A DNA stretch of 64,000 nt from Oscillospiraceae bacterium. GTDB lineage: Bacteria; Bacillota; Clostridia; Oscillospirales; Oscillospiraceae. Positions 1-64,000 of this stretch are shown piece after piece. Below the pieces are notes generated by a model. The model saw nothing but the letters and a program-made list of their open reading frames with translations. It did not search any database and was not told the origin of the DNA. The stretch lies in contig SVMM01000006.1 in the NCBI GenBank assembly GCA_015067435.1, forward strand, positions 124,001 to 188,000, read 5' to 3'. The first letter of the stretch is position 1. Each line of letters begins with the position of its first letter. A program made the position numbers and the translations under genes.

Positions 1-311
1 TCGTCAAACTTGTCCCAAACGCCATAACACATTGTCAAATGCTCTTCACCAATCCGATCTGCTACCAGTTTTCGAACCTCATACTTATCGACCATTTGAT
101 GATATTCGGGTTTTCGGTCATAAAGCTTGAGCCAATTCAGTTTTTCCGAAAAAGTTTGGGGATTCTTCCAGTTCATTTTTCCCCCGCAATGAATCCGATA
201 AGCAATGTCATAATATGTCTTGTCAGAAAGAAAAGCTGCGCCACCCTTTCTCTTTAGATCGACCAGTATTTTGTTGTTATGCATTGCTCTCAGTAGCTTA
301 TCAAGGTTCAC
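1..311 (-). CDS. TupA-like ATP-grasp protein, 5' part only
   Basis: The gene runs off the left edge, so only about 103 N-terminal residues are seen. I read the start as GTG at 311 because AAGGAG lies 7-8 nt upstream. The residues NWKNPQTFSEKLNWLKLYD and the following VDKYEVRKLV match the N-terminal signature of TupA-type ATP-grasp proteins, named after a teichuronopeptide biosynthesis gene. A second, complete family member lies at 2987-3913 in the same operon. By family it should bind ATP and ligate an amine to a carboxylate, probably adding an amino acid or similar group to a surface glycan, but the substrate is unknown. The ATP-binding half is outside the window. Confidence 0.8.
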   Translation of the reverse strand, partial: MNLDKLLRAMHNNKILVDLKRKGGAAFLSDKTYYDIAYRIHCGGKMNWKNPQTFSEKLNWLKLYDRKPEYHQMVDKYEVRKLVADRIGEEHLTMCYGVWDKFD

Positions 312-343
312 AAGACATTCTCCTTTTTACTTTTCTACTGCGC

Positions 344-1516
344 TTAACGCCGTATGCGCTTGATCTCTTCTGCTTTTTGGAAAGTTCGTTCAAAGATCGA
401 GTCCCATGAAAACACTTCTCTTGCCTTCTCCCGCATTCGCTCACCTTTTAATTCATCGTCTTTGATCCGATCGTAAAAACTCCATATCTCATTTATATCA
501 ACAAACTCCTCCGTATCAGGAATTTGCAAAATATATGGGTAATTGTCCTCTAATTTTGGCTCGCTCCCGGTGTAAACATAAGGAATGCCTTTTGCAAAGT
601 ACTCTTTGGTCTTTAATCCGGTGTCCTTCTTCCGCATACGGTGCTGCGCAAGCGGTCCCAGAGCAACATTTGCGTTGTTATAAGCCTTGTCAAGGTCTGC
701 TCCATGAAGCGGGCCGTACAGGATCATATGATCTTCCATACTGTATTGTTTAATTAGGCTCTTGTGGTCATCCGAAACATCGCCAACCAGATGAAGGCGA
801 ACCGGCCGCTTATTGACACCGTCCCGATAATACTCTCCCAAACTGCGGATCATGCGATCCGTCCCGTGATAAAGAGAATTGCATCCAACCATGATAAGAT
901 TCAATTCCTCTTTATCACCGCAATAGTTATGCGGGAGATACTTTTCCACGTCAACACCCATGCCAAACTCAACACAGGGTATGCCATAAAAGGAGTCGAT
1001 CTCCCCCTCGGTGAGCATGAGGTCAACATAGTTTTTCAAGCGGTTCTTATTCCGCTTGAGGGAATAGATGATTGCATAATACCCAAGTGATGCATTTTTA
1101 GCGTCACGGTACGTTATATCTGGAAAATAGCTTAGGCTTTCCATCAGCACCATAGCGCCTTGTTTTTTCATTTTGTCCAGCATGCTCATATAGGCTCTGT
1201 CGAGCATATTAATGCGTAAGAGGCAGTAATCAAAACGATTACTGCTAATATAAGTGTTTGTGATCTTAATTAGATCATATCTCCGTGTAAATGAATTCAA
1301 GTGGGAAATATTGGAGAAAAATCTCCTTTTTTGAATCAGTCGATCTTGGTTGTCAAAAATACCCACACCGTCGTTCAAATATGCCGTATAGCACACGTCC
1401 ATACCCAATTTGCGCATATGTTCGATTTCGGATACTATTTTTCCGGTAGTGCCAATGTCTGGTTTCCCGTAAAAATAGTTCGTCCAGAAAAAAACGCTTT
1501 TCCCCTTAAGGATCAT
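344..1516 (-). CDS. GT-B fold glycosyltransferase (GT4-like)
   Basis: This 390-residue protein has two Rossmann halves, as in GT-B enzymes. The N-terminal half holds the TGKIVSEIEHMRKLG acceptor-side helix. The C-terminal nucleotide-sugar half starts near residue 205 with LNLIMVGCNSLYHG and ends in the TKEYFAKGIPYVY segment, which corresponds to the donor-binding E-x7-E region of family GT4. It should act on the cytoplasmic face to add a sugar to a lipid-linked glycan. Donor and linkage cannot be predicted. The ATG overlaps the stop of the DUF362 gene in an ATGA, so the two are probably translationally coupled. The sequence is visibly more A/T-rich than the ribosomal block, as is common for glycan loci. 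Confidence 0.8.
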   Translation of the reverse strand: MILKGKSVFFWTNYFYGKPDIGTTGKIVSEIEHMRKLGMDVCYTAYLNDGVGIFDNQDRLIQKRRFFSNISHLNSFTRRYDLIKITNTYISSNRFDYCLLRINMLDRAYMSMLDKMKKQGAMVLMESLSYFPDITYRDAKNASLGYYAIIYSLKRNKNRLKNYVDLMLTEGEIDSFYGIPCVEFGMGVDVEKYLPHNYCGDKEELNLIMVGCNSLYHGTDRMIRSLGEYYRDGVNKRPVRLHLVGDVSDDHKSLIKQYSMEDHMILYGPLHGADLDKAYNNANVALGPLAQHRMRKKDTGLKTKEYFAKGIPYVYTGSEPKLEDNYPYILQIPDTEEFVDINEIWSFYDRIKDDELKGERMREKAREVFSWDSIFERTFQKAEEIKRIRR

Positions 1517-2985
1517 TTCTCAATATGTCCTTTCCATGTTGAATAGGGTTCAAACGCCCATTCTTTTCTTCCCTCAAACTCCGCAATCGTGCCATTCAAG
1601 GTGCCGTCTATCCATACGTTTTCGCTCTCAAGTTCACACCAATTCTGATAGCCAAACCTCGTTGGAACATCGGGATGATGCAGATGCCCGATTCTGTTTT
1701 CGTCAAAGCCCATGATCCGGCACATGATCCTATCAAATGCCAGACAGTTATCCGCAATCATAATCATACTCAGCGGTTTAGGGGTGGGTCCGACCGGCCC
1801 CTCTTTTTCTCCGCAAACGATCATATCGCCGATGGTTAAAATGGTGCGTTGTTTTATGTCTTTAATTATTCCGTTGTTATCTGCATAATTCAGAATATAG
1901 TTTAAATCGACGGCTGTTCTCCAGATCGTATCATTTCCGTACCAACTGCCGATTCGATAGTGGTCTTTCGTTATAAGCGCACCCATAACATAGCAGGCTT
2001 TCATCATCAGGTCGTTCACCCGCGCATACCGGTAATGCCTTGTTATTGCGTTGGCTGTGCGCTTTTCATCAAAAAAGTGCATCCATTCTTTCCAGACTGA
2101 CCGTTTGTTATAGGCGTCGCCCTTGCCAGTCTGCACATCGCCCTCGATGCGATGAGGCAAACTTGCTTTTTCATATGTAATACCAACGAAGTTTTTAACG
2201 GCCGCAGTCATGCCCGCCAGACGATGTGTTTTGGGCTTTGGCACGTTGATAATGACGTCCGCTTGTAAAGCAAGCTTGTTGACTTCATAGATGTGCTTGC
2301 CGCCGTTGTGATAATCCTGTGTGTCAGTCTGAAGATAGTCCGTTACCTTGTATTGAGGATGATCCGTGTCTTTATCAGCATGCATTGAGTGGGAAGCTAA
2401 ATCCACGTTGATCGCTTTGGCGGCATCGTTGAAAATTGGCTCAGAAAGCACGCCTCTTGAAATGTCTTTTGTTCTATACTTTCGTAAGTCGGCAATCTCA
2501 AGCGTTACATTTTGCCTGTTATAAAAATCCCATAGCTTGTTATAGCCCGTGATTTGAAACATCTCTTCCAAATCACAGCTCTGCATCGGAGCATCACCAA
2601 CAATAAGCCTCCCCGTATCATTTAATGCAATCAATGCATAGTCAATAATTACCCTGACAACGGAAGGATTTGTTACCAAGCATTGCAAATTGTCGTGAAC
2701 CGCAGAATTCTTGTTTTTGTTTTCAACCCAATTAGGCTTGATAAGAACTGTATCACCGGGGTGAATATATACGCCAAGCGGATTCCAGTGCTTCGTTCCC
2801 CAATGCTCCCGATCCATTCCGGCATGAGCAAAGCTGTTTCTTACCATCTCATAAACCGGATTCTTAACCATTGAAATCGTTTCCTCGCCCCACGGGCACT
2901 CCGGATAGTGTGTACTTGGAGAAAAGGCATGCTCCGGTCCCGGATAGTCGATTCTCTCTGGGGCAAGTTCAATAAATACAGGCAT
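1513..2985 (-). CDS. DUF362 family protein
   Basis: This is a 490-residue DUF362 protein. The family hallmarks seen are IHPGDTVLIKPNWV near residue 75, DAPMQSCDLEEMFQITGY near 140, INVPKPKTHRLAGMTAAVKN near 250 and the C-terminal block around CLAFDRIMCRIMGFDENR. DUF362 proteins have no settled biochemistry, and some carry ferredoxin domains. No CxxCxxC cluster is visible here, so this one looks iron-sulfur free. Lying between an ATP-grasp gene (1-nt gap upstream) and a glycosyltransferase (ATGA overlap downstream), it is probably a glycan-modification enzyme. That role is inference from position. Confidence 0.8.
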   Translation of the reverse strand: MPVFIELAPERIDYPGPEHAFSPSTHYPECPWGEETISMVKNPVYEMVRNSFAHAGMDREHWGTKHWNPLGVYIHPGDTVLIKPNWVENKNKNSAVHDNLQCLVTNPSVVRVIIDYALIALNDTGRLIVGDAPMQSCDLEEMFQITGYNKLWDFYNRQNVTLEIADLRKYRTKDISRGVLSEPIFNDAAKAINVDLASHSMHADKDTDHPQYKVTDYLQTDTQDYHNGGKHIYEVNKLALQADVIINVPKPKTHRLAGMTAAVKNFVGITYEKASLPHRIEGDVQTGKGDAYNKRSVWKEWMHFFDEKRTANAITRHYRYARVNDLMMKACYVMGALITKDHYRIGSWYGNDTIWRTAVDLNYILNYADNNGIIKDIKQRTILTIGDMIVCGEKEGPVGPTPKPLSMIMIADNCLAFDRIMCRIMGFDENRIGHLHHPDVPTRFGYQNWCELESENVWIDGTLNGTIAEFEGRKEWAFEPYSTWKGHIEK

Positions 2986-2986
2986 T

Positions 2987-3913
2987 TCAATACTCTTCCT
3001 TTATTTCCGCCGACAGCGGAAACATATTCCCAAGTTCAATATCAAAGCTGTCTGGATCAAACTTCATGTAACCGCTTGCATTGAAAAATGTAATTTCTCC
3101 AAAATATATTTTACTGTCCACGCAATACAAGTCTATTCTTGCATGAGGAAACCCTGTTGACAGCTTCTCTGCACACTCAATCATATCTGATATGTTATTG
3201 GGAAGGTTCTGCTGGATATCCGAAACCGCACAATAGTCCATTCCGACTCCCTTTAGCCACTGCCGCTCTCGTGTAAAAAATGACATTTTTCCACAAGCGT
3301 GATACCTATTGTATCCTGTCCGAATATAAAAGATCATAACTCGCCCGCTAAAGCAAAAAAACTTATAATCTGCCAAATCACCATCTGGTTGCTTTAGCAT
3401 TTCTTCAATAATAATTCTGTGCTTCTTCCCACTATAATACGGCCATTCCCGCCCGCCATCTCGCACATGGTTATCAATTGCCGTCCATGTTGAAGCCAAT
3501 TCCTTCAGAGATTCAAAGTCTGCACGGCTTTTATCATCTACAAACATCACTGCATTTCCGCCGCCGCCAAGCGTATCCTTTATTACAAACTGATTTGGAA
3601 GCTTATCCCACTCGATTTCCTCAACTGAATCGAACACACCATAGCATGGAATCAAAATATCTTCCAGCCCTTTTGACTTAACATATTCTCTCACATCGTA
3701 TTTATCCACACATCGAATCATCAAGGGGTCTTTATAGTACAACTTGTACCACTGCAACTTCTCCGTAAACCGCTGCGGGTTCTTTAGGTTCAGCTGCCGA
3801 CCGGTTTTAATGTAGTATTGCAGTTTCAACATCGGCTTGTCAGGCACAAAGCTTAAAAAGCGTAGTATCCTCGCACGCGTCTCGTAGCTTTTGATAATCT
3901 TCTTATAATCCAT
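2987..3913 (-). CDS. TupA-like ATP-grasp protein
   Basis: This is a complete 308-residue TupA-like protein. The N-terminal signature KNPQRFTEKLQWYKLYYKD is at residues 44-62. The ATP-grasp lid FVIKDTLGGGGNAVMF is near 120, and the acidic metal-binding end HARIDLYCVDSKIYFGEITF is near 255. The family is expected to use ATP to join a carboxylate to an amine, such as an amino acid to a sugar acid. It starts with ATG inside the last 11 bases of the glycosyltransferase gene upstream. It differs clearly in sequence from the partial copy at 1-311, so this is not a recent tandem duplication. Confidence 0.85.
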   Translation of the reverse strand: MDYKKIIKSYETRARILRFLSFVPDKPMLKLQYYIKTGRQLNLKNPQRFTEKLQWYKLYYKDPLMIRCVDKYDVREYVKSKGLEDILIPCYGVFDSVEEIEWDKLPNQFVIKDTLGGGGNAVMFVDDKSRADFESLKELASTWTAIDNHVRDGGREWPYYSGKKHRIIIEEMLKQPDGDLADYKFFCFSGRVMIFYIRTGYNRYHACGKMSFFTRERQWLKGVGMDYCAVSDIQQNLPNNISDMIECAEKLSTGFPHARIDLYCVDSKIYFGEITFFNASGYMKFDPDSFDIELGNMFPLSAEIKEEY

Positions 3914-4991
3914 TTTCGATTACCTTCATGTACTTTTCCACCACGATTTTGCGGTCAAATTCCCGTTCAATCTTGGCACGTCCGGCAAGGCCCATCTGCC
4001 GCCGTTCGTCCCAGCTCAATGCAAGAAACTTCTCAATCTTATCAATGAGATCGGCGCTGTCCCGCTGCTTCACAACAAATCCGTTAACGCCGTCTTCCAC
4101 AATCTCGCGGCAGCCCGCGCGGTCGGTTGTAATGATTGGTCTCGCGCTTGCGCAGCTTTCGAGCAGCACGTTAGACATGCCCTCCGGGTAAAAGGTGGGA
4201 TGAACCGTACAGGAAGACATTTGGTAAATAGGGCCCATGTCAGTTACCGCACCGTGGTATATTATTGTTCCGTCATCATGGAGCCGCTTCAAGGAACCCG
4301 CATAATCCTGCTCGCAGAACCCACAGATGTGGAACCGTGTCTCGGGATATTTCTTCCGTATCGCTTCAGCAGCATCGAGATATTGGTCGATCCCTTTTTC
4401 CCTCATTATGCGGGCAACAAAAACAAAGTCCACGGTGTCTCCGTTTGGATAATCCCGCACCGCAAAGTGTGCTAAGTTCACGCCAGAGCCCGGCAGCAAT
4501 TCATTTTGTCCCTTTATCGCATGATGAACACGCATAAAATCCCGATTCTCTGCATTTTGAAAGAACACCCTTTGTGCCTTGCGAAGTCCAAACCGATAGA
4601 GCGATATCGTAATTCTCTGCATCATTCCGCCGTTCTCAACCGCCGTTCCAAGTCCAGTAACGTTTGCAACATACGGCACGTCAAGCGCCGCACACGCCAT
4701 ACCGCCATAAATATTCGGTTTAATAGTGTAGGTTAGCACGACATCCGGCATAATCTCTTTGATCAGCAATCGATATTTCGCTATCAGCTTAAGCTCAGCT
4801 AGAGGGTTTATTCCATGCCGGTCAAATGGCGTATCGTGGAACACGCACCCCATCTTCTCCATCAGCGGTACATAGTCGCCATATGGCAACGCGATATGCA
4901 CCTCATGTTTTTCCCGCAAAAGCGCCTCCAGCAACTCTCGGCGAAACTTGTAGAGGCCTATATCGTTATTTGTAAGGATCAAAATGCGCAT
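3903..4991 (-). CDS. GT4 family glycosyltransferase
   Basis: I place the start at ATG 4991 (MRILILTNNDIGLYKF), which leaves 4 nt after the upstream acetyltransferase and has GGGGAAGG in front. An in-frame Met at 5057 would need a long non-homologous extension. The 362-residue product has the GT4 layout: an N-terminal Rossmann half, GSGVNLAHF near 190, VFVARIMREKGID near 210, and the retaining-enzyme motif PEGMSNVLLESCASARPII near 285 with its two Glu. Following an initiating transferase that probably uses a bacillosamine-like sugar, it is a candidate for adding the second sugar, as PglA does in Campylobacter. That equivalence is inference. Confidence 0.87.
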   Translation of the reverse strand: MRILILTNNDIGLYKFRRELLEALLREKHEVHIALPYGDYVPLMEKMGCVFHDTPFDRHGINPLAELKLIAKYRLLIKEIMPDVVLTYTIKPNIYGGMACAALDVPYVANVTGLGTAVENGGMMQRITISLYRFGLRKAQRVFFQNAENRDFMRVHHAIKGQNELLPGSGVNLAHFAVRDYPNGDTVDFVFVARIMREKGIDQYLDAAEAIRKKYPETRFHICGFCEQDYAGSLKRLHDDGTIIYHGAVTDMGPIYQMSSCTVHPTFYPEGMSNVLLESCASARPIITTDRAGCREIVEDGVNGFVVKQRDSADLIDKIEKFLALSWDERRQMGLAGRAKIEREFDRKIVVEKYMKVIENGL

Positions 4992-4995
4992 GTGA

Positions 4996-5646
4996 TCAGC
5001 CTTCCCCGGTATGCATACGTCTGGCCGGCACGCCCACATAAGTCCCGGACTCTTCAATGTCCTTTACGACCACCGCGCCCGCACCGATTGTAGTGTGAGA
5101 CGCTATCCTCAGCCCCTGTCGAATTTGGACGCCTGTCCCAATCTCAACACAATCCCCGCCATTTGTTTTTCCGGAAATGTTCACATTCGGATATGCCGTA
5201 AGATAATCACCAAACTCAACATCATGTCCAATGGTACAGTTCAAATTAACAATGGAGTGTTTTCCGAGCTTGATATCTACCGTCAGAACGCTTCCTGCAC
5301 ATATCATACTGCCACTGCCAACCCGAACGCGTTCTGACATTATAACGCTTGGATCAATCAACGTGGCAAACTTTATATTTGATTGTTTCTCCAGATGTTC
5401 GGTAATCTGTTTTCTCACTTTCGGCGATCCAATTGCGCAAGCAACCCAAAAATCCCCATATTTGTGAGTCAAAACATCACAACCGCCAATTATAGGATAA
5501 TCGCCCGATCTGGTTCCAATCTTTTCGGGATCATCATCAACAAATCCAGCTAACTCCCATGTCGGTGACTGCAGGTTAATTCGTTCTACAAGCCAAGCCA
5601 GCTCGCGTCCAAAACCTCCTGCGCCAATGATAAACAATTGTTTCAT
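4996..5646 (-). CDS. PglD/NeuD-type sugar O- or N-acyltransferase
   Basis: This 216-residue protein has an N-terminal nucleotide-sugar-binding Rossmann part (LFIIGAGGFGREL) and a C-terminal left-handed beta-helix of hexapeptide repeats from about residue 95 (VIMSERVRVGSGS and on). The His in NLNCTIGHDVEFGDY corresponds to the catalytic base of PglD. PglD acetylates the 4-amino group of UDP-4-amino-sugar using acetyl-CoA. The adjacent DegT aminotransferase and PglC-like transferase support this role here rather than sialic acid O-acetylation by NeuD. The start overlaps the upstream stop by ATGA. Confidence 0.85.
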   Translation of the reverse strand: MKQLFIIGAGGFGRELAWLVERINLQSPTWELAGFVDDDPEKIGTRSGDYPIIGGCDVLTHKYGDFWVACAIGSPKVRKQITEHLEKQSNIKFATLIDPSVIMSERVRVGSGSMICAGSVLTVDIKLGKHSIVNLNCTIGHDVEFGDYLTAYPNVNISGKTNGGDCVEIGTGVQIRQGLRIASHTTIGAGAVVVKDIEESGTYVGVPARRMHTGEG

Positions 5647-6410
5647 TGCTCCGTTACTTCGCTTCCCAAAAACTCCTCCATCGTCGCGGATGTCTCCGAC
5701 GAAATGCCTTCCCGTCTGATAAACGCTTTAATCGCCGTATCCAAAACAATCTTCATATCTCCCCAAAGGGTAATATAGTCCACATATTCCCCATCCAGCC
5801 GGAACTTCTCTTCCCAGCTCAGCGCATTCCGCCCATTCACCTGCGCTAAGCCCGTCAATCCGGGCCGCACGTCATGGCGATGGCGCTGCCGCTCGTTGTA
5901 CCGGGGCAGATACTCCACCAGCAGCGGTCGCGGGCCAACAATGCTCATGTCGCCGCATAAAATATTCCACAGCTCCGGCAGCTCGTCCAGGCTCGTCGCG
6001 CGCAGTTTTTTCCCAAACGGCGTCAACCGCACCTCATCCGGCAGAGGAGCACCGTTTTCGTCGCGCTCGTCCGTCATGGAGCGGAACTTGTGCATCCGGA
6101 ATATCTTTTCATGCCAACCGGGACGCTCCTGTGAGAAAATCACAGGGCTGCCAAGTTTCACGCGCACCAAGGCTGTCAAAAACAGTAACAGCGGGGATAA
6201 TGCAATCAATGCCATCGCGGATAGCGCAAAATCTAATGGTCTTTTGAAATACTTCTCATAGGGGCCGAACGGCTTGTGGATTGTCCTACCCTCCGCCTCT
6301 GCAGCGCGTTCCGCGTTTCTCTGCTGAATCCGATCCACGACGCCTGCCGCGACGCTCCCCGCGGCGATCATGCCGCCAACAGTGATCGCAACCGCTTTCC
6401 ATACTTTCAT
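5643..6410 (-). CDS. Initiating phosphoglycosyl transferase (PglC/WcaJ type)
   Basis: This 255-residue bacterial sugar transferase moves a phospho-sugar from UDP-sugar to undecaprenyl phosphate, the first membrane step of glycan assembly. One hydrophobic helix follows KRPLDFALSAMALIALSP near residue 60. The catalytic core follows: VIFSQERPGWHEKIFRMHKF, then RATSLDELPELWN with the catalytic Asp-Glu pair, then MSIVGPRPLL and RPGLTGLAQVNGRN. The first 55 residues add a second hydrophobic stretch (AVAITVGGMIAAGSVAAGVV) that short PglC enzymes lack. I use ATG 6410, which overlaps the aminotransferase stop in ATGA. An in-frame GTG at 6419 is possible. Confidence 0.9.
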   Translation of the reverse strand: MKVWKAVAITVGGMIAAGSVAAGVVDRIQQRNAERAAEAEGRTIHKPFGPYEKYFKRPLDFALSAMALIALSPLLLFLTALVRVKLGSPVIFSQERPGWHEKIFRMHKFRSMTDERDENGAPLPDEVRLTPFGKKLRATSLDELPELWNILCGDMSIVGPRPLLVEYLPRYNERQRHRHDVRPGLTGLAQVNGRNALSWEEKFRLDGEYVDYITLWGDMKIVLDTAIKAFIRREGISSETSATMEEFLGSEVTEQ

Positions 6411-7633
6411 GCGAAGCACCCACGAACGATCTCAATGACCTGCTCCTGCTGCTCCGGCGTCATCTTGTTGTCGCTTGGGAGACACAGGCCTCTGGCAAAA
6501 ATATCCATGCCGACGTCCATGCCGCCGCCCGCGATATACGCGTTCGTCCGCGCGCGGCCGCTGCCCTCGCGCGTGATAAACGCATGGTTGCGGTAAATCG
6601 GCTGCATGTGCATCGGCTTCCAGATGGGACGGCCTTCGGCGTTGTACCGCGCAAGTGTCTCCAGAATCTCCGTCGGGCAGCTCTTCCCCGGCTCGCTGGC
6701 GTACAGCGCATCGGTCTCGCCGCGCACCTGACGGCACATGGCTTCCGCATCGATCAGCAGGCAGGAGAGCCAAAAATTCGGTTCCGAATTCGCCTCATCA
6801 TAAGGGTTCATCGTAACGGGCAAATCCTTGAAGCCCTCTTTGTAGCGCATGTAGATGGCTTTCTTCTGCGCGATGTGTTCCTCCAGATACGGCAACTGCC
6901 CGCGCACGACGCCCGCAATGACATTCGACATCCGGTAGTTGTATCCAAGCTCCTCGTGCTGATACCACGGTGCGGCCTCGCGTGCCTGCGTCGACCACTT
7001 GCGCGCCTTGTTGGCGGCCTCGCGGTCGTCAGTCAGAAGCATCCCGCCAGCAGAGCCGGTGATGATCTTGTTGCCGTTGAAGGAGATGCAGTTGTACGCG
7101 CCAAACGTCCCCGTCTGGCGGCCCTTGTACGTCGCGCCTAAGCTTTCCGCCGCGTCCTCGACAATGACCGCGCCGCGCCTGTCGCACACGGCTTTGATCT
7201 CGTCAATCTTCCCCGGTGTTCCATAGAGGTGCGCAACAACCACGACCTTGACCTCGGGATACAACTCGAACGCCTTCTCCAGCGCCACAGGGTCCATGTT
7301 CCAGGTCTCGCGCTCGGTGTCGATGAATACCGCCTCGCCACCCTCGTATTTGACGGGATTGACCGTCGCGTCAAAGGTCATATCGGAGCAGAACACCTTG
7401 TCTCCCGGCTTGACACCCGCAAGCTTGACCGCAAGGTGCAGCGCCGCCGTACCCGTGCCGAGTGCGACGGCATATTTGCAGCCGATTTTTTCGCATATGA
7501 TGCGCTCGACCTCGTCGATGTTCTTACCTACCGTGGACATCCAGTTGGTCTCAAACGCCTCGGTCATGTATTTGAGCTCTTCGCCGTGCATCGTCGGCGA
7601 CGAGAGCCATAGTTTGCGTTTAAAAGGTTTCAA
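6407..7633 (-). CDS. DegT/DnrJ/EryC1/StrS sugar aminotransferase (PglE-like)
   Basis: This PLP enzyme of 408 residues should convert a UDP-4-keto sugar to the 4-amino sugar using glutamate. Visible motifs are ALGTGTAALHLAVKLAGV (cofactor phosphate), DAAESLGATYKG (Asp to the PLP ring) and SFNGNKIITGSAGG, where Lys forms the Schiff base. I place the start at TTG 7633 because AGAGGAG lies 8 nt upstream. An upstream in-frame TTG at 7651 lacks a ribosome site. The neighbouring acetyltransferase and PglC-like gene make UDP-bacillosamine-type synthesis the best reading. The 4,6-dehydratase that must precede it is not in this window. Confidence 0.9.
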   Translation of the reverse strand: MKPFKRKLWLSSPTMHGEELKYMTEAFETNWMSTVGKNIDEVERIICEKIGCKYAVALGTGTAALHLAVKLAGVKPGDKVFCSDMTFDATVNPVKYEGGEAVFIDTERETWNMDPVALEKAFELYPEVKVVVVAHLYGTPGKIDEIKAVCDRRGAVIVEDAAESLGATYKGRQTGTFGAYNCISFNGNKIITGSAGGMLLTDDREAANKARKWSTQAREAAPWYQHEELGYNYRMSNVIAGVVRGQLPYLEEHIAQKKAIYMRYKEGFKDLPVTMNPYDEANSEPNFWLSCLLIDAEAMCRQVRGETDALYASEPGKSCPTEILETLARYNAEGRPIWKPMHMQPIYRNHAFITREGSGRARTNAYIAGGGMDVGMDIFARGLCLPSDNKMTPEQQEQVIEIVRGCFA

Positions 7634-7660
7634 AGTGCGAACTCCTCTCAAAGCGGTCTG

Positions 7661-9184
7661 TTATAGCGCAATCAAGCCAATAACATTCTTTTTGAGCAAC
7701 GACAGCTTTTCCATTTCCCGTCCAATCTCACGATAAGAGGTCTCCTCCTTGCGTTCGACCACCACGACGTTCTCATACGAGCGCAGCGTCTCCACGGCGG
7801 CCCTGTTCGTCATAACATCGCCGCCGGCGGTAATGCCGCCCTGCTTGCCGGCGGTCAAGCGCTCGACCTCGGAAAGCGCGGCAGCGTCGCTGCCAACCAG
7901 CAACACCTTGCTGTCCTTCTGCCCGTTGGCCTCCAGAATTGAGGCGATGTTCGCCTGCGCCAAACCTGCGGCCTCCTCGACTGTTTCAGTTCTCCCTGCG
8001 TCGCCGCACATTTTGGAAAGCATCCGCTGCCACCTGCTTTTACCAGGGAAGCGCTTCACGCTGGAGAGCACAAACACGCCGTAGCGCCGGCGCAGCTCGT
8101 CCTCACTGAGCGCCGCGTCTTTGGCGATGAAACGGACTACAAGATAAACGCCCGTCAGAACGATCCCCAGCACGCCGCCGATGACGCCATTCTTGGCAAA
8201 AGATTTAAGCAAACTGCTGCTACCCGGATTTTCTGGTTCTGACAACTGAAGAAGCTTCTGTTGTAAGTCGACCACTGTGGCTTGCAGCTCCGTCATGGTG
8301 GTATTATAGCTGTCCTGCTTGTCTTTAATCAGGTTCGCATATCCTTCGCCAATGACAGACTCCGATGCCACAGCGCCATACGAATCATAGCCCCACTCTT
8401 CAATCAGCGTTACGTCATAATTGCTCACCGCATTGTTGATTGACGGTTTATGACCTTCGAGATACCGGACTGAAGCATCGAATATTCCATCTGCCATCTG
8501 CTCTGTAGCGCCGAGCACCGTCAAGCGGATAAGCGACGTTTCTGGGTCTGTGCTCGAGACAATCAGCTCACGCAGGTAAAGCGCATCAATATCCCCACCC
8601 GTGTTCTCCTGTACATAGGAATAAAAGTCCTCGCTGGAAAGCAGGGTCGCATAAGCACTCATAATGCTGTTGATTGGATTTACATCCTGCATGGAAAGGC
8701 CCGGATTGACTTGATAGTGGGTATCCACGTACCAAACCGCATCCTTCTGATAAAAATCATTCGGATTCAAATTGAGCAGTACGGAGTTTCGCTTGTACTC
8801 CTCATTTCTGGAAATCAGCTTAAGCACCTCTGATATTTGGGCCTGATACGACGCGACTTGCAGTTTATAGTTTTCCAATTTCTGCTCATACTCGCGTTCT
8901 TCTTTGGTCTTATACATGCCGTTCTCATACAGCGTCTCACCGTTCACACCGGTCAAATTGCCTATGCCGTATTTGTTCAACGTGGTATCTTCCTCGGCGG
9001 GAGCGTTTTTCGCACGATAATCGGCATATAACCCCAAACCAAGCTTCGCGCCGCCCAGCATCAAACCGCAAATCACAGCGCAAATCAAGATAGGCTTGAC
9101 GTTTTTTAATATCTCGACCAGAAGCTGAATGAGATCAATCTCTGCCTCGTCGCTCTGCCATTTATTATCTTGATTATTTTCCAT
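7661..9184 (-). CDS. Wzz-like chain-length/polysaccharide co-polymerase protein
   Basis: This is a 507-residue membrane protein with a Wzz N-terminus (AEIDLIQLLVEILKNVKPIL) and a first membrane helix at about 33-55. A large extracytoplasmic part with coiled-coil follows (VASYQAQISEVLKLISRNEE and TTMTELQATVVDLQQKLL), then a second helix near 325-345. The cytoplasmic tail of about 150 residues looks like a decayed tyrosine-kinase domain (KVLLVGSDAAALSEVERLT) but has no Walker A motif or Tyr cluster. It is the first gene of the cluster, so it probably sets polymer length or bridges to export. No Wzx, Wzy or BY-kinase gene is visible in the window. Confidence 0.8.
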   Translation of the reverse strand: MENNQDNKWQSDEAEIDLIQLLVEILKNVKPILICAVICGLMLGGAKLGLGLYADYRAKNAPAEEDTTLNKYGIGNLTGVNGETLYENGMYKTKEEREYEQKLENYKLQVASYQAQISEVLKLISRNEEYKRNSVLLNLNPNDFYQKDAVWYVDTHYQVNPGLSMQDVNPINSIMSAYATLLSSEDFYSYVQENTGGDIDALYLRELIVSSTDPETSLIRLTVLGATEQMADGIFDASVRYLEGHKPSINNAVSNYDVTLIEEWGYDSYGAVASESVIGEGYANLIKDKQDSYNTTMTELQATVVDLQQKLLQLSEPENPGSSSLLKSFAKNGVIGGVLGIVLTGVYLVVRFIAKDAALSEDELRRRYGVFVLSSVKRFPGKSRWQRMLSKMCGDAGRTETVEEAAGLAQANIASILEANGQKDSKVLLVGSDAAALSEVERLTAGKQGGITAGGDVMTNRAAVETLRSYENVVVVERKEETSYREIGREMEKLSLLKKNVIGLIAL

Positions 9185-9255
9185 GTCGTCACCTTTTGCC
9201 TATCATTTTTATAATTATCTTTTGCGCATTTTAATTGTGCACGTATTACATGCTT

Positions 9256-9284
9256 ATTATACTATATCTTGTGTACTATATCAC
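9256..9284 (-). promoter_or_regulatory. Promoter of the glycan operon
   Basis: On the minus strand, GTGATA (9279-9284, 4 of 6 to TTGACA) and TATAAT (9256-9261, perfect) are 17 bp apart. This is about 70 nt upstream of the Wzz-like gene, with no other gene between it and the end of the ribosomal operon. Confidence 0.6.
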
Positions 9285-9373
9285 ATGCACAAAGAAAAGG
9301 CAATAGTGAATTCCTACCGGATTATAGTACAAAATAGCATTAAAAAGCGCACATAATTACGCGTCAAGTGTGA

Positions 9374-9425
9374 GAAAAAGCCCATTTCCCCAGCTTCGCG
9401 AACTGCTGTGGAAATGGGCTTTTTG
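9374..9425 (-). terminator. Intrinsic terminator of the ribosomal operon
   Basis: A perfect 14-bp stem (9376-9389 with 9410-9423, arms AAAAGCCCATTTCC and its complement) is followed on the minus strand by a U-rich run. It lies 14 nt after the rplQ stop and ends the rpsJ-rplQ transcript. The stem is also T-rich on the plus strand, so it may work both ways. Confidence 0.9.
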
Positions 9426-9438
9426 CTGTTCATTCGGC

Positions 9439-9780
9439 TCAGACGAGCTCGATCATCGCGGTCTCCGCGGCGTCGCCGCGGCGGACGCCGGTGCGCGTGA
9501 CGCGGGTGTAGCCGCCTTTGCGCTCCGAATAGCCGGGGGCAATCTCCTTGAAGAGCTTCTTGACGACGTCCTCGCGGGTGATGAACGCCATCGCCTGACG
9601 GTAGGCCGCCAGATCGCCCTTCTTGCCGAGGGTAATCATCTTCTCGGCGAGCGGCTTGATCTCCTTGGCGCGGGTGACGGTGGTCTCCATCTTGCCGTGG
9701 TCAAGAAGATCCGTGACCTGCTGGCGGAGCATCGCGCGGCGCTGGTCGGTGGTCTTGCCGAGCTTACGGGTTCCGGGCAT
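9439..9780 (-). CDS. rplQ: Ribosomal protein L17
   Basis: The 113-residue product begins [18 protein letters not shown], the conserved L17 N-terminus, and has the [19 protein letters not shown] helix. Bacterial L17 is usually 115-130 residues, so this is a compact form. It is the last gene of the operon, 37 nt after rpoA, and binds 23S rRNA near the peptide exit. The ATG has GGAGGG in front. Confidence 0.97.
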
Positions 9781-9817
9781 ATCGTTTCCCTCCTTACAGG
9801 ATCAGATGTGTGTGATG

Positions 9818-10768
9818 TCAGTTTTCTTCGCTGGCGAGGGACAGGCCCATCATCGCCAGCTTGTTGATGACCTCTTCGAGCGACTTGCGGCCGAGGTTGC
9901 GCACCTTCATCATGTCGTCCTCGGTCTTGGAGATCAGATCCTCGACGGTGTTGATGTTGGCGCGCTTGAGGCAGTTGAAGCTGCGCACGGACAGGTCGAG
10001 CTCCTCGATGGTGAGCTCAAGCACCTTGTCGCGCTGCGCCTCCGCCTTCTCGACGACGGTGGAGCGGGCGCTCATCGTGTCGCTCAGGTCGGTGAAGAGC
10101 GTGAAGTGGTCGCAGAGGATCTTGGCGCCCAGAGACACGGCGTCACGCGGGGTGATCGTGCCGTCCGTCCAGACCTCAAGCGTCAGCTTGTCAAAGTCGG
10201 TCATGTTGCCCACGCGGGTGTTCTCCACCGTGTAGTTGACCTTGTAGACGGGGGTGTAGATCGAATCCACCGGGATCGTGCCGATGATGTTCTGCGCGGG
10301 CTTGTTGCGGTCGGCGGGGACATAGCCGCGGCCGTGGCTGAGCGTGATCTCCATGTTCAGTGTCGCGCCGGCGTCCAGCGTCGCGATGTGCAGATCCGGG
10401 TTGAGGATCTCCACCTCGCTGTCGCCCTTGATGTCGCCCGCCGTGACCTCGCAGGGGCCCGCCGCCTCGATGTAGACGGTCTTGACGGTCTCCGCGCCGT
10501 CGAGCTTGGCGATCAGGCTCTTGATGTTGAGCACGATCTCCGTCACGTCCTCCTTGACGCCGGGGACGGTGGAGAACTCGTGCTGCACACCCGCGATCTT
10601 GATCGTGGTAGCCGCCGTGCCGGGCAGGGACGAGAGCATGATGCGGCGCAACGCGTTTCCGAGCGTGATGCCGTAGCCGCGCTCCAGCGGCTCGACCACA
10701 TACTTGCCGTAAGTGCCGTTTTCGGGGTCTTCAATGCACTCGATCTGGGGCTTCTCAATTTCAATCAA
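9818..10768 (-). CDS. rpoA: RNA polymerase alpha subunit
   Basis: The 316-residue product has both alpha domains. The N-terminal dimerisation domain carries [20 protein letters not shown] near residue 30, which contacts beta and beta'. The C-terminal domain carries [20 protein letters not shown] and [15 protein letters not shown], the two helix-hairpin-helix motifs that touch UP elements and activators. The length is normal. It lies between rpsD and rplQ. Confidence 0.98.
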
Positions 10769-10844
10769 AGCAGTTACCCTCCTTCTTCAATTTGCGGCCG
10801 ATACCGGCCCTGGAACAATGCGCATGATGAGGGTCCTCCCCCGA

Positions 10845-11456
10845 TTACTTCGAGTACAACTCAACGATCAGGTGCTCCTCGATCGGCAGGTCGATGTCCT
10901 CGCGCGCGGGGACGCGGACGACCGTGCCCTTGAGGGCGTTCTTCTCGCGCTCCAGCCACGTGGGCACCGTGAAGACGGGCGCGTCCTCGCCGGTGAGGCG
11001 CTTGAACATGGTGGAAGAGCGGCTCTTCTCGCAAACCTCGATCACGTCGCCGACCTTTACGAGATAGGACGGGATGTTGACGCGCTTGCCGTTGACGGTG
11101 AAGTGGCCGTGGCTGACCGCCTGACGCGCCTCGCGGCGGGTCATGGCGAAGCCCAGACGATACACCACGTTGTCGAGGCGGCGCTCGATGGTGCTGAGCA
11201 TGACCTCGCCGGTCTGGCCCTGCGACTTCGACGCCTTCTCGTAATACTCGCGGAACTGCTTCTCCAGAATACCGTAAACGAACTTGACCTTCTGCTTCTC
11301 ATTGAGCTGGCGGGCATATTCGCTCTGCTTCCGGCGCATCTGGCCCTTGGGGTTGCGGTTGCTCTCGGACTTGGTCTTGCCCGTGTAGCCCATAGCCGCA
11401 GGAGAAATGCCCAGCGCTCTGCAGCGCTTCACGATGGGCTGTTGATTCTTAGCCAT
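10845..11456 (-). CDS. rpsD: Ribosomal protein S4
   Basis: This is a 203-residue S4 with an S4 RNA-binding domain in the second half ([20 protein letters not shown], then [19 protein letters not shown]). The N-terminus [16 protein letters not shown] lacks the four-Cys zinc site of some S4 proteins, so it is the Cys-poor form. S4 nucleates 30S assembly and often represses its own operon. Here it is inside the alpha operon, as in E. coli but unlike Bacillus subtilis, where rpsD stands alone. Confidence 0.97.
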
Positions 11457-11477
11457 TGATGTTTTCCTCCTTCTTCA

Positions 11478-11885
11478 TCAGACGCGGCGGCGCTTCGGGG
11501 GACGGCAGCCGTTGTGCGGGATGGGCGTGACGTCCTTAATCATCGTCACCTCAAGGCCGACGGCCTGGAGGGCGCGGATCGCAGCCTCGCGGCCCTGGCC
11601 GGGGCCCTTGACGAAGACCTCGACGGTCTTCAGGCCGTGCTCCATGGCGGCGGTGGCAGCCGTCTCGGCAGCGCTCTGCGCGGCGAACGGCGTGGACTTC
11701 TTGCTGCCGCGGAAGCCGAGCCCGCCGGAGGAAGCCCAGGAAAGGGCGTTGCCCTGCGCGTCGGTCACGGTGACCATGGTGTTGTTGAAGGAAGAACGGA
11801 TATGGACCTGACCGCGTTCTACGTTCTTCTTTTCGCGACGGCGGCGGACGACTTTCTTGCCGCCTGCATTCTTAGCAGTAGCCAT
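11478..11885 (-). CDS. rpsK: Ribosomal protein S11
   Basis: The 135-residue product shows the S11 core [20 protein letters not shown] and [20 protein letters not shown], and ends [18 protein letters not shown]. It has a basic N-terminal tail ([18 protein letters not shown]). It forms part of the 30S platform beside the mRNA exit. It sits 15 nt after rpsM and 21 nt before rpsD. Confidence 0.98.
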
Positions 11886-11900
11886 TTAAATTCTCCCTCC

Positions 11901-12269
11901 TTACTTCTTCTTGTTCGCAATGGTCTTCTTCGGGCCCTTGCGGGTGCGCGCGTTGGTCTTGCTGCGCTGGCCGCGGACGGGCAGGCCGCGGCGATGACGC
12001 TGGCCGCGATAGCATCCGATCTCGCTCAGGCGCTTGATGTCCAGCGCGGTCTGACGGCGCAGGTCGCCCTCGACGATGTAGCCGTGGTCAATGACCTCAC
12101 GCAGCTTCGCTTCCTCCGCGTCGGTGAGATCCTTGACGCGGGTATCGGGATTGACGCCGGCCTTTTCGAGGATATCGCAGGCGCTCTTTCTGCCAATGCC
12201 GTAAATGTAGGTCAAGCCGATTTCGATTCGCTTGTCCTTCGGCAGGTCAATACCGGCAATACGTGCCAT
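11901..12269 (-). CDS. rpsM: Ribosomal protein S13
   Basis: The 122-residue product opens [19 protein letters not shown] and carries the helix-two-turn-helix region [19 protein letters not shown]. The basic tail after [20 protein letters not shown] reaches between the subunits to P-site tRNA. The length is typical. Confidence 0.98.
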
Positions 12270-12291
12270 TTAATTTACCTCCAATTCAATC

Positions 12292-12405
12292 TCAGCCCTG
12301 GCGCTGTTTGTGCTTCGGATTCTCGCAGATGACCATGACACGGCCTTTGCGGCGAATGATCTTGCACTTCTCGCACATGGGCTTTACGGACGGTCTTACT
12401 TTCAT
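12292..12405 (-). CDS. rpmJ: Ribosomal protein L36, zinc-ribbon form
   Basis: This 37-residue gene begins [20 protein letters not shown] and ends in the [11 protein letters not shown] segment. The Cys-x2-Cys, the later Cys and a His make the zinc site of the C+ type of L36. It has a GGAGG site, lies 15 nt after infA and 22 nt before rpsM. Confidence 0.97.
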
Positions 12406-12420
12406 GTCTGAAACCTCCAA

Positions 12421-12639
12421 TTACTTTGTACGCCATGTGATCCGACCGCGGGTCAGGTCGTACGGGGACATTTCCACCGTGACCTTGTCACCGGGCAGGA
12501 TCCGGATGAAATTCATTCTGAGCTTGCCGGAAATATGGGCCAGAATCGTGTGGCCGTTTCCGATGTCTACCTGGAATGTGGTGTTGGGCAGGGATTCGAC
12601 CACCGTGCCCTCCACTTCGATCATGTCGGATTTTGCCAA
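12421..12639 (-). CDS. infA: Translation initiation factor IF-1
   Basis: The 72-residue OB-fold protein carries [20 protein letters not shown], then [20 protein letters not shown] and [21 protein letters not shown]-1 binds the 30S A site during initiation. The length is the family standard. It follows the KOW-domain gene by 3 nt. Confidence 0.98.
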
Positions 12640-12642
12640 GTG

Positions 12643-12927
12643 TTATCCCTCCTGGTCGGAATTCTCCGCTCCGCCGTGCGATGCGATCGCCTTGCGAAGC
12701 TCGCTGTTTGTGACTCTTTCGTTTTGTCTGATCTTTTCCGCGACGCGGTCGCCGCTCTCGGCGATGAAGCGGGCGTGCTTGCGCTTTTTCCGCTTCGGCG
12801 CCTCGACCCGGCGGCTCTTGCCGTCCGCGAGGAGCAGGTACTCTCCGTCCGTATCCAGAACGTAGAAGAGCTTCCCTTTCTCGCGGCCGGCCGTCGCCTC
12901 GACCAGATGTGCTCTCGTGATTTCCAT
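12643..12927 (-). CDS. KOW-domain RNA-binding protein (L14e-like)
   Basis: This 94-residue protein begins with a KOW-like barrel (ATAGREKGKLFYVLDTDGEY, then LLLADGKSRRVEAPKRKKRK) and ends in a charged helix. Genes of this type, annotated as L14e/L6e/L27e-like, sit between map and infA in many Clostridia. The exact role is unknown, but an rRNA or translation-linked function is likely. I use ATG 12927, which follows GAGGTG by 6 nt. An in-frame GTG at 12936 would touch the map stop. Confidence 0.85.
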   Translation of the reverse strand: MEITRAHLVEATAGREKGKLFYVLDTDGEYLLLADGKSRRVEAPKRKKRKHARFIAESGDRVAEKIRQNERVTNSELRKAIASHGGAENSDQEG

Positions 12928-12937
12928 GATACACACC

Positions 12938-13690
12938 TCAGGGCGCGGGAACCGTCAGAAGCTCCGGTTCGTCGGCTGTGATGAGGATCGTGTTCTCATA
13001 GTGCGCGGCGTACTTGCCGTCCGCCGTTTTGACCGTCCAGCCGTCCGACATCTGCCGGATGGCTGCCGTGCCCGCGTTGACCATCGGCTCGACCGCGATC
13101 GTCATGCCGCGCAGGAGCTTGGGGCCGTGCCCCGGGGCGCCGAAATTCGGCACCTCCGGCGCTTCGTGCATCCGTTTGCCGACGCCGTGGCCGACATACT
13201 CACGCACGACGGAAAAGCCGTTCGCCTCCACATACTCCTGCACCGCGTGACCGATGTCCGAGATGCGGTAGCCCTCGCGGGCAAACTGGATGCCCTCGAA
13301 AAAGCTCTGCCTCGTCACGTCGATCAGCCGCTGCGCTTCATTGGAAATCGTACCGCATGCGTAGGTGGCCGCACAGTCGCCGTGGAATCCGCCGATGTAC
13401 GCGCCCACGTCCACGCTGACGATATCGCCCTCCTGCAGGACCCGTTTGCCGGGGATGCCGTGGATGATCTCGTCGTTGACGGAGACGCAGACGCTGGCGG
13501 GATAGCCGTTGTAGTTCAAAAACGACGGCTCAGCGCCCTGTGACTTGATGAACTGGTATACTGCTTTGTCGATCTCTCGGGTTGTTACGCCGGGCTTTAC
13601 CATTTCCCCTGCCAAAGCACGGGCAGCCGCGGTAATTTTTCCCGCCCGGCGCATCAATTCGATCTCGCGCGCTGATTTGAGTACGATCAT
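12938..13690 (-). CDS. map: Methionine aminopeptidase type I
   Basis: The 250-residue enzyme removes the initiator Met from nascent proteins. The metal ligands are seen in order: Asp in DIVSVDVGAYIGGFHGDCA (two Asp), His in GHGVGKRMHEAPEVPNFG, and the Glu pair in MTIAVEPMVNAG and YAAHYENTILIT. There is no N-terminal zinc extension. It lies 4 nt after adk. Its strong ribosome site (GGAG) is inside the end of adk, so the two are probably coupled. Confidence 0.97.
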   Translation of the reverse strand: MIVLKSAREIELMRRAGKITAAARALAGEMVKPGVTTREIDKAVYQFIKSQGAEPSFLNYNGYPASVCVSVNDEIIHGIPGKRVLQEGDIVSVDVGAYIGGFHGDCAATYACGTISNEAQRLIDVTRQSFFEGIQFAREGYRISDIGHAVQEYVEANGFSVVREYVGHGVGKRMHEAPEVPNFGAPGHGPKLLRGMTIAVEPMVNAGTAAIRQMSDGWTVKTADGKYAAHYENTILITADEPELLTVPAP

Positions 13691-13694
13691 ACGA

Positions 13695-14327
13695 TCACTC
13701 CTTCAGCACCGCCAAAATCGCCGCGGAGGTGGCTTCGACGGAGCCCATGTCCTCCACCGGATACAGAACGCCGCGGGAGCGGTAAAACTCCTTGAGGGGT
13801 TCCGTTTCCTTGTGATAGACCGCGAGACGCGCTTTCACCGTCTCGGGGGCATCATCCTTGCGGACGATCAGCTCGCTGCCGCACTCGTCGCACACGCCCT
13901 CCTTTTTCGGGGGCACCGCGGTGACGTGGTAGCTCGCGCCGCACTTGGGGCAGACGCGCCGCCCGCTCATGCGCTCCATGATGGTCTCGTCCGAGACCTC
14001 CATGGAGACCACATGGTCGAAGCGGATGCCGTTCTCCTCCAGCGCCTCCGCCTGGCCGATCGTGCGCGGCACACCGTCGAGGATGTAGCCGTTCGCACAG
14101 TCCGCCTCGGCGAGACGGTCGCGGATGATGCCGATGATGATCTCATCGGAAACCAACGCTCCGGTCTCCATGCAGGCCTTCGCCTTCATGCCCAGCTCGC
14201 TGCCGCTCGCAACCGCGGCGCGCAGGATGTTGCCGGTGGAAATCGTCGGAATGTTCAGCTCACGGGCGAGGATCGCGGCCTGCGTGCCCTTTCCCGCGCC
14301 GGGAGCGCCCAATAAAATCAGATTCAT
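13695..14327 (-). CDS. adk: Adenylate kinase with zinc-binding lid
   Basis: The 210-residue enzyme interconverts ATP, ADP and AMP. The P-loop GAPGAGKGTQA is at residues 7-17, AMP-binding ISTGNILRAAV at about 30, and DGVPRTIGQAEAL at about 84. The lid (about 127-160) has Cys-x2-Cys at CPKCGASYH and CDECGSEL, the structural zinc site typical of Gram-positive enzymes. I use ATG 14327 with GGAGAG in front. An in-frame Met at 14345 would overlap secY. Confidence 0.97.
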   Translation of the reverse strand: MNLILLGAPGAGKGTQAAILARELNIPTISTGNILRAAVASGSELGMKAKACMETGALVSDEIIIGIIRDRLAEADCANGYILDGVPRTIGQAEALEENGIRFDHVVSMEVSDETIMERMSGRRVCPKCGASYHVTAVPPKKEGVCDECGSELIVRKDDAPETVKARLAVYHKETEPLKEFYRSRGVLYPVEDMGSVEATSAAILAVLKE

Positions 14328-14337
14328 CTCTCTCTCC

Positions 14338-15624
14338 TTATTCAAGGAAGCCCTTGTACTGACGCATCAGCATCTGGTTCTCCAGCGCCTGCACCGTTTC
14401 CAGTGCGACGCCGACCACGATGATGACGGACGTACCGCCGATGGCGAGCGCGCTGTTGCCCAGCGCCTTGCCGACGATCAGCGGAGCGATGGCAACAATA
14501 CCGAGATAGATGGCGCCAAACAGTGTCACCTTACCGAGAACCTTCGAAATGAAGTCGCTGGTGGGCTTGCCCGGACGGAAGCCGGGGATGAAGCCGCCCT
14601 GACGCTTGAGATTGTTGGAGATCTCAATGGGGTTGAACTGGATGGTGGCGTAGAAGTAGCTGAAACCGATAATCATCAGGAAATAGATGACCAGGTACAG
14701 CACCGACTTGGTGTCGATCGCGTTGAGGAACGCGGCGCCGAAGCTGCCCTCGGCGGGCGCCGGCAGGAACGCGGCGATGGTCGCGGGCAGGGACGCGATG
14801 CTCTGCGCGAAGATGATCGGCAGAACGCCGGACATGTTCACCTTCATCGGGAGAGAGGACGCCTGGCCGCCGTACATCTTGCGGCCGACCTGACGCTTGG
14901 CGTACTGCACCGGGATACGGCGCTCCGCCGCGTTGACGTGGGTGATGAGAATGACCATCAGCAGGATGCCGATCACCAGCAGAGCCATATACAGCCAGCC
15001 GATGCCGCCCTTCTGCGCGATATAGCTGCTGCCCTGGGTGACCATCGTGGGCACGCGGGACAGGATGCCCGCGAACAGGATGATCGAAATGCCGTTGCCG
15101 ACGCCGAACTCATTGACCTGCTCGCCGAGCCACATCACGAAGCTGGAGCCCGCGACGAACGAGACGATGATGACCAGCGCGGGCCACGCGCCCTGCTGCT
15201 CCAGAATGTTGTAGTTGCGCATCAGGAAGTAGTAGCCGAGGCCCTGCAGCAGGGCGATGGCGACGGTGGCATAGCGCGTGATGGACGCGATCTTCTTCTT
15301 GCCCGCCTCGCCGCCGTCGCGCGCAAGGCGCTCCAGGGCGGGGATGGCGATGGTGAGCAGCTGGATGATGATGGAGCTGTTGATATACGGCTGGACGCCG
15401 AGGGCGAACACCGTCGCCTGCGCGAACGCGCCGCCGGACATCACGTTGTACAGGCCCAGCACCGTGGTGCTCATGCCGTCGAGGTACTGCTGAAGCAGGT
15501 CGGTGTTGACATAGGGAACCGGAATCGCGTTGCCGAGGCGGAAGATCAGCAGGATCATGATGGTGAAGATGATCTTCTTGCGCAGCTCCGGGATGCCCCA
15601 TGCCTTGCGAATCGTTTGGATCAC
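14338..15624 (-). CDS. secY: Preprotein translocase subunit SecY
   Basis: The 428-residue membrane protein has ten predicted helices. It starts with the amphipathic helix around AWGIPELRKKIIFTIMILLI, and the plug region GGAFAQATVFALGVQPYINS follows. The cytoplasmic loop GGFIPGFRPGKPTSDFI, which receives SecA or the ribosome, is near residue 350. It forms the protein-export channel with SecE and SecG, which are not in the window. It starts with GTG directly after the rplO stop, with AGGTGG inside rplO. Confidence 0.98.
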   Translation of the reverse strand: MIQTIRKAWGIPELRKKIIFTIMILLIFRLGNAIPVPYVNTDLLQQYLDGMSTTVLGLYNVMSGGAFAQATVFALGVQPYINSSIIIQLLTIAIPALERLARDGGEAGKKKIASITRYATVAIALLQGLGYYFLMRNYNILEQQGAWPALVIIVSFVAGSSFVMWLGEQVNEFGVGNGISIILFAGILSRVPTMVTQGSSYIAQKGGIGWLYMALLVIGILLMVILITHVNAAERRIPVQYAKRQVGRKMYGGQASSLPMKVNMSGVLPIIFAQSIASLPATIAAFLPAPAEGSFGAAFLNAIDTKSVLYLVIYFLMIIGFSYFYATIQFNPIEISNNLKRQGGFIPGFRPGKPTSDFISKVLGKVTLFGAIYLGIVAIAPLIVGKALGNSALAIGGTSVIIVVGVALETVQALENQMLMRQYKGFLE

Positions 15625-16065
15625 TTAAACCACCTCTGCCTTTCCGCCAGCCGCCTCAATGGCTTCCTTCGCGGACTGGGAAAACGCAGACGCCTGCACG
15701 GTGACTTTCTTCTTGACGGAGCCGTTGCCCAGCACCTTGTAGCCGTATTCGCACTTGCGAAGGATGCCCTTGGCAAGCAGAGTCTCTGCGGTGACAGTCT
15801 CGCCGTCCTCAAAGCGGTTGAGCGCGCTGAGATTGATGATCTCAAGGGGCTTGGCAAAGATGTTGTTGAAACCGCGCTTCGGCGTGGTACGGGTCATGGG
15901 CATCTGGCCGCCTTCGAAGCCGATGCGCACGCCGCCGCCGCTGCGCGCCTTCTGACCCTTGTGGCCGCGGCCGCCGGTCTTGCCGTTGCCGCTGCCGTTG
16001 CCGCGGCCCTTGCGGTACGCTTCCTTCGTGGAGCCGGCAGCAGGAGACAGTTCATGGAGTTTCAT
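15625..16065 (-). CDS. rplO: Ribosomal protein L15
   Basis: The 146-residue product begins [20 protein letters not shown]. It has the glycine-rich arm [20 protein letters not shown] that threads into 23S rRNA, then [17 protein letters not shown]. The length is typical. secY begins at the next base. Confidence 0.98.
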
Positions 16066-16080
16066 ACTAACAGCTCCTCC

Positions 16081-16263
16081 TTACTTTACTTCCGTGACCT
16101 TGAGCAGATAGCCGATCTGGGCGATCTTGCCGCGGGTCTGATCGTTGTCGGGCTGGACCGTGCTGTCGCCGATGCGGCGCAGACCCAGCGAATTGGCAGT
16201 GGCGATGTGCTTATCCAGTCTGCCGTTCAGGCTCTTGACGAGCTCTACGTTCAACTTAGCCAT
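16081..16263 (-). CDS. rpmD: Ribosomal protein L30
   Basis: The 60-residue L30 has the single ferredoxin-like fold: LNVELVKSLNGRLDKHIAT, LGLRRIGDSTVQPDND and the ending QIGYLLKVTEVK. Its position between rpsE and rplO confirms the call. Confidence 0.97.
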   Translation of the reverse strand: MAKLNVELVKSLNGRLDKHIATANSLGLRRIGDSTVQPDNDQTRGKIAQIGYLLKVTEVK

Positions 16264-16277
16264 GTGTCGCCGCCTCC

Positions 16278-16778
16278 TTAGCCTTTGATCTCTTCCACGC
16301 TCTTGCCGCGGGTACGGGCGACCTGCTCGGCGTTGCGCATGGACTTGAGTCCCTCAAACGCCGCACCGACGACGTTGTTGGGGTTGTTGGAGCGCAGGCA
16401 CTTGGTACGGATGTCCTTGATGCCCGCAGCCTCGACGACCGCACGCACCGCGCCGCCGGCGATCACGCCGGTACCGGGGGCGGCGGGCTTGAGCAGCACG
16501 CGGCCCGCGCCGAACTCGCCGATCGTCTCGTGGGGGATGGTGGTTCCCTCCAGCGTGACGTTGATCATGTTCTTCTTCGCGGCCTCAAGGCCCTTGCGGA
16601 TCGCCTCGGGCACCTCGGACGCCTTGCCGAGGCCGTAGCCGACCTTGCCCTTGCCGTCGCCGACGACCATCAGCGCGGAAAACTTCGCCACGCGGCCGCC
16701 CTTCACGGTCTTGGAAACGCGGTTGAGGAAAACGAGCTTTTCCATGTATTCGCTTTGTTCTCTTTCAAATCTGGGCAT
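16278..16778 (-). CDS. rpsE: Ribosomal protein S5
   Basis: The 166-residue product has the S5 double-stranded RNA-binding half ([40 protein letters not shown]) and the C-terminal half with [20 protein letters not shown]. The fidelity-related loop near VSKTVKGGR, where spectinomycin resistance changes fall in other bacteria, looks ordinary. It lies at the mRNA entry of the 30S. Confidence 0.98.
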
Positions 16779-16796
16779 TTCTATTTTCCTCCTCCC

Positions 16797-17156
16797 TTAG
16801 AATTCCAGACCGCCCTCACGGGCGCCCTCGGCCAGCTCTGCCACGCGGCCGTGATACAGGTAACCGCCGCGGTCGAACACGACCGTGTCGATGCCCTTGG
16901 CCTTCGCCCGCTCGGCAATCAGCTTGCCGACCGCGCGCGCGGCGGTCTTGTTGCCGCCGTTGCCCTCGATCTCCTTGTCGAGCGAGGAAGCCGCAACCAG
17001 CGTGTTGCCGGCGACGTCGTCGATGATCTGGGCATAGATGTTCTTCTCACTGCGGAATACGTTCAGGCGGGGTCTTTCGGGCGTGCCGGAGACCTTGGAA
17101 CGGACTCTCTTATGACGCTTTAAGCGCTGCGCTTTCGTATCGGGTCTTTTGATCAT
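16797..17156 (-). CDS. rplR: Ribosomal protein L18
   Basis: The 119-residue L18 shows [40 protein letters not shown] and the conserved ending [20 protein letters not shown]. It binds 5S rRNA with L5. Gaps of 14 and 18 nt separate it from its neighbours. Confidence 0.98.
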
Positions 17157-17170
17157 TTCGGCACACCTCC

Positions 17171-17716
17171 TTATTTCTTCACGCCGGTCTTGCCGACCTT
17201 GCGGCGGATGACCTCATCCGTGTACTTGATTCCCTTACCCTTGTACGGCTCGGGCGGGCGCTTCTCGCGGAGCTCGGCGGCAAACTGGCCGACCTTCTGC
17301 TTGTCGCAGCCGGAGATGACAACGTGGTTGGGATTGGGGACTTCGATGCTGATGCCCTCGATCTCCTCCACCTCAACGGGATGAGAGTAACCGATGGTCA
17401 GGACGAGCTTGTTGCCCTCCTTGGCGGCACGATAACCGACGCCGTTGATATCGAGTTCTTTCTTGTAGCCCTCGGTCACGCCGACGACCATGTTGTGCAG
17501 CAGCGCACGGGTCAGGCCGTGCAGCGCGCGGTTCTCCTTCTCGTCGTTCGGACGGGAGACATGGATCTCGGTGCCCTCCTGCTTGAGGGTCATGGCGGGG
17601 CTGAGCTTCTGGGTCAGGGTGCCCTTCGGGCCCTTGACGGTGATCAGGTTGCCGTCCTCGATCTTGACTTCAACACCGGCGGGGATGGCAACAGGCATTC
17701 TACCAATACGACTCAT
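17171..17716 (-). CDS. rplF: Ribosomal protein L6
   Basis: The 181-residue L6 begins [20 protein letters not shown] and ends with the C-terminal RNA-binding motif [20 protein letters not shown]. It stabilises the 50S near the factor-binding site. Both alpha-beta repeats are present. Confidence 0.98.
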
Positions 17717-17731
17717 TGTTCTCTGCCCTCC

Positions 17732-18127
17732 TTACCACACGAACGCCAGGACTTCGCCGCCGACGTGGCTGGCGCGAGCCGCCTTGTCGGTCATGACGCC
17801 CTTGGACGTGGAAACGATGGCGACGCCGAGGCCGCGGAGCACGCGGGGCAGCTCGTCCGCGCCGACATAAACGCGGAGGCCCGGCTTGGAAACGCGGCGC
17901 AGGCCGGTGATGACCTTGTCCTTGCCGTTGTACTTGAGCGTGATGTGGATCATGCCCTGCACGCCGTCGTCGACGACCTGATAGCTCTTGATGTAGCCCT
18001 CGTCGAGCAGGATCTGGGCGATGCTCTTCTTCATGTTCGAAGCGGGGACGTCAACCGTGTCGTGTCTTGCGTTGTTCGCGTTGCGGATGCGGGTGAGCAT
18101 ATCCGCAATGGGGTCTGTGATATGCAT
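17732..18127 (-). CDS. rpsH: Ribosomal protein S8
   Basis: The 131-residue S8 begins [20 protein letters not shown] and ends [19 protein letters not shown] plus a short tail. I use ATG 18127, which has AGGAGG upstream. A longer frame to 18205 would run through the hairpins in the preceding gap and has no homologous N-terminus. S8 binds helix 21 of 16S rRNA and represses the spc operon in enterobacteria. Here it is preceded by the unusually long hairpin-bearing gap. Confidence 0.97.
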
Positions 18128-18266
18128 GTGGTTATATCCTCCTAGTTTAGAGTTACGAACCGTTCGGTTCGTTTCGGCCGCGAGGTATCTCCGATAATTT
18201 GGCAATTATCGGAGACCTTTCGCAGTCCAAACGCCCCATATCAAAGGCGTTATTCAAAAATGATTC
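18128..18266 (-). promoter_or_regulatory. Hairpin-bearing gap between rpsZ and rpsH
   Basis: This 139-nt gap stands out in an operon where most gaps are under 25 nt. It holds a perfect 12-bp inverted repeat (18188-18199 with 18204-18215, 4-nt loop) and a 7-bp one (18156-18171). Neither is followed by a U run on the transcribed strand, so they are not simple terminators. I infer a regulatory or processing element, perhaps bound by a ribosomal protein such as S8. No family is recognised. Confidence 0.5.
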
Positions 18267-18452
18267 TCAGAAAGAAGCCTTTCTGACGCCGGGGATCTCG
18301 CCCTTGTACGCGAGCTCGCGGAAGCAGATACGGCAGACGCCGTAGTCGCGCAGATACGCGTGGGGACGGCCGCAGAGCTTGCAGCGGTTGTAGCGGCGGC
18401 TGGAGTACTTGGCAGGACGGGCCTGCTTGATCTTCATGGAAGTTTTAGCCAT
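18267..18452 (-). CDS. rpsZ: Ribosomal protein S14, zinc (type Z) form
   Basis: The 61-residue S14 is the short Gram-positive form. [20 protein letters not shown] supplies the four zinc-binding Cys, and it ends [11 protein letters not shown]. It lies between rplE and the hairpin gap before rpsH. Confidence 0.97.
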
Positions 18453-18466
18453 TGTCCTTCTCCTCC

Positions 18467-19006
18467 TTAACGCTCAAACGGGGCGCCGACCTGGGTCAGC
18501 AGCTCGCGGGCCTCTTCGTCGGTCTTGGCGGTGGTGCAGATGACGATGTCCATGCCGCGGATCTTGTCGACCTTGTCGTACTCGATCTCGGGGAAGATCA
18601 GCTGCTCCTTGACGCCGAGGGCATAGTTGCCGCGGCCGTCGAAGGCGTTGGCGCTGATGCCGCGGAAGTCGCGGACGCGCGGAAGCGCGACGTTGAACAG
18701 ACGATCCAGGAATTCCCACATCTTGTCGCCGCGGAGCGTGACCTTCGCGCCGATGGGCATACCCTCGCGGATCTTGAAGTTCGCGACGGACTTCTTCGCC
18801 TTGGTGATGACGGCCTTCTGGCCGGTGATGGTGCTCAGGTCGCGCACGACGGCGTCAAGGACCTTGGCGTTGTCGCGGGCCTCGCCGCAGCCGACGTTCA
18901 CGACGACCTTCTCGATGCGGGGCACTTCCATGATGGACTTGTAACCGAACTTCTTGAAAAGAGCCGGCGCAATGTCCGCTTTATACTGTTCTTTCAGTCT
19001 GGCCAT
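18467..19006 (-). CDS. rplE: Ribosomal protein L5
   Basis: The 179-residue L5 carries [20 protein letters not shown], then [20 protein letters not shown] and [20 protein letters not shown]. It contacts 5S rRNA and P-site tRNA. The length is standard. Confidence 0.98.
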
Positions 19007-19023
19007 TACAGCTTACTCCTTTC

Positions 19024-19335
19024 TTAAAGCTCAGCGCCGCAGTGCTTGCACACGCGGGTCTTCTTGCCGTTCTCGACCTTGTGGGCGACGCGGGTGCCCT
19101 TCTTGCATTTCGGGCACACGACCTGCACCTTGGAGGCATACATCGCAGCCTCGCGCTGCACGATGCCGCCGCTCTCGCCCTGTCTGCGGGGCTTGACGTG
19201 GCAGGTCGCCATGTTGACGCCCTCGACGACGACCTTATCCTCAGAGGGAACGGTGCCGAGCACCTTGCCCTGCTTGCCTTTGTCCTTGCCGGACAGGACG
19301 ACGACGGTGTCGCCCTTCTTGACGTTCATAGCCAT
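19024..19335 (-). CDS. rplX: Ribosomal protein L24
   Basis: The 103-residue L24 opens with the KOW barrel (VKKGDTVVVLSGKDKGKQGK). It ends with CPKCKKGTRV and RVCKHCGAEL, two Cys-x2-Cys pairs that probably bind zinc. The zinc ribbon is found in many Firmicutes and absent in E. coli. L24 starts 50S assembly. Confidence 0.97.
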   Translation of the reverse strand: MAMNVKKGDTVVVLSGKDKGKQGKVLGTVPSEDKVVVEGVNMATCHVKPRRQGESGGIVQREAAMYASKVQVVCPKCKKGTRVAHKVENGKKTRVCKHCGAEL

Positions 19336-19349
19336 TCTTCAGCCCCTCC

Positions 19350-19718
19350 TTAAACAACTTCCGGAGCGAGGGACAGGATCTTCATGTAATCCTTGTCGCG
19401 CAGCTCGCGGGCGACGGGCCCAAAGATACGGGTGCCGCGGGGGTTCTTGTCCTCCTTGATGAGGACGGCGGCGTTCTCGTCGAAGCGGACATAGGTGCCG
19501 TCGGCGCGGCGGACGCCCTTGGCGCTGCGAACGATCACAGCGCGGACGACCTCGCCCTTCTTGACCTGGCCGCCGGGGGTGGACTTGCGGACGGACGCCA
19601 CGATGACGTCGCCGATGTTGCCGTACTTGCGGCTGGAGCCACCCAGAACGCGGATGCACTTGATTTCCTTGGCGCCGGTGTTGTCAGCGACCTTCAGGAA
19701 AGTTTCCTGCTGAATCAT
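19350..19718 (-). CDS. rplN: Ribosomal protein L14
   Basis: The 122-residue L14 begins [20 protein letters not shown] and has the conserved [20 protein letters not shown]. It forms an intersubunit bridge with 16S rRNA. The length is exactly typical. Confidence 0.98.
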
Positions 19719-19732
19719 GTTCCGGTACCTCC

Positions 19733-19996
19733 TTACTTGGCCTTCTCGACGATCTCGACCACGCGCCAGCGCTTATCCTTGCTCAGCGGACGGGTCTCCA
19801 TCACCTTGACGGTATCGCCGATACCGCACTCGTTCTTCTCATCGTGGGCCTTGAGCTTGTAGGTGCGGCCGACGATCTTCTTGTACAGCGGGTGCGCGAC
19901 GCGGTCGGCAATGGCGACGACGACGGTCTTGTCCATCTTGTCGGAGACGACCTTGCCCACGCGCACCTTACGGGAGGATGTTCTCTTCTCTTCCAT
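19733..19996 (-). CDS. rpsQ: Ribosomal protein S17
   Basis: The 87-residue OB-fold S17 begins [20 protein letters not shown], followed by [20 protein letters not shown] and the ending [21 protein letters not shown] use ATG 19996, 1 nt after the rpmC stop. An upstream in-frame start at 20017 lies within rpmC. Confidence 0.97.
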
Positions 19997-19997
19997 T

Positions 19998-20195
19998 TTA
20001 CTTCTCCTCCTTCTCACGGATCACGGTCTTGACTCTCGCGATGTCACGCTTGGTCTCGACGAGCTTCTGGGGGTTGTCGAGCTGGTTGGTGGCGTGCTGC
20101 ATACGCAGGAGGAACAGATCCTTTTTGAGAGAATCGAGCTTGGTGTTGAGCTCGGCAACGCTCATGGAACGAACTTCACTTGCCTTCATTCTCAT
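19998..20195 (-). CDS. rpmC: Ribosomal protein L29
   Basis: The 65-residue two-helix L29 shows [20 protein letters not shown] and [20 protein letters not shown]. It overlaps the rplP stop by ATGA. It sits at the peptide exit, next to L23. Confidence 0.97.
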
Positions 20196-20626
20196 TCACC
20201 TGCTTTCTCGGTCTCGGTGTCCTCGCGCTTGACGATCTTCGTCTTGATGGGCAGCTTGTGGCTGGCCAGACGGAGCGCCTCGCGGGCGACATCCTCGGGG
20301 ACGCCGGCGATCTCAAACATGACACGGCCGGGCTTGACGACGGCGACCCAGTACTCCGGGGAACCCTTACCGGAACCCATACGGGTCTCGGCAGGCTTCT
20401 GGGTAACGGGCTTGTCGGGGAAAATCTTGATCCAGACCTGACCGCCGCGCTTGGTGTAGCGCGTCATGGCGATACGGGCCGCTTCGATCTGGTTGCTGGT
20501 GATCCACGCGGGATCGAGCGCGACCAAACCGAACTCACCGTACGTAACGGTGTTGCCGCGCATGGCCTTGCCGGTGAGGCGGCCGCGCTGCTGACGGCGG
20601 TATTTAACTCTCTTCGGGAGCAGCAT
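20192..20626 (-). CDS. rplP: Ribosomal protein L16
   Basis: The 144-residue L16 begins [20 protein letters not shown] and has the A-site loop region [20 protein letters not shown]. It ends with a Glu/Asp-rich tail. It overlaps rpsC by one base (TAATG). Confidence 0.98.
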
Positions 20627-21510
20627 TACTGCGCGCCTCCTTCCTTGTTCTCAGTGCGGGGACGGAAGCCGCCCTGCGGACGGTCGCCCTGGGGACGATT
20701 GCCCTGCGGACGGTTGCCGCCGAAATTGCCGTTGGGACGGTTGCCGTCGCGGCGGAAGCCGCCGTTGCGGTTGTCGCCGTCACGGCGCGGACGACGGTCG
20801 CCGTCGCGGCGCGGGCGGCGCTCACGGCGCTCCTCGTACGGCTTGGTGGTGTCCAGCGTGCGCGGGGTGGTGCGCAGCGTCTGGGTGAGGATCTCGCCCT
20901 TGTAGATCCAGACCTTGATGCCGATGCGGCCGTAGGTGGTGGCCGCCTCGCAGAAGCCGTACTCGATGTCGGCGCGGATGGTCTGCAGGGGGATGGTGCC
21001 CTCGTGATAGTGCTCCACACCCGCGATCTCGCGGCCGCCGAGACGGCCGGACGCGCTGCACTTGATGCCCTTGGCGCCGGCGCGCATGGCGCGGCCCATG
21101 GCATTCTTCATGGCGCGGCGGTGGGAAATGCGCTTCTCGATCTGCGCGGCGATGTTCTCCGCGACGAGCTGCGCGTTCATGTCAGGGTTGCGGACCTCGA
21201 CGATGTTGAGCTTGACGTTCTTGCCGATGAGCTTGGCAACGTCCGCGCGCAGCGCCTCAACGGCGGAGCCGTCCTTGCCGATGACAAAGCCGGGGCGGGC
21301 GCAGTGCACAAACAGCGTCACGACGTCGTTGGAGCGCTCGATCTCGATCTTGGGCACGCCGGCGTCATAGAGGCGCTTCTTGACGTACTTGCGGATCTTG
21401 TTGTCCTCGACGATCAGGTCGCCGACTTTTTCATCTCTGGCATACCAGCGGGAGTCCCAGTCTTTGATGACGCCCACGCGCATACCATGGGGATTAACTT
21501 TCTGACCCAT
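20626..21510 (-). CDS. rpsC: Ribosomal protein S3 with long basic repeat tail
   Basis: The 294-residue S3 is long, since family members are usually 210-240. Residues 1-215 are ordinary S3: [20 protein letters not shown], the KH domain with [20 protein letters not shown], and the end [11 protein letters not shown]. Beyond about 225 is a low-complexity tail rich in Arg, Asn, Gly, Pro and Gln, with repeats such as RRDGD and NRPQG. Such tails occur in some Clostridia. It presumably lies on the 30S solvent side near mRNA entry. Confidence 0.97.
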
Positions 21511-21528
21511 TGAACTGTCTCCTCCCTC

Positions 21529-21864
21529 TTATTCCTTCTCCGCGACGGCGAGCGTCACGTGAGAGGTGCGCTTGTTGATGCGGTAGCCTCTGCCCTTGGA
21601 GGCGGGCTGCATTCTCTTGAGGATGGGGCCGGGGGTGGCGTACACCTCGGAGACGTACAGCTTGTCGTGATCCATGCTGAAGTTGTTCTCGGCGTTCGCC
21701 ACGGCGCTCTTGAGGAGCTTCGTCAGCGGCTCGGAGGCGGACTTCGGCGTGTTCATCAGGATCGCCATCGCGGTGTCGACGTTCTGATTGCGGATCAGAT
21801 CACAGACGATCTGCACCTTGCGCGGAGAGATGCGGACATATCTCAGATAAGCTTTCGCTTCCAT
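21529..21864 (-). CDS. rplV: Ribosomal protein L22
   Basis: The 111-residue L22 begins MEAKAYLRYVRISPRKVQIV. It ends with the exit-tunnel loop and strand (LKRMQPASKGRGYRINKRTS, then HVTLAVAEKE). The loop shows no macrolide-resistance-type insertion. The length is standard. Confidence 0.98.
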   Translation of the reverse strand: MEAKAYLRYVRISPRKVQIVCDLIRNQNVDTAMAILMNTPKSASEPLTKLLKSAVANAENNFSMDHDKLYVSEVYATPGPILKRMQPASKGRGYRINKRTSHVTLAVAEKE

Positions 21865-21879
21865 ATTCCTATACCCTCC

Positions 21880-22143
21880 TTACTTGGTCTTCGCGTGGCC
21901 GCGGAACGTGCGGGTGGGCGCGAATTCGCCGAGCTTGTGGCCGACCATGTCCTCCTGAATGTAGACGGGCACGTGCTTGCGGCCGTCATGGACGGCGATG
22001 GTGTGGCCGACAAAGGAGGGGAAGATCGTGGAACTGCGGCTCCAGGTCTTCAGGACCTTCTTCTCGCCGGTCTTGTTCATCTCTTCAACCCGCTTGAGGA
22101 GCTCCGGGGCAACAAACGGGCCTTTCTTAATGCTTCTGCTCAT
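21880..22143 (-). CDS. rpsS: Ribosomal protein S19
   Basis: The 87-residue S19 begins [20 protein letters not shown] and carries [20 protein letters not shown]. It ends [17 protein letters not shown]. It belongs to the 30S head. Confidence 0.98.
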
Positions 22144-22158
22144 TATTCATTGCCTCCT

Positions 22159-22995
<837 letters not shown>

Positions 22996-23007
22996 TTTCT
23001 TTCCTCC

Positions 23008-23304
23008 TTACACCATGCCCTCAAAGAGCTCGATGGTCTTCGAATCGTCCGTGAGCTGGACATAGGCTTTCTTCCAGCTGCGGGACGTGCCGGGGCGACC
23101 GCCGCCCACGCGCTTGGCCTTGCCGCGCACGTTGAGCGTGTTGACGTCCTTGACCTTGACGCCGAACGCGGTCTCAACGGCGTTCTTGATCTCGACCTTG
23201 CCGGCGTCCTTCGCGACCTCGAAGACGTACTTCTTGTTCGCGACGTCCGCCATGGAGCGCTCGGTGATGATCGGGCGGATGATGATGTCATAAACGTTAG
23301 CCAT
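23008..23304 (-). CDS. rplW: Ribosomal protein L23
   Basis: The 98-residue L23 has IIRPIITERSMADVANKKYV, a Firmicutes-like N-terminus, and the extended loop VRGKAKRVGGGRPGTSRSWK. L23 lies at the tunnel exit and docks trigger factor and SRP. The ATG overlaps the rplD stop by one base. Confidence 0.97.
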   Translation of the reverse strand: MANVYDIIIRPIITERSMADVANKKYVFEVAKDAGKVEIKNAVETAFGVKVKDVNTLNVRGKAKRVGGGRPGTSRSWKKAYVQLTDDSKTIELFEGMV

Positions 23305-23927
23305 TACGCGAACACCTCCTCAATAACGGCGAGGGCGTCCTTGTCGATGACGAGGAACTTGGCGTTGACCAGGTCATAGACGTTGATGAGCCTCGCGGGC
23401 GTCGTGACGACGCCGGGCAGGTTGCGGGCGCTCTTGACGACGTTGGCGTTGACCTCGGGCGTGATGACGACGGCCTTGCCGTCGGCGTTGACCGCCTCAA
23501 GGAACTGGCGGAAGGTCTTGGTCTTGATCTCGTTCATCTCGATCTTGTCGACGACGACGATCTCGCCGTCCGCCGCCTTGGCGGAGAGAACGGACTTGAG
23601 CGCGAGGCGCTTGACCTTCTTGTTCAGCACGTAGCTGTAGGAGCGGGGCTTGGGGGCAAAGACGATGCCGCCGTGCGTCCACTGGGGAGCGCGGGTGCTG
23701 CCCTGACGGGCACGGCCGGTTCCCTTCTGGCGCCAGGGCTTCTTGCCGCCGCCGGAAACCTCCGCGCGGGTCAGAGCGCTCTGGGTGCCCTGACGGCAGT
23801 TCGCCAGGTGATTCTTGACGACTTCGTGAACGACCGCCATGTTCGGCTCGATGCCGAAGATCGCGTCGCTGAGCTCAACCTCGCCGGTCTTGCGGCCGGC
23901 CATGCTGACAACATTGATCGTAGACAT
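23304..23927 (-). CDS. rplD: Ribosomal protein L4
   Basis: The 207-residue L4 has the tunnel loop around GKKPWRQKGTGRARQGSTRA, followed by PQWTHGGIVFAPKPRSYSYV. It ends VNAKFLVIDKDALAVIEEVF. In gamma-proteobacteria L4 represses the S10 operon. Whether it does so here is unknown, but the operon has a long structured leader. Confidence 0.98.
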   Translation of the reverse strand: MSTINVVSMAGRKTGEVELSDAIFGIEPNMAVVHEVVKNHLANCRQGTQSALTRAEVSGGGKKPWRQKGTGRARQGSTRAPQWTHGGIVFAPKPRSYSYVLNKKVKRLALKSVLSAKAADGEIVVVDKIEMNEIKTKTFRQFLEAVNADGKAVVITPEVNANVVKSARNLPGVVTTPARLINVYDLVNAKFLVIDKDALAVIEEVFA

Positions 23928-23946
23928 TTCTCAGGCACTCCTTTCC

Positions 23947-24666
23947 TTATTTCGTTCTGGCGGAAGCCTTCTGCGGGTTGCGTCCGGAGGCCTTCTGCGG
24001 GTTGACGCTGATGCCGGCGCCCGCCTGCTTGACCTTGTGGACCTTGACGGTGGTCTTGATCGTGACCAGGCCGTTCTTCGGGCCGGGGACAGCGCCGCGG
24101 ACAACGAGCATGTTCAGCTCGGGATCGACCTTGACGACCTCAAGGTTCTGGATGGTGACGGTCTCCACACCGTACTGGCCGGCGCCGATCTTGCCCTTGA
24201 AGATGCGGCTGGGGTCGGTGGTGGAGCCCATGGAGCCCGCATGACGGTGGACCGGGCCGCCGCCGTGGGTCTCCGGGCCGCGGTGCGCGCCCCAGCGCTT
24301 GATGACGCCGGAGTAGCCGTGGCCCTTGCTGGTGCCGGTGACGTCGACGAAGTCGCCGGCCTTGAAGGTGTCCGCCTTGACGATGGCGCCGAGCTCCAGC
24401 TCGCTGCCGTTGTCGAGGTCGAACTCGCGCAGATGCTTCTTGGGGCCGACACCCGCTTTCTTCAGGTGGCCCATCTCACCCTTGGTGAGCTTGCGCTCGG
24501 GAACGTCCTCGTAACCGAGCTGTACGGCTTCGTAGCCGTCCTTTTCGACTGTCTTCTTCTGGGTGACGACGCAGGGGCCGGCCTCGATCACGGTGACCGG
24601 GATCACATGGCCGTTCTCGTCGAAGATCTGAGACATGCCGACTTTCTTGCCGATGATCGCTTTCAT
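23947..24666 (-). CDS. rplC: Ribosomal protein L3
   Basis: The 239-residue L3 begins MKAIIGKKVGMSQIFDENGH. It has the central loop VIKRWGAHRGPETHGGGPVH that reaches the peptidyl-transferase centre. It is slightly long because the C-terminus repeats NPQKASGR/NPQKASAR, an apparent small duplication. It starts with ATG 24666 after GGAGG and follows a 125-nt hairpin-bearing gap. Confidence 0.97.
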   Translation of the reverse strand: MKAIIGKKVGMSQIFDENGHVIPVTVIEAGPCVVTQKKTVEKDGYEAVQLGYEDVPERKLTKGEMGHLKKAGVGPKKHLREFDLDNGSELELGAIVKADTFKAGDFVDVTGTSKGHGYSGVIKRWGAHRGPETHGGGPVHRHAGSMGSTTDPSRIFKGKIGAGQYGVETVTIQNLEVVKVDPELNMLVVRGAVPGPKNGLVTIKTTVKVHKVKQAGAGISVNPQKASGRNPQKASARTK

Positions 24667-24791
24667 GTATGATCCTCCATAAGGTTATTGGTCGGCTTAG
24701 TTGCGCGGTAACGGCGCGCATTGCTCTGCCGACTTGACCTCCGTTTCCCTCACGCAAGTCGGGAAGCGTTGGCTGAGCAATAAGGGGTTCG
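24667..24791 (-). promoter_or_regulatory. Hairpin-bearing gap between rpsJ and rplC
   Basis: Two alternative pairings are possible in this gap: ATTGCTC at 24720-24726 with GAGCAAT at 24775-24781, and CCGACTTG at 24729-24736 with its complement at 24755-24762. A GC-rich hairpin lies nearer rplC. No U run follows, so it looks more like a control or processing element than a terminator. No known RNA family is recognised. Confidence 0.45.
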
Positions 24792-25100
24792 TTACAGCTT
24801 GATCTCGATCTCCACGCCGGCGGGCATCTCGAGGCCCATCAGCGCCTCAACGGTCTTGGGGCTGGAGTTGGTGATGTCGATCAAACGCTTGTGCGTGCGG
24901 CGCTCGAACTGCTCGCGGCTGTCCTTATACTTGTGGACCGCGCGCAGGATCGTGACGATCTCACGCTTGGTGGGCAGGGGGATCGGGCCGGAAACGGTGG
25001 CGCCGGTGCGCTTGGCCGCCTCGACGATCTTCTCTGCGCTCTGGTCGATGACCTGGTGGTCATATGCCTTGAGACGGATGCGGATCATTTCTTTTGCCAT
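24792..25100 (-). CDS. rpsJ: Ribosomal protein S10 (NusE)
   Basis: The 102-residue S10 begins [20 protein letters not shown] and ends [10 protein letters not shown]. It is the first gene of the superoperon. Besides its place in the 30S head it acts as NusE in antitermination with NusB. The start is ATG 25100, with GGAGG nearby. A longer in-frame extension to 25187 lies in the leader and has no homologous sequence. Confidence 0.98.
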
Positions 25101-25382
25101 TTTGTGTTTTCCTCCAAATTCATGTACGTTCTTCTGTCGAAGCCGTACGGTGAGACATATCTTTATACGCGCAACCGTGCGTATCATTCCAGCTCATGGA
25201 AAAACCGGCGCACAAAAGTACGGCCGGTCCATGGCGCGGCGATCTACGCTGCGTAACGGATATCGATCTCAGCCGCCCGATTTTCGGACATACTCCCCGA
25301 AAGTTACCTCGTATAGACGAGCAATCTCCCGGTTCATCGCATTTCCACGTGCTCAGGGCATGGCTTGCCCTCAGTCGCGGAC
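25101..25382 (-). promoter_or_regulatory. Long structured leader of the ribosomal operon
   Basis: Roughly 280 nt of untranslated RNA separate the promoter from rpsJ. Several inverted repeats are visible: AGGGCA with TGCCCT near 25357-25373, CATGGA with TCCATG (each with a CCGG inside) around 25195-25240, and TACGC with GCGTA near 25157-25175. No ORF with a ribosome site is seen. The arrangement fits autogenous control by a ribosomal protein, but the family is not recognised. Confidence 0.5.
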
Positions 25383-25388
25383 TCGCCT

Positions 25389-25417
25389 ATAATACTAGAT
25401 GGAAATCGGGATGTCAA
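25389..25417 (-). promoter_or_regulatory. Promoter of the rpsJ-rplQ operon
   Basis: TTGACA (25412-25417) and TATTAT (25389-25394) lie 17 bp apart on the minus strand. The -35 is perfect and the -10 differs at one base. It is flanked upstream by A/T-rich DNA (25420-25460) that could serve as an UP element. Confidence 0.85.
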
Positions 25418-25488
25418 GAGAAATTTTCCGTTTTTAATAAATTTTTTTATGAAAGTTTGTAGAAGGTGTCATTAGCAAACACAATATG

Positions 25489-25517
25489 TTGTCAGACAGG
25501 CAAAAAGAGGCTATAAT
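25489..25517 (+). promoter_or_regulatory. Promoter of pepT
   Basis: TTGTCA (25489-25494) and a perfect TATAAT (25512-25517) are 17 bp apart. They lie about 70 nt before the pepT start, back to back with the ribosomal promoter. Confidence 0.8.
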
Positions 25518-25586
25518 TGTGGCGGAAAACGCCTCGCCGGAGGTCGTGCGGGGCATATATTATAATGTAGAAGGAGTACATTGGAT

Positions 25587-26813
25587 ATGGCGGCAAAAAG
25601 GGCCTATGAACGGTTGATCGAATACGCGCGCGTCCACACGGCGAGCATTGAGGACGCGGAGCAGACCCCGTCGACGCAGCGGCAGTTCGATCTGGCGCGC
25701 GTGCTGGAGAAGGAATTGACCGCGCTCGGCGCGGAGGACGTGTATGTGGACGAGCACTGCTACGTCTACGCGAAGCTCCCGGCGACGCCGGGGCTGGAGG
25801 ACAGGCCCTGCGTCGGCTTTCTCGCCCACGTGGATACGGTGCCGGATTTCTCCGGTGAAAACGTCGCCCCGCGCGTTGTGGAAAACTACGACGGCGGCGA
25901 CGTCGTCCTCGGGGGCAGCGGGCGCACGCTCAGCCCGGCGGCGTTCCCGCACCTCGCCTCTCTCAAGGGCAAGACGCTGATCGTCACCGACGGCACGACC
26001 GTGCTCGGCGCGGATGACAAGGCGGGCGTCGCGGAGATCATGACCGCCGTGGAGCGCATCCTCGCGGACAAGCTGCCCCACGGGCCGGTCGCCGTCGGCT
26101 TCTGCCCGGACGAGGAGGTCGGCCACGGCGCGAAGCTGATGGACTTGAAGCGTCTCGGCGCGGAGCTTGCCTACACCGTCGACGGTGGCCCCTTCGGCGA
26201 GGTGGAGTACGAGAACTTCAACGCCGCGGCGGCAAAGGTCACTTTCCGAGGCTTCAACGTGCATCCCGGCACGGCAAAGGACACGATGATCAACGCCTCG
26301 CTCGTGGCGCACCAGTTCAACGCCATGCTCCCCGCGGGTGAAACGCCGCGCGACACCGCGGGGCATGAGGGTTTCTTCCACCTCACGGAGATGGAGGGCA
26401 ACGTCGAGCATGCAACGCTCAGCTATATCATCCGCGACCACGACGCGGGCGCGTTCGAGGCGCGCAAGAAGACGATGGAGCACATCGCGGCGCTCCTCAA
26501 CGCGCGCTACGGCGAGGGCACGGTCACGCTGACGCTGCGCGAGCAGTACCGCAACATGCTGGAGAAGGTCAGGGAGCGCTTTGAGGTCGTGGAGAAGGCG
26601 GAGGCGGCCTACCGCGCCATGGGCGTCGAGGCGAAGGCAGTCCCCATCCGCGGCGGCACGGACGGCGGCGCGCTTTCCTTCCGCGGCCTGCCCTGCCCCA
26701 ACCTCCCGACGGGCAGCTACGGCCATCACGGCCCCTACGAGCACGCGGTCGTCGAGGAGATGGATCAGGTCACGGAGCTGCTGCTGCGCATCGTGGAGGA
26801 ATTTGCCCGCTAA
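25587..26813 (+). CDS. pepT: Peptidase T (aminotripeptidase)
   Basis: The 408-residue M20 metallopeptidase removes the N-terminal residue from tripeptides in the cytoplasm. The two-zinc site is readable: HVDTVPD near residue 80, GADDKAG near 140 (bridging Asp), PDEEVGHGA near 174 (catalytic Glu), DGGPFGE near 196, and a late His in SYGHHGPYEHA. The dimerisation lid (HPGTAKDTMINA) is complete. I choose ATG 25587, 10 nt after AAGGAG. TTG 25581 is in frame but only 4 nt from it. A terminator follows. Confidence 0.95.
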   Translation: MAAKRAYERLIEYARVHTASIEDAEQTPSTQRQFDLARVLEKELTALGAEDVYVDEHCYVYAKLPATPGLEDRPCVGFLAHVDTVPDFSGENVAPRVVENYDGGDVVLGGSGRTLSPAAFPHLASLKGKTLIVTDGTTVLGADDKAGVAEIMTAVERILADKLPHGPVAVGFCPDEEVGHGAKLMDLKRLGAELAYTVDGGPFGEVEYENFNAAAAKVTFRGFNVHPGTAKDTMINASLVAHQFNAMLPAGETPRDTAGHEGFFHLTEMEGNVEHATLSYIIRDHDAGAFEARKKTMEHIAALLNARYGEGTVTLTLREQYRNMLEKVRERFEVVEKAEAAYRAMGVEAKAVPIRGGTDGGALSFRGLPCPNLPTGSYGHHGPYEHAVVEEMDQVTELLLRIVEEFAR

Positions 26814-26839
26814 CGGCGCCCGATCCCGGCGCAAAAGAG

Positions 26840-26877
26840 ACGGCTGCAACGAGCCTTGGCCCGTTGCAGCCGTTTTT
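26840..26877. terminator. Bidirectional terminator
   Basis: A perfect 12-bp stem (ACGGCTGCAACG at 26840-26851, complement at 26862-26873) is followed by TTTTT on the plus strand and a T-rich run on the minus strand. It lies between the convergent pepT and the gene at 26895-27350. Confidence 0.9.
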
Positions 26878-26894
26878 GGATGGTTGATGTGGTC

Positions 26895-27350
26895 TCAGCG
26901 TTTTCTCAGCGCGACCTCCGCCTCGTCGATCATCTTCTGATTGCGCTCCTCCAACGCGGCGCGCTCGTCCCCGCTGGCGGCGGCAAGCTCCTTTTCCGAG
27001 TAGATGCGGATGAACGCGACGGACTTCTTGTCGATCAGGCCCGCCAGCTTCTTGAGTTCGGGGAAGCTGAGTTTCTCCAGCACGTCGCTCTCCTCCGCCA
27101 CTACGACGTCGCACACGCCGGTGCCGGGGTTGAGCGTGGCAAGCACATAGTTTTTCTGCGCGGTGTCATAGTAATAGCGGTGAACCGTGCCGTCGCCGCC
27201 GTCCGTGACCTCGGACACGGCGCTCCAGCCATCGGCAAGCATGGCGTCGTCCAGCACGGCCATCGGCGGGATCGTGACGGACAGGGGTTTGTACGCGATG
27301 AGCTTGAGGCCCATAGCGAGTTCGCCTTTGATGGAATCAATAATGTTCAT
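26895..27350 (-). CDS. Hypothetical protein, 151 residues
   Basis: I do not recognise this protein. It has no signal peptide or membrane helix. The middle looks like a beta-rich domain (DGTVHRYYYDTAQKNYVLAT) and the end is a charged helix (ERAALEERNQKMIDEAEVAL). It has its own promoter (27375-27404) and an AAAGGGG-type ribosome site. Its codon use is GC-rich like the chromosome, so it looks like a resident, expressed gene of unknown role. Confidence 0.75.
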   Translation of the reverse strand: MNIIDSIKGELAMGLKLIAYKPLSVTIPPMAVLDDAMLADGWSAVSEVTDGGDGTVHRYYYDTAQKNYVLATLNPGTGVCDVVVAEESDVLEKLSFPELKKLAGLIDKKSVAFIRIYSEKELAAASGDERAALEERNQKMIDEAEVALRKR

Positions 27351-27374
27351 CGGAATCGCCCCTTTCTTGGCTAT

Positions 27375-27404
27375 ATTTTACGGTAAGGAGGCGCCCCTTG
27401 TCAA
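27375..27404 (-). promoter_or_regulatory. Promoter of the 26895-27350 gene
   Basis: On the minus strand, TTGACA (27399-27404) and TAAAAT (27375-27380) lie 18 bp apart, 25 nt before the start codon. Confidence 0.65.
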
Positions 27405-27485
27405 GAATGATTGTGGCAAATCGCCATAAAAAGCGCGCGTCGAAAGCGGTCGAACAGATTTCGCGCAATAATTTTGCATTTTGTA

Positions 27486-27514
27486 TTGACATTCATATTT
27501 CGATATGGTATATT
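27486..27514 (+). promoter_or_regulatory. Promoter of the tRNA-Leu/tRNA-fMet operon
   Basis: TTGACA (27486-27491) and TATATT (27509-27514) are 17 bp apart and end 18 nt before tRNA-Leu. Confidence 0.85.
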
Positions 27515-27532
27515 AATCGTCGCCGATTATCC

Positions 27533-27619
27533 GCCGGTGTGGTGGAATTGGTAGACACAGGGGACTTAAAATCCCCCGGCAGCAATGCTGTACCGGTTCG
27601 ATTCCGGTCACCGGCACCA
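27533..27619 (+). tRNA. tRNA-Leu(UAA), CCA encoded
   Basis: The acceptor stem GCCGGTG pairs with CACCGGC, followed by A and CCA (27617-27619). The anticodon loop CTTAAAA between GGGGA and TCCCC gives UAA. A long variable arm makes it a class II tRNA, as expected for leucine. Confidence 0.95.
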
Positions 27620-27623
27620 ATAT

Positions 27624-27699
27624 CGCGGAGTAGAGCAGTTGGCAGCTCGTCGGGCTCATAACCCGGAGGTCGTAGGTTCAAGTCCTACCTCCGCAACCA
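27624..27699 (+). tRNA. Initiator tRNA-fMet(CAU), CCA encoded
   Basis: Two initiator features are present. The first acceptor pair is a C-A mismatch (CGCGGAG with CTCCGCA), and the anticodon stem has three G-C pairs (CGGG-CTCATAA-CCCG). It lies 4 nt after tRNA-Leu. Its 3' part from the anticodon loop on is repeated at 58844-58892, so it is the attachment site of the adjacent island. The 3' half now in this gene may have been supplied by the island. Confidence 0.95.
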
Positions 27700-27703
27700 G
27701 AAA
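27655..27703 (+). repeat. attL: left 49-bp attachment repeat
   Basis: From the anticodon loop of tRNA-fMet to four bases past CCA, this matches 58844-58892 at 47 of 49 positions (offset 31,189). The two mismatches (27673 and 27687) are paired with each other in the T stem. Integration in the 3' half of a tRNA gene is typical for tyrosine integrases such as the one at 29516-30664. Confidence 0.88.
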
Positions 27704-27737
27704 GTAGCGGTTTTCCTCGGAAAACCGCTACTTTTAT
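27701..27737 (+). terminator. Terminator after tRNA-fMet, island side
   Basis: A long near-perfect stem (27701-27716 with 27719-27734) is followed by T-rich sequence. It follows the CCA directly. The right-hand repeat has a different terminator at the same relative place. Confidence 0.85.
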
Positions 27738-27774
27738 AATTTTTGAAGCGCAAACTTGCGGACGTCAAAAAAGT

Positions 27775-27793
27775 TGACCCATAAGTTGACCCA
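27775..27793 (+). repeat. Left TGACCCA pair, candidate integrase arm sites
   Basis: TGACCCA occurs at 27775-27781 and 27787-27793, a direct repeat with 12-bp period. The same heptamer pair with the same period occurs at 58712-58730, just inside the other end. Paired direct repeats near both ends are typical of integrase arm-binding sites. Binding is inferred. Confidence 0.5.
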
Positions 27794-27859
27794 AATTGGA
27801 GTTGAGAGGCGAGCTGGGGAGCGGATGGGCGAGCGGACGGGGGAAGGACTCCTCACACC

Positions 27860-28186
27860 TCATTTTTGAGGCTTATACTTGGCACTGTATGCTTTCACAT
27901 CGTCATCGTGGGTCAGCCAGCCATAGCGACGGAGAAAATCCAGCTTCTGGTCATCTGTTTCAAAGCGATCTTCTTCGCGTTTGCCAGGTATCCGTTCATT
28001 TTCCTTACCGTTGAAGAACCGTGTCGATTCTCCTTGTCGATAAGAGACAGGCACGCCATCTTTGATGTATTTCCCGCAGAATACGCTCTTGTATCCTCGG
28101 TACTCCCGCTCATCGCCGACTCTTCCGTCCAGAACCCCACTTGCAAGCTTGGCAAGCAGCCCCATTTCCTCAGCCGTCCTTCTCAT
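27860..28186 (-). CDS. Hypothetical protein, 108 residues
   Basis: Not recognised. It is charged and soluble (ENERIPGKREEDRFETDDQK) and starts at ATG 28186, overlapping the upstream stop by ATGA. It is the island's leftmost gene, downstream of the MerR regulator and the membrane gene, so these three probably form one operon read towards attL. Confidence 0.6.
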   Translation of the reverse strand: MRRTAEEMGLLAKLASGVLDGRVGDEREYRGYKSVFCGKYIKDGVPVSYRQGESTRFFNGKENERIPGKREEDRFETDDQKLDFLRRYGWLTHDDDVKAYSAKYKPQK

Positions 28187-28599
28187 GCGGCGGCACCCCA
28201 CTTCATGTAGGCATCGACCAGCGTTTGACCGTCCATGAGAGTGATGCCATGCTCCAGCGCCTCAGCAATCTTCTCTGGCGACGCATGCCAGCCATTCGGA
28301 AGGTTGCGGATGTGCTCGCTTACCTCAAACGGAATATGATTTGAATCGAGAACTATTGCGGCAACATTTTCTTTTACCGATGTACTTGGAATTTCTGCTA
28401 TGGTTTGGACAAACTGATCTGCTAATACTTCCGGCGATTTCTGCGTTAGCTTCCGAAGGCTGTTCCATAGAACCTTGATTTCGGCTTCATGCTTAATTCC
28501 GAGAATGAGAAGCGCCAAAGCTCCGATACTGGCTCCTGCGATAATCAGCTCCTTCTTGTGCTCTTTGATCCAGTTGAGTAAATTCTCGCGATCTTCCAT
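28183..28599 (-). CDS. Hypothetical single-pass membrane protein
   Basis: The 138-residue protein has a short basic N-terminus, one membrane helix at about 17-35 (ELIIAGASIGALALLILGI) and a soluble part of about 100 residues. No family is recognised. It starts 14 nt after the regulator gene with a GGAGG site, so the MerR-type promoter probably controls it. Confidence 0.65.
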   Translation of the reverse strand: MEDRENLLNWIKEHKKELIIAGASIGALALLILGIKHEAEIKVLWNSLRKLTQKSPEVLADQFVQTIAEIPSTSVKENVAAIVLDSNHIPFEVSEHIRNLPNGWHASPEKIAEALEHGITLMDGQTLVDAYMKWGAAA

Positions 28600-28613
28600 T
28601 GCTATCTCCTCCT

Positions 28614-29399
28614 TTATTTAGTTTCTTCTGAAAGTATTTTGCTGCAATAATGTTTGATTGCATTTACAACATATGTCACAGTCTCTCCTCCGTCCCGATC
28701 ATTGACGAGCGTTGCAAAATCGGGGTCTTGTGCTATATCCGAAATATTCTCTATAATACCTGAAGCAATCTCAACAATTGTTGTTTTTTCACCCCCTTCA
28801 TTTTCCTGCAAATAATCACCAACTGGCATGAGGCTATTGAGCGCTGAACGGCAGTATTCATTTACGGCTATATCGTCAAAGGGTTTTCCCTTCATGCGTC
28901 CGAGAAGCTTTAGCCATGTCCAGAATGGTGTTGCCAACTCAATGTGTTCTCGATCTTCCTCGCTGTAATCCGACATAGTTTTAATAGAATCATTGAACGA
29001 TTGCATAATGCTTTTTCCGCTTGAAGGAGGTGTAAAATCCATATGCTGGGCAATGAGGGAAGCACTTTCGGGAGCAACGCCAATTCCTTTTACCGTTTTA
29101 ATAATACTTATTAAGCCTTCGATTCTCTTCTTTTTTGCTTCGAGGGTTTCAAGCATATGGTCATATTCTCGGTTCAAATCCAACTCCGAAGCCTGCAAAA
29201 GAGACTTTATTTCTTTACGGGTATACCCTGTTTCAACCATAATCTGAATGAATGCCAACGTCATTATAGCGTTATCATCATATAGCCAGTAACCACTTTC
29301 TGTTTTTGCAGATGGATGAAGAAGCCCTATTTTGTTGTATTCTTGGAGCGTTCTACGCGTTACCCCGACATATTTACATACCTCGCTCAGCTTTTTCAC
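28614..29399 (-). CDS. MerR-family transcriptional regulator
   Basis: This is a 261-residue regulator. The N-terminal winged helix is MerR-type (LSEVCKYVGVTRRTLQEYNK, IGLLHPSAKTESGYWLYDD) and is followed by a coiled-coil helix (HMLETLEAKKKRIEGLISII). The C-terminal part of about 150 residues, of unknown ligand, has no Cys pair of metal sensors. I place the start at GTG 29399, 8 nt after AAGGCGG. The in-frame ATG at 29438 would lie upstream of the promoter. The promoter at 29424-29454 has the long 19-bp spacer with a dyad that MerR proteins twist, so it probably controls itself. Confidence 0.82.
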   Translation of the reverse strand: MKKLSEVCKYVGVTRRTLQEYNKIGLLHPSAKTESGYWLYDDNAIMTLAFIQIMVETGYTRKEIKSLLQASELDLNREYDHMLETLEAKKKRIEGLISIIKTVKGIGVAPESASLIAQHMDFTPPSSGKSIMQSFNDSIKTMSDYSEEDREHIELATPFWTWLKLLGRMKGKPFDDIAVNEYCRSALNSLMPVGDYLQENEGGEKTTIVEIASGIIENISDIAQDPDFATLVNDRDGGETVTYVVNAIKHYCSKILSEETK

Positions 29400-29423
29400 A
29401 AATATCACCGCCTTACGAAAAAC

Positions 29424-29454
29424 ACTATAAACCTGCACGCTGCGTGCAGGTCAA
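29424..29454 (-). promoter_or_regulatory. MerR-type promoter with operator dyad in a 19-bp spacer
   Basis: On the minus strand, TTGACC (29449-29454) and TATAGT (29424-29429) are 19 bp apart. A 10-bp perfect inverted repeat (29431-29440 with 29442-29451, arm ACCTGCACGC) fills the spacer. This over-long spacer with a centred dyad is the textbook MerR operator design. Confidence 0.8.
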
Positions 29455-29515
29455 GCGTTTTTTCGTGTGTTTACAAAAAGTTCAATAATTCACATCTAAA
29501 GGTTCTCACCTCCTC

Positions 29516-30664
29516 TCACATCTCCACCGCCAAGACATTGCCGATCGTCTTTGCTGCCTCGATCTGCGCGGGCGTCGTGACGTGGGTGTAGGTGTCGAGC
29601 GTGAAGCCCGCGCTGAAGTGCCCGAGCATGCTGCTGACCGTCTTGATGTCCACGCCGTTCTGGAGCGCGAGCGTGGCGAACGTGTGCCGCAGGTCGTGCA
29701 TCCGGAGCATCGGCAGCCCGGCGCGCTTGAGGACGCGGTGGAGCATTTTCAGCATGCTGTCCGGCGCCATGGGGCCGCCGCTCGGCGATGGGAAGATGTA
29801 CTCGCTGTCGGATTTCTTCTCCTGCGCTTCCAGCACGCGCATGGCGCCCTCGCCGAGCGAGATCGTGCGATAGGCGTTCTTCGTCTTGAGCTGCACCTCT
29901 GAGATCACGCCGTTGACGCGCGCCACCTGACGGCGGATGCGGATCGTATGGCGATGCCAGTCCACGTCCTCCCATTTCAGCCCCACCAGTTCGCCGCGGC
30001 GAAGCCCGGTCGCCAGCTCGAAGTAGTACAGTTCATAAACGCCGGACTCCTTCGCTTCGCGCAGGAAGGCGGAAAGCTGGTCCGCGGAGAGCGTTTTCAT
30101 CTCCCTGTGCTCGATCTTCGGGAGCGCGCAGCCCTTGGTCGGATTCGTCAGGATCAGCTTCTGCGCGATCGCCTGGTCCAAGGCGGAGGAGATGATCTGA
30201 TTGATGTTCCGCACCGTCTTGGCGGTCAGCCCCTTCGGCTGCTTTCTGGATTCGAGACGATCCACCCTGCCGCTCGTCAGAAGCGTTTTATAAAGCCTTT
30301 GCAGGTCGAGGGTGGTCAGCTTGTCCAAGGGGATGTCGCCGATGTAAGGTTTGATGTGGTGCTTGATGTAGCCCCGGTAGGTCTGATGCGAGGACGCGCG
30401 CACCTTGACGGTGGCATAGTTCTCATACCAGATGTCCATCCATTGCCCGACCGTGTACTGCCCCACCTTGGAGAAGTCGAGCCGTTCGGCATCGGCGATG
30501 GCCTGACGGAGCTTGTCGCGCACCTCCGCCTGGGTTTTGCCGAGGACGTTCTTGTAGATGGTTTTTCCGGTTTCGGGATCGTGTCCCGCAGTGTAACGGC
30601 CTTCCCAGCGCCCGTCCTTGCGTTTGCGGATGCTGCCCTCGCCGTTACCTCTTCGTTTTGCCAT
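29516..30664 (-). CDS. int: Tyrosine site-specific integrase of the island
   Basis: The 382-residue recombinase has all three regions. The arm-binding N-terminus starts GEGSIRKRKDGRWEGRYTAG. The core-binding SAM-like domain is at about 65-170. The catalytic domain has Arg in ATGLRRGELVGLKWEDVDW, HDLRHTFATLALQNGVD with His-x2-Arg, SSMLGHFS with His, and the Tyr nucleophile in TLDTYTHV. It should catalyse recombination between the 49-bp repeats at 27655 and 58844. It reads towards attL, 1.8 kb inside the left end, with an excisionase-like gene upstream. Confidence 0.95.
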   Translation of the reverse strand: MAKRRGNGEGSIRKRKDGRWEGRYTAGHDPETGKTIYKNVLGKTQAEVRDKLRQAIADAERLDFSKVGQYTVGQWMDIWYENYATVKVRASSHQTYRGYIKHHIKPYIGDIPLDKLTTLDLQRLYKTLLTSGRVDRLESRKQPKGLTAKTVRNINQIISSALDQAIAQKLILTNPTKGCALPKIEHREMKTLSADQLSAFLREAKESGVYELYYFELATGLRRGELVGLKWEDVDWHRHTIRIRRQVARVNGVISEVQLKTKNAYRTISLGEGAMRVLEAQEKKSDSEYIFPSPSGGPMAPDSMLKMLHRVLKRAGLPMLRMHDLRHTFATLALQNGVDIKTVSSMLGHFSAGFTLDTYTHVTTPAQIEAAKTIGNVLAVEM

Positions 30665-30680
30665 GGGATGGATTTCCTCC

Positions 30681-30710
30681 TTCTTTGTCTATGGCGGCGC
30701 AGCGTTTGAG
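30681..30710 (+). repeat. Boundary repeat, copy A
   Basis: TTCTTTGTCTATGGCGGCGC continues to AGCGTTTGAG. The GGCGGCGCAG part also pairs with CTGCGCCGCC at 30711-30720. It lies upstream of the integrase ribosome site, between the integration and mobilization blocks. Confidence 0.6.
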
Positions 30711-30737
30711 CTGCGCCGCCTCTGTGCTCTGCCCGGT

Positions 30738-31544
30738 TCATATCGACATCAGGCAATAGCGGGTGTACAGGTAGACGCCGTTGTGGTAGTAATCGACGTA
30801 GTATCGGACGTTCGGGCAGGCGTGGACCGTCTCTGTGATCTCCGCCGCTCGCCACGGCCAGAAGTGCTCGGTGTAGGGTTCGTACTCTGGCGGGATCTCC
30901 GTAAAGATCTTGCACAGCGGCTTTCCGTCCCGCCAAGCATCCGGCTCCTCGCCGATGGCGTTGTAGATGGTGTAGACCATGCGCCTCACCTCGTAGACGT
31001 TCCGTACGAACAGGTCGTCGCCATGCTTGTCGCAGTAGTGCTTGGCGATGGGTTCGGGGAGCGTCAGCGTCGGGAAGGCGTTCCAGTCGCACGTCGGTGT
31101 GGGAAGCGGCGGGAGCGGTCCGTCCTGAAACACGTTCGTGTCCCAGCGCGCGACGTCCTTGATCTCGTATTCCGTCCCGTCATCGCAGAGGATGCGGTCG
31201 TCGACCTGCGGGGTGTACTGGCTGCCATCGACAGGAAGCGATACGATTCGTGATTTTTGCGGTGTGGATTCCTCTTCGTATTCACTTTCCGTGTCGATGA
31301 CCACCGTGTTGGACGCCGCGTCATAGCTGACGTTGAAGCCGACCGCCCTGCCGATATCGCGGATCTTGGCGTAGTTGCTGCCGTTGATGGAGTATGCTTC
31401 GATTTGGACGCTCTTGCCGTCCACGACGATTTTCTGGCTGGACTGCTGTGCCGTGAGCGCCGCTCCCGCAGCCGGGGCCGCGATGCTCGCGCCGAGGATG
31501 ATGCCGCTCGCGACGAGCGCGATCTCTCTTCTGCCGTTCTTCAT
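30738..31544 (-). CDS. Secreted protein with copper-amine-oxidase-like stalk domain
   Basis: The 268-residue protein starts at ATG 31544 after AAGGAGGG. It has a signal peptide (basic start MKNGRREIAL, hydrophobic core, AAPAAGAALTA region). A domain like the N-terminal stalk of copper amine oxidases follows (KIVVDGKSVQIEAYSINGSN, YAKIRDIGRAVGFNVSYD, NTVVIDT). The rest, with several Cys and Tyr (CDWNAF, EHFWPWRAAEI, YYVDYYHNGVYLY), is not recognised. It should act outside the cell. Similar stalk proteins are common on Clostridia elements, with unknown function. Confidence 0.78.
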   Translation of the reverse strand: MKNGRREIALVASGIILGASIAAPAAGAALTAQQSSQKIVVDGKSVQIEAYSINGSNYAKIRDIGRAVGFNVSYDAASNTVVIDTESEYEEESTPQKSRIVSLPVDGSQYTPQVDDRILCDDGTEYEIKDVARWDTNVFQDGPLPPLPTPTCDWNAFPTLTLPEPIAKHYCDKHGDDLFVRNVYEVRRMVYTIYNAIGEEPDAWRDGKPLCKIFTEIPPEYEPYTEHFWPWRAAEITETVHACPNVRYYVDYYHNGVYLYTRYCLMSI

Positions 31545-31646
31545 GGAATTGCCCTCCTTCTCCGTTTTTGGTAAAGCAAACATACCTATAAAGCCCGCAG
31601 AAGTCGAGCGGAATATCGTTGACCAAAGGGAGAATAAAGGGCCGGT

Positions 31647-31847
31647 TCAATTGGTGTTCTCGCCGATCCACGCGATGAGCTTGTCCTTCGGCACCAGCAC
31701 GCGCTTTCCGATGCGTAGCGCTGGAAAGTCCTTTCGCTTGACAAGCTCGTATGCGCCAGCTCTGCTGATGCCGAGCAATGCCACCAGATCCGGCACGGAC
31801 AGCATCAGCGGAAGATCGTCGTAGCTTTTGAAAACGGTGTCGTTCAA
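31647..31847 (-). CDS. Excisionase-like HTH DNA-binding protein
   Basis: This 66-residue protein has a MerR-like helix-turn-helix of the excisionase type (LSVPDLVALLGISRAGAYEL, then RKDFPALRIGKRVLVPKDKL). Such proteins bend DNA to favour excision or act as small regulators. I choose TTG 31847: AAGGAGGTGATC sits 7 nt upstream, and TTGA overlaps the stop of the Sel1 gene. It could be the Xis partner of the integrase, which is 1 kb downstream. Confidence 0.8.
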   Translation of the reverse strand: MNDTVFKSYDDLPLMLSVPDLVALLGISRAGAYELVKRKDFPALRIGKRVLVPKDKLIAWIGENTN

Positions 31848-32452
31848 CCGATCACCTCCTTCTGGTTGTGTGCGATAAACCACGCCCGCCTGTCGTAAAT
31901 CGTATACTCGCGGCGACGTGCCTGCATTGCATGTTTGTAGCGTTGTATCGATTCCCAGCACTTGGTAGCCGCAGGATTTCTTGGATGCGGTCTGTTTGCG
32001 CGGGGCTGCATCGTGTGCGCATCGCGCTCCGCATCCTCCATGATGCCGAGCACCACGAGCCGACGCTGCGCACGGAAGATTCCTGCGTCAGCCGCCTTTT
32101 CATACCACGGGATCGCCTTTTCCAATTCCCCGCGCTTTTCCAGACACAGCGCATAGTGGTATGCAGCGTAGAGGTGTCCCTGCGCCGCCGCGCTGCTGAA
32201 CCACAGCTCCGACTTTTGCGCGTTCAACTCGTCCGAGAAGTCATCGCGGGTGAGAAGCCCGAGGCAGAACTCCGCGTTTACGTCTCCCGCGTGCGCCAGC
32301 TCGATCAGCGCTTTGATCCATTGTTCGCGTTCTTCAATCGGGATGGATTTGTCCCGCGCCAAATGATATGCTCTGAGGCACTCTCCCGAAATGCCCTCGA
32401 TTCGATACGGATCATCCATCGCATCGAAATCTACGAATAAATTGACAGTCAT
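31844..32452 (-). CDS. Sel1-repeat protein
   Basis: The 202-residue protein has about three Sel1/TPR-like helical repeats, the clearest being AGDVNAEFCLGLLTRDDFSD, SAAAQGHLYAAYHYALCLEK and AADAGIFRAQRRLVVLGIME. These are protein-binding scaffolds. It sits 23 nt after the relaxase gene, whose C-terminus has the same repeats, so the two may act together in mobilization. It has no signal peptide. Confidence 0.75.
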   Translation of the reverse strand: MTVNLFVDFDAMDDPYRIEGISGECLRAYHLARDKSIPIEEREQWIKALIELAHAGDVNAEFCLGLLTRDDFSDELNAQKSELWFSSAAAQGHLYAAYHYALCLEKRGELEKAIPWYEKAADAGIFRAQRRLVVLGIMEDAERDAHTMQPRANRPHPRNPAATKCWESIQRYKHAMQARRREYTIYDRRAWFIAHNQKEVIG

Positions 32453-32475
32453 TCAATCTTCCTTTCTCGTTTTTG

Positions 32476-34431
32476 TTACCACGGCGTCGCCATGCTCATG
32501 CCGTTGTACGGCTGATCCTCGTGGTCGTCCGGCTTGTGGCCCATGGCGATGCGCTTTTCCAGCATCTCTCTTCTGCTTTTGCGGTCGATCTGCATCGGCA
32601 TGGTCGTCGCGTCACGAGGTATGTTGCTCTCGAAAATGCCGCCGAGGTAGTGGAGCAGCCGCGACACGGCAAGCGTGACCGACGGCTTTCGCTGCTCGTT
32701 CATGTGGTCAAGGAAAAACTGCGCGTACTCATGACCTTGCTCCGCCGCCCGGCTCAGCCAGTATTCTGCCAGCTCCATATTCTGTCCGACCTCATAGCCT
32801 TGCAGGTAGACCTTGCCGAGCGTGTACTGCGCATACCGGTTGCCCTGCTTCGCCGCGTCCGTCAGATCTTCGATGGCGCGCTCCGTGCCGTTTGTGATGC
32901 CATCTCTGACAAGGCCCATTCTGCCGAGGCGGTAGTGCGCGAAGTCGTTCCCGTTGTCCGCGGCATAGGCAAGCCAATCGACGCCGGCTTGAAGCTTTCC
33001 TTCCTCCAGCAGCAGTTTCCCGACCGCGTACTGTGCCGCGTTGTTTCCGCGCCTCGCCGCAACGAGAAACCACTTCTTTGCTTCTTCCGGCCACGGCGGA
33101 GCGCACAGGCCGTCGCGCCACGCCTTGCCGAGTAGATACGCCGCGTCGCCGCTGCCGGCGTTCGCCAGTTCTTCCAGTTCGGAGACCGCCTCCGCCTTTT
33201 CTTCTCTGCTCGCATAATCGTTGTAGAGAACTTCCTTCGCGTCGTAGTACGCTTCCTGCTCGCTCCGCGAGAACCGAAACAGGTTTTCTTCATCCGGCAC
33301 TTCATCTTCCATGCGCTCGTCCTCGAACGTGAACACGTTTCGCCGGATGTCGTCCGCCTCTTTGACGACCATGTTCTTGATCGGACGGAACTCCGGCTGC
33401 TGAGAGAGCGGCCTGCGCTCACGCTCCCGGTCGTGATAGTAGTTGTCGAGCGCATCCTTGCAGCGGTTCCACGCTTCATAGCACTCCGCCACCTGCGGCA
33501 GCTCCGCGAGCGCATCCACGATGGCGTCCACCTGCCGCTTGACGTCCTTCTTCAGATACTGATACTGCTTTTTGCCTTTCGCCGAGGCGAGTGATTCCGA
33601 GAGCGCGACGAGCTGCTGCTCGATCTCCGGCGCGTCGCAGATGCTCTCCTTCATCTCGGAGATCAGATCGCGCATCGCTTCACGCGCGGAGCGGGCAACC
33701 TCTTTGTAACTCATATCCTTTTCCTGATAGAGATTGAGCAGCTCGTCCTGAAAGATCGTGGTGGTCAGTTCCGAACGCATCTTCTCGATGCCGCCCTTCG
33801 TGAGATACCCTTGCTTCGGATCGTCCGACCAGGCCATCATGTGGATGTGCGGGTGATGCCCCTCGTCATGGAACGCGGCATACCAGTGCAGCTTGTCCGG
33901 CGGAATGTTCATCGCCGTCGCCAGCTCGACCTGCTTGCCGCAGAGGAGCGTGTGCCATGCTTCGGCGTGATCGTAACCGAGACGCTCCGCATCCTCACGG
34001 CGGAGGGAGTAGATGAACGTGTAGACGTTCCCGTCGTATTCCTCCAGCTCATGGAGCGCCGCGTCGAGAGAGACGGACGGCGCGCTGCTGAACAATCCAT
34101 GCTCGCCGAGCCGTTCGACGCGAGGACGAGTCGCCATGTATTTCAGATACTGTTCGCGGCCCTGAACCTCGCCCGCGTTCCGTTCGAGCGCCGTCGTGAT
34201 GAGCGCGGAGGCGTTCCCGAACGTCGGCGCGGATTCGTAATCCTCATATTCATGCGTTTCCTTCGTGTCAGGGAAATCGTGGACGAGATTTTGGATGAGC
34301 TGCTGCTGATTTTCCGTGACCGGGCCGTTGCCGTCGAGCTTCTCCACGTTCTCGCGGGTGGCGATGTAGTTCATGTAGCCGCCGGCTTTCCCGCCCTTGA
34401 TGTAGCCGGACTTCTGCACGAGCCGCGGCAT
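32476..34431 (-). CDS. MobP-type relaxase with C-terminal Sel1 repeats
   Basis: The 651-residue protein is a conjugative relaxase of the MobP (MobP3-like) group. The HUH metal motif FHDEGHHPHIHMM is at about residues 211-223, and a likely N-terminal catalytic Tyr lies in YIKGGKAGGYMNYIATREN. From about 440 on it carries five or more Sel1 repeats (AGSGDAAYLLGKAWRDGL, ARRGNNAAQYAVGKLLLEEG, AKQGNRYAQYTLGKVYLQG, AAEQGHEYAQFFLDHM). The relaxase nicks oriT and pilots the strand. No coupling protein or T4SS is in the island, so it would need a helper element. Confidence 0.88.
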   Translation of the reverse strand: MPRLVQKSGYIKGGKAGGYMNYIATRENVEKLDGNGPVTENQQQLIQNLVHDFPDTKETHEYEDYESAPTFGNASALITTALERNAGEVQGREQYLKYMATRPRVERLGEHGLFSSAPSVSLDAALHELEEYDGNVYTFIYSLRREDAERLGYDHAEAWHTLLCGKQVELATAMNIPPDKLHWYAAFHDEGHHPHIHMMAWSDDPKQGYLTKGGIEKMRSELTTTIFQDELLNLYQEKDMSYKEVARSAREAMRDLISEMKESICDAPEIEQQLVALSESLASAKGKKQYQYLKKDVKRQVDAIVDALAELPQVAECYEAWNRCKDALDNYYHDRERERRPLSQQPEFRPIKNMVVKEADDIRRNVFTFEDERMEDEVPDEENLFRFSRSEQEAYYDAKEVLYNDYASREEKAEAVSELEELANAGSGDAAYLLGKAWRDGLCAPPWPEEAKKWFLVAARRGNNAAQYAVGKLLLEEGKLQAGVDWLAYAADNGNDFAHYRLGRMGLVRDGITNGTERAIEDLTDAAKQGNRYAQYTLGKVYLQGYEVGQNMELAEYWLSRAAEQGHEYAQFFLDHMNEQRKPSVTLAVSRLLHYLGGIFESNIPRDATTMPMQIDRKSRREMLEKRIAMGHKPDDHEDQPYNGMSMATPW

Positions 34432-34434
34432 GAT

Positions 34435-34833
34435 TTACGCTTCCTCCCGGAGCATATCCTTGAGGTCGACCACGCCGTGCGTCTGCTTCGTTTCGTTCAC
34501 GCACTGGACGCGGAGCTTGTCGAGCACCGTGAGGTCGATATCCGAACCCGCGGCGAGGACGTGCGTGAGCATATCGTCGTTGACCGCGAGCTTGAAGAGC
34601 ACGCCGCCGATGCGAGAACCGAGCGCGCCGAGCTTGCCTTCGAGCGTCTGGGCGAGCACGCGTGGCAGGTAATCGCCCGCGTCCTTCGCCCTGAGATAGC
34701 CGAGGTAGAATCGCATCCCCTTCTCGACAAACTGATTGACCGTGGAGCAGCCGTCGGCGTGGTAGGCGTCCTTCACGTCCGCCCACAGTTCGTCCGACAG
34801 CCACATCGAGTGCTTATGCTTGTTTTCTTCCAT
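34435..34833 (-). CDS. Mobilization accessory (ribbon-helix-helix-like) protein
   Basis: The 132-residue protein starts at ATG 34833 and ends 3 nt before the relaxase gene. Its N-terminus (KHKHSMWLSDELWADVKDAY, then STVNQFVEKGMRFYLGYL) looks like a ribbon-helix-helix DNA-binding fold, as in MobC-type nicking accessories. The rest is helical. It probably binds oriT and helps the relaxase, which is inferred from position. Confidence 0.65.
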   Translation of the reverse strand: MEENKHKHSMWLSDELWADVKDAYHADGCSTVNQFVEKGMRFYLGYLRAKDAGDYLPRVLAQTLEGKLGALGSRIGGVLFKLAVNDDMLTHVLAAGSDIDLTVLDKLRVQCVNETKQTHGVVDLKDMLREEA

Positions 34834-35198
34834 CTCTGAGACAATACCTCCTATTTTTCGAATTAGCTCCGGCGGCAATCCCGCAACCATGCGGAAAACC
34901 GCCGCTTTTGGAAACAACAGCGCTTATGGCAGTTTCGCCTATCGGAAAAAGCGCCAGCCTTCGTTCCCGAAACAGCCCGCACTGCGGGCTGATGTGACCG
35001 TCCTGCCGCCCGAAAAGCGGCGGGACTTTCTCCTGCTTTCCGTCTTCGTCTTCCCTTGCGGTTTTCCCTCGCCGTGACCCGCCTGCGACATTCTTCCGAA
35101 ACCGTCGGAACACGCCGTTGAAACGCCCCGTCGAGGGCTGGGATGCCACCTGTGCTTTTTCGAGGCGAACACGGGGCAACAACGGCGCGACACGCGGT
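34834..35198. other. Non-coding gap, candidate oriT
   Basis: These 365 bp between the mobilization and replication genes carry no convincing ORF but several inverted repeats. CGGCGG with CCGCCG encloses CCGCA/TGCGG at 34870-34904. A 9-bp perfect dyad CAGCCCGCA lies at 34973-34991, and GCCGC/GCGGC near 35002-35020. Origins of transfer usually lie directly upstream of relaxase operons. The nick site is not recognised. Confidence 0.4.
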
Positions 35199-35942
35199 TC
35201 AGAACGGCAGCTCTTCCGGCTCGCGAACCACATGCGACACGACCGTACGAACCTCTTTGACGGAAGCCTTGCGCTGCTTCTCCAGCTTCTTTCGGACAAG
35301 CGCGCGATCGCGCTTGCGCTCCAGCTCCGTGAGCTGACGCTCGTGCAGATAATCCAGCGCGGTCTGCACTGGAATGATCCGGTAGCGGAGCGCGCCATTG
35401 TACTTGAGGTGCTTCTTCGTGATGACGGAGGTGCGCTCCGTCTCGATGAGCATCTGCTCCTCCAGCTCGCCGACATACTTGCGGACGGTGTTGCGAGTCA
35501 TGCCGGTCGCCTTGGCGATCTTGTTTGCGCTGACGATGCAGTCGAACGTTTTGCGGTGTTCTCGATTGAGCAGGTAGGCGTAGACCGCAAACGCACCCGG
35601 CGTGAGATGGAACTGAAAGATTTCCATCGGCAGAGGAAAGAAATTTTTGGCGTCCTCCCGGCGCATCCAGCCGAGCGGGACGCACTTGCCGCCTTCGATC
35701 TGCGCGAGCCGACAGCGAGAGAGCGCACGCAGATGCTTGCGCACGGTGTTCTCGCTCATGCCGAGCGCGCGGCTGACGCCGCGGCAGGTCTCGCCGACGA
35801 ACGGCGCGACGAGGAAGCGGAGATACGAGAGGTACGCGAAAATCATCAGCGCGCCCGGTGCGAGGGCGTAGTCGAACAGAGCGTTCGCCAGCGGAAAGTG
35901 ATCCTTGAGCGCGCTGCGCCTGGGGTGTGGATAGTAGGTCAA
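35199..35942 (-). CDS. Replication-initiator-like winged-helix protein
   Basis: The 247-residue protein has two helix-turn-helix segments, GVSRALGMSENTVRKHLRAL and NKIAKATGMTRNTVRKYVGE, each in a winged-helix domain (about 20-90 and 115-185). A basic C-terminal tail follows (ELERKRDRALVRKKLEKQRK). The tandem arrangement next to mobilization genes fits RepA-type initiators on mobilizable elements, though a plain regulator is possible. I place the start at TTG 35942, 7 nt after AAAGGAGG. The longer frame to 36155 lacks a ribosome site. Confidence 0.65.
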   Translation of the reverse strand: MTYYPHPRRSALKDHFPLANALFDYALAPGALMIFAYLSYLRFLVAPFVGETCRGVSRALGMSENTVRKHLRALSRCRLAQIEGGKCVPLGWMRREDAKNFFPLPMEIFQFHLTPGAFAVYAYLLNREHRKTFDCIVSANKIAKATGMTRNTVRKYVGELEEQMLIETERTSVITKKHLKYNGALRYRIIPVQTALDYLHERQLTELERKRDRALVRKKLEKQRKASVKEVRTVVSHVVREPEELPF

Positions 35943-35997
35943 TGGGTTACCTCCTTTGTGGTGTTTGGCTTGCGCCGATATGGAATTGTGGGTGCAG

Positions 35998-36029
35998 TTT
36001 CTTTTATATATAGCGGCGCATTTCAACTG
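35998..36029 (+). repeat. Boundary repeat, copy B (diverged)
   Basis: TTTCTTTTATATATAGCGG followed by CGCATTTCAACTG keeps the TTCTTT, CTAT/TATAG and GCGGCGCA parts. It separates the replication/mobilization block from the DUF6076 block. Confidence 0.4.
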
Positions 36030-36089
36030 CCTGCGCCAGTTGCTATCACCTCTTTCTGCCATGATTGGCTTGGGCTTGAACAGAATTTG

Positions 36090-36129
36090 GACGAGAGCCG
36101 TGCGGCACCTGCACAGCTCTCGTCTTTCT
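36090..36129 (+). terminator. Terminator-like hairpin without a plus-strand gene
   Basis: GACGAGAGC (36090-36098) pairs perfectly with 36116-36124, followed by TTTCT. No plus-strand gene ends here. It may end a short RNA antisense to the rep leader, or be a leftover. It lies in the 355-bp gap between rep and the DUF6076 gene, which otherwise holds repeat copy B and a promoter. Confidence 0.5.
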
Positions 36130-36223
36130 GTAATAGTATTCACGATTTTTTTCATTTTTTAGAATCTGGCGCGACAGTTCAATTTACATATGTGACAGCG
36201 ATGATTAGTACGCAAATGCGATA

Positions 36224-36251
36224 TTGACTATTCAGGAGTTTTTGATATAAT
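36224..36251 (+). promoter_or_regulatory. Promoter of the DUF6076-sigma pair
   Basis: TTGACT (36224-36229) and TATAAT (36246-36251) are 16 bp apart, 46 nt before the ATG at 36298. Confidence 0.75.
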
Positions 36252-36297
36252 GCGTTTATAGAACATAAGTACGATAACGAAAAGAGGGGGTGAGCGT

Positions 36298-37404
36298 ATG
36301 TGGAAATGCGAATATAACATGAGTGACGCGTACTTGCATCATATGGAACTCGACATTTGGAAGGACCAGGTTTCCTTTAACCAGAAGTGGTATCCTGCTG
36401 GAACATTCGTGACAGAATTGTTGAATGTACCTTCGGAGAAGGTAGACCAAATAATACCTCGCTGTGGAGCATTTGCCAAAGCGATTACCGTATGGGGGGA
36501 AAAAGGCGGATGGAATACACAGCGGGAGTTGGAAGAAATGGAGACATCATTTCGCGGATTTATTGATGCGCTGTGGTGCTGTCCACCGTTTTGTTACATG
36601 AGCCGTGGCAAGGAAATCGAGGGCTTTCATAAAGTCTTCCTTGAGTGCGGCGTGAAAGCCGGTACGGAAGAATACGCATTCGTTACGGGTTGTATATACA
36701 GGGTTTTGGGGATTCCGTACCATATTCTTAATTTCTATACGATTGCAGAAAACTTGGAGAGGAACATCTATGCGCGCCTTCGCAGGAGAGACGAAGCCGT
36801 GCTTGCTTGGGCGACGGCAAAGTGTTTCGAAAACAAGGATTTTCAGAAGATGCTAGAGGCGCTTCCGGGGGTAGAGCATTATCCGATATCGCTCTCGCCA
36901 AAATTTGAATTCTGTTATAACTTTGCGACATTTCCTGACAAAGCAAACAGCATTATTTTCCTTCAGCATCCAGCGTTTGAGCAGCTATTTGATTTTTATG
37001 TATTTGATCTGCTCAACGGAATACACAATGGCCACGCGCCAAGCAAGTGCCAGAACTGCGGGAAGTATTACCTGACAACCAGCGCTCATGCATCAAAGTA
37101 TTGTGATGGGATCGCACCGCAGGATGCCAACTATACCTGCCGCCAATATGGCGCGATGAAAAATCAGAAGGATAAGAATGTGAGCCATCCCGTCTATAGG
37201 ATTTTTAACACGCGGACAGGTACGATCCGCACACATTACCGCCGCGGGAAAATTTCGCAAGCGCTGTGCGATATGGCATTGAAGCTCGCGGCGGAATACC
37301 GGGACAAGGCCCTGTTAGATTCTGCGTATGCCGCTGACGGATACGCGCGTGATATGGAACAGGAAACACTCTATGCCGAGGTACGGCGCCGATTGGAAGA
37401 ATAG
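36298..37404 (+). CDS. DUF6076-type protein with zinc-ribbon motif
   Basis: The 368-residue protein is of unknown function. Its C-terminal third has CQNCGKYYLTTSAHASKYCD followed by a fourth Cys in NYTCRQYGA, a probable zinc site like that in DUF6076 proteins. Most of the rest is helical with aromatic patches (FYVFDLLNGIHNGHAPSK). It starts at ATG 36298 after GAGGGGG. The sigma-like gene follows by 18 nt and is probably co-transcribed. It is found in accessory regions of Clostridia. Binding of nucleic acid is only a guess from the zinc motif. Confidence 0.65.
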   Translation: MWKCEYNMSDAYLHHMELDIWKDQVSFNQKWYPAGTFVTELLNVPSEKVDQIIPRCGAFAKAITVWGEKGGWNTQRELEEMETSFRGFIDALWCCPPFCYMSRGKEIEGFHKVFLECGVKAGTEEYAFVTGCIYRVLGIPYHILNFYTIAENLERNIYARLRRRDEAVLAWATAKCFENKDFQKMLEALPGVEHYPISLSPKFEFCYNFATFPDKANSIIFLQHPAFEQLFDFYVFDLLNGIHNGHAPSKCQNCGKYYLTTSAHASKYCDGIAPQDANYTCRQYGAMKNQKDKNVSHPVYRIFNTRTGTIRTHYRRGKISQALCDMALKLAAEYRDKALLDSAYAADGYARDMEQETLYAEVRRRLEE

Positions 37405-37422
37405 CGAACGGGGGCGAGGCTC

Positions 37423-38286
37423 GTGTCGAAAGGAATGTATCATATTGAAGGGCCTTGCCCGGACAATGAAGCGCTGGTGCTTCGGCTGCAAGATGGAGAC
37501 GAGCTTGCCGCATCCATGCTGCTGTCACAGAATGAAAACTACCTGACGAGCGTAGCAAAGCGGTTGCTCCGCCAATGCAAAAACTCCGGAGCGCTTGAAG
37601 ACTTGAAGCAGGAGGGCGCTCTTGCGCTGCTCGATGCAGCGTGCAGATACCGTTATGATAGCGGTGCGAAGTTTTTGACCTATGCCGCTAACGCAGTTTT
37701 TTCCGCGATGTTCGACTGCCTTGCGAAGATTTCCATGCCGACGGATCTCCCGAAAGATCGTTATCGCAGCATCCGCCGGGTGGCATTTCTTATCTCGGAG
37801 CGGAAGTTCGATCATTCAGAAAGTGATTTGCTCCAAGCCATATGTGACGAACTAAAGGTGTCACAGAAGGTGGCAAGGACTTTGCTGGTGGATTACCGGA
37901 AGCTATTCGAATATGAGTATCTTGAAGATGCCGAGGAGGATATTGCGTGGGGCGATGATTCCGCAACGATCCTTGACCGCTCTGAGCGAGAGCGCTTGGT
38001 GGTAAAGCTGCTGGGTGAGGCACTGACGCCAAGAGAACGGAACGTAGTCATATACCATCTTGGCATCGGCCAGACGGAAGGAAAGACATTCCAGGAGCTC
38101 TCCATCCGGCTAAACTACAACGATCCGAGCGCTGCGCAGAAGGTCTATGACCGTGCAATCAAAAAGCTGCATGAGCATCTCTATGACAGTGAGCTCGGAA
38201 TATGGCTACACGCAAATGCGGCGTTTCGGGAGGCACTACGGAGACCGGAGAGCGGCGGCACGGTCACCCGCAGAGAGCCTTGTTGA
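37423..38286 (+). CDS. Sigma-70-like factor
   Basis: The 287-residue protein has a sigma region 2 (NYLTSVAKRLLRQC, then LEDLKQEGALALLDAACRYR and GAKFLTYAANAVFSAM) and a region 4-like end (LTPRERNVVIYHLGIG, TFQELSIRLNYNDPSAAQKV). A middle part of about 60 residues replaces region 3. It is therefore an alternative sigma factor or sigma-derived regulator carried by the island. It begins with GTG 37423, though ATG 37435 is possible. A terminator follows directly. Its target promoters are unknown. Confidence 0.78.
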   Translation: MSKGMYHIEGPCPDNEALVLRLQDGDELAASMLLSQNENYLTSVAKRLLRQCKNSGALEDLKQEGALALLDAACRYRYDSGAKFLTYAANAVFSAMFDCLAKISMPTDLPKDRYRSIRRVAFLISERKFDHSESDLLQAICDELKVSQKVARTLLVDYRKLFEYEYLEDAEEDIAWGDDSATILDRSERERLVVKLLGEALTPRERNVVIYHLGIGQTEGKTFQELSIRLNYNDPSAAQKVYDRAIKKLHEHLYDSELGIWLHANAAFREALRRPESGGTVTRREPC

Positions 38287-38325
38287 AAGAGGGAGGACGC
38301 CCGGAAGCGTTCTCCCTCTTTTTCC
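38286..38325 (+). terminator. Terminator after the sigma-like gene
   Basis: AAAGAGGGAG (38286-38295) pairs with CTCCCTCTTT (38312-38321), with a GC inner stem and a T run after it. Confidence 0.88.
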
Positions 38326-38343
38326 TCTGTGGTTAATTGAGCA

Positions 38344-38370
38344 TTCTTTGACTATGGCATCGCAATTTGA
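38344..38370 (+). repeat. Boundary repeat, copy C
   Basis: TTCTTTGACTATGGC is followed by ATCGCAATTTGA. It lies between the sigma block's terminator and the vsr promoter, at the left edge of the restriction block. Confidence 0.6.
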
Positions 38371-38385
38371 AGTATTATAATTGGC

Positions 38386-38415
38386 TTGCACATGTTCATC
38401 TGTTGCTGGTATAAT
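38386..38415 (+). promoter_or_regulatory. Promoter of vsr
   Basis: TTGCAC (38386-38391) and a perfect TATAAT (38410-38415) are 18 bp apart, 43 nt before the vsr start. Confidence 0.6.
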
Positions 38416-38458
38416 TAAAATAATATGGTTGATATTGGCTGCAATGGGAGCATTAAAA

Positions 38459-38914
38459 ATGAGTGATGTAATGACAGTGGCGCAGCGAAGCCAAAATATG
38501 AAAAACATTCACAGCAAAGGGACCAGCATCGAAATACTTCTGTGCAAAGCGCTTTGGAGCAAAGGGTATCGATACAGGAAAAATTACAGGAAATTGCCAG
38601 GAGCACCAGACATCGCAATCACAAAATACCGTATAGCAGTTTTCTGCGATAGTGAGTTTTTTCATGGATATAACTGGGAAGTCAAAAAGCAAAAACTTGG
38701 AAACAATCGAGACTATTGGATTAAAAAAATTGAGCGAAACAAGGAACGCGATCATGAAAACGATTTGAAACTAATTGCAATGGATTGGATACCTATTCAC
38801 TTTTGGGGAGAGGAAATAGAGAAGCACTTAGGCCAATGTGTTTCAGCCATCGAAGACCTAATACTTGAGATAAAAATGATGCAAGTGGGTGACATCAACG
38901 ATAATATCGACTAA
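38459..38914 (+). CDS. vsr: Very short patch repair (Vsr) endonuclease
   Basis: The 151-residue Vsr-family nuclease nicks beside T in the T:G mismatches left when 5-methylcytosine deaminates. The family pattern is clear: RSQNMKNIHSKGTSIEILLC, then YRKLPGAPDIAITKYRIAVF with the catalytic Asp, then GYNWEVKKQKLGNNRDYWIK. E. coli Vsr has WHGH where this has FFHGYNW, so the zinc or metal details may differ. I use ATG 38459 after GGGAG. It is convergent with the C5 methyltransferase, the expected partner. Confidence 0.9.
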   Translation: MSDVMTVAQRSQNMKNIHSKGTSIEILLCKALWSKGYRYRKNYRKLPGAPDIAITKYRIAVFCDSEFFHGYNWEVKKQKLGNNRDYWIKKIERNKERDHENDLKLIAMDWIPIHFWGEEIEKHLGQCVSAIEDLILEIKMMQVGDINDNID

Positions 38915-38941
38915 AGTGCATAGGATACCACAGGAAGAACG

Positions 38942-40273
38942 CTAAGCAATATTTTCACAGGATTTTTTTTCATAATTAGTTTTGGATTTCAGAAATCCAT
39001 ACATTGTTTTTGCGATTCCTTGCGAAAGCATATATGGCACACCGTTACCGATTGTTTTGAACTTATCCGTGAGTGTCATGTCGGGAGGAAGTTGAAATTC
39101 TTTCGGTAATGATTGTATGGCTAATGCTTCGGCGACTGACAATCGCCGTACCTCATATGGATGTAGGTGGACCTCATTATTGCCATATGCAGCGGTAGGT
39201 GAGTATCTCCAACGGTGTGGGCGCTTATAGCACTTTCTGCTAACATCACCTTCCATGACTGTTTTCATCCGGGCAATTCCAGCCTGCGGCTGAAAATACT
39301 CGCTGGCATTCGGATGTGAAGATACGCAGTTTTTTTCAAACCAATATTCAATAGTAAGATTTTTGAGAAGACCTTCAGGGCATTCGGTTTTGCTACCTTC
39401 GGAGAAGTTGTTCGTATCCGGCCAAGGCAATTGCTTGATTTCCTCCAGATTGTACTTCTGATATTCAGTCCAAGGGAAATTGTCTACTATTTTTTTGCTA
39501 TCTACAAGAGAAGATTTTACACCGAACAATAGAATCCGGTCCCTGTCTTGAGCTGCACCGTATTCCAATGCATTTGTTAGACGTTCCGACATATAGTATT
39601 TTGCCTTGCGTAGCTGCCTCTTTAGCTTCTCATAAAACGCTCTATGTCGTGCTGTTTTCCACAACCCCTTCACATTTTCAAATAGGAAGAAGTCCGGTTG
39701 CTGGGCAATGATGAGATCCACATATGACTGGGATAATTTGCCATTTTCTCCTTTGCTTCCTCTATTTTTCCCCGCGACTGAAAAGTCCGGACACGGTGGT
39801 CCGCCTATGAATCCGACCAAGCTTCCGCTTTTTCTTGCGTCAGCGATATATGAAGCAAGAGTTTCTTTTTCTGTTGAAAGGAAATCGTTTATATCGCCGT
39901 TGTAGTAACCGTATTGTGGTTCTTGAATTTCCATCTTCTCTCTCGAATACTCATATGCATCGAGAAAGGGCTTGTAGTATTCATTTACAAACGAGATCTC
40001 GAAATTGGAAGTTTCGAATCCGAGATCGAGAAAACCGCACCCCGAGAAGAACGAGAATACTTTTGGACGGAAAGAAGGCGTTTCGGCTTCTCTTTTTATG
40101 TATTTCCCCGTTTTGATCCGCGCGTCATCAGGCTTCTCGAGATCGGAGGGGATGGCCCATTGACGCCCAAATTTCTGAGCACCAGCAAGCCTCCCTTCGG
40201 AACAAAGCACCTGGATACGCCGTTCTGTTATGCCCCATTTTTGCGAGGCCTCCTGAATAGTCATAGAATCCAT
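38942..40273 (-). CDS. DNA (cytosine-5) methyltransferase with N-terminal HTH
   Basis: This is a 443-residue methyltransferase. Residues 1-65 form a MerR/excisionase-like HTH (TIQEASQKWGITERRIQVLC). The catalytic domain begins at FSFFSGCGFLDLGFE (SAM motif I). It continues with GFIGGPPCPDFSVAGK (nucleophile Cys in Pro-Cys), FLFENVKGLW (motif VI), GAAQDRDRILLFG (Gln-x-Arg-x-Arg), and the ending KTIGNGVPYMLSQGI (motif X). It should protect host DNA from the neighbouring restriction enzyme. Its own promoter and a dyad over the ribosome site suggest the HTH controls its own synthesis. The start is ATG 40273, 8 nt after AGGAGG. Confidence 0.93.
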   Translation of the reverse strand: MDSMTIQEASQKWGITERRIQVLCSEGRLAGAQKFGRQWAIPSDLEKPDDARIKTGKYIKREAETPSFRPKVFSFFSGCGFLDLGFETSNFEISFVNEYYKPFLDAYEYSREKMEIQEPQYGYYNGDINDFLSTEKETLASYIADARKSGSLVGFIGGPPCPDFSVAGKNRGSKGENGKLSQSYVDLIIAQQPDFFLFENVKGLWKTARHRAFYEKLKRQLRKAKYYMSERLTNALEYGAAQDRDRILLFGVKSSLVDSKKIVDNFPWTEYQKYNLEEIKQLPWPDTNNFSEGSKTECPEGLLKNLTIEYWFEKNCVSSHPNASEYFQPQAGIARMKTVMEGDVSRKCYKRPHRWRYSPTAAYGNNEVHLHPYEVRRLSVAEALAIQSLPKEFQLPPDMTLTDKFKTIGNGVPYMLSQGIAKTMYGFLKSKTNYEKKSCENIA

Positions 40274-40281
40274 TTTGCGTT

Positions 40282-40325
40282 CCTCCTGTTAGGAGGATTA
40301 TATACCGCTGGCCGAATAAAGTCAA
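40282..40325 (-). promoter_or_regulatory. Methyltransferase promoter with dyad over start and SD
   Basis: TTGACT (40320-40325) and TATAAT (40297-40302) are 17 bp apart on the minus strand. Touching the -10 is a perfect inverted repeat, CCTCCT-AAC-AGGAGG (40282-40296), whose right half is the ribosome site. It could be the operator for the enzyme's own HTH, or a hairpin hiding the ribosome site. Confidence 0.75.
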
Positions 40326-40329
40326 TTAT

Positions 40330-40367
40330 AATAACAGGGTTCCGATAAATTGTGGAACCCTGTTATT
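40330..40367 (-). terminator. Terminator-like hairpin after the restriction gene
   Basis: A 14-bp perfect stem (40330-40343 with 40354-40367, arm AATAACAGGGTTCC) lies 10 nt after the restriction gene's stop. The run after it is A/T-rich but not a clean U tract. It separates that operon from the methyltransferase promoter. Confidence 0.75.
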
Positions 40368-40376
40368 TGTATAACA

Positions 40377-41372
40377 CTATGAAATAGGTGGGGTAATTAT
40401 CGAGGAATATAGCTGCTTAACGTCGTTTTGAGATAAACACTCAAAAAGTTTGTCTACAGCCCATGTTTTTGGGAGAGACGGACTGGTCAAGCAAGCGACC
40501 ATGGCAGCATCCAACGATTTTCTATCGCCAGGCGAAACAATGCTGAAAGAAATAGCATAGTACATATTGTGAAGAATATTGTATTGCAACATGGTATCGC
40601 AAGCGTTTCTTTCATTGATAAGATATAAAAGAATGGTCTTGACATTGTTTCCTTCATGAAGAAACTGTAACCTACGGTCAGGCTTTAGAGAATCTTTGAC
40701 AGATAAAAAGCAGTGGAGATTTTTTCTCGGCGCTACTGTACGTTTCAAGTGGTCAAATACTTTTTCGAGTTTTTCCTGCGTATCCAAGGATAAATCCTTG
40801 ATATCTTCGCACGGATTCAACGGAATGCTTGCACAAAGGCTGTCAAATTTTTTTCGGCTATACTTGAAAATAGCTACATCAGGGTTGCTGGAATTTAAAA
40901 GGAATGATTCGTGGCCAGAAATGCGCACTTCCTCATCATCTGCCGAAGTGCGGTCAAATGCTCTTATGACTTTTCCGTGTTTGTCGTCAAGAGCGGCGGT
41001 CCATTTTGTTTTATCGTTCTTGTTGTTTGGCAGCTTAACAAAAATATAAATTGGACCACCGGATTCGTAATTGGATCTATTTATTTCGGCAAGCTCATTC
41101 CATGAGTATGCCGCAAATATGAACTCCGACCAACCTCCGCGGCAATTGTTGAACGCATTCTGGTGAGGTTCCTTGATCTTAATGCCCATCTGCTTTTCTT
41201 TTTCCCTAATTTGGTCTTTTGTATAATCTTCAAGTTCCTTTAGGACATCAAGAAAACTTGCTGGGGCGGGAACGCTACTTGAAAAACGATCGGCAAGGAC
41301 TTCCTTTAGCGGAACAGTAGCCGTATTTCCGCTTTTCTTGATCTTGATCGCGTCTTGAGTAAGGCTTCCCAT
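40377..41372 (-). CDS. Probable type II restriction endonuclease (Cfr10I/Bse634I-like)
   Basis: The 331-residue protein has a PD-x60-K-x13-E arrangement. The Pro-Asp is in NSSNPDVAIFKY near residue 164, the Lys in HCFLSVKDSLKPDRRLQFLH near 227, and the Glu follows in HEG. Cfr10I and Bse634I use PD-x(about 55)-K-x13-E, so the spacing fits that CCGG-cutting group. Its place beside a C5 methyltransferase and Vsr supports a restriction role. The recognition site (perhaps with a CCGG core) is inference. It follows the 41396 gene by 23 nt in the operon started by the GHKL ATPase. Confidence 0.68.
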   Translation of the reverse strand: MGSLTQDAIKIKKSGNTATVPLKEVLADRFSSSVPAPASFLDVLKELEDYTKDQIREKEKQMGIKIKEPHQNAFNNCRGGWSEFIFAAYSWNELAEINRSNYESGGPIYIFVKLPNNKNDKTKWTAALDDKHGKVIRAFDRTSADDEEVRISGHESFLLNSSNPDVAIFKYSRKKFDSLCASIPLNPCEDIKDLSLDTQEKLEKVFDHLKRTVAPRKNLHCFLSVKDSLKPDRRLQFLHEGNNVKTILLYLINERNACDTMLQYNILHNMYYAISFSIVSPGDRKSLDAAMVACLTSPSLPKTWAVDKLFECLSQNDVKQLYSSIITPPIS

Positions 41373-41395
41373 GGCCTATCCCTCCTATGGTCGTA

Positions 41396-42100
41396 TTATT
41401 TTCTGATAAGGATTTGAGCATTTGCATTACTAATTGCATAGTATTCTTTTCCACATAAAGTGACAAGCTGTTCCGAAAAAACCGAAGAAGCGGTCAGTAC
41501 TGTGTAGCTCCCAACAGAAAGATTTGTCCGAACTGAAGAAACAACAAGAATTCTAAATGTGACCGTTTCAATTAAGTATACGCCTTGTTCAACGGGCGAA
41601 ACCTTGCCCCCAAATGCGTTTTGTAGAGCGCTAATTGTGTCACCAACATTTGAAGTGACAATAACCAAGCTTGTTTCGCCGCGTATTGAGGAGGTGGTGG
41701 ATTTCTTACTTAATTCTGCAGCAAATACTGGATCCATCTGCTTAAGAGTTCCGTATGCATGAGTAACATTGCCAACAAAGGCAATGTGCTTTTTGTTATT
41801 AATTCGGAGCCATTCAATGTAAGGAAGGTTTGCGAATATGGTTTCAGGCTGATTGCGGCTGGTTCCGCTGCCGTGCAATACACCCTCGACGTGGACTGCG
41901 GGTGAGCGGTTTAGTTCATCCCAAATAGTTTCAAGCTCACCGAACGGACGGCTCTTTGTTTGCCCTTTTGAGGTTTTTATTAAAAGATTGGAATGCTCTC
42001 TATCTACATTGAGAATTGTAAGTGAGGCCCCGGGGCGGATACTTTGCAACTCTAGTCCGACAAGCTTTTCTATGTCTTGAATTACATCATCAAAAGTCAT
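41396..42100 (-). CDS. Unknown protein within the restriction operon
   Basis: The 234-residue protein is not recognised. The N-terminus (TFDDVIQDIEKLVGLELQSI) looks like a small helical plus strand domain, and the middle is alpha-beta (LVIVTSNVGDTISALQNAFG). No nuclease or ATPase motif is seen. It overlaps the helicase stop by ATGA, so it is made with that protein and is probably a fixed component of the system, perhaps a specificity or adaptor subunit. Confidence 0.65.
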   Translation of the reverse strand: MTFDDVIQDIEKLVGLELQSIRPGASLTILNVDREHSNLLIKTSKGQTKSRPFGELETIWDELNRSPAVHVEGVLHGSGTSRNQPETIFANLPYIEWLRINNKKHIAFVGNVTHAYGTLKQMDPVFAAELSKKSTTSSIRGETSLVIVTSNVGDTISALQNAFGGKVSPVEQGVYLIETVTFRILVVSSVRTNLSVGSYTVLTASSVFSEQLVTLCGKEYYAISNANAQILIRK

Positions 42101-43842
42101 ACTTTACCTCCTGGCAAAAGCGGAGGAAACTTCAAAATGCTTGCATCCTCATCGCTGTTTTCGATGGCGACCACATCATCCAGCCATTGCCGCAAAAATG
42201 TTTCGGACTGCGGGTCCTCCCCACCAACTTTCATAAATGTTACTTTATTTGGAAGATCAATTCTGGTAGAGCCTTTTTCGGCTGGTTCCAACGAATCCTT
42301 TAGGCTTATGCCGGCAGCAAATCGCCGAATATCCGAAACAAAATCAAGAACAATTACCTTGTCCTTTCCTTCCGATACACGCAGGCCGCGCCCTAACTGC
42401 TGAATGAAGATTCGCCTCGAGTGTGTAACGCGTTGAAAAACAAGAATATTGACATCAGGAACATCAATGCCCTCATTAAAAATATCTACAGCGCATATTA
42501 CATTGATTGAGCCGTCAGAAAACTCGCTTAAAATCCGATTTCTCTGGTACTGGGATAGCGGTTCATATCCTTCACCAGAAGAGCCCGCATAGATTGCTTC
42601 TGCGTGGCAGAAACCCAGAGAGTTGATCTTGTTCCGCATAATGATTGCATGCTCGATAGTTCCGCAAAAAACAATGGCGCGGGGGCTGACTTGCTCTTGC
42701 CATGCATCTCTAAGCATATAGACAACCGAATCATCCCACTGGTTAATAAACAAGGTCTTATTAATCTGCTTGGGTGAAAAACTTTTCCCTTGAATACTTT
42801 TTAGCGATTCCCAGTTGATATTGTCGGTAAACATCCGATAGTCTACATTAGCGAGAAAACCATTCTTTAGTCCCATCACCATGTCGATACTAACGCGAGG
42901 GAAACCGAAATAATCGGTCAAATCAGTTTCATCTGGTCTCCACGGCGTTGCGGTTAACCCGAGAGCAAATGCTCCGCCAGGATTTCCGGCATTTAAAGAA
43001 TGAAAAACCCGGTTGTACATTGAGGAACCGACATGGTGGCATTCATCGATAAGAAGAATGCCAAAATCAGGCAGATCATGTCCAGCTTGGATCCATGCGG
43101 AAACAGAATCAACGCATGCAAACACAAAATCCGCTCGATCAAGTTGTTCCAAAGAAGGGCGTTCATAAGCGTTCCAGATTAACGTTGTTTCTGACGGTTT
43201 AAGAAATGGCCAGAAAGCTCGCTCAAGCTGATAAACCAAATCATTTGTATGAGCACAGACGAGAACCTGGCGCTTTGCATTTTGCCGAATACGCCTAACG
43301 CTTTCTGCAGCAACAAAAGTTTTTCCGAGTCCGGTGGCCATTACAATTAGAGCTCTGTTTTCGCCATTGCTGTAATAGGCATTTACAACCTCATTAATCG
43401 CTGGCTCTTGATATGGTCGAACAGGGCGATTGTTTGTGTGCTTGTCAGGAAGACGTTTCGCGTGGTTAATAAGTGTAGCAGAATCCCATAATTGAAGTGG
43501 TATGCCACTGGCATGAAGCACTTTCTGATGTTCAATAACGGCCGTTTCAAATCCGTTAGCTGATACAATTACCGGGACAGCAGCAGAATACTCGTAGGCA
43601 GCGTCTATGGTTTCTTTAACAACAGACGCACCAATCGGCTTTTTCCAATGTTTTGCTTGAAATAGCCACCGTTTGTTTCCGTTGGGGGTAACCTTTGTGG
43701 CTGTAACATCGGCGCCGTGATCCCCGGTTTGACCAACAAGCCTAACATTCTGAAAGCCCTCGTATGTGAGGAGGCGACAGAGGTTCCGCTCAAATGCTTG
43801 CCAAGTGTCGTTTATGATTTGATATTGGCTTTCAAAGATCAT
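42097..43842 (-). CDS. Mrr-type nuclease fused to superfamily II helicase
   Basis: The 581-residue protein begins with a restriction-endonuclease-like (Mrr) domain at about 10-110: FERNLCRLLTYEGFQNVRLV, GDHGADVTATKV with the catalytic Asp, and WLFQAKHWK giving Gln-x-Lys. A DEAD-like helicase follows: IVMATGLGKTFVAAE (Walker A) near 175, ILLIDECHHVGSSMY (DECH) near 270, GLTATPWR (motif III), and HSRRIFIQQLGRGLRVSEG (motif VI). It should translocate on DNA and cut. It overlaps the GHKL ATPase stop by ATGA. Both nuclease and ATPase residues appear intact. Confidence 0.88.
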   Translation of the reverse strand: MIFESQYQIINDTWQAFERNLCRLLTYEGFQNVRLVGQTGDHGADVTATKVTPNGNKRWLFQAKHWKKPIGASVVKETIDAAYEYSAAVPVIVSANGFETAVIEHQKVLHASGIPLQLWDSATLINHAKRLPDKHTNNRPVRPYQEPAINEVVNAYYSNGENRALIVMATGLGKTFVAAESVRRIRQNAKRQVLVCAHTNDLVYQLERAFWPFLKPSETTLIWNAYERPSLEQLDRADFVFACVDSVSAWIQAGHDLPDFGILLIDECHHVGSSMYNRVFHSLNAGNPGGAFALGLTATPWRPDETDLTDYFGFPRVSIDMVMGLKNGFLANVDYRMFTDNINWESLKSIQGKSFSPKQINKTLFINQWDDSVVYMLRDAWQEQVSPRAIVFCGTIEHAIIMRNKINSLGFCHAEAIYAGSSGEGYEPLSQYQRNRILSEFSDGSINVICAVDIFNEGIDVPDVNILVFQRVTHSRRIFIQQLGRGLRVSEGKDKVIVLDFVSDIRRFAAGISLKDSLEPAEKGSTRIDLPNKVTFMKVGGEDPQSETFLRQWLDDVVAIENSDEDASILKFPPLLPGGKV

Positions 43843-46373
43843 ACCGACATTTCCTTCCTCAGAAACTGAACAGATAGTCTAACGCTTTCCAACGTAAGCA
43901 TATCAGAATAACGATTTTCAGAAAAGATGACTAGATTCTTGAGATGATTACCATATTGGCTGATTATTTTTTCTTTTGCTTGAGCAACAGCTTCGGCGCC
44001 CAAGAGATCTTCGCCACCGCTGGCCAATGTCGTTTGCCAAACACGGCCGCCGAAGAAAGCGTTTGGATCTTCATTATACAGTTTCAATAGAAATGAAAAA
44101 GGAGCAAAGAGAATATAGCCACCTGAATTACGCAGCTCTCCAATGGCAGACAGGTCGATGCCATTTTGGATCAACGCATTGGTCATTAACTTCTTTTCCT
44201 CTATTGTGAGTTCATCAAAATAGAGCTGCGCATCTTCTCCGATACTGTCGCGGAGCTTTACCTGAACATCGTGGAGAAGGTCGGCCGTATCTTTGTAAAT
44301 TGCATCAAAATCAATTTCTACAGATTCTTTCCAATAAGATTGCAGTACAGACCACGTCAAATTGCTGAGATTATGTTCAGAATAAGTTGCAAGATTCATT
44401 CGTTCCTGGTATATGTACATTGCGATCTCACCGGCAATCAACTGTTCGCGGGACAAGCTGCATTTAGTAAAAAAAGGATGAGAATTATCAATAAAAATTG
44501 CAAGGGATCCAATTTCCTTGTGAATAACCAGCGGCTCTGTTGTTGTAGTTCCAGGAACAGTCATTGGGCTGTGCGTAGAATAGACGGCAACTCGAAGGGG
44601 ATTGCTTGTGCTTCCGTCGGCAAGGCGAATACTCAATCCATCGATAGACAAGGAGTCGACCTTATCAGAGTGAGCGAGCAACTCCTCTTTAGACAGAGGG
44701 TGATTGGCGCCTCTGGGGCTGTGGCAGCATTTGCAATAATCGTCAGTTGCAACGTTTTTCGTCCTGCAAACCTTGCAGATCCATGGCTCAAAAATGACGG
44801 GTGTTTGATTGACACCGCAGTGCGGACACGTTGTGGCTGATAGAGGAATCGTCTTGCCGCACAGATCGTTAACGCATTTCTTACCTTTTAGAATTTCGCC
44901 ACATCCAACGCATACTTCAGCTTCTTTAAGGTTTTGTGTACCACAATACGGACATTCGGGCAGTTCTTCGACCGGTGGCTGGTCAGCGGATTCAACAAGT
45001 TTCCACCATTCTGCGTCATCATAATAGCCGGGAAGCTTTTGCAGAAATTTCTTGTAGTATTCCTTTTCGATATCGCGGCTAATTCGCTTCGCACTGCGGC
45101 TATCTGCATCCCAGAAACCCATGTACATATCGCCTTTTCCAAAGTTCCGAACCCTTCTGTATGCTTGGTAGAGTTTGAAAAGAGGCGATGTGTTTTCGGA
45201 TGCACCGGGCTGTGAAGGTTGAAGGGAGCTGTTGCCGCGAATAAAGCTCATAGCTTCTTGCCACTCATTGCTACTGCGCTGAAAATCCTGTTTTAAAAAG
45301 TCTACCGGGACAAAATCAAGATGGATCTCTCCAACAATGCGGCCATATTGAGAGTCAATAGGATAATCTTTTATCGTGTGCTTGAACTCATCGACATACC
45401 AGAAAAATGCATCTTTTTCAGCTATTTTAATGGCTCGTCCATTTCTTATGAGATCAATGCCATACTCTGTATCAGAATCAAACCGCTGAATGCCAATCCA
45501 ACCTGTGACACGCTCTTCTATTGTTCTGATCGAAGAGGAACCGCAAGACGGGCAGGCAACTTCATCTCCTTGGAGAATTGCAGTGCATTTGCCGCACCGT
45601 TTGGAACTGCCGACCACTTGATCAAACCGCATAACGGCAGGAATGTTACCACCTTTACGCACTACATATCGGGAATCATCCCAAACGCAGTGCTCATACG
45701 GTTCACATTTCCCGTCATTGATAACGATGCGAATTTCGCCTTTGCGAAGGATAGATGCATATCTGCGCCCAATCTCCTCTCGGATTTTTGGCATACCATA
45801 CTGCACAAGCTTCTGAATAAATCCGTGGTTTGCATTTCCTTCAGGCCACCAATCTGTTACTTCGATAATTGTTCCGTGCGAATGATCAGTGAATGGCTCA
45901 CTATTGCCCTTTGCATATTCCATAGCATCGAGCGAATAGTTCTTTGAGGTGTTGATCTGCTCAAGATCTATAACAGTCTTAATATAAGTATCCATGTCCG
46001 CGCGGGCGGTCATAAATGTAGTGACGTTGCCAAGCTTGCCTGTTGATATATTGAATCCCATGCCAAATAAGCCGAGCGTGTCGTAAGGGTTGTTCCCAGA
46101 AAAACCGGCTTTGATTGCTTTTTCAGCATTTTCGGCGGTCATTCCAGGCCCGTTGTCTTGAATGCGGATAACACCGCTGCCATTTGCGAGCTGTTTTCTG
46201 GTGGGCAGAGTCACGATAACAATAGGGCTATCTATAGATATGCCTTGAATTTTTGCGCTGTAGAAGGAGTCAATAGCATTATCTATAAGCTCGCAGAGTG
46301 CATCTAGTGGCTGAATCGGAGTATGTGTGAGGGCAATAAGGACTTTTGGATCGGGCGTAAAGTCAAACTTCAT
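43839..46373 (-). CDS. MORC-like GHKL ATPase with zinc ribbons
   Basis: The 844-residue protein has an N-terminal GHKL ATPase: LDALCELIDNAIDSF (N box), IQDNGPGM (G1), and GLFGMGFNISTG (G2). This is the arrangement of MutL/Hsp90/MORC proteins. The middle and C-terminal half carry at least four Cys-x2-Cys ribbon pairs (CGKC/CPSCG, CPYCG/CVGCG, CVNDLCG/CPHCG, CKVC/CKCC). MORC-type ATPases linked to R-M genes were described by Iyer, Abhiman and Aravind. In such systems the ATPase probably acts as a DNA clamp working with the helicase. I use ATG 46373, 11 nt after AGGAGG. In-frame ATG 46382 is also possible. Confidence 0.87.
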   Translation of the reverse strand: MKFDFTPDPKVLIALTHTPIQPLDALCELIDNAIDSFYSAKIQGISIDSPIVIVTLPTRKQLANGSGVIRIQDNGPGMTAENAEKAIKAGFSGNNPYDTLGLFGMGFNISTGKLGNVTTFMTARADMDTYIKTVIDLEQINTSKNYSLDAMEYAKGNSEPFTDHSHGTIIEVTDWWPEGNANHGFIQKLVQYGMPKIREEIGRRYASILRKGEIRIVINDGKCEPYEHCVWDDSRYVVRKGGNIPAVMRFDQVVGSSKRCGKCTAILQGDEVACPSCGSSSIRTIEERVTGWIGIQRFDSDTEYGIDLIRNGRAIKIAEKDAFFWYVDEFKHTIKDYPIDSQYGRIVGEIHLDFVPVDFLKQDFQRSSNEWQEAMSFIRGNSSLQPSQPGASENTSPLFKLYQAYRRVRNFGKGDMYMGFWDADSRSAKRISRDIEKEYYKKFLQKLPGYYDDAEWWKLVESADQPPVEELPECPYCGTQNLKEAEVCVGCGEILKGKKCVNDLCGKTIPLSATTCPHCGVNQTPVIFEPWICKVCRTKNVATDDYCKCCHSPRGANHPLSKEELLAHSDKVDSLSIDGLSIRLADGSTSNPLRVAVYSTHSPMTVPGTTTTEPLVIHKEIGSLAIFIDNSHPFFTKCSLSREQLIAGEIAMYIYQERMNLATYSEHNLSNLTWSVLQSYWKESVEIDFDAIYKDTADLLHDVQVKLRDSIGEDAQLYFDELTIEEKKLMTNALIQNGIDLSAIGELRNSGGYILFAPFSFLLKLYNEDPNAFFGGRVWQTTLASGGEDLLGAEAVAQAKEKIISQYGNHLKNLVIFSENRYSDMLTLESVRLSVQFLRKEMSV

Positions 46374-46440
46374 TATCAGCATTTCCTCCTTCGTTAACAT
46401 CAAGAGCTGCCGATTGGATTAGCGGCTCACGACAACTTCT

Positions 46441-46845
46441 TTACAATGTTGCGCACATATCATTCTCCCGCAGCATCTTCGCATCCGCGGGGCAGAACTC
46501 ATACCCTGCCGTTTCCGCCTGCGTCACCCATGCGACGGCGTTGTGCTCCAGCGGCGTCAGCTCGCCGGAGGCGATCTCGGCGTGGAAGAAGTGCAGATGC
46601 ACCACGCGGTCGGGATGCTCCTGCACGGTGTCGTAGAACTCGCCGTGTACCTTCAGCGTGACGCCGAGCTCCTCGCGGCACTCGCGGGCGATGCATTCTT
46701 CCGCCGTTTCGCCCGGCTCGATCTTGCCGCCGGGGAACTCCCAGAGCAGGCCGCAGTATTTCTCTCGGGGCCGCTGGCAGATCAGGAACTTGCCCCCTTG
46801 CCAGATCACCGCTGCCGTCACTTCCATCATCGTTTGCTTCGCCAC
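46441..46845 (-). CDS. NUDIX hydrolase (MutT-like)
   Basis: The 134-residue protein has a full Nudix box, GGKIEPGETAEECIARECRE followed by ELGV, at about 39-64. The flanking features (QRPREKYCGLLWEFPGGK) are typical of 8-oxo-dGTP diphosphatases. It hydrolyses nucleoside diphosphate derivatives. It is GC-richer than the restriction genes it precedes (67 nt), so it may have joined the block separately. The likely start is GTG 46845. ATG 46830 is also in frame. Confidence 0.88.
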   Translation of the reverse strand: MAKQTMMEVTAAVIWQGGKFLICQRPREKYCGLLWEFPGGKIEPGETAEECIARECREELGVTLKVHGEFYDTVQEHPDRVVHLHFFHAEIASGELTPLEHNAVAWVTQAETAGYEFCPADAKMLRENDMCATL

Positions 46846-46976
46846 ACTTTCGCGGGTGGGTATACCCTACCCAAGTTTATATCACTATTAAATCAGTATA
46901 TAACGCGCGGCGGATTATCGCAACCCTTTTGTCGAAAATTGCCAAAAGCGACGGGTTGTCCCGCCGCTTTGCGCTA

Positions 46977-47156
46977 TCAGTCGTCCTCGTCGTCCATCGT
47001 GTCCAGCTCCTCCAGCTCGTCGATCCAGCCGCGCTTTGGCTCCGGTGCATTGTCCTTCTGCTTTTTCTGACCGCCGTTCATGACCTCGTTGAAGATCATG
47101 AAGTCCATGAAGCTGCCGAAGCCGTTTTGCTTCCCACCATAATTCTGACCAAACAT
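46977..47156 (-). CDS. Small acidic protein, 59 residues
   Basis: The ORF starts at ATG 47156 after GAGGGGG and reads MFGQNYGGKQNGFGSFMDFM at the start. Its C-terminus ends with a run of Asp and Glu (ELEELDTMDDEDD). It has no known family. The good ribosome site, the codon use and its place just downstream of repeat copy D make it a likely real gene, possibly an operon partner of the Nudix gene 130 bp further on. Confidence 0.55.
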   Translation of the reverse strand: MFGQNYGGKQNGFGSFMDFMIFNEVMNGGQKKQKDNAPEPKRGWIDELEELDTMDDEDD

Positions 47157-47171
47157 CTGCTTTACCCCCTC

Positions 47172-47200
47172 TTCTTTGACTATGGCAGAGCAGGATTTGA
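47172..47200 (+). repeat. Boundary repeat, copy D
   Basis: TTCTTTGACTATGGC is followed by AGAGCAGGATTTGA. It lies between the restriction/Nudix block and the decayed genes before Gabija. Confidence 0.6.
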
Positions 47201-47274
47201 GCCGTTTCTGCCTGTGTTATGTACAGATGATAGCCGAAGACCTGTCCCTTTGAACGGACTGAATAACCTCTGGA

Positions 47275-47483
47275 TCAGCGACCTTCGTCCGAATGCAGAG
47301 AGACCACGGGCAGTCCCCGCTCCTTCGCGTATGCCATCGCGCGCCGCAGCGGGATCGTAAACGGCAAGGAGCATGTCGGCGTAGTCGATGATCTTGCAGT
47401 AGGCGTCATATTCGCACTCCGGCGTCTTGCGGTGGCTTGCCGCCTCCATAATGGTACAGTCCTCCAACAGCTTGAAGTACCGC
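47275..47483 (-). pseudogene. Broken SLOG/YpsA-like gene fragment
   Basis: The C-terminal half of the 53668-54189 protein recurs here: RYFKLLEDCTIMEAAS, CEYDAYCKIIDYADMLLAVY. A frameshift near 47340 then continues as MAYAKERGLPVVSLHSDEGR in another frame. The N-terminal half is missing, cut at about 47483 where relaxase-like sequence begins on the other strand. It is not functional. Confidence 0.8.
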
Positions 47484-47484
47484 C

Positions 47485-47956
47485 GTGTCGCTCCACGACA
47501 CCGACGGACATAATTCCCACGCGCACATTCTCGTCACCATGCGTCCGACGGCAAATGGCAGTACAAGACCGAGAAAGAAGTATCTCTGCGTCCGTAACGG
47601 CGAGGAGCGCAGCTTTACCGCCGCCGAGTCCAAGACTGCGCAGGCGGAGGGCCGGGAGAAGCAGTACCAATATAAGGCCGGCGGGAAGAAGGCGTACATG
47701 GCTCCGCCTGAAGCGGAAAACAATGCAAGGGCTGGAGCGTGTGTCGAAGCATCCGAAGGCGACGCGCTACGGCAGGAGATGGAGAACAAGGCATACAATC
47801 GCTTCAAGCAAAACATCAAGGGGTGGCAAGGTCAGCATCCGCAGCTATTGGAACAGCATCGCGGACGCCGACACTCTGCTGGGAGAATCTGGTATGGCAG
47901 AGCGGCGGAGAGAGCAAGTGCAGCAAGTTGAGAAACCACGCCAGCGAGAACGGTAG
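47485..47956 (+). pseudogene. Frameshifted MobA/MobL relaxase fragment
   Basis: The segment HDTDGHNSHAHILVTMRP has the His-x-His of the MobA/MobL relaxase motif, followed by KKYLCVRNGEERSFTAAE. Further homologous pieces are in other frames (GKWQYKTEKE, and ERVSKHPKATRYGR near 47735). Both ends are missing. It is a remnant of a second mobilization system different from the intact MobP relaxase. Confidence 0.7.
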
Positions 47957-47969
47957 TACAGAATTGGCG

Positions 47970-47998
47970 TTGCATAAATCGGCTGTGTATGTTATAAT
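47970..47998 (+). promoter_or_regulatory. Promoter upstream of the hsd scar and Gabija
   Basis: TTGCAT (47970-47975) and a perfect TATAAT (47993-47998) are 17 bp apart. It sits 69 nt before the hsdR-like start. It probably once drove a type I R-M operon and may now drive gajAB, 356 nt downstream, with no terminator seen between. Confidence 0.65.
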
Positions 47999-48066
47999 TA
48001 TTATGGTTTAGTGTATGCTTTTTATTTGCGCTATAGTTCGGCTGGCGCAAGGAGCGTAATTTTGAT

Positions 48067-48120
48067 ATGAGCGACAAAAAGCAAATGACTGAGGAAGAAA
48101 TCAAACTTAAGAAAGTGTAA
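48067..48120 (+). pseudogene. Start fragment of a type I restriction (HsdR-like) gene
   Basis: Seventeen codons read MSDKKQMTEEEIKLKKV and stop. Type I restriction R subunits of one group begin MTEEEIKL followed by YITPAI-like sequence, so only the first codons remain and the rest has been deleted. The resemblance is short, so this is tentative. Confidence 0.5.
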
Positions 48121-48122
48121 TC

Positions 48123-48314
48123 CATATATTAAATGTTCTTAGGCCTTCTCATTTTCGAAAAAGCATTTTGGGTGGCGCAGAAACTACTACAATTAATCAA
48201 GTAACGCAGGACATGATTGAAAACTATTTGATACCACTCCCGCCTTACGAGGAGCAACAACGTATTGTTGAGCGACTGGACGAGTTGTTGCCGCCGTGTG
48301 ATGAGATTATATAA
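48123..48314 (+). pseudogene. 3' end of a type I specificity (hsdS) gene
   Basis: An open frame without a start reads GGAETTTINQVTQDMIENYL, then IPLPPYEEQQRIVERLDELL, and stops at 48314. This is the hallmark distal end of HsdS target-recognition domains (IPLPP-x-EEQQRIV). With the HsdR-like start 50 bp before it, it marks a large internal deletion of an hsd operon. Confidence 0.75.
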
Positions 48315-48353
48315 AAGCGAAAAGTTCAATAATGATAGATAAAGGAGATAACT

Positions 48354-50201
48354 ATGGGAATTCGTTTGGCTGAAATAAGGATTCAAAACTTCCGCTCAAT
48401 AGAATATGCAGAAGCCAAATTGAACGATACAAACATTTTGATTGGGCAAAACAATAGCGGAAAATCAAACTTTTTGAGAGCAATCAATATTGCGCTTAAT
48501 ACGAACCCATCAGTATCCGAACAAGACATTTATGTCGCAGAAGGTGAAAAGCTCACAAAAGATAAGACGAGCATAATAGACATAATGATTCGGCCTGTTT
48601 CTGAAACAAACGAATACGCCGACGAGTTTTCGGACTTTTGGACGGGCGTTTTTACCGACAAATGGATATCAACTGATGAAACCACGGGGGCATTCGTGGG
48701 CGTCAGGACGATAATTGAATATGACGCAAAATTTGATCAGTACACTTCAACGAAAAAAGCCATTACACAGTGGAATGATTCCATTGGAGATGCAATCTGT
48801 AGGAAAAAGCAAGGCTTTAACACCGATATGCAATCATATATTGAGTGCTTCTATATGGATGCACACAGAGATATTCTTGATGACCTAAATAACAAAAAGT
48901 CATATTTTGGCAGAGCAACATCCAACAAAGATATACCTGAAGCTGTCATTCAGGAAGTTGAAGAACAGTTGAATGTGATTAACGAAAAACTTGTAAACAA
49001 CACCCCTGCGCTAAAAAGCACACAAGAAACTATAGCTCAAATAAGCAATTTGTTCGGGCTTCAGGAGAGCAAGCTTGCAATTGAACCGATCAGTCGCTCT
49101 ATCAATGACTTGCACAGAGGCATGGATGTCAAATACAGCGATGGTAAAAGTCCAACGCTTTCTGTCTCTGAACAAGGCATGGGAACAAGAAGTTGGATAT
49201 CGTTTCTAACCCTTGGAGCTTATATCACCTATTTGACCAATACCATCAAGGCCGAAGATGATGAGTCTGAATTGTTTGTTGTGCTTGCACTGGAGGAACC
49301 TGAAGCACATCTTCACTCATATGCGCAAAAAAAACTGTTCGAGCAGATAAAGCAATTTCCAGGGCAAAAGAATATCAGCACACATTCAGCAAATATTGTA
49401 GCGCAGGCAGATATTGTTGATTTTTTACATCTATATAAATCCGAAGGAAAAACAATTGCCCACCGAGTTAAAATGGATTCATATGGAATTGAAGAACTGG
49501 CTAGAATAAAAAGAGAATTTATCAGGAGCAATGGCGAATTGCTATTTTCAACTGCGGTTGTATTGGCTGAGGGGATTACAGAAGAACTAGCTATTCCTGT
49601 TTATTTTAGAGAGTATTTTGGTGTTGATGCCAACTCTCTTGGAATTGCGATAATCGGAATAGGAGGACAGAATTATAAGTCATTTCTGCATCTTCTCAAC
49701 GACTTGACCATTCCGTGGTTTATTTTTAGTGATGGCGAGAAAAAAGCTCAGAAAACGGTTAATAACGCCGTTCAAGGTGTTTTTAGTAAAGACTTTCATG
49801 ATTTCAAAAACATCATAATGCTGGATGAAGGCGATGATTATGAGGACTATTTGTTGAAAGAAGGCTATTCTGACATTATCATAGATGCAATCAACAAATA
49901 CGAAGAAAAACTTCGCAAAGAAATTGACCCCGAAGGAGCCGAGCGAGATCCCAGACCATTCTTTGAACGGTATATCGAAAAAGGAATACGCGATGGAAAA
50001 AACTATTCCGGAGAAGAAGGAAAAAGTACCGCTCTTATTAATTGCTTGCAAAATAACAACGGAAAAGCAAAATATGCCTATGTAGTCGCCGATGAAATTG
50101 TGAGTAATGCAGAGAGTGAGAAAAAGGTTCCTCCCAAAATAGCTGTGTTATTTGAAAGAATAAAAGAATTCTTAGCTGGCGGTGATTTGATTGAGGATTA
50201 A
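48354..50201 (+). CDS. gajA: Gabija protein GajA: OLD-family ATPase-nuclease
   Basis: The 615-residue protein has an N-terminal ABC-type ATPase: LIGQNNSGKSNFLRA (Walker A, residues 32-46), VSEQGMGTRSW (signature) near 275, and LALEEPEAHLHSY (Walker B) near 315. A C-terminal TOPRIM nuclease follows (VVLAEGITEEL near 405, FSDGEKKA near 460). In Gabija, GajA is a tetrameric nicking nuclease held off by nucleotides and released when phage deplete them. It starts at ATG 48354 after AAGGAG. The last 11 bases overlap gajB. The A/T-rich composition suggests transfer. Confidence 0.87.
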   Translation: MGIRLAEIRIQNFRSIEYAEAKLNDTNILIGQNNSGKSNFLRAINIALNTNPSVSEQDIYVAEGEKLTKDKTSIIDIMIRPVSETNEYADEFSDFWTGVFTDKWISTDETTGAFVGVRTIIEYDAKFDQYTSTKKAITQWNDSIGDAICRKKQGFNTDMQSYIECFYMDAHRDILDDLNNKKSYFGRATSNKDIPEAVIQEVEEQLNVINEKLVNNTPALKSTQETIAQISNLFGLQESKLAIEPISRSINDLHRGMDVKYSDGKSPTLSVSEQGMGTRSWISFLTLGAYITYLTNTIKAEDDESELFVVLALEEPEAHLHSYAQKKLFEQIKQFPGQKNISTHSANIVAQADIVDFLHLYKSEGKTIAHRVKMDSYGIEELARIKREFIRSNGELLFSTAVVLAEGITEELAIPVYFREYFGVDANSLGIAIIGIGGQNYKSFLHLLNDLTIPWFIFSDGEKKAQKTVNNAVQGVFSKDFHDFKNIIMLDEGDDYEDYLLKEGYSDIIIDAINKYEEKLRKEIDPEGAERDPRPFFERYIEKGIRDGKNYSGEEGKSTALINCLQNNNGKAKYAYVVADEIVSNAESEKKVPPKIAVLFERIKEFLAGGDLIED

Positions 50202-51999
50202 TCTTTCTCCTAAACAAAATGAAATTGTGCAATTTGACTCTGGGGCGATTCTTGTTAAAGCCGGTCCGGGCAGCGGAAAGACAAGAGTATTGATTGAGCG
50301 AACAAAGCGACTGTTACTTTCCCACAAGCGGGTAAAAATTCTCGCCTTGACTTTTAGCAATATGGCAGCCGAAGAAATGCGAACGCGACTCCAAGAAGAT
50401 AAAGATGTTGAAGACTCTATCGATAGGGTAACAATTGGGACAATTCATTCTTTTTGCCTTGAGCTAGTTCAGACAAGAGGACACCTGATTGGCCTTCCAA
50501 GCAATCTAACCCTATTTGAAAGCCTTGATGATAGAAAAAAAGTGCTGGCTGATGCCATGCAAAAAAATCCATCTCTAAAAGAAACGCTTCAGCAGCAAAG
50601 TAAGCAGAACTCATATCTCACTAATTGCCTATCATTAATTGCTGATTATAAGAAAAAATTTATTCTTCCTGATGATGGCACCATTGGTGAGGCAAACGCT
50701 CTGGTTTATTATGCATACAATCAAGAACTGCTATCGCAATCCGCTATTGATTTTGATGATATTTTGCTGTACGCATACCGAATACTGACCGAATATGAGA
50801 GTGTAGCTCGACTTTTTACAACTCAATACAAGTATATTTGCGTTGACGAAGCGCAAGACTTGAACTATGCGCAATATGAGGTAATAAAAGCGTTATGTGG
50901 TGCATCGTTTAACAATATTATGTTGGTTGGAGACGAGAACCAATCAATTTATGGCTTTAACGGCTCAGATAGTACTCTGATGAGCAAAGCATTTGTGAAA
51001 GACTTTTCTCCTGCGATATTTGTGCTGAACGAGAATTTTAGATGCTCCAAGGCTATAGTCAATTATGCAAACACGTTGGAGACATCAAATGATTTTCCCA
51101 ATTGCTATTATGAGGGGGAACTTCGTCTATTTCCATTCCAAACTGAGCAAGAAGAAGCTGACTTTATTATATCAAGAATTAACTTTCTTGTTCAGAATGG
51201 ACACCCTGATGTTGAACTACCAATAACGTATGACAATATTGCAATAATAGCCCGTAACAAGTATGTCTTTTCAGATATAGAGAAGGCACTAAGTAGCGAG
51301 AATATTCCGTTCTATTTCAGAAAAACAACAAATGGAATTGAATCCGAATCTTTAGTGTTCAAGATGCTCGATTTGGAACTGCGACTATTAGTGAATAGCA
51401 AGGACATAATCCATTCTCGTGAGTTGTCAACACTAAAAAATGATATACCGTTTGGGCAGGACTATTCCTTTTTGCATTCTATTGTGGTCAAAGCAAACCC
51501 GGATGATTTCAATTTGAAAGTGTTGCTAACAAAAATTGAAGCCCACATTCCATCGCTCTCGCTATCAGATGAAGAAAAATATATGGTGCTAAACGACTGT
51601 GATCTGTGGCGTAAACACTGGAGCAAATATATTGCGCAAGTTCCCTCAGAGCAGCGATCACTTTTATCGTTTAGAAACTATGTTTCTTTGGGAAAAACCC
51701 AAATAATTGATAGCACCTCTGGCGTAACATTACTAACCGCTCATATGTCGAAAGGCTTGCAATATGAGGTTGTATTTGTAGTTGGTCTTACAGAGGGAAC
51801 TTTTCCCGACTATCGTGCGGTACAATCTGGCGGAAAAGAGCTTGAACAAGAAAAAAACAATATGTATGTTGCCGTTACACGCGCAAAAAGATTGTGTTAT
51901 CTAACATATTCATTGCAAAAAAAGATGCCGTGGGGTGGCGTCAAGATGCAGCGGCCATCCCAGTTTGTTGCTGATTTGTTACCAAACACCTTTGAATAA
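50191..51999 (+). CDS. gajB: Gabija protein GajB: UvrD-like helicase
   Basis: The 602-residue superfamily I helicase has VKAGPGSGKTRVLIERTKRL (Walker A), ALTFSNMAAEEMRTRL (Ia), YICVDEAQDLNYAQYEVI (II), MLVGDENQSIYGFNGSD (III), LNENFRCS (IV), LLTAHMSKGLQYEVVFV (V) and NMYVAVTRAKRLCYLT (VI). GajB senses DNA ends made by GajA or phage and hydrolyses nucleotides. It starts with TTG 50191 inside gajA, with no other start possible without losing Walker A context. Many GajB proteins are about 500 residues, so this is at the long end. Confidence 0.87.
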   Translation: MRINLSPKQNEIVQFDSGAILVKAGPGSGKTRVLIERTKRLLLSHKRVKILALTFSNMAAEEMRTRLQEDKDVEDSIDRVTIGTIHSFCLELVQTRGHLIGLPSNLTLFESLDDRKKVLADAMQKNPSLKETLQQQSKQNSYLTNCLSLIADYKKKFILPDDGTIGEANALVYYAYNQELLSQSAIDFDDILLYAYRILTEYESVARLFTTQYKYICVDEAQDLNYAQYEVIKALCGASFNNIMLVGDENQSIYGFNGSDSTLMSKAFVKDFSPAIFVLNENFRCSKAIVNYANTLETSNDFPNCYYEGELRLFPFQTEQEEADFIISRINFLVQNGHPDVELPITYDNIAIIARNKYVFSDIEKALSSENIPFYFRKTTNGIESESLVFKMLDLELRLLVNSKDIIHSRELSTLKNDIPFGQDYSFLHSIVVKANPDDFNLKVLLTKIEAHIPSLSLSDEEKYMVLNDCDLWRKHWSKYIAQVPSEQRSLLSFRNYVSLGKTQIIDSTSGVTLLTAHMSKGLQYEVVFVVGLTEGTFPDYRAVQSGGKELEQEKNNMYVAVTRAKRLCYLTYSLQKKMPWGGVKMQRPSQFVADLLPNTFE

Positions 52000-52095
52000 A
52001 TTGCAATCCACATCGCAGACATCAAATTTATCTGTGATGTGGATTGTCGCTTTTGAAATGCAGTTTCCTTGAGAAACATAATACGGCGCAAGCTA

Positions 52096-52138
52096 GCTAT
52101 AGCGGCGCAGATTTTGCGGATTGCGACGAAGGCAGTTG
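52096..52138 (+). repeat. Boundary repeat, copy E
   Basis: GCTATAGCGGCGCAGATTTT continues GCGGATTGCGACGAAGGCAG. It matches copy G over about 40 bp with few differences but lacks the TTCTTTG part. It lies after gajB and supplies the stop codon of the convergent CoiA-like gene. Confidence 0.6.
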
Positions 52139-53137
52139 ATCTTTCTGTTTACAGGATGCTTTTAAAACCCAGACAGGCTTTTCTGCGTCCCAAACAACAT
52201 AAAAATCATTTGAATACCAGTAACCGCCGCCATGCTTTGGATGCGTGTACTTTCCCACGATTCGACCATGCGGATTATAATCCTCCCGAAACATCTTTCC
52301 GTCATTTCCCCTTATAATCATTTCTTTGCCATCTGTAGTCCGCTTAATAACCATCCAAGCATATTCGGGACTCCATAATTCATAAACGGTGAATCCATCG
52401 GTATTAGTTGGGGCTTTTGGTGTTTCAACATATTCTCCTATGTACAGTAGTTTGCTTGGATCCTCGCAGGCATATTGCACGAACTCCGCAATGCTCAAAG
52501 TCTTGTTGTAGTTCGTGAAAAAAGTTGAAAATCTTTGATATGCGTTGGTAACGCGTTCCATGACATAGGATTCATCATCGCTATCCTCATCATCAGACAG
52601 CTGAAAATAGATCGTGGCTTCTTCGCTATGAAGATTCATTTCTCGAAACAGTTTCTTTGCGTATGACCAGTGATACTTTCCACCATCCATATCAGAGATT
52701 TTTCCACAATGAAACTCCTCGATCAAATCGAACACCCAAATTACCGAGTAACCACATGAGGCGTAGAACCTGTTCCGATCACGAAATTCATCTATTGTGA
52801 TTGCGCTATGCTGAAACTCAATAACAGTATCGTTGATAAGGATATCAGCAATGTGTTTTTGCCCACCCCTTGACAAAACTCTTTCGTAGCATTCGGACGG
52901 AAAGCGCTTTTGCCAACTAATATGCCAGTCAGTTTTGTCATAATTCCAATCGTCGCTGCATGGGGCAATACCCTTTTCGTTCCTGCCCCTTGGTCCGATA
53001 TGGGAGAAATGATGTTCACGAATCTCCCCGCGTTTCTGCAAAAGAGCCTGCCCACAAATGGGACAATAGCACTGGGTGCTTCGCTGGACCGTGTCGATTA
53101 AAACGGGCTGTCCGTATCGGTCAACTGCTTTAATCAT
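52097..53137 (-). CDS. CoiA-like nuclease-family protein
   Basis: The 346-residue protein has a zinc-ribbon-like start (TQCYCPICGQALLQKRGEIR, EHHFSH) and then a PD-(D/E)xK-like core (HIADILINDTVIEFQHSAIT) with RNRFYASCGYSVIWVFDL. This is the layout of CoiA, a competence-linked nuclease-fold protein. Being on a mobile island without other com genes, it is more likely an accessory or defence gene. Its C-terminal codons (SAKSAPL) come from boundary repeat E, so the tail may be altered by the insertion event. It has a GGAG site at 53137. Confidence 0.75.
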   Translation of the reverse strand: MIKAVDRYGQPVLIDTVQRSTQCYCPICGQALLQKRGEIREHHFSHIGPRGRNEKGIAPCSDDWNYDKTDWHISWQKRFPSECYERVLSRGGQKHIADILINDTVIEFQHSAITIDEFRDRNRFYASCGYSVIWVFDLIEEFHCGKISDMDGGKYHWSYAKKLFREMNLHSEEATIYFQLSDDEDSDDESYVMERVTNAYQRFSTFFTNYNKTLSIAEFVQYACEDPSKLLYIGEYVETPKAPTNTDGFTVYELWSPEYAWMVIKRTTDGKEMIIRGNDGKMFREDYNPHGRIVGKYTHPKHGGGYWYSNDFYVVWDAEKPVWVLKASCKQKDQLPSSQSAKSAPL

Positions 53138-53171
53138 CTAAACTCCTTTCGACCATAAGCGATAATTGCTT

Positions 53172-53477
53172 CTACTCGTTTAGAGATGCCCATATGCCTG
53201 TAGCGTTGTTGCAAACCAGTTCCATTTTTTCAATTTGTTCGTCGCTAAAATCGTAATGTTTCATCTTCCCGTTAGGCTGGATATCAACTACGGATTTTGA
53301 CTTCATCGCATTAACCCACTTGCTTGCAGAGTCCATTAAATACTCTGCGATAGCCTCGTTGGCAATCGAGCTAAGAGATGTTGAGTATCCAAACATCTCT
53401 TGCAGTAGGCTTGAATAATCAGAAAAGACATCTATCAAGCTTTCGTCCAGTCTGATACTTTTTACTTGCTTTGCCAT
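53172..53477 (-). CDS. Ribbon-helix-helix-like small protein
   Basis: The 101-residue protein begins MAKQVKSIRLDESLIDVFSD, a strand then helix pattern like ribbon-helix-helix repressors. A second helix follows (STSLSSIANEAIAEYLMDSA). The C-terminal 40 residues are unrecognised (DIQPNGKMKHYDFSDEQIEK). It starts 5 nt after GGAGGTG, under a promoter flanked by a GTATTAC inverted repeat, so it is probably a self-repressor. It ends 34 nt before the CoiA-like gene, and both read the same way. Confidence 0.65.
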   Translation of the reverse strand: MAKQVKSIRLDESLIDVFSDYSSLLQEMFGYSTSLSSIANEAIAEYLMDSASKWVNAMKSKSVVDIQPNGKMKHYDFSDEQIEKMELVCNNATGIWASLNE

Positions 53478-53505
53478 ATCAGCACCTCCATTATGTCATA
53501 TTACA

Positions 53506-53545
53506 CATATAGCACATTGTATTACGTTTGTCAATATAGTAATAC
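53506..53545 (-). promoter_or_regulatory. Promoter with GTATTAC inverted repeat
   Basis: On the minus strand, TTGACA (53529-53534) and TATATG (53506-53511) are 17 bp apart. GTATTAC (53519-53525) and GTAATAC (53539-53545) flank the -35, a likely operator for the small protein it drives. Confidence 0.65.
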
Positions 53546-53667
53546 GATGTGCACGCAGAATTAAATCTCCTGGGTTCTTTGCTTATAACATCCAAAACTC
53601 TTTCACACTTGAAGCGCAGAGGGAAGAAAGCTACACTATCGGAGCGGACTAAAACCTGCAAGAAGTA

Positions 53668-54189
53668 TCAACGGTCTCTGATCGGCGGCAGGAACATCAC
53701 AGGTAGCCCCTGCTCCCTTGCATACTCCATCGCCCTATCCACGGTGTCGCCGCGCGCTGTGGCAGGATCGTAGGCAGCAAGCACCATGTCGGCATAGTCG
53801 ATGATCTTGCGGTAGGCATCGTATTCGCACTCCGGCGTCCGGCGCGGACTTGCCGCTTCCATGATGGTGCAGTCCTCCAGCAGCTTGAAATAGCGATCCC
53901 GAAGATACGGCGCCCACTTCGTCGCCTGCTCTTCGTGCGGCGTCACGACAAAGAGCATGAGATCCGGGTCGGTCTGCCGCAGGGCGTTGACGCACTCGCC
54001 GGCATACAGGCCGACGCCGCAGTCCGCGACGACGGCAAACCGCGTCACGCCCTGTTGCCGCAACTCCATGATCTTCTGCGCCAGTTCCATCTTGAGATTC
54101 TGACAATCGCGGTCCTCTTCGTCAAAGCCCCAAGGAAAACGCATCGGGGGCTGGCCGAGGACGGCGCAAGTGAGGTGTTCGCTTTCCAT
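53668..54189 (-). CDS. SLOG/YpsA-like (DUF1273) protein
   Basis: The 173-residue Rossmann-like protein has VVADCGVGLYAGECVNAL, then CEYDAYRKIIDYADMVLAAY and GLPVMFLPPI. The layout matches YpsA/DUF1273 proteins of the SLOG superfamily, thought to bind nucleotides or their derivatives. It starts at ATG 54189, 8 nt after AAAGG. It is divergent from the Xre gene across a TTAACCCTTTT inverted repeat. A damaged copy lies at 47275-47483. Confidence 0.78.
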   Translation of the reverse strand: MESEHLTCAVLGQPPMRFPWGFDEEDRDCQNLKMELAQKIMELRQQGVTRFAVVADCGVGLYAGECVNALRQTDPDLMLFVVTPHEEQATKWAPYLRDRYFKLLEDCTIMEAASPRRTPECEYDAYRKIIDYADMVLAAYDPATARGDTVDRAMEYAREQGLPVMFLPPIRDR

Positions 54190-54234
54190 ATCCGTTACCT
54201 TTCGCCGCTTTCTGTTCTGTAAGATACAGGGCGA

Positions 54235-54271
54235 TTAACCCTTTTCGGTTATTTTAACTCAAAAGGGTTAA
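54235..54271. promoter_or_regulatory. Operator-like dyad between SLOG and Xre genes
   Basis: TTAACCCTTTT (54235-54245) and AAAAGGGTTAA (54261-54271) form a perfect 11-bp inverted repeat, 15 bp apart, in the 132-bp divergent gap. It is a likely site for the Xre repressor controlling both genes. Confidence 0.65.
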
Positions 54272-54321
54272 TCTTTTCAAGTGCAAACGGGTATCCTCGG
54301 ACATGGAAAGAGGTGATGCCC

Positions 54322-54564
54322 GTGACTATCGGAGAGGCGGTTAAGGCGCGCGTGCTGGAGCTATGCCATAAAAAGGGCCTGACAATCAACCGGCTGAGTA
54401 TTGTCAGCGGCATCACGCAATCCACGGTGAACAACTTTATCAGCGGCAGAAATCACAGTATTACGCTCTCGACGCTCAAAAAACTCTGCGACGGTATGGA
54501 AATCACCATACCGGAGTTCTTCTCATCTGAATTGTTTGAGGATTTGGAGCAAGAGGTCAGATAA
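54322..54564 (+). CDS. Xre-family HTH regulator
   Basis: The 80-residue protein is one Cro/C1 helix-turn-helix: EAVKARVLELCHKKGLTINR, SGITQSTVNNFISGRNHS, then LKKLCDGMEITIPEFF. I favour GTG 54322, 6 nt after AGAGGTG. An in-frame ATG at 54316 adds two residues but is too close to the site. It is divergent from the SLOG gene and convergent with the HipA-like gene, with a terminator after it. Confidence 0.82.
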   Translation: MTIGEAVKARVLELCHKKGLTINRLSIVSGITQSTVNNFISGRNHSITLSTLKKLCDGMEITIPEFFSSELFEDLEQEVR

Positions 54565-54593
54565 TCCCGGGCAGAAGGGCATAGAACAAAAAG

Positions 54594-54645
54594 AAAGCTG
54601 GAACAGGAGATCGTTTTAAAACGAATCGTCCTGTTCCAGCTTTTC
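54594..54645. terminator. Bidirectional terminator
   Basis: AAAGCTGGAACAGGA (54594-54608) pairs perfectly with 54629-54643, with CGTTTTAAAACG in the loop. T runs lie on both sides. It separates the Xre gene from the convergent HipA-like gene. Confidence 0.88.
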
Positions 54646-54655
54646 TATGCGTCGT

Positions 54656-54683
54656 TTCTTTGCCTATAGCTGCGCATTTTGCT
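54656..54683 (+). repeat. Boundary repeat, copy F
   Basis: TTTCTTTGCCTATAGC is followed by TGCGCATTTTGC. It lies between the SLOG/Xre block and the HipA-like block. Confidence 0.6.
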
Positions 54684-54692
54684 TCCAGCTTA

Positions 54693-55508
54693 TCACGCTC
54701 TGAAATATATGGGGTATTTGCGCATCTGCTCCCGCAGGGTCGTTTCAACGCGCCGCAGGATCGCGTCATCGTATATGCCCGCCAACGCCGCAAGCGCATC
54801 GGAGACGTCATGATGATCAAAGCTCAAACACAGCTGCATACCGTAAAGCTGCTCCGCCGCGCTGATCTGCTCGTCAAAATCCCTGTGAAACGGCTTGGCC
54901 TGTACGCGGGAGATACACGCAAACACGTCCTCGTCCAACGGATAATCATTCAGATCGGACAGAAGGGACAGGCCGTTATCAAAAACGGGGCACAGGCGGA
55001 ATACACCGGTCGCCTGATTGCGGATGACCGCCAGATTGTTTGTATGCCGGTCTTCGTTGAGAAACAGCCCGTCCAACTCCAACAGTCTCGTCAAATAGGC
55101 ACCGATGCCGTCAAGCCCCGTCACGGACTCTACAAACTCGACCGTGTAACGGATCTGCTCCGTCGCCTCCGGCATCCTTGCAAGCGTCTGCGCAAGTCCC
55201 TGGCCGTGAAAGGCGCGGTGCAGGCGCTCAAAGGGGATCAACTCTTCGCTCTTGGCCCGGAAGTTGCGGCTGGAGCACCCGGCGCGCGTCTGCGCGTCAT
55301 ACTGGATGTTCACGATGTCGTAGAGGACAAAGTCCGGAACATTGCTCTTTTCCAGCAGATGTGAGATTACGACCTCGGCGAGCGCCTCATACCCCATGTG
55401 GTCCGCTTTATACCAAACGCCGCCTGCTTCCCACTTGGGCTGGTCGCCTTTGGAGGTGTGCCCCTGAATCGGCGCGGGTGCAACCGTGCTCAAATCAATG
55501 AGATTCAT
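54693..55508 (-). CDS. HipA-like kinase
   Basis: The 271-residue protein resembles the kinase core of HipA. A glycine-rich start (GHTSKGDQPKWEAGGVWYKA) carries the ATP-binding Lys. The catalytic loop FLNEDRHTNNLAV is near residue 165, and the metal-binding FRLCPVFDNGLSLLSD near 188. HipA toxins phosphorylate tRNA synthetases or other targets. This one lacks the separate N-terminal subdomain, as in split HipS/HipT forms. It overlaps the HTH gene by 14 nt, with AAGGAGG in it, and should be neutralised by that partner. Confidence 0.72.
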   Translation of the reverse strand: MNLIDLSTVAPAPIQGHTSKGDQPKWEAGGVWYKADHMGYEALAEVVISHLLEKSNVPDFVLYDIVNIQYDAQTRAGCSSRNFRAKSEELIPFERLHRAFHGQGLAQTLARMPEATEQIRYTVEFVESVTGLDGIGAYLTRLLELDGLFLNEDRHTNNLAVIRNQATGVFRLCPVFDNGLSLLSDLNDYPLDEDVFACISRVQAKPFHRDFDEQISAAEQLYGMQLCLSFDHHDVSDALAALAGIYDDAILRRVETTLREQMRKYPIYFRA

Positions 55509-56094
55509 GTGCCATTGCCTCCTTGGGATAGTATTGGAACTTGATCCACAGATTGTCCTCTGAGATACGCCCCTGCGTTTTCTCGACGATTTGCAGGGGA
55601 TCGTAGTCCGTCAGTCCCATCTCGCGTAGAATTTGCCTGCAATTTCCGCGGCTTTTCGGAAAGCAGCGATCCTGGAGAAATATCTCAAGGTCCTCCCAGC
55701 TCGGATGCTCGTTGACGCCAAACGCCCGATGCAGCAGATCGTTTGTCTTGTTCTCTATGAACACGCGACGGTTCAGAAAATCGAGGTCGATCACCGTACA
55801 GGGATGCTGGCGGAACATATAGTTCATGCGCAGCGTGCAGCCCTCGCGCGGTTTGGGAGAAAGATACCGCCCGATCACCTGCCGCGAGGCATGGTAACGC
55901 CGCGCGATCTCATTCACGGTGACGCCCTCGCTGCGAAGACGTTCCATGTCTGCGATCTCCGCCGCGCTGAATCGCTTCTTCCGCCCGGCGTTGCGCGGGT
56001 TCTTTTGACTTGTTTTCTCTGCGATCTCACGCAGCTGCGCCACATCATCCGTGCCGAACAGCTCTACACAGAGCTTCCTGTAGTCCGTCGCCAT
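55495..56094 (-). CDS. HTH protein paired with the HipA-like kinase
   Basis: This 199-residue protein has a resolvase-like HTH at about 35-75 (RFSAAEIADMERLRSEGVTV, NEIARRYHASRQVIGRYL). Its C-terminal part of about 115 residues (FLNRRVFIENKTNDLLHRAF, NLWIKFQYYP) may contact the kinase. It is the first gene of the pair and follows a consensus promoter with a 12-bp dyad, so it is probably antitoxin and autorepressor. I use ATG 56094. GTG 56103 is in frame. Confidence 0.68.
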   Translation of the reverse strand: MATDYRKLCVELFGTDDVAQLREIAEKTSQKNPRNAGRKKRFSAAEIADMERLRSEGVTVNEIARRYHASRQVIGRYLSPKPREGCTLRMNYMFRQHPCTVIDLDFLNRRVFIENKTNDLLHRAFGVNEHPSWEDLEIFLQDRCFPKSRGNCRQILREMGLTDYDPLQIVEKTQGRISEDNLWIKFQYYPKEAMAHESH

Positions 56095-56111
56095 GTCTCT
56101 CACCGCCGTTC

Positions 56112-56167
56112 ATAATGCAACTAATTTAATATAGTTGCATTATATGGCCGCGCAACGAAGATGTCAA
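56112..56167 (-). promoter_or_regulatory. Promoter and operator of the HTH/HipA-like pair
   Basis: TTGACA (56162-56167) and TATAAT (56139-56144) are a perfect pair with a 17-bp spacer on the minus strand. Covering the -10 and start region is a 12-bp perfect inverted repeat (56112-56123 with 56132-56143, arm ATAATGCAACTA), a likely autorepressor site. Confidence 0.82.
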
Positions 56168-56285
56168 GAAGAATCGTTCGACACACGTCCCTACCGCTTT
56201 CGACCTTGGCAAGCCTGCGGTGCGGTGTTATAATACCATGTTGGAAGTGATGACGATTTGATGTTTTCTTTTCGGGGGGTACAAA

Positions 56286-57056
56286 ATGACATTCAAAACC
56301 GGTTCGAGCTGGAAAGCCTGCTTTGATGACACTAACGGGCGCTACTTTTGCGAATACGGCGGGACTATGGCGTACGATCTGTACGAGATAACGAAAGAGC
56401 AGTTCGACAGGATCACCGAAGGGATGACAGAGTATGAAGTTTACAAGATCGTAGATGGGGGAAGGCATCTGTTTATGTCGGCAGATGACCGCTGCGGTCC
56501 GCCTTATTCGATAGCTTTTGATGATGATTACGAAAAGCTGTGCCCCTGGGCCAAGGTCATGAAAGCGGGAAGGACCTGGTCGGATGAGCTGACGGACGCC
56601 GCGGTGGAAATCTTTGCTTCCGAGGAAAACAACCGCGAGCAAAGGCGCAAAAAGCGCGAAGAACGCCAGAAAAAACAAAAAGAACAACAGCAAGGGAGGA
56701 TCTGCCCTATGCAATTCATCTGCTATCCCAAATGCACGACCTGCCAGAAGGCAAAGAAGTGGCTGGACGCAAACGGTGTCGCCTACGACGAGCGCCACAT
56801 CAAGGATGACAAACCCACACTTGCCGAGCTGAAGGCGTGGCACAAGCAAAGTGGTCTTCCGCTCAAGAAGTTCTTCAACACCAGCGGACTTCAGTACAAG
56901 GAGCTGCACCTGAAGGACAAGCTCCCGACCATGAGCGAGGAGGAGCAGTTTAAGCTGCTTGCGTCCGACGGGATGCTCGTCAAGCGCCCGCTTCTCGTTG
57001 GCGACGGCTTCGTGCTGGTGGGGTTCAAGGAAGAGGAATGGAAAGCGCGGGTTTGA
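56286..57056 (+). CDS. Unknown N-terminal domain fused to ArsC/Spx-like domain
   Basis: The 256-residue frame has two parts. Residues 1-125 are unrecognised (AYDLYEITKEQFDRITEGMT) and end in a charged linker (REQRRKKREERQKKQKEQQQ). Residues 142-256 form a thioredoxin-fold protein of the ArsC/YffB/Spx type (CYPKCTTCQKAKKWLDANGV, LVKRPLLVGDGFVLVGFKEE) with a Cys-Thr-Thr-Cys. This part is preceded by AAGGGAGG and an in-frame ATG at 56709, so a separate 115-residue protein, the normal family size, can be made. Arsenate reduction is not shown. A redox or regulatory role is equally possible. Confidence 0.78.
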   Translation: MTFKTGSSWKACFDDTNGRYFCEYGGTMAYDLYEITKEQFDRITEGMTEYEVYKIVDGGRHLFMSADDRCGPPYSIAFDDDYEKLCPWAKVMKAGRTWSDELTDAAVEIFASEENNREQRRKKREERQKKQKEQQQGRICPMQFICYPKCTTCQKAKKWLDANGVAYDERHIKDDKPTLAELKAWHKQSGLPLKKFFNTSGLQYKELHLKDKLPTMSEEEQFKLLASDGMLVKRPLLVGDGFVLVGFKEEEWKARV

Positions 57057-57059
57057 TTA

Positions 57060-57109
57060 TTCTTTGACTATGGCGGCGCAGATTTTGCGGATTGAGACGA
57101 AGGCAGTTG
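57060..57109 (+). repeat. Boundary repeat, copy G (fullest)
   Basis: TTCTTTGACTATGGCGGCGC continues AGATTTTGCGGATTGAGACG, then AAGGCAGTTG. It starts 3 nt after the ArsC-like stop and has the highest match to copies A, D and E. Confidence 0.65.
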
Positions 57110-57136
57110 TTCGGGAACACTGAACAACTGCCTTCG
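57100..57136 (+). terminator. Terminator-like hairpin
   Basis: AAGGCAGTTGTTC (57100-57112) pairs perfectly with 57122-57134. No long T run follows. It overlaps repeat G and probably ends the ArsC-like transcript. Confidence 0.55.
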
Positions 57137-57215
57137 TTAGATGCTTACAAAGGAGCGCAAACGCCTTGTGCTTTTTTGCAATTAAATTTATGATAACATT
57201 TTCCTGCTTGGGCGA

Positions 57216-57674
57216 CTACGAGTTTGCTTGAATAAGCTTGCTGTAGACATTGTGTTCTGGGAGCCACTCCTCACTATACAAATCCATAAGATCAGACAAC
57301 TTGATAACTGGCGAAAAGCATTCTCTGTATAAAGCCGTCTGAGTTTGCCGGTCAAGTTTGAATGAGATGTCGTACAACTTTCCGGCCTTTGTGCGGCGGA
57401 TCATTCCATGATCAATGAAAAATTTGATGATTCTCTTATGGGCAGCCAGATCGTCACAGTTTAAGTAGAAACATGCCACACCTTCATCCTCACTATCTGC
57501 TCGCTTTGCTTCAGGCACTATGCCGCCTTCCACTGCCTGTCTGCACAGTTCCTCGGCATGTTGTTTTCCTTCTGGACCTTTAAAAAAGTACATCCATTTG
57601 CCGCACTTATTGTCATCCAGTCCTGAATCGTTTCCCACGAAATAGCGCCATCCGCCTTGATCTATCTTTTTCAT
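57216..57674 (-). CDS. Hypothetical protein, 152 residues
   Basis: Not recognised. It is soluble and mixed alpha-beta (RYFVGNDSGLDDNKCGKWMY, HKRIIKFFIDHGMIRRTKAG). It follows the 57698 gene by 23 nt and is probably its operon partner. It is A/T-richer than the chromosome. Confidence 0.6.
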   Translation of the reverse strand: MKKIDQGGWRYFVGNDSGLDDNKCGKWMYFFKGPEGKQHAEELCRQAVEGGIVPEAKRADSEDEGVACFYLNCDDLAAHKRIIKFFIDHGMIRRTKAGKLYDISFKLDRQTQTALYRECFSPVIKLSDLMDLYSEEWLPEHNVYSKLIQANS

Positions 57675-57697
57675 TATTTCTCTACGCCTCCCGCAAA

Positions 57698-58438
57698 TTA
57701 TTGCAAATACTCCGCGAATATTTCATCAAGTTTTTTATACAGCCCCTCAATATAAGCACCGCTATATAACTCTTTCACATCCGGAGTATCATCAAGGTTA
57801 TTCATTTTTAGATACGCCTTATACTCCTCTGACTCAAAATACATCATCCCTGTTTCATAGCATCCATCCCCAAACGCATCTCTAACAAAAGAAATGAGTT
57901 GATCACGCATCTGCATTGGAAAATCAAATGCGGCTTTCCTGATTTCCTGAATCAAGCTGTCCCGATATTCAAAGGGGTGTGGCTGATTGCCTAAGTATCT
58001 GAAGCCCTCCTGCGTAAGTGGGATACCTGCCATAAGCCATATTTCTGGATTCCAATATTCCAGCCCACGGATCATATCACACATCTTTTCGTATATTGTT
58101 CTGGCAGAATCCCTTTCTCTGCTCTCAATGATTCTCGCATTCATACTTGCTTCCTCCGATAATTCTTTCTCCGACGTAATTGCTGTTAACAACCCGCCAC
58201 GGGGAAATCCAAGCAAATCTTCAAGCCTTTCGACTCTTTCAAGGTTTTCGGGAGCATCGTCCTCTTTGAGCCATGCATAAAAAGCAGATCTGCTTCCTAT
58301 GCCCTTTTCGTCAAGCAATTTGATTACTGCTGCTTGTGTTCCCCGCTTTTGCCGCTTGTTCCATTCTTTCAAAGCTTTAAAGTTGAAGGAATACAGCCCT
58401 CCTTCTTTTTTGTACTCACGTTTTTTCTTCGCGATCAC
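57698..58438 (-). CDS. Hypothetical protein with HTH-like N-terminus
   Basis: The 246-residue protein has a likely DNA-binding start (LKEWNKRQKRGTQAAVIKLL, GIGSRSAFYAWLKEDDAPEN, VERLEDLLGFPRGGLLTAIT) resembling an Xre-type HTH. The C-terminal part of about 130 residues is unknown and rich in Tyr and acidic residues. I place the start at GTG 58438, 8 nt after GAGGAG. A GTG at 58468 is in frame. With the gene at 57216 it may form a two-gene module. Confidence 0.6.
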   Translation of the reverse strand: MIAKKKREYKKEGGLYSFNFKALKEWNKRQKRGTQAAVIKLLDEKGIGSRSAFYAWLKEDDAPENLERVERLEDLLGFPRGGLLTAITSEKELSEEASMNARIIESRERDSARTIYEKMCDMIRGLEYWNPEIWLMAGIPLTQEGFRYLGNQPHPFEYRDSLIQEIRKAAFDFPMQMRDQLISFVRDAFGDGCYETGMMYFESEEYKAYLKMNNLDDTPDVKELYSGAYIEGLYKKLDEIFAEYLQ

Positions 58439-58583
58439 AAAATCATCTCCTCGCAGCAAAGCGTGCACACTCGTTTGAGATGAGTAAAGCTTATCAAATA
58501 AGGATCGAAAAAGATAGTTCTGATTTTGAGATAATTAGAATCCGTACCATCAGGACCAAAAGCCGGTGAAACGAAAGGGTTTC

Positions 58584-58612
58584 TTCTTTGTCTATAGCGC
58601 CCCAAATTTTGC
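58584..58612 (+). repeat. Boundary repeat, copy H
   Basis: TTCTTTGTCTATAGC is followed by GCCCCAAATTTTGC. It is the last copy, 0.23 kb inside the right end of the island. Confidence 0.55.
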
Positions 58613-58711
58613 ACTTGTAATTCGGCGAAACCTATGCTACACTACGCCAAACACGATGGGGGAACGAAATGGGCCGGACACGCTGCGGAAGCGAAATTCC
58701 GCGTGCGCGTC

Positions 58712-58730
58712 TGACCCATTTTTTGACCCA
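58712..58730 (+). repeat. Right TGACCCA pair, candidate integrase arm sites
   Basis: TGACCCA at 58712-58718 and 58724-58730 repeat with the 12-bp period seen at 27775-27793, in the same orientation, 114 bp inside the right attachment repeat. Confidence 0.5.
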
Positions 58731-58843
58731 GAACAGAAAATGAGGGAGTGGATTGGGTGGACAACGTATCAGTTTTCCAAACTTTTAGCCGACACAACAG
58801 CACGAAATCGACTGCAAATCATGTAATTTCCGAACGGACGCAC

Positions 58844-58892
58844 CCTCATAACCCGGAGGTCGCAGGTTCAAGTCCTGCCTCCGCAACCAGAA
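58844..58892 (+). repeat. attR: right 49-bp attachment repeat (tRNA-fMet 3' fragment)
   Basis: This is a fragment of an initiator tRNA from the anticodon loop (CTCATAA) through CCA to four bases beyond. It matches 27655-27703 except for two positions, 58862 (C for T) and 58876 (G for A), which form a C-G instead of a T-A pair in the T stem. It lacks the 5' half, so it cannot make a tRNA. It marks the right end of the island. Confidence 0.88.
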
Positions 58893-58927
58893 AAACACCT
58901 GATTTCGCCAGAAATCAGGTGTTTTTG
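58891..58927 (+). terminator. Terminator after the right attachment repeat
   Basis: CACCTGATTT pairs with AAATCAGGTG (58894-58920), flanked by A and T runs with one bulged G. It was probably the terminator of the tRNA operon before the island inserted. Confidence 0.8.
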
Positions 58928-58978
58928 CAACTTTTTGGGCCATTTCGAGACGCCACGGCTCCCCCCGTTTTAAGCCCA

Positions 58979-59238
58979 TTTGTACCAATTTCTGCGAAAT
59001 CCCGGAAAAAAATTGGTACAAAGCCTTGGTAGCTCCGCAAATCCGCTTGTACCATTTTTCGAGCACGTTTCTAGGTCAATATTGGTACAAGCTCAAAAAC
59101 AAGCCCTGGCAAATCCGAGGTTGTACCAATACACATGCTGTACTCCAGGCTAGAATTGGTACAAAACCACGAGCGGCGCTTCGGCGTCAGGTGTTTGTAC
59201 CATTTTACGCGTATACCAGGAAGTTAAATTGGTACAAA
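58979..59238. repeat. Four-unit hairpin array with TTGTACCA/TGGTACAA ends
   Basis: Eight sites alternate in orientation: TTGTACCAW at 58980, 59047, 59121 and 59195, and TTGGTACAA at 59013, 59082, 59156 and 59229. Each facing pair could fold with a 9-13-bp stem and a loop of about 20 nt. Unit 1 has a 13-bp perfect stem. Units repeat every 67-74 bp, and linkers share AAATCCG. No ORF is seen in this 0.5-kb stretch. The function is unknown. Confidence 0.8.
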
Positions 59239-59401
59239 CCCAAAAACAGCTACCTCTATCAGTTCGACTGCCCATCTATTTGACTGCGCCAAATTAATTT
59301 TAGTCAAATTTGTGTTAGAGACAGATGGGCCACGCTAAATTCGTTGCGTGCTAACTGATTGCGTTATGGGTCGTGCTGCATGGTCCATCTTTTGCTGTTG
59401 C

Positions 59402-59794
59402 CTATTCCTCACTTCCAGTTCCATTCTCTGTCAAATCTTTGGGAACTGCTTCGTCAAGGATGCCTTCTTGCTTTGCGTCCTCCTCAACGAGCTGGTACTG
59501 GTCAGCATTCAATGAAAACGTATTGATTATGGTCTGGCCACTCCCTGGCCTCATGCCCCATCTTCCCCCTGTCCCTCGATTAAGTGGAGAAAAGAATTCG
59601 GATTTCACGCAAAGCAAATATCCATCGCTGCTTACAAAAATGAGCAGCTCGGCATATTTTACAACAGAAACCACTTTGTCGATACCTTTCAGAGACATGA
59701 AGTCGATTCCTTGGCTCCCCTTGTGGTAATGATTCATCTGTTTATTGAGACTATGTTGAATGCTCACGAAAACGCTCTTTTCGACAGAACTCAT
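59402..59794 (-). CDS. Hypothetical protein, 130 residues
   Basis: Not recognised. The frame has a beta-rich middle (VVSVVKYAELLIFVSSDGYL, KSEFFSPLNRGTGGRWGM) and an acidic end. ATG 59794 lacks a clear ribosome site, so start and reality are uncertain. It lies between the hairpin array and decayed sequence, outside the island. Confidence 0.4.
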   Translation of the reverse strand: MSSVEKSVFVSIQHSLNKQMNHYHKGSQGIDFMSLKGIDKVVSVVKYAELLIFVSSDGYLLCVKSEFFSPLNRGTGGRWGMRPGSGQTIINTFSLNADQYQLVEEDAKQEGILDEAVPKDLTENGTGSEE

Positions 59795-59800
59795 ACGCAA

Positions 59801-60276
59801 AGCGCGCTCGGCGAGCCATATGGCGTGTAACAGTCCCTAATCCGATTATTACCTGATAGCTCGGAGCTCAATTATGGGCTTTGAGCTATCAGATTCTGTT
59901 TATCGGGCCTACAGCGATGGTGAATATGCCAATTCACTTATCGCAAATAATCCACGCTATCGTGACCTCTTCAGACTTTTCCACCGTAGGCAAAGCCGCT
60001 TTGTCGGTGAGCGGGGTGTCACTGATAAATGCTTCGGGCAGTTCAGGATTGACATCATTTCCGACACAAATGCTTTTACAGAGAACCCTGCGACGGTATA
60101 CGTCATCGTTTACCGACTCGACTCCGCTCACGACCTTTCCTAAATCAGCGCTTCCCTAAAATTAAGCTCTGCGGTAAAACACTATGGCTCCCGCCAAAGA
60201 CGCCGCCGTCCAAATACCGTTGGCCAATCCCTGTTCAAGCTGAAGGAAAGTCTTGTATAGTTGCCGTCAATCATGT
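59801..60276. other. Mostly non-coding stretch with a possible gene remnant
   Basis: A 65-codon frame on the minus strand (60131-59934, GTG start, ending SEEVTIAWIICDK) has protein-like composition but no recognised family. A frame on the other strand overlaps it. I see no promoter or RNA gene here and treat it as degraded or intergenic DNA. Confidence 0.35.
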
Positions 60277-60317
60277 ATAATTATAAAATGCAAATAGCAT
60301 TTGCATTTTATAATTAT
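60277..60317. repeat. Perfect 19-bp A/T-rich inverted repeat
   Basis: The arm ATAATTATAAAATGCAAAT at 60277-60295 has its exact complement at 60299-60317, with a 3-nt centre. It lies 118 bp upstream of the diguanylate cyclase start. It could be a strong operator, or a terminator for something to the left. Confidence 0.7.
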
Positions 60318-60435
60318 TAATCGCCGTTTCTCTCGCCGTGAACCGCGGCAACCGAGAAACACGGCTTCTATCGTAAGCGCAATGATTCATTTCGCTTACC
60401 ATAATATGATTATGCAAGAGAGAGAGGTAACTGAG

Positions 60436-61596
60436 ATGAACTACTACACCTCCATCACTTTGCTCTCATGGCTCGCGCTGGCGATCCTTTGCATTTTGGT
60501 TCACGAGAACGGGCGCCTTTCGCAAAAGGATAAGCGTCTGTTCTACCTGACTTATTCGCTTGTCGCCCTCTCCGCGCTGTCTGAATGGCTGGGCGTTCAG
60601 CTCAACGGAAACACAGCCTTCCCGCAATGGATGCTTCGCACGGTAAAATGCGCCGACTATATCCTTACCCCGATGGCTGGCGGGGCGTTAGCCGCCCAGC
60701 TTCGCAGTCGAAACATTTGGCGTAAGCTGATCACCATCGTCCTTGTCGTAAACACAGCCTTTCAGTTTGTGGCGTTGTTCACCAGCTGGATGCTCATTGT
60801 CGATGAGCAAAACCACTATTCACACGGTCCTTTTTATCTCGTCTATGGAACGCTGTATATGATTCTGTTCGGGTTGATCATTGCCGATTTCATCTCCTAC
60901 GGGCAGCGTTTCCGGCGGCAGAATAAAGTCTCTATTTACGCAATCCTGGTACTGATGGTCACAGGCGTCGCCCTGCAGGATATTATTGGAGGCGGCAACC
61001 GCACTGTCTACATTGCCCAAACCCTTAGCATGGCGCTGTTGTTTATCCATACCTCAGAGTTTTCCCAACTGGTAGCGGATGATCGGATGCAGGAGCAGCT
61101 AATCCGGATCACAACGGACACACTCACTGGGGTGTCAAGCCGCTTTGCCTATTCCGAAAAGCTGCGGGAGCTGGAGGCTGCGAAACAGCTCCCGGAAAGA
61201 TTTACCGCCGTTTCCGTCGACGTCAACGGCCTCAAGACAGTCAACGATACGCTTGGGCATGAGGCGGGCGACCGCATGATCTGCGCTGCCGCCCAGTGCA
61301 TCACGGAAGCGCTGGGACAATGGGGTATTTGCTATCGCACAGGAGGAGACGAATTCATCGTCCTGGCGGAAATGCCGCCCGAGGAAATTTCCGGCGCTAT
61401 CGCGCTCCTTGCCAAAAAGGCTTCAGAATGGCACAGTGAAAAAGTAAAAACCCTGCATATGGCGGTGGGTTATGCCACAGCCGCACAGTATCCCGGTCTT
61501 TCGGCAGAAAAACTCGTGCATATCGCGGATCAAGCCATGTATGCCGATAAAAGCAATTACTATCACAAAACGGGGCTTGACCGAAGAAGACAATAA
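60436..61596 (+). CDS. Membrane diguanylate cyclase (GGDEF)
   Basis: The 386-residue protein has six or seven membrane helices in residues 1-205 as a sensor of unknown input, then a GGDEF domain. DVNGLKTVNDTLGHEAGDRM supplies the GTP and metal residues, and RTGGDEFIVLAE is the intact active site, so it should make cyclic-di-GMP. The four residues where an RxxD inhibitory site would lie are GQWG, so product inhibition by that site is absent. I use ATG 60436 after GAGAGAGG. A longer frame from 60301 would run through the upstream palindrome. Confidence 0.92.
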   Translation: MNYYTSITLLSWLALAILCILVHENGRLSQKDKRLFYLTYSLVALSALSEWLGVQLNGNTAFPQWMLRTVKCADYILTPMAGGALAAQLRSRNIWRKLITIVLVVNTAFQFVALFTSWMLIVDEQNHYSHGPFYLVYGTLYMILFGLIIADFISYGQRFRRQNKVSIYAILVLMVTGVALQDIIGGGNRTVYIAQTLSMALLFIHTSEFSQLVADDRMQEQLIRITTDTLTGVSSRFAYSEKLRELEAAKQLPERFTAVSVDVNGLKTVNDTLGHEAGDRMICAAAQCITEALGQWGICYRTGGDEFIVLAEMPPEEISGAIALLAKKASEWHSEKVKTLHMAVGYATAAQYPGLSAEKLVHIADQAMYADKSNYYHKTGLDRRRQ

Positions 61597-61705
61597 ACCC
61601 GTATCCCCTTAACAAATTCATAGCATTATTCTTAACACACAAACAGTATTCTTGATTTGCAAGCAGGGTTAGTGCAAAACATTTTTTCATTTCCTCTCAT
61701 TCCGC

Positions 61706-61742
61706 GAAAAGAGGCACCGCAAGGTGTCTCTTTTCGTTTTCT
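61706..61742 (+). terminator. Terminator after the GGDEF gene
   Basis: GAAAAGAGGCACC (61706-61718) pairs with 61723-61735 (one G-T pair), followed by GTTTTCTTT. It lies 110 nt past the stop. Confidence 0.75.
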
Positions 61743-61807
61743 TTATGGCGAGAGAAAGTGATTTGAGCGCCTGGCAGACCTCCCTGTCCGTCACTCCTGC
61801 GCCCGGA

Positions 61808-61975
61808 TCACGCGGCTCTGCGCCGCTCCTCCGACTCCGCATACTGTGTCTCTTCACACTGCGCTTTCTCACAGCCGGGTTCGTCCGCATCGTCGATCCA
61901 TATGATGAGCTTCATGATAAGCCAGGAAACATAGCTCGCTCCGAGTATGGCAAAGAACATTGCAAGCGCGTTCAT
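61808..61975 (-). CDS. Small membrane protein, 55 residues
   Basis: The ORF from ATG 61975 (MNALAMFFAILGASYVSWLI) has one membrane helix and a charged, Glu-rich tail (CEETQYAESEERRRAA). AGAAAGGCGG sits about 9 nt before the start. No family is known. It is too small to judge by homology, but start and composition are good. Confidence 0.5.
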   Translation of the reverse strand: MNALAMFFAILGASYVSWLIMKLIIWIDDADEPGCEKAQCEETQYAESEERRRAA

Positions 61976-62526
61976 AATGAAAACCGCCTTTCTTCCAAGT
62001 TGATGGAAGCATACATCGCGCAGAGTCCATTTATCAGTACTTAAACATATCCCGCCGCGTAAACAGCTCAAGCTTTCCATCCAAGACATGCCCGGTGGGT
62101 GCGGCATAAGAAAAAGGCGGCAGTATGTTGTCAAAACGTAGAATCTGAAGATTCTTCAAATTGAGTTTTTTTGGATTTGTTGCAATTTCATCCCAATGTG
62201 GGGCGTTTCCAAACCGTGTGTGATACTGACGCGAGTGTTTTTTCGAATTCGTTGCAAAAATTCAGATTTCGAAAAGAATTACGAGGTAATTGCAAAAGAA
62301 TAGTTCGATTGTGGAAGCTGCACAAATCGAATTCAGCGGCGCGAAAAAAACATGCTTGCACACGAGAAATAACTGTGATATGACATTGCTGTAACAAAAA
62401 GGAAACAAAAATACGATTTTTGTTGAAGGGGTGTTCCCGGCGCGATATCCCCCTCTGCGAGGAAAAACTGCGAACCCGTCTATTCGTAAAGTAGAACATA
62501 TGTATTATATTGTGGTGGTGCGCAAA
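61976..62526. other. Non-coding gap before the 62.5-64 kb gene run
   Basis: No gene with a plausible start is seen in these 550 bp. Frames on either strand look like chance. A short dyad GAATCT/AGATTC is at 62141-62154. A weak -10-like TATATT lies near 62507. Otherwise I see nothing. Confidence 0.5.
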
Positions 62527-62835
62527 ATGGAGAATCCGGAAGAACGAATCAAATATTGGGTCTACGAGATCGAAATGGCCGAGGCGCTGCACATAGAACT
62601 TGAACGGCAGTTGGCTCTGTTCAAAATGACGCCAGACGAATATTTTGCCGCAGCCATAAGAAACATGCTTGATGATCCCGACGGCACAAAGCGGATGATC
62701 GAGGCGATGAAGGCGTGTCCGGAGGATCGTCAGGAAATCAGACTGATCCGCTATTATCCCGTGCTTACGGATGAAACGGAAGCACAGGCAAAATGCCGGA
62801 AACTGGCGGAGGAAAGTGAGGAATCTGCAATATGA
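62527..62835 (+). CDS. Hypothetical protein, 102 residues
   Basis: Not firmly recognised. The stretch ALHIELERQLALFKMTPDEY and FAAAIRNMLDDP is a helix pair with some likeness to ribbon-helix-helix antitoxins such as RelB. I use ATG 62527, since upstream residues look untranslated. It overlaps the next gene by ATGA. Confidence 0.6.
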   Translation: MENPEERIKYWVYEIEMAEALHIELERQLALFKMTPDEYFAAAIRNMLDDPDGTKRMIEAMKACPEDRQEIRLIRYYPVLTDETEAQAKCRKLAEESEESAI

Positions 62836-63122
62836 CGGAAGAAGACTACAGAAAACTGATATGCCGCGAGTTTGATCAAGACGAGCAGACCGTTCTGATC
62901 ATCTTGATCGCGACGCTGATCAGCTCAGACACCATTTTGTCGGCGGACGACTGCAGAAAATCTCTGACCGAACTGCAGAAGCTGAAATCCGCATTGGGGA
63001 GCCTCACCTTTGAGGCGGAGAAGCAGGAAGAGCTGAAACTGCAGTATATGGAGCGGATAGACGTTGGGTTAAAAATCTGCGAGAGGGATCTGAAAAACTA
63101 TCTGGAAGATGCCGCACGATAA
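62832..63122 (+). CDS. Hypothetical protein, 96 residues
   Basis: Not recognised. It is helical throughout, with a hydrophobic patch (TVLIILIATLISSDTIL) that is too short and too mixed to call a membrane helix. It overlaps the preceding gene by ATGA and is followed after 13 nt by the next, so the run is one operon. Confidence 0.6.
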   Translation: MTEEDYRKLICREFDQDEQTVLIILIATLISSDTILSADDCRKSLTELQKLKSALGSLTFEAEKQEELKLQYMERIDVGLKICERDLKNYLEDAAR

Positions 63123-63135
63123 GGAGGGATGGATC

Positions 63136-63837
63136 ATGGGTGATACCAGCATTATTGCAAGAAGGCTTTCGGACAAGTATGTCCAATACGGATGGAGCGG
63201 CAACGGCGGATACTATGAATGTGTCGGCGCTTGTCTGCTCGAAGACTACCAGACGCCGGAGATGGTAGAATACCTGTTTGCGCTTGGGCAGCTGCACCAG
63301 CTGAACAAGCCGTACAGCGAGTTGACCACGAAGTTTTTCAAGAATGAGCCGACAGGCGAGCCGCATTGGGTCGATCCGAGCGAGCGTTGGATATTCTCGA
63401 AGATCATGTTCATCGATTACGGCTATTTCTATGACAGCGACGGGAAGTGGTACTATGTCATTCCGGGACCGTTTCGGATCAAGATGCCGCTGGAGCTGAT
63501 TGGAAACAATCTCGATAACAAAGGCTATGAGTTCAGCTATCGCCACACAGTTCAGGAGCAGCTGCTCAAGCACATTTTCGAGGATGTGTACCCAAACGAC
63601 GAGGCGTTTCGGAAGGCGCTTGCCGAGGCGGAGTATACTGAACAGAAGATTCGGGAGACCTATGAGGAACTTGCACAGTCGGAACATCCGATCTACGACC
63701 TGTTCGAGAGCCACAAGAGCATCTTTGAGTATTTCGACGATTGGGTGCTTTGCCGTACCGATGCGGAGTATACGAAGATCACGGAGTTCGTAATGAAGCC
63801 GCATACCGAAACCCATATCGAAACCATCAACTGGTGA
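63136..63837 (+). CDS. Hypothetical protein, 233 residues
   Basis: Not recognised. It is acidic and rich in Tyr, Phe and Trp (GWSGNGGYYECVGACLLEDY; FIDYGYFYDSDGKWYYVIPG). It has no signal peptide. AAGGAGGG is 7 nt before ATG 63136. It is probably co-transcribed with its neighbours. Confidence 0.65.
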   Translation: MGDTSIIARRLSDKYVQYGWSGNGGYYECVGACLLEDYQTPEMVEYLFALGQLHQLNKPYSELTTKFFKNEPTGEPHWVDPSERWIFSKIMFIDYGYFYDSDGKWYYVIPGPFRIKMPLELIGNNLDNKGYEFSYRHTVQEQLLKHIFEDVYPNDEAFRKALAEAEYTEQKIRETYEELAQSEHPIYDLFESHKSIFEYFDDWVLCRTDAEYTKITEFVMKPHTETHIETINW

Positions 63838-63851
63838 GGGAGATTGAACTG

Positions 63852-64000
63852 ATGCTGGAAAGATATCATTCGGCCGGGGCATTGGGCAACAGGTATGAGT
63901 CGACGTATGCCTTTGGCATTCCTTTGCTCATTGGCAATGAAAAGGAACCCTTCGATCTCATCCTCTTTGGTAGGGAGTGGGAGGACGACCGGTCGCGTCT
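63852..64000 (+). CDS. Hypothetical protein, 5' part only
   Basis: The start is ATG 63852. The 49 codons before the window edge read MLERYHSAGALGNRYESTYA, then FGIPLLIGNEKEPFDLILFG. It follows the previous stop by 14 nt. It is too short to assign. Confidence 0.55.
   Translation, partial: MLERYHSAGALGNRYESTYAFGIPLLIGNEKEPFDLILFGREWEDDRSR

What the first reader, a model, noticed from the sequence alone, without database searches (positions are those of the whole stretch)
38459..46373. Composite defence block: Vsr, C5 methylase, restriction enzyme, unknown, nuclease-helicase, MORC-like ATPase
The GHKL ATPase, Mrr-helicase and unknown gene overlap by ATGA and continue into a type II-like restriction gene. 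The methylase with its own promoter and vsr close the block. MORC-type ATPases with R-M genes are known, but this set, with a Cfr10I-like enzyme and an unassigned subunit, may be a distinct type.
Basis: partly seen in the sequence, partly recalled or inferred. Interest (0 to 1): 0.85.

Follow-up and report, generated by a model that had tools for sequence, protein, structure and literature searches.

The report
Methyl-guarded restriction machine with swappable reader
A six-gene bacterial defence block pairs a DNA methylase and an ordinary restriction enzyme with an ATP-driven clamp and nuclease-helicase, and its one unknown gene is best read as the DNA-reading part, a module that turns up beside close relatives of the same methylase attached to quite different defence weapons.

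Summary
The block is real and was read correctly: Vsr, C5 methylase, Cfr10I/Bse634I-type enzyme, unknown X, Mrr-nuclease/helicase, MORC-type ATPase. MORC-helicase operons with cytosine methylase, Vsr and endonucleases were described in 2008 (PMC2292703), so the set is not a new kind. Of 80 relatives kept, 54 have long flanks: a C5 methylase lies within 8 kb in 54, the helicase next door in 51. The Mrr D/Q/K residues are invariant in 76 of 76 rows; the third gene is exchanged, and in two families is a restriction enzyme without its active site. New: X's N-terminal domain (XN; X matches no Pfam, NCBIfam or PADLOC model) is also fused to a McrB/LlaJI motor, to Menshen NsnA and, in a distant form, to a type II nuclease, each beside a methylase of the window's clade. 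Starting from that methylase in viral contigs, 18 of 23 close relatives have XN or its distant form adjacent (11 the distant form); 0 of 10 remote ones do. Best reading: XN reads the methylase's site (probably RCCGGY) when unmethylated and serves an interchangeable effector. DNA binding is inferred; no bench evidence.

The parts
38459..38914 (+). Vsr, T:G mismatch nicking endonuclease (repairs deaminated 5mC)
   Evidence: TIGR00632 122.6 bits, PF03852 91.9 bits
38942..40273 (-). C5-cytosine DNA methyltransferase with an N-terminal HTH-like stretch; member of the clade that travels with XN
   Evidence: PF00145 162.7 bits; tree of 106 methylases
40297..40325 (-). promoter-like sequence before the methylase (TTGACT-17-TATAAT)
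   Evidence: consensus scan, 11 of 12; not evidence of function
40377..41372 (-). Cfr10I/Bse634I-type restriction endonuclease; NPD and the K..LKPDRRLQ..HEGN stretch of Bse634I kept
   Evidence: PF07832 92.1 bits; alignment to 1knv
41396..42100 (-). X: proposed target-reading subunit
   Evidence: family of 12 in MORC loci (window included) plus 4 on viral contigs
41690..42100 (-). XN domain (residues 1-137) with the GSG[ST]SRNQPET..ANLP stretch; predicted strands, then three helices and two strands
   Evidence: alignment A5, model pLDDT 90.0, pTM 0.84, hhalign to the N-domain of type II enzymes E 8.5e-10
41399..41677 (-). X C-terminal domain (residues 142-234), weak resemblance to the glyoxalase/VOC fold
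42097..43842 (-). nuclease-helicase
43465..43806 (-). Mrr-type nuclease domain; D45, Q62, K64
   Evidence: PF04471 63.7 bits; D, Q, K in 76 of 76 rows
42376..43422 (-). SF2 helicase motor; K174, D266-E267, R485
   Evidence: PF04851, PF00271; invariant in 76 of 76 rows
43839..46373 (-). MORC-type GHKL ATPase with S5 motif GIDLIRNGRAI and zinc ribbons
   Evidence: PF13589; E28 and N32 in 75 of 76 rows, a gap in one

Best explanation
The block is a methyl-guarded restriction system with two effectors that share one methylase. The C5 methylase marks a CCGG-core site, most likely RCCGGY; Vsr repairs the T:G mismatches that 5mC decay leaves. Effector one is an ordinary Cfr10I-like endonuclease. Effector two is an ATP-driven complex of X, the Mrr-helicase and the MORC ATPase: X (through its XN domain) reads the unmethylated site, MORC closes on the DNA as a clamp and brings in or holds the helicase, and the helicase moves along DNA and cuts with its Mrr domain, so the complex needs a reader without a nuclease of its own. 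Shown: gene set, co-conservation, conserved active sites of motors and Mrr nuclease, exchange of the third gene, presence of XN in four effector contexts tied to one methylase clade. Inferred: DNA binding by XN, the site, complex formation, the order of events.
For: C5 methylase within 8 kb of MORC in 54 of 54 long-flank loci, 75 of 80 in all (the five misses sit on contigs that end at or soon after the gene), against 65 matching places in 40 kin genomes, about 88 Mb (some are two pieces of one gene), i.e. about 0.014 expected per span. Mrr D/Q/K and helicase residues invariant in 76 of 76 rows. Third gene exchanged: the 12 X rows are not one clade on the MORC+helicase tree (p-AU 5.8e-7). Third genes that are disarmed restriction enzymes: MvaI/BcnI type in 3 of 3 loci (DIEIK of R.MvaI reads GIVLT, GIVVN, GMVLT); another type in 4 of 4, while a paralogue at the end of the L038 operon keeps EFK. 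XN is homologous to the N-domain of type II enzymes (PADLOC PDLC03534; hhalign E 8.5e-10); stands in place of the N-half of a LlaJI R1-like subunit beside RE_LlaJI, and in LlaJI R1 is the sole specificity subunit (PMC1459862 abstract); is added in front of Menshen NsnA. These sit beside one methylase clade: 27 rows, support 99, holding 25 methylases of XN loci plus two of MORC loci cut off before the third gene, and none from a long-flank non-XN locus. Viral test: XN or its distant form beside 18 of 23 methylases at 50% identity or more, 0 of 10 at 27-36%. Site: methylases of this family lie beside annotated Cfr10I-type enzymes on Moraxella, Nostoc and Geobacillus pBsrF30 plasmids; that BsrFI and Cfr10I read RCCGGY is recalled.
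Confidence: 0.6

Rival explanations
1. X is an adaptor that docks the type II enzyme onto the MORC-helicase complex; the Cfr10I-like enzyme does the reading and the first cut, and the complex then degrades or loops the cut DNA.
For: In L027 and L062 the third gene is an MspI enzyme with an extra N-terminal domain, and in L031 that domain stands alone in the third slot. 32 of 54 long-flank loci have a modelled REase. Looping between site and cut was the 2008 proposal.
Against: 22 of 54 long-flank loci have none of seven modelled REase families (unknown families could be missed). XN occurs fused to a McrB-type motor, to NsnA and, in a distant form, to a nuclease, with no MORC found in those loci, and third-slot MvaI relatives are disarmed in 3 of 3, which fits a reader better than a docking arm.
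Confidence: 0.2
2. XN senses the methylase itself, or the methylated site, and the effectors guard against loss or excess of methylation (a type IV or toxin-like logic).
For: McrBC and GmrSD are known as modification-dependent; XN tracks the methylase clade.
Against: A nuclease reading the mark made by its own operon's methylase would attack the host; the distant XN form is the N-domain of enzymes that PADLOC files as type II.
Confidence: 0.12
3. The block is two unrelated neighbours in a defence island: a Cfr10I R-M system and a separate MORC-helicase system.
For: A methylase of this family with a Cfr10I enzyme and no MORC seen occurs in L129, L138 and plasmids H9, H10, H12; a Gabija pair lies 2 kb away.
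Against: Methylase near MORC in 54 of 54; same order X-Cfr10I in L015, and a Cfr10I-type gene also in L025, L044 and L109.
Confidence: 0.08

Closest known systems
MORC restriction-modification operons of Iyer, Abhiman and Aravind 2008 (PMC2292703)
   Same: GHKL+S5 ATPase with the GhXhhpXXRhl motif, SF2 helicase with an RE-fold nuclease, cytosine methylase, Vsr; T2ENDO in the figure legend
   Different: The text read (parts 1-3 of 4; figures not held) does not describe X, a reader slot, its exchange, or disarmed restriction enzymes in it
LlaJI (PMC1459862, abstract and outline seen)
   Same: C5 methylases plus a motor whose subunit decides the sequence; restricts unmethylated DNA
   Different: McrB/McrC-type machine; site GACGC; the window has MORC and an Mrr-helicase instead. 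L108 is a LlaJI-type locus that carries XN
Cfr10I/Bse634I type II R-M systems
   Same: Methylase of the same family and a PF07832 endonuclease
   Different: No MORC, helicase or X annotated in the three plasmid cases seen
Menshen (NsnABC)
   Same: XN is fused to NsnA in some, beside the same methylase clade
   Different: The PADLOC NsnA model matches only after XN; no NsnA gene in the window block
Type I R-M (HsdS; recalled)
   Same: A separate specificity subunit serves an ATP-driven motor-nuclease
   Different: Here methylation is by an independent C5 enzyme; kinship with HsdS was not seen in any family search

Membership tests
MORC R-M operons (Iyer 2008) | GHKL+S5 with the GhXhhpXXRhl motif | tested here: met
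   GIDLIRNGRAI at residues 305-315 (read by eye); G305, R310, R313 in 76 of 76 rows
MORC R-M operons (Iyer 2008) | adjacent SF2 helicase with fused RE-fold nuclease | tested here: met
   Mrr_cat + ResIII; next door in 51 of 54 long-flank loci
MORC R-M operons (Iyer 2008) | helicase of the Rad25-like group | tested here: inconclusive
   rad25 model 44.8 bits, far below its cut-off of 328.7
MORC R-M operons (Iyer 2008) | cytosine methylase and Vsr nearby | tested here: met
   window; methylase 54 of 54, Vsr 39 of 54
Cfr10I/Bse634I endonucleases | PF07832 over cut-off and catalytic stretch kept | tested here: met
   92.1 against 27 bits; alignment to Bse634I; which residues are catalytic is recalled
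Cfr10I/Bse634I endonucleases | cleaves RCCGGY | not testable with these tools
   needs enzyme
LlaJI-type systems | McrB-like motor plus RE_LlaJI subunit in the block | tested here: not met
   neither among the Pfam matches of the six window genes; RE_LlaJI present in L108
Menshen | NsnA, NsnB, NsnC | tested here: not met
   no such hit among the block's proteins in the rows shown (25 of 57 rows shown for the methylase, 25 of 31 for the helicase, all for the rest)
Hma (helicase, m5C methylase, ATPase; PMC8565338, passages) | HmaC ATPase | tested here: inconclusive
   the MORC protein hits no PADLOC model at E 0.01, but I did not confirm that an HmaC model is in this copy
Type II enzymes PDLC03534 | N-domain homologous to XN | tested here: met
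   hhalign E 8.5e-10
Type II enzymes PDLC03534 | C-terminal nuclease domain | tested here: not met
   the local profile match of X covers only its N-part and its C-part resembles another fold, so X is not a member of that enzyme family
winged-helix DNA-binding domains | fold | tested here: inconclusive

The most novel reading that the evidence does not exclude
XN is an undescribed sequence-reading domain for one methylase family (target probably RCCGGY) that evolution plugs into at least four effector machines: MORC-helicase, McrBC/LlaJI, Menshen/GmrSD and, in a distant form, a plain type II nuclease. Paired with its methylase it turns machines otherwise known as modification-dependent or of unknown trigger into self-sparing restriction systems, and the MORC-helicase line in general takes its target from a nuclease-free reader slot, more than once filled by a disarmed restriction enzyme.
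Probability: 0.5. Interest if true: 0.82.

Novelty: new variant of a known kind. Interest (0 to 1): 0.64.

Why it matters
How prokaryotic MORC ATPases work in these systems was a prediction in 2008, and a 2021 paper still calls bacterial MORCs poorly understood (PMC8011034, passages); the searches made here found no assigned target-reading subunit. A separable reader makes the question testable: delete one small gene, or move XN between machines. It would also explain how Menshen-type and McrBC-type effectors can be aimed at unmethylated DNA, and offers a natural example of modular aiming of defence nucleases.

Tried and rejected

Searches behind 'not found in print': (open-licence PMC only; listings and starts of abstracts seen, papers read as stated).

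Full report
OBSERVATION. MORC, helicase and X overlap by four bases each; X and the Cfr10I-like gene are 23 bases apart; the methylase has a 103-base gap and a promoter-like match in front; Vsr faces it from the other strand. The 1-kb windows from 36 to 46 kb have 43-46% G+C, except 53% at 37 kb, against 60-61% at 34-36 kb.

RELATIVES. A search of 398 genomes of the phylum with the ATPase (E up to 1e-20) matched five, the window's own included; G533 has methylase, MORC, helicase, X and Cfr10I-like gene in a row. One scan of the species-genome collection with an eight-row MORC alignment gave 303 relatives; the best 80 were kept, so counts below rest on 80 of 303. With at least 5 kb before and 7 kb after the gene, 54 loci remain ('long-flank'): C5 methylase within 8 kb in 54, Vsr in 39, the helicase directly after in 51; in L087 and L103 the MORC frame looks broken, in L073 no helicase was found. 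Over all 80 the numbers are 75, 50 and 70. Background: 65 places matching the methylase family in 40 kin genomes, about 88 Mb by the table, so about 0.014 expected per span; those genomes are kin of the window, not of the 80 loci, and some places are two pieces of one gene, so this is a rough yardstick.

THE MACHINE. Across 76 rows (window, loci and with both genes) the Mrr residues D45, Q62, K64 and the helicase residues K174, D266, E267, R485 are invariant; MORC E28 and N32 are present in 75, with a gap in one. The ATPase carries the motif that defined MORC proteins in 2008. So two ATPases and one nuclease are kept throughout. In 22 of 54 long-flank loci none of seven modelled restriction enzyme families was found, which is compatible with the machine restricting on its own, though unknown enzymes may be missed.

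THE THIRD GENE. Right after the helicase comes a gene that is exchanged. Of 76 rows (window included): a 175-residue family (Xp) in 36, a 190-residue family (Xa) in 15 (one, L060, placed there by me on position and size and not found by the family profile), X in 12, an MspI-related group in 4, a 372-residue group in 4, an MvaI/BcnI relative in 3, one Vsr, one other. The X rows cannot be held together on the MORC+helicase tree (p-AU 5.8e-7; the group was known from the earlier tree, and X may be the ancestral state). The MvaI/BcnI relatives (Pfam 155.9 bits for L070, the other two alike by BLAST) have lost D, E and K of the R.MvaI stretch DIEIK. The four 372-residue proteins are cousins of a protein at the end of the L038 operon that keeps an EFK motif which all four lack (reading EFK as the active site is mine, supported only by a weak REase_II match). 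In L031 the N-domain of the MspI-type enzymes stands alone; in L027 the enzyme keeps the aligned D and K. So in 7 rows the slot holds a disarmed enzyme; for Xa and Xp nothing of the kind is seen.

X AND XN. X is conserved mainly in residues 1-137 (A4, A5). That domain, XN, appears elsewhere. In viral contigs: L108 has XN + an AAA motor (AAA_5; residues from 209 on match a PADLOC type II R subunit), followed by RE_LlaJI (138.6 bits) and a second C5 methylase; L111 has XN + GmrSD_N, and L112 is alike in sequence. Two Vibrio phage records hold XN in front of Menshen NsnA, followed by NsnB and NsnC (by PADLOC models for one, by the record's own notes for the other). In the fused proteins scanned the NsnA model matches only from residue 222-237 on.

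METHYLASE TIE. In a tree of 106 methylases (290-619 residues), a 27-row clade (support 99) contains 25 methylases of XN loci and two from MORC loci cut off before the third gene; no methylase of a long-flank non-XN locus is in it. Within it an 11-row subclade (support 100) mixes window, L044, L024 (MORC), L108 (LlaJI type), L111, L112, L119, L120 (Menshen), L117, L118, L029 (type II enzyme). Of 23 XN loci, 21 have a clade methylase; L025 has another one and the L106 contig starts inside the helicase. A stretch EGD..[RK]K..KR.HR.R.SP..AYG.NEVHLHP before motif IX is shared by the 16 members compared, which suggests one core target.

TEST FROM THE OTHER SIDE. The 11 methylases were used to search the viral collection: 39 loci; the 37 not already held under the same name were examined (L107 and L111 were known XN loci). 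Of 23 with 50% identity or more over the gene (L121-L143; L122 and L124 re-find the contigs of L108 and L112), 18 have XN or its distant type II form next door: ten whole type II forms and one fragment (L130), one McrB type, six Menshen type (in L123 XN and NsnA are separate frames; L124 and L143 judged by size and XN alone). Two have a Cfr10I-type enzyme and no XN; three have a NsnA-like protein without XN, two of these near-identical. Without the two re-finds it is 16 of 21. L148 (50% over 131 residues) ends in the gene and was left out. Below 50%: L144 and L145 re-find L110 and L109, L146 (40%) has none, and the ten others at 27-36% have none. In plasmids, three of four relatives have an annotated Cfr10I/Bse634I enzyme beside them, one on Geobacillus pBsrF30 (37% identity); the fourth record is unannotated and was not analysed. 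That BsrFI and Cfr10I read RCCGGY is recalled.

MECHANISM. LlaJI shows the principle: its McrB-like subunit alone decides the sequence while the system spares methylated DNA (abstract of PMC1459862). XN stands in that place in L108. Human MORC2 is an ATP-driven DNA clamp and compactor (abstract of PMC12216690). Putting these together: X finds unmethylated sites, MORC clamps, the Mrr-helicase moves and cuts; the Cfr10I-like enzyme attacks the same sites on its own; the methylase spares the host from both; Vsr mends the mutational cost. In relatives Vsr may be replaced by an HhH-GPD glycosylase: 39 and 2 of 54 long-flank loci, never both.

VERDICT. The gene set is a known kind; the reader subunit and its mobility between effectors appear undescribed in the searches listed. 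Bench proof is lacking.

Noticed in passing
48354-51999: Complete-looking Gabija pair: GajA 48354-50201 (PDLC00067, 580 bits) and GajB 50191-51999 (PDLC00132, 700 bits), at 38-40% G+C.
   Followed up: partly
47338-47482 and 53751-53895: A 145-base stretch in two direct copies (83%) brackets the Gabija pair; the same protein piece is read at both ends, as if the pair had been inserted with a gene duplication.
   Followed up: partly
L015 11790-12698; L110 10760-11428; also L016, L060, L074, L103, L109: HhH-GPD glycosylase in MORC R-M loci (Pfam over cut-off for L015 and L110, below it for L016, the rest by my own profile); in the 54 long-flank loci never together with Vsr.
   Followed up: partly
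L030 15072-17792 and L032 15224-17968: DruF-like protein with a DruL-like end directly after X in Paenibacillus (L030 scanned; L032 its BLAST kin).
   Followed up: no
L030, L032, L033 (7505-9983, 7501-9983, 199-2628): Two divergently oriented C5 methylases of the same clade before MORC, with no modelled restriction enzyme found in the locus.
   Followed up: no
L038 14244-15365 and 17400-18539: A nuclease-less and an EFK-bearing paralogue in one operon, with two C5 methylases between them.
   Followed up: partly
L019 15754-16833, L020 10473-11552, L047 8188-9585: PIN-like gene after the third gene in alphaproteobacteria, and a weak relative before MORC in actinobacteria.
   Followed up: no
L119 1368-6686 and L120 2089-7233: XN-Menshen with its methylase sits next to the integrase gene of temperate Vibrio phages, one filed in Peduoviridae.
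   Followed up: partly
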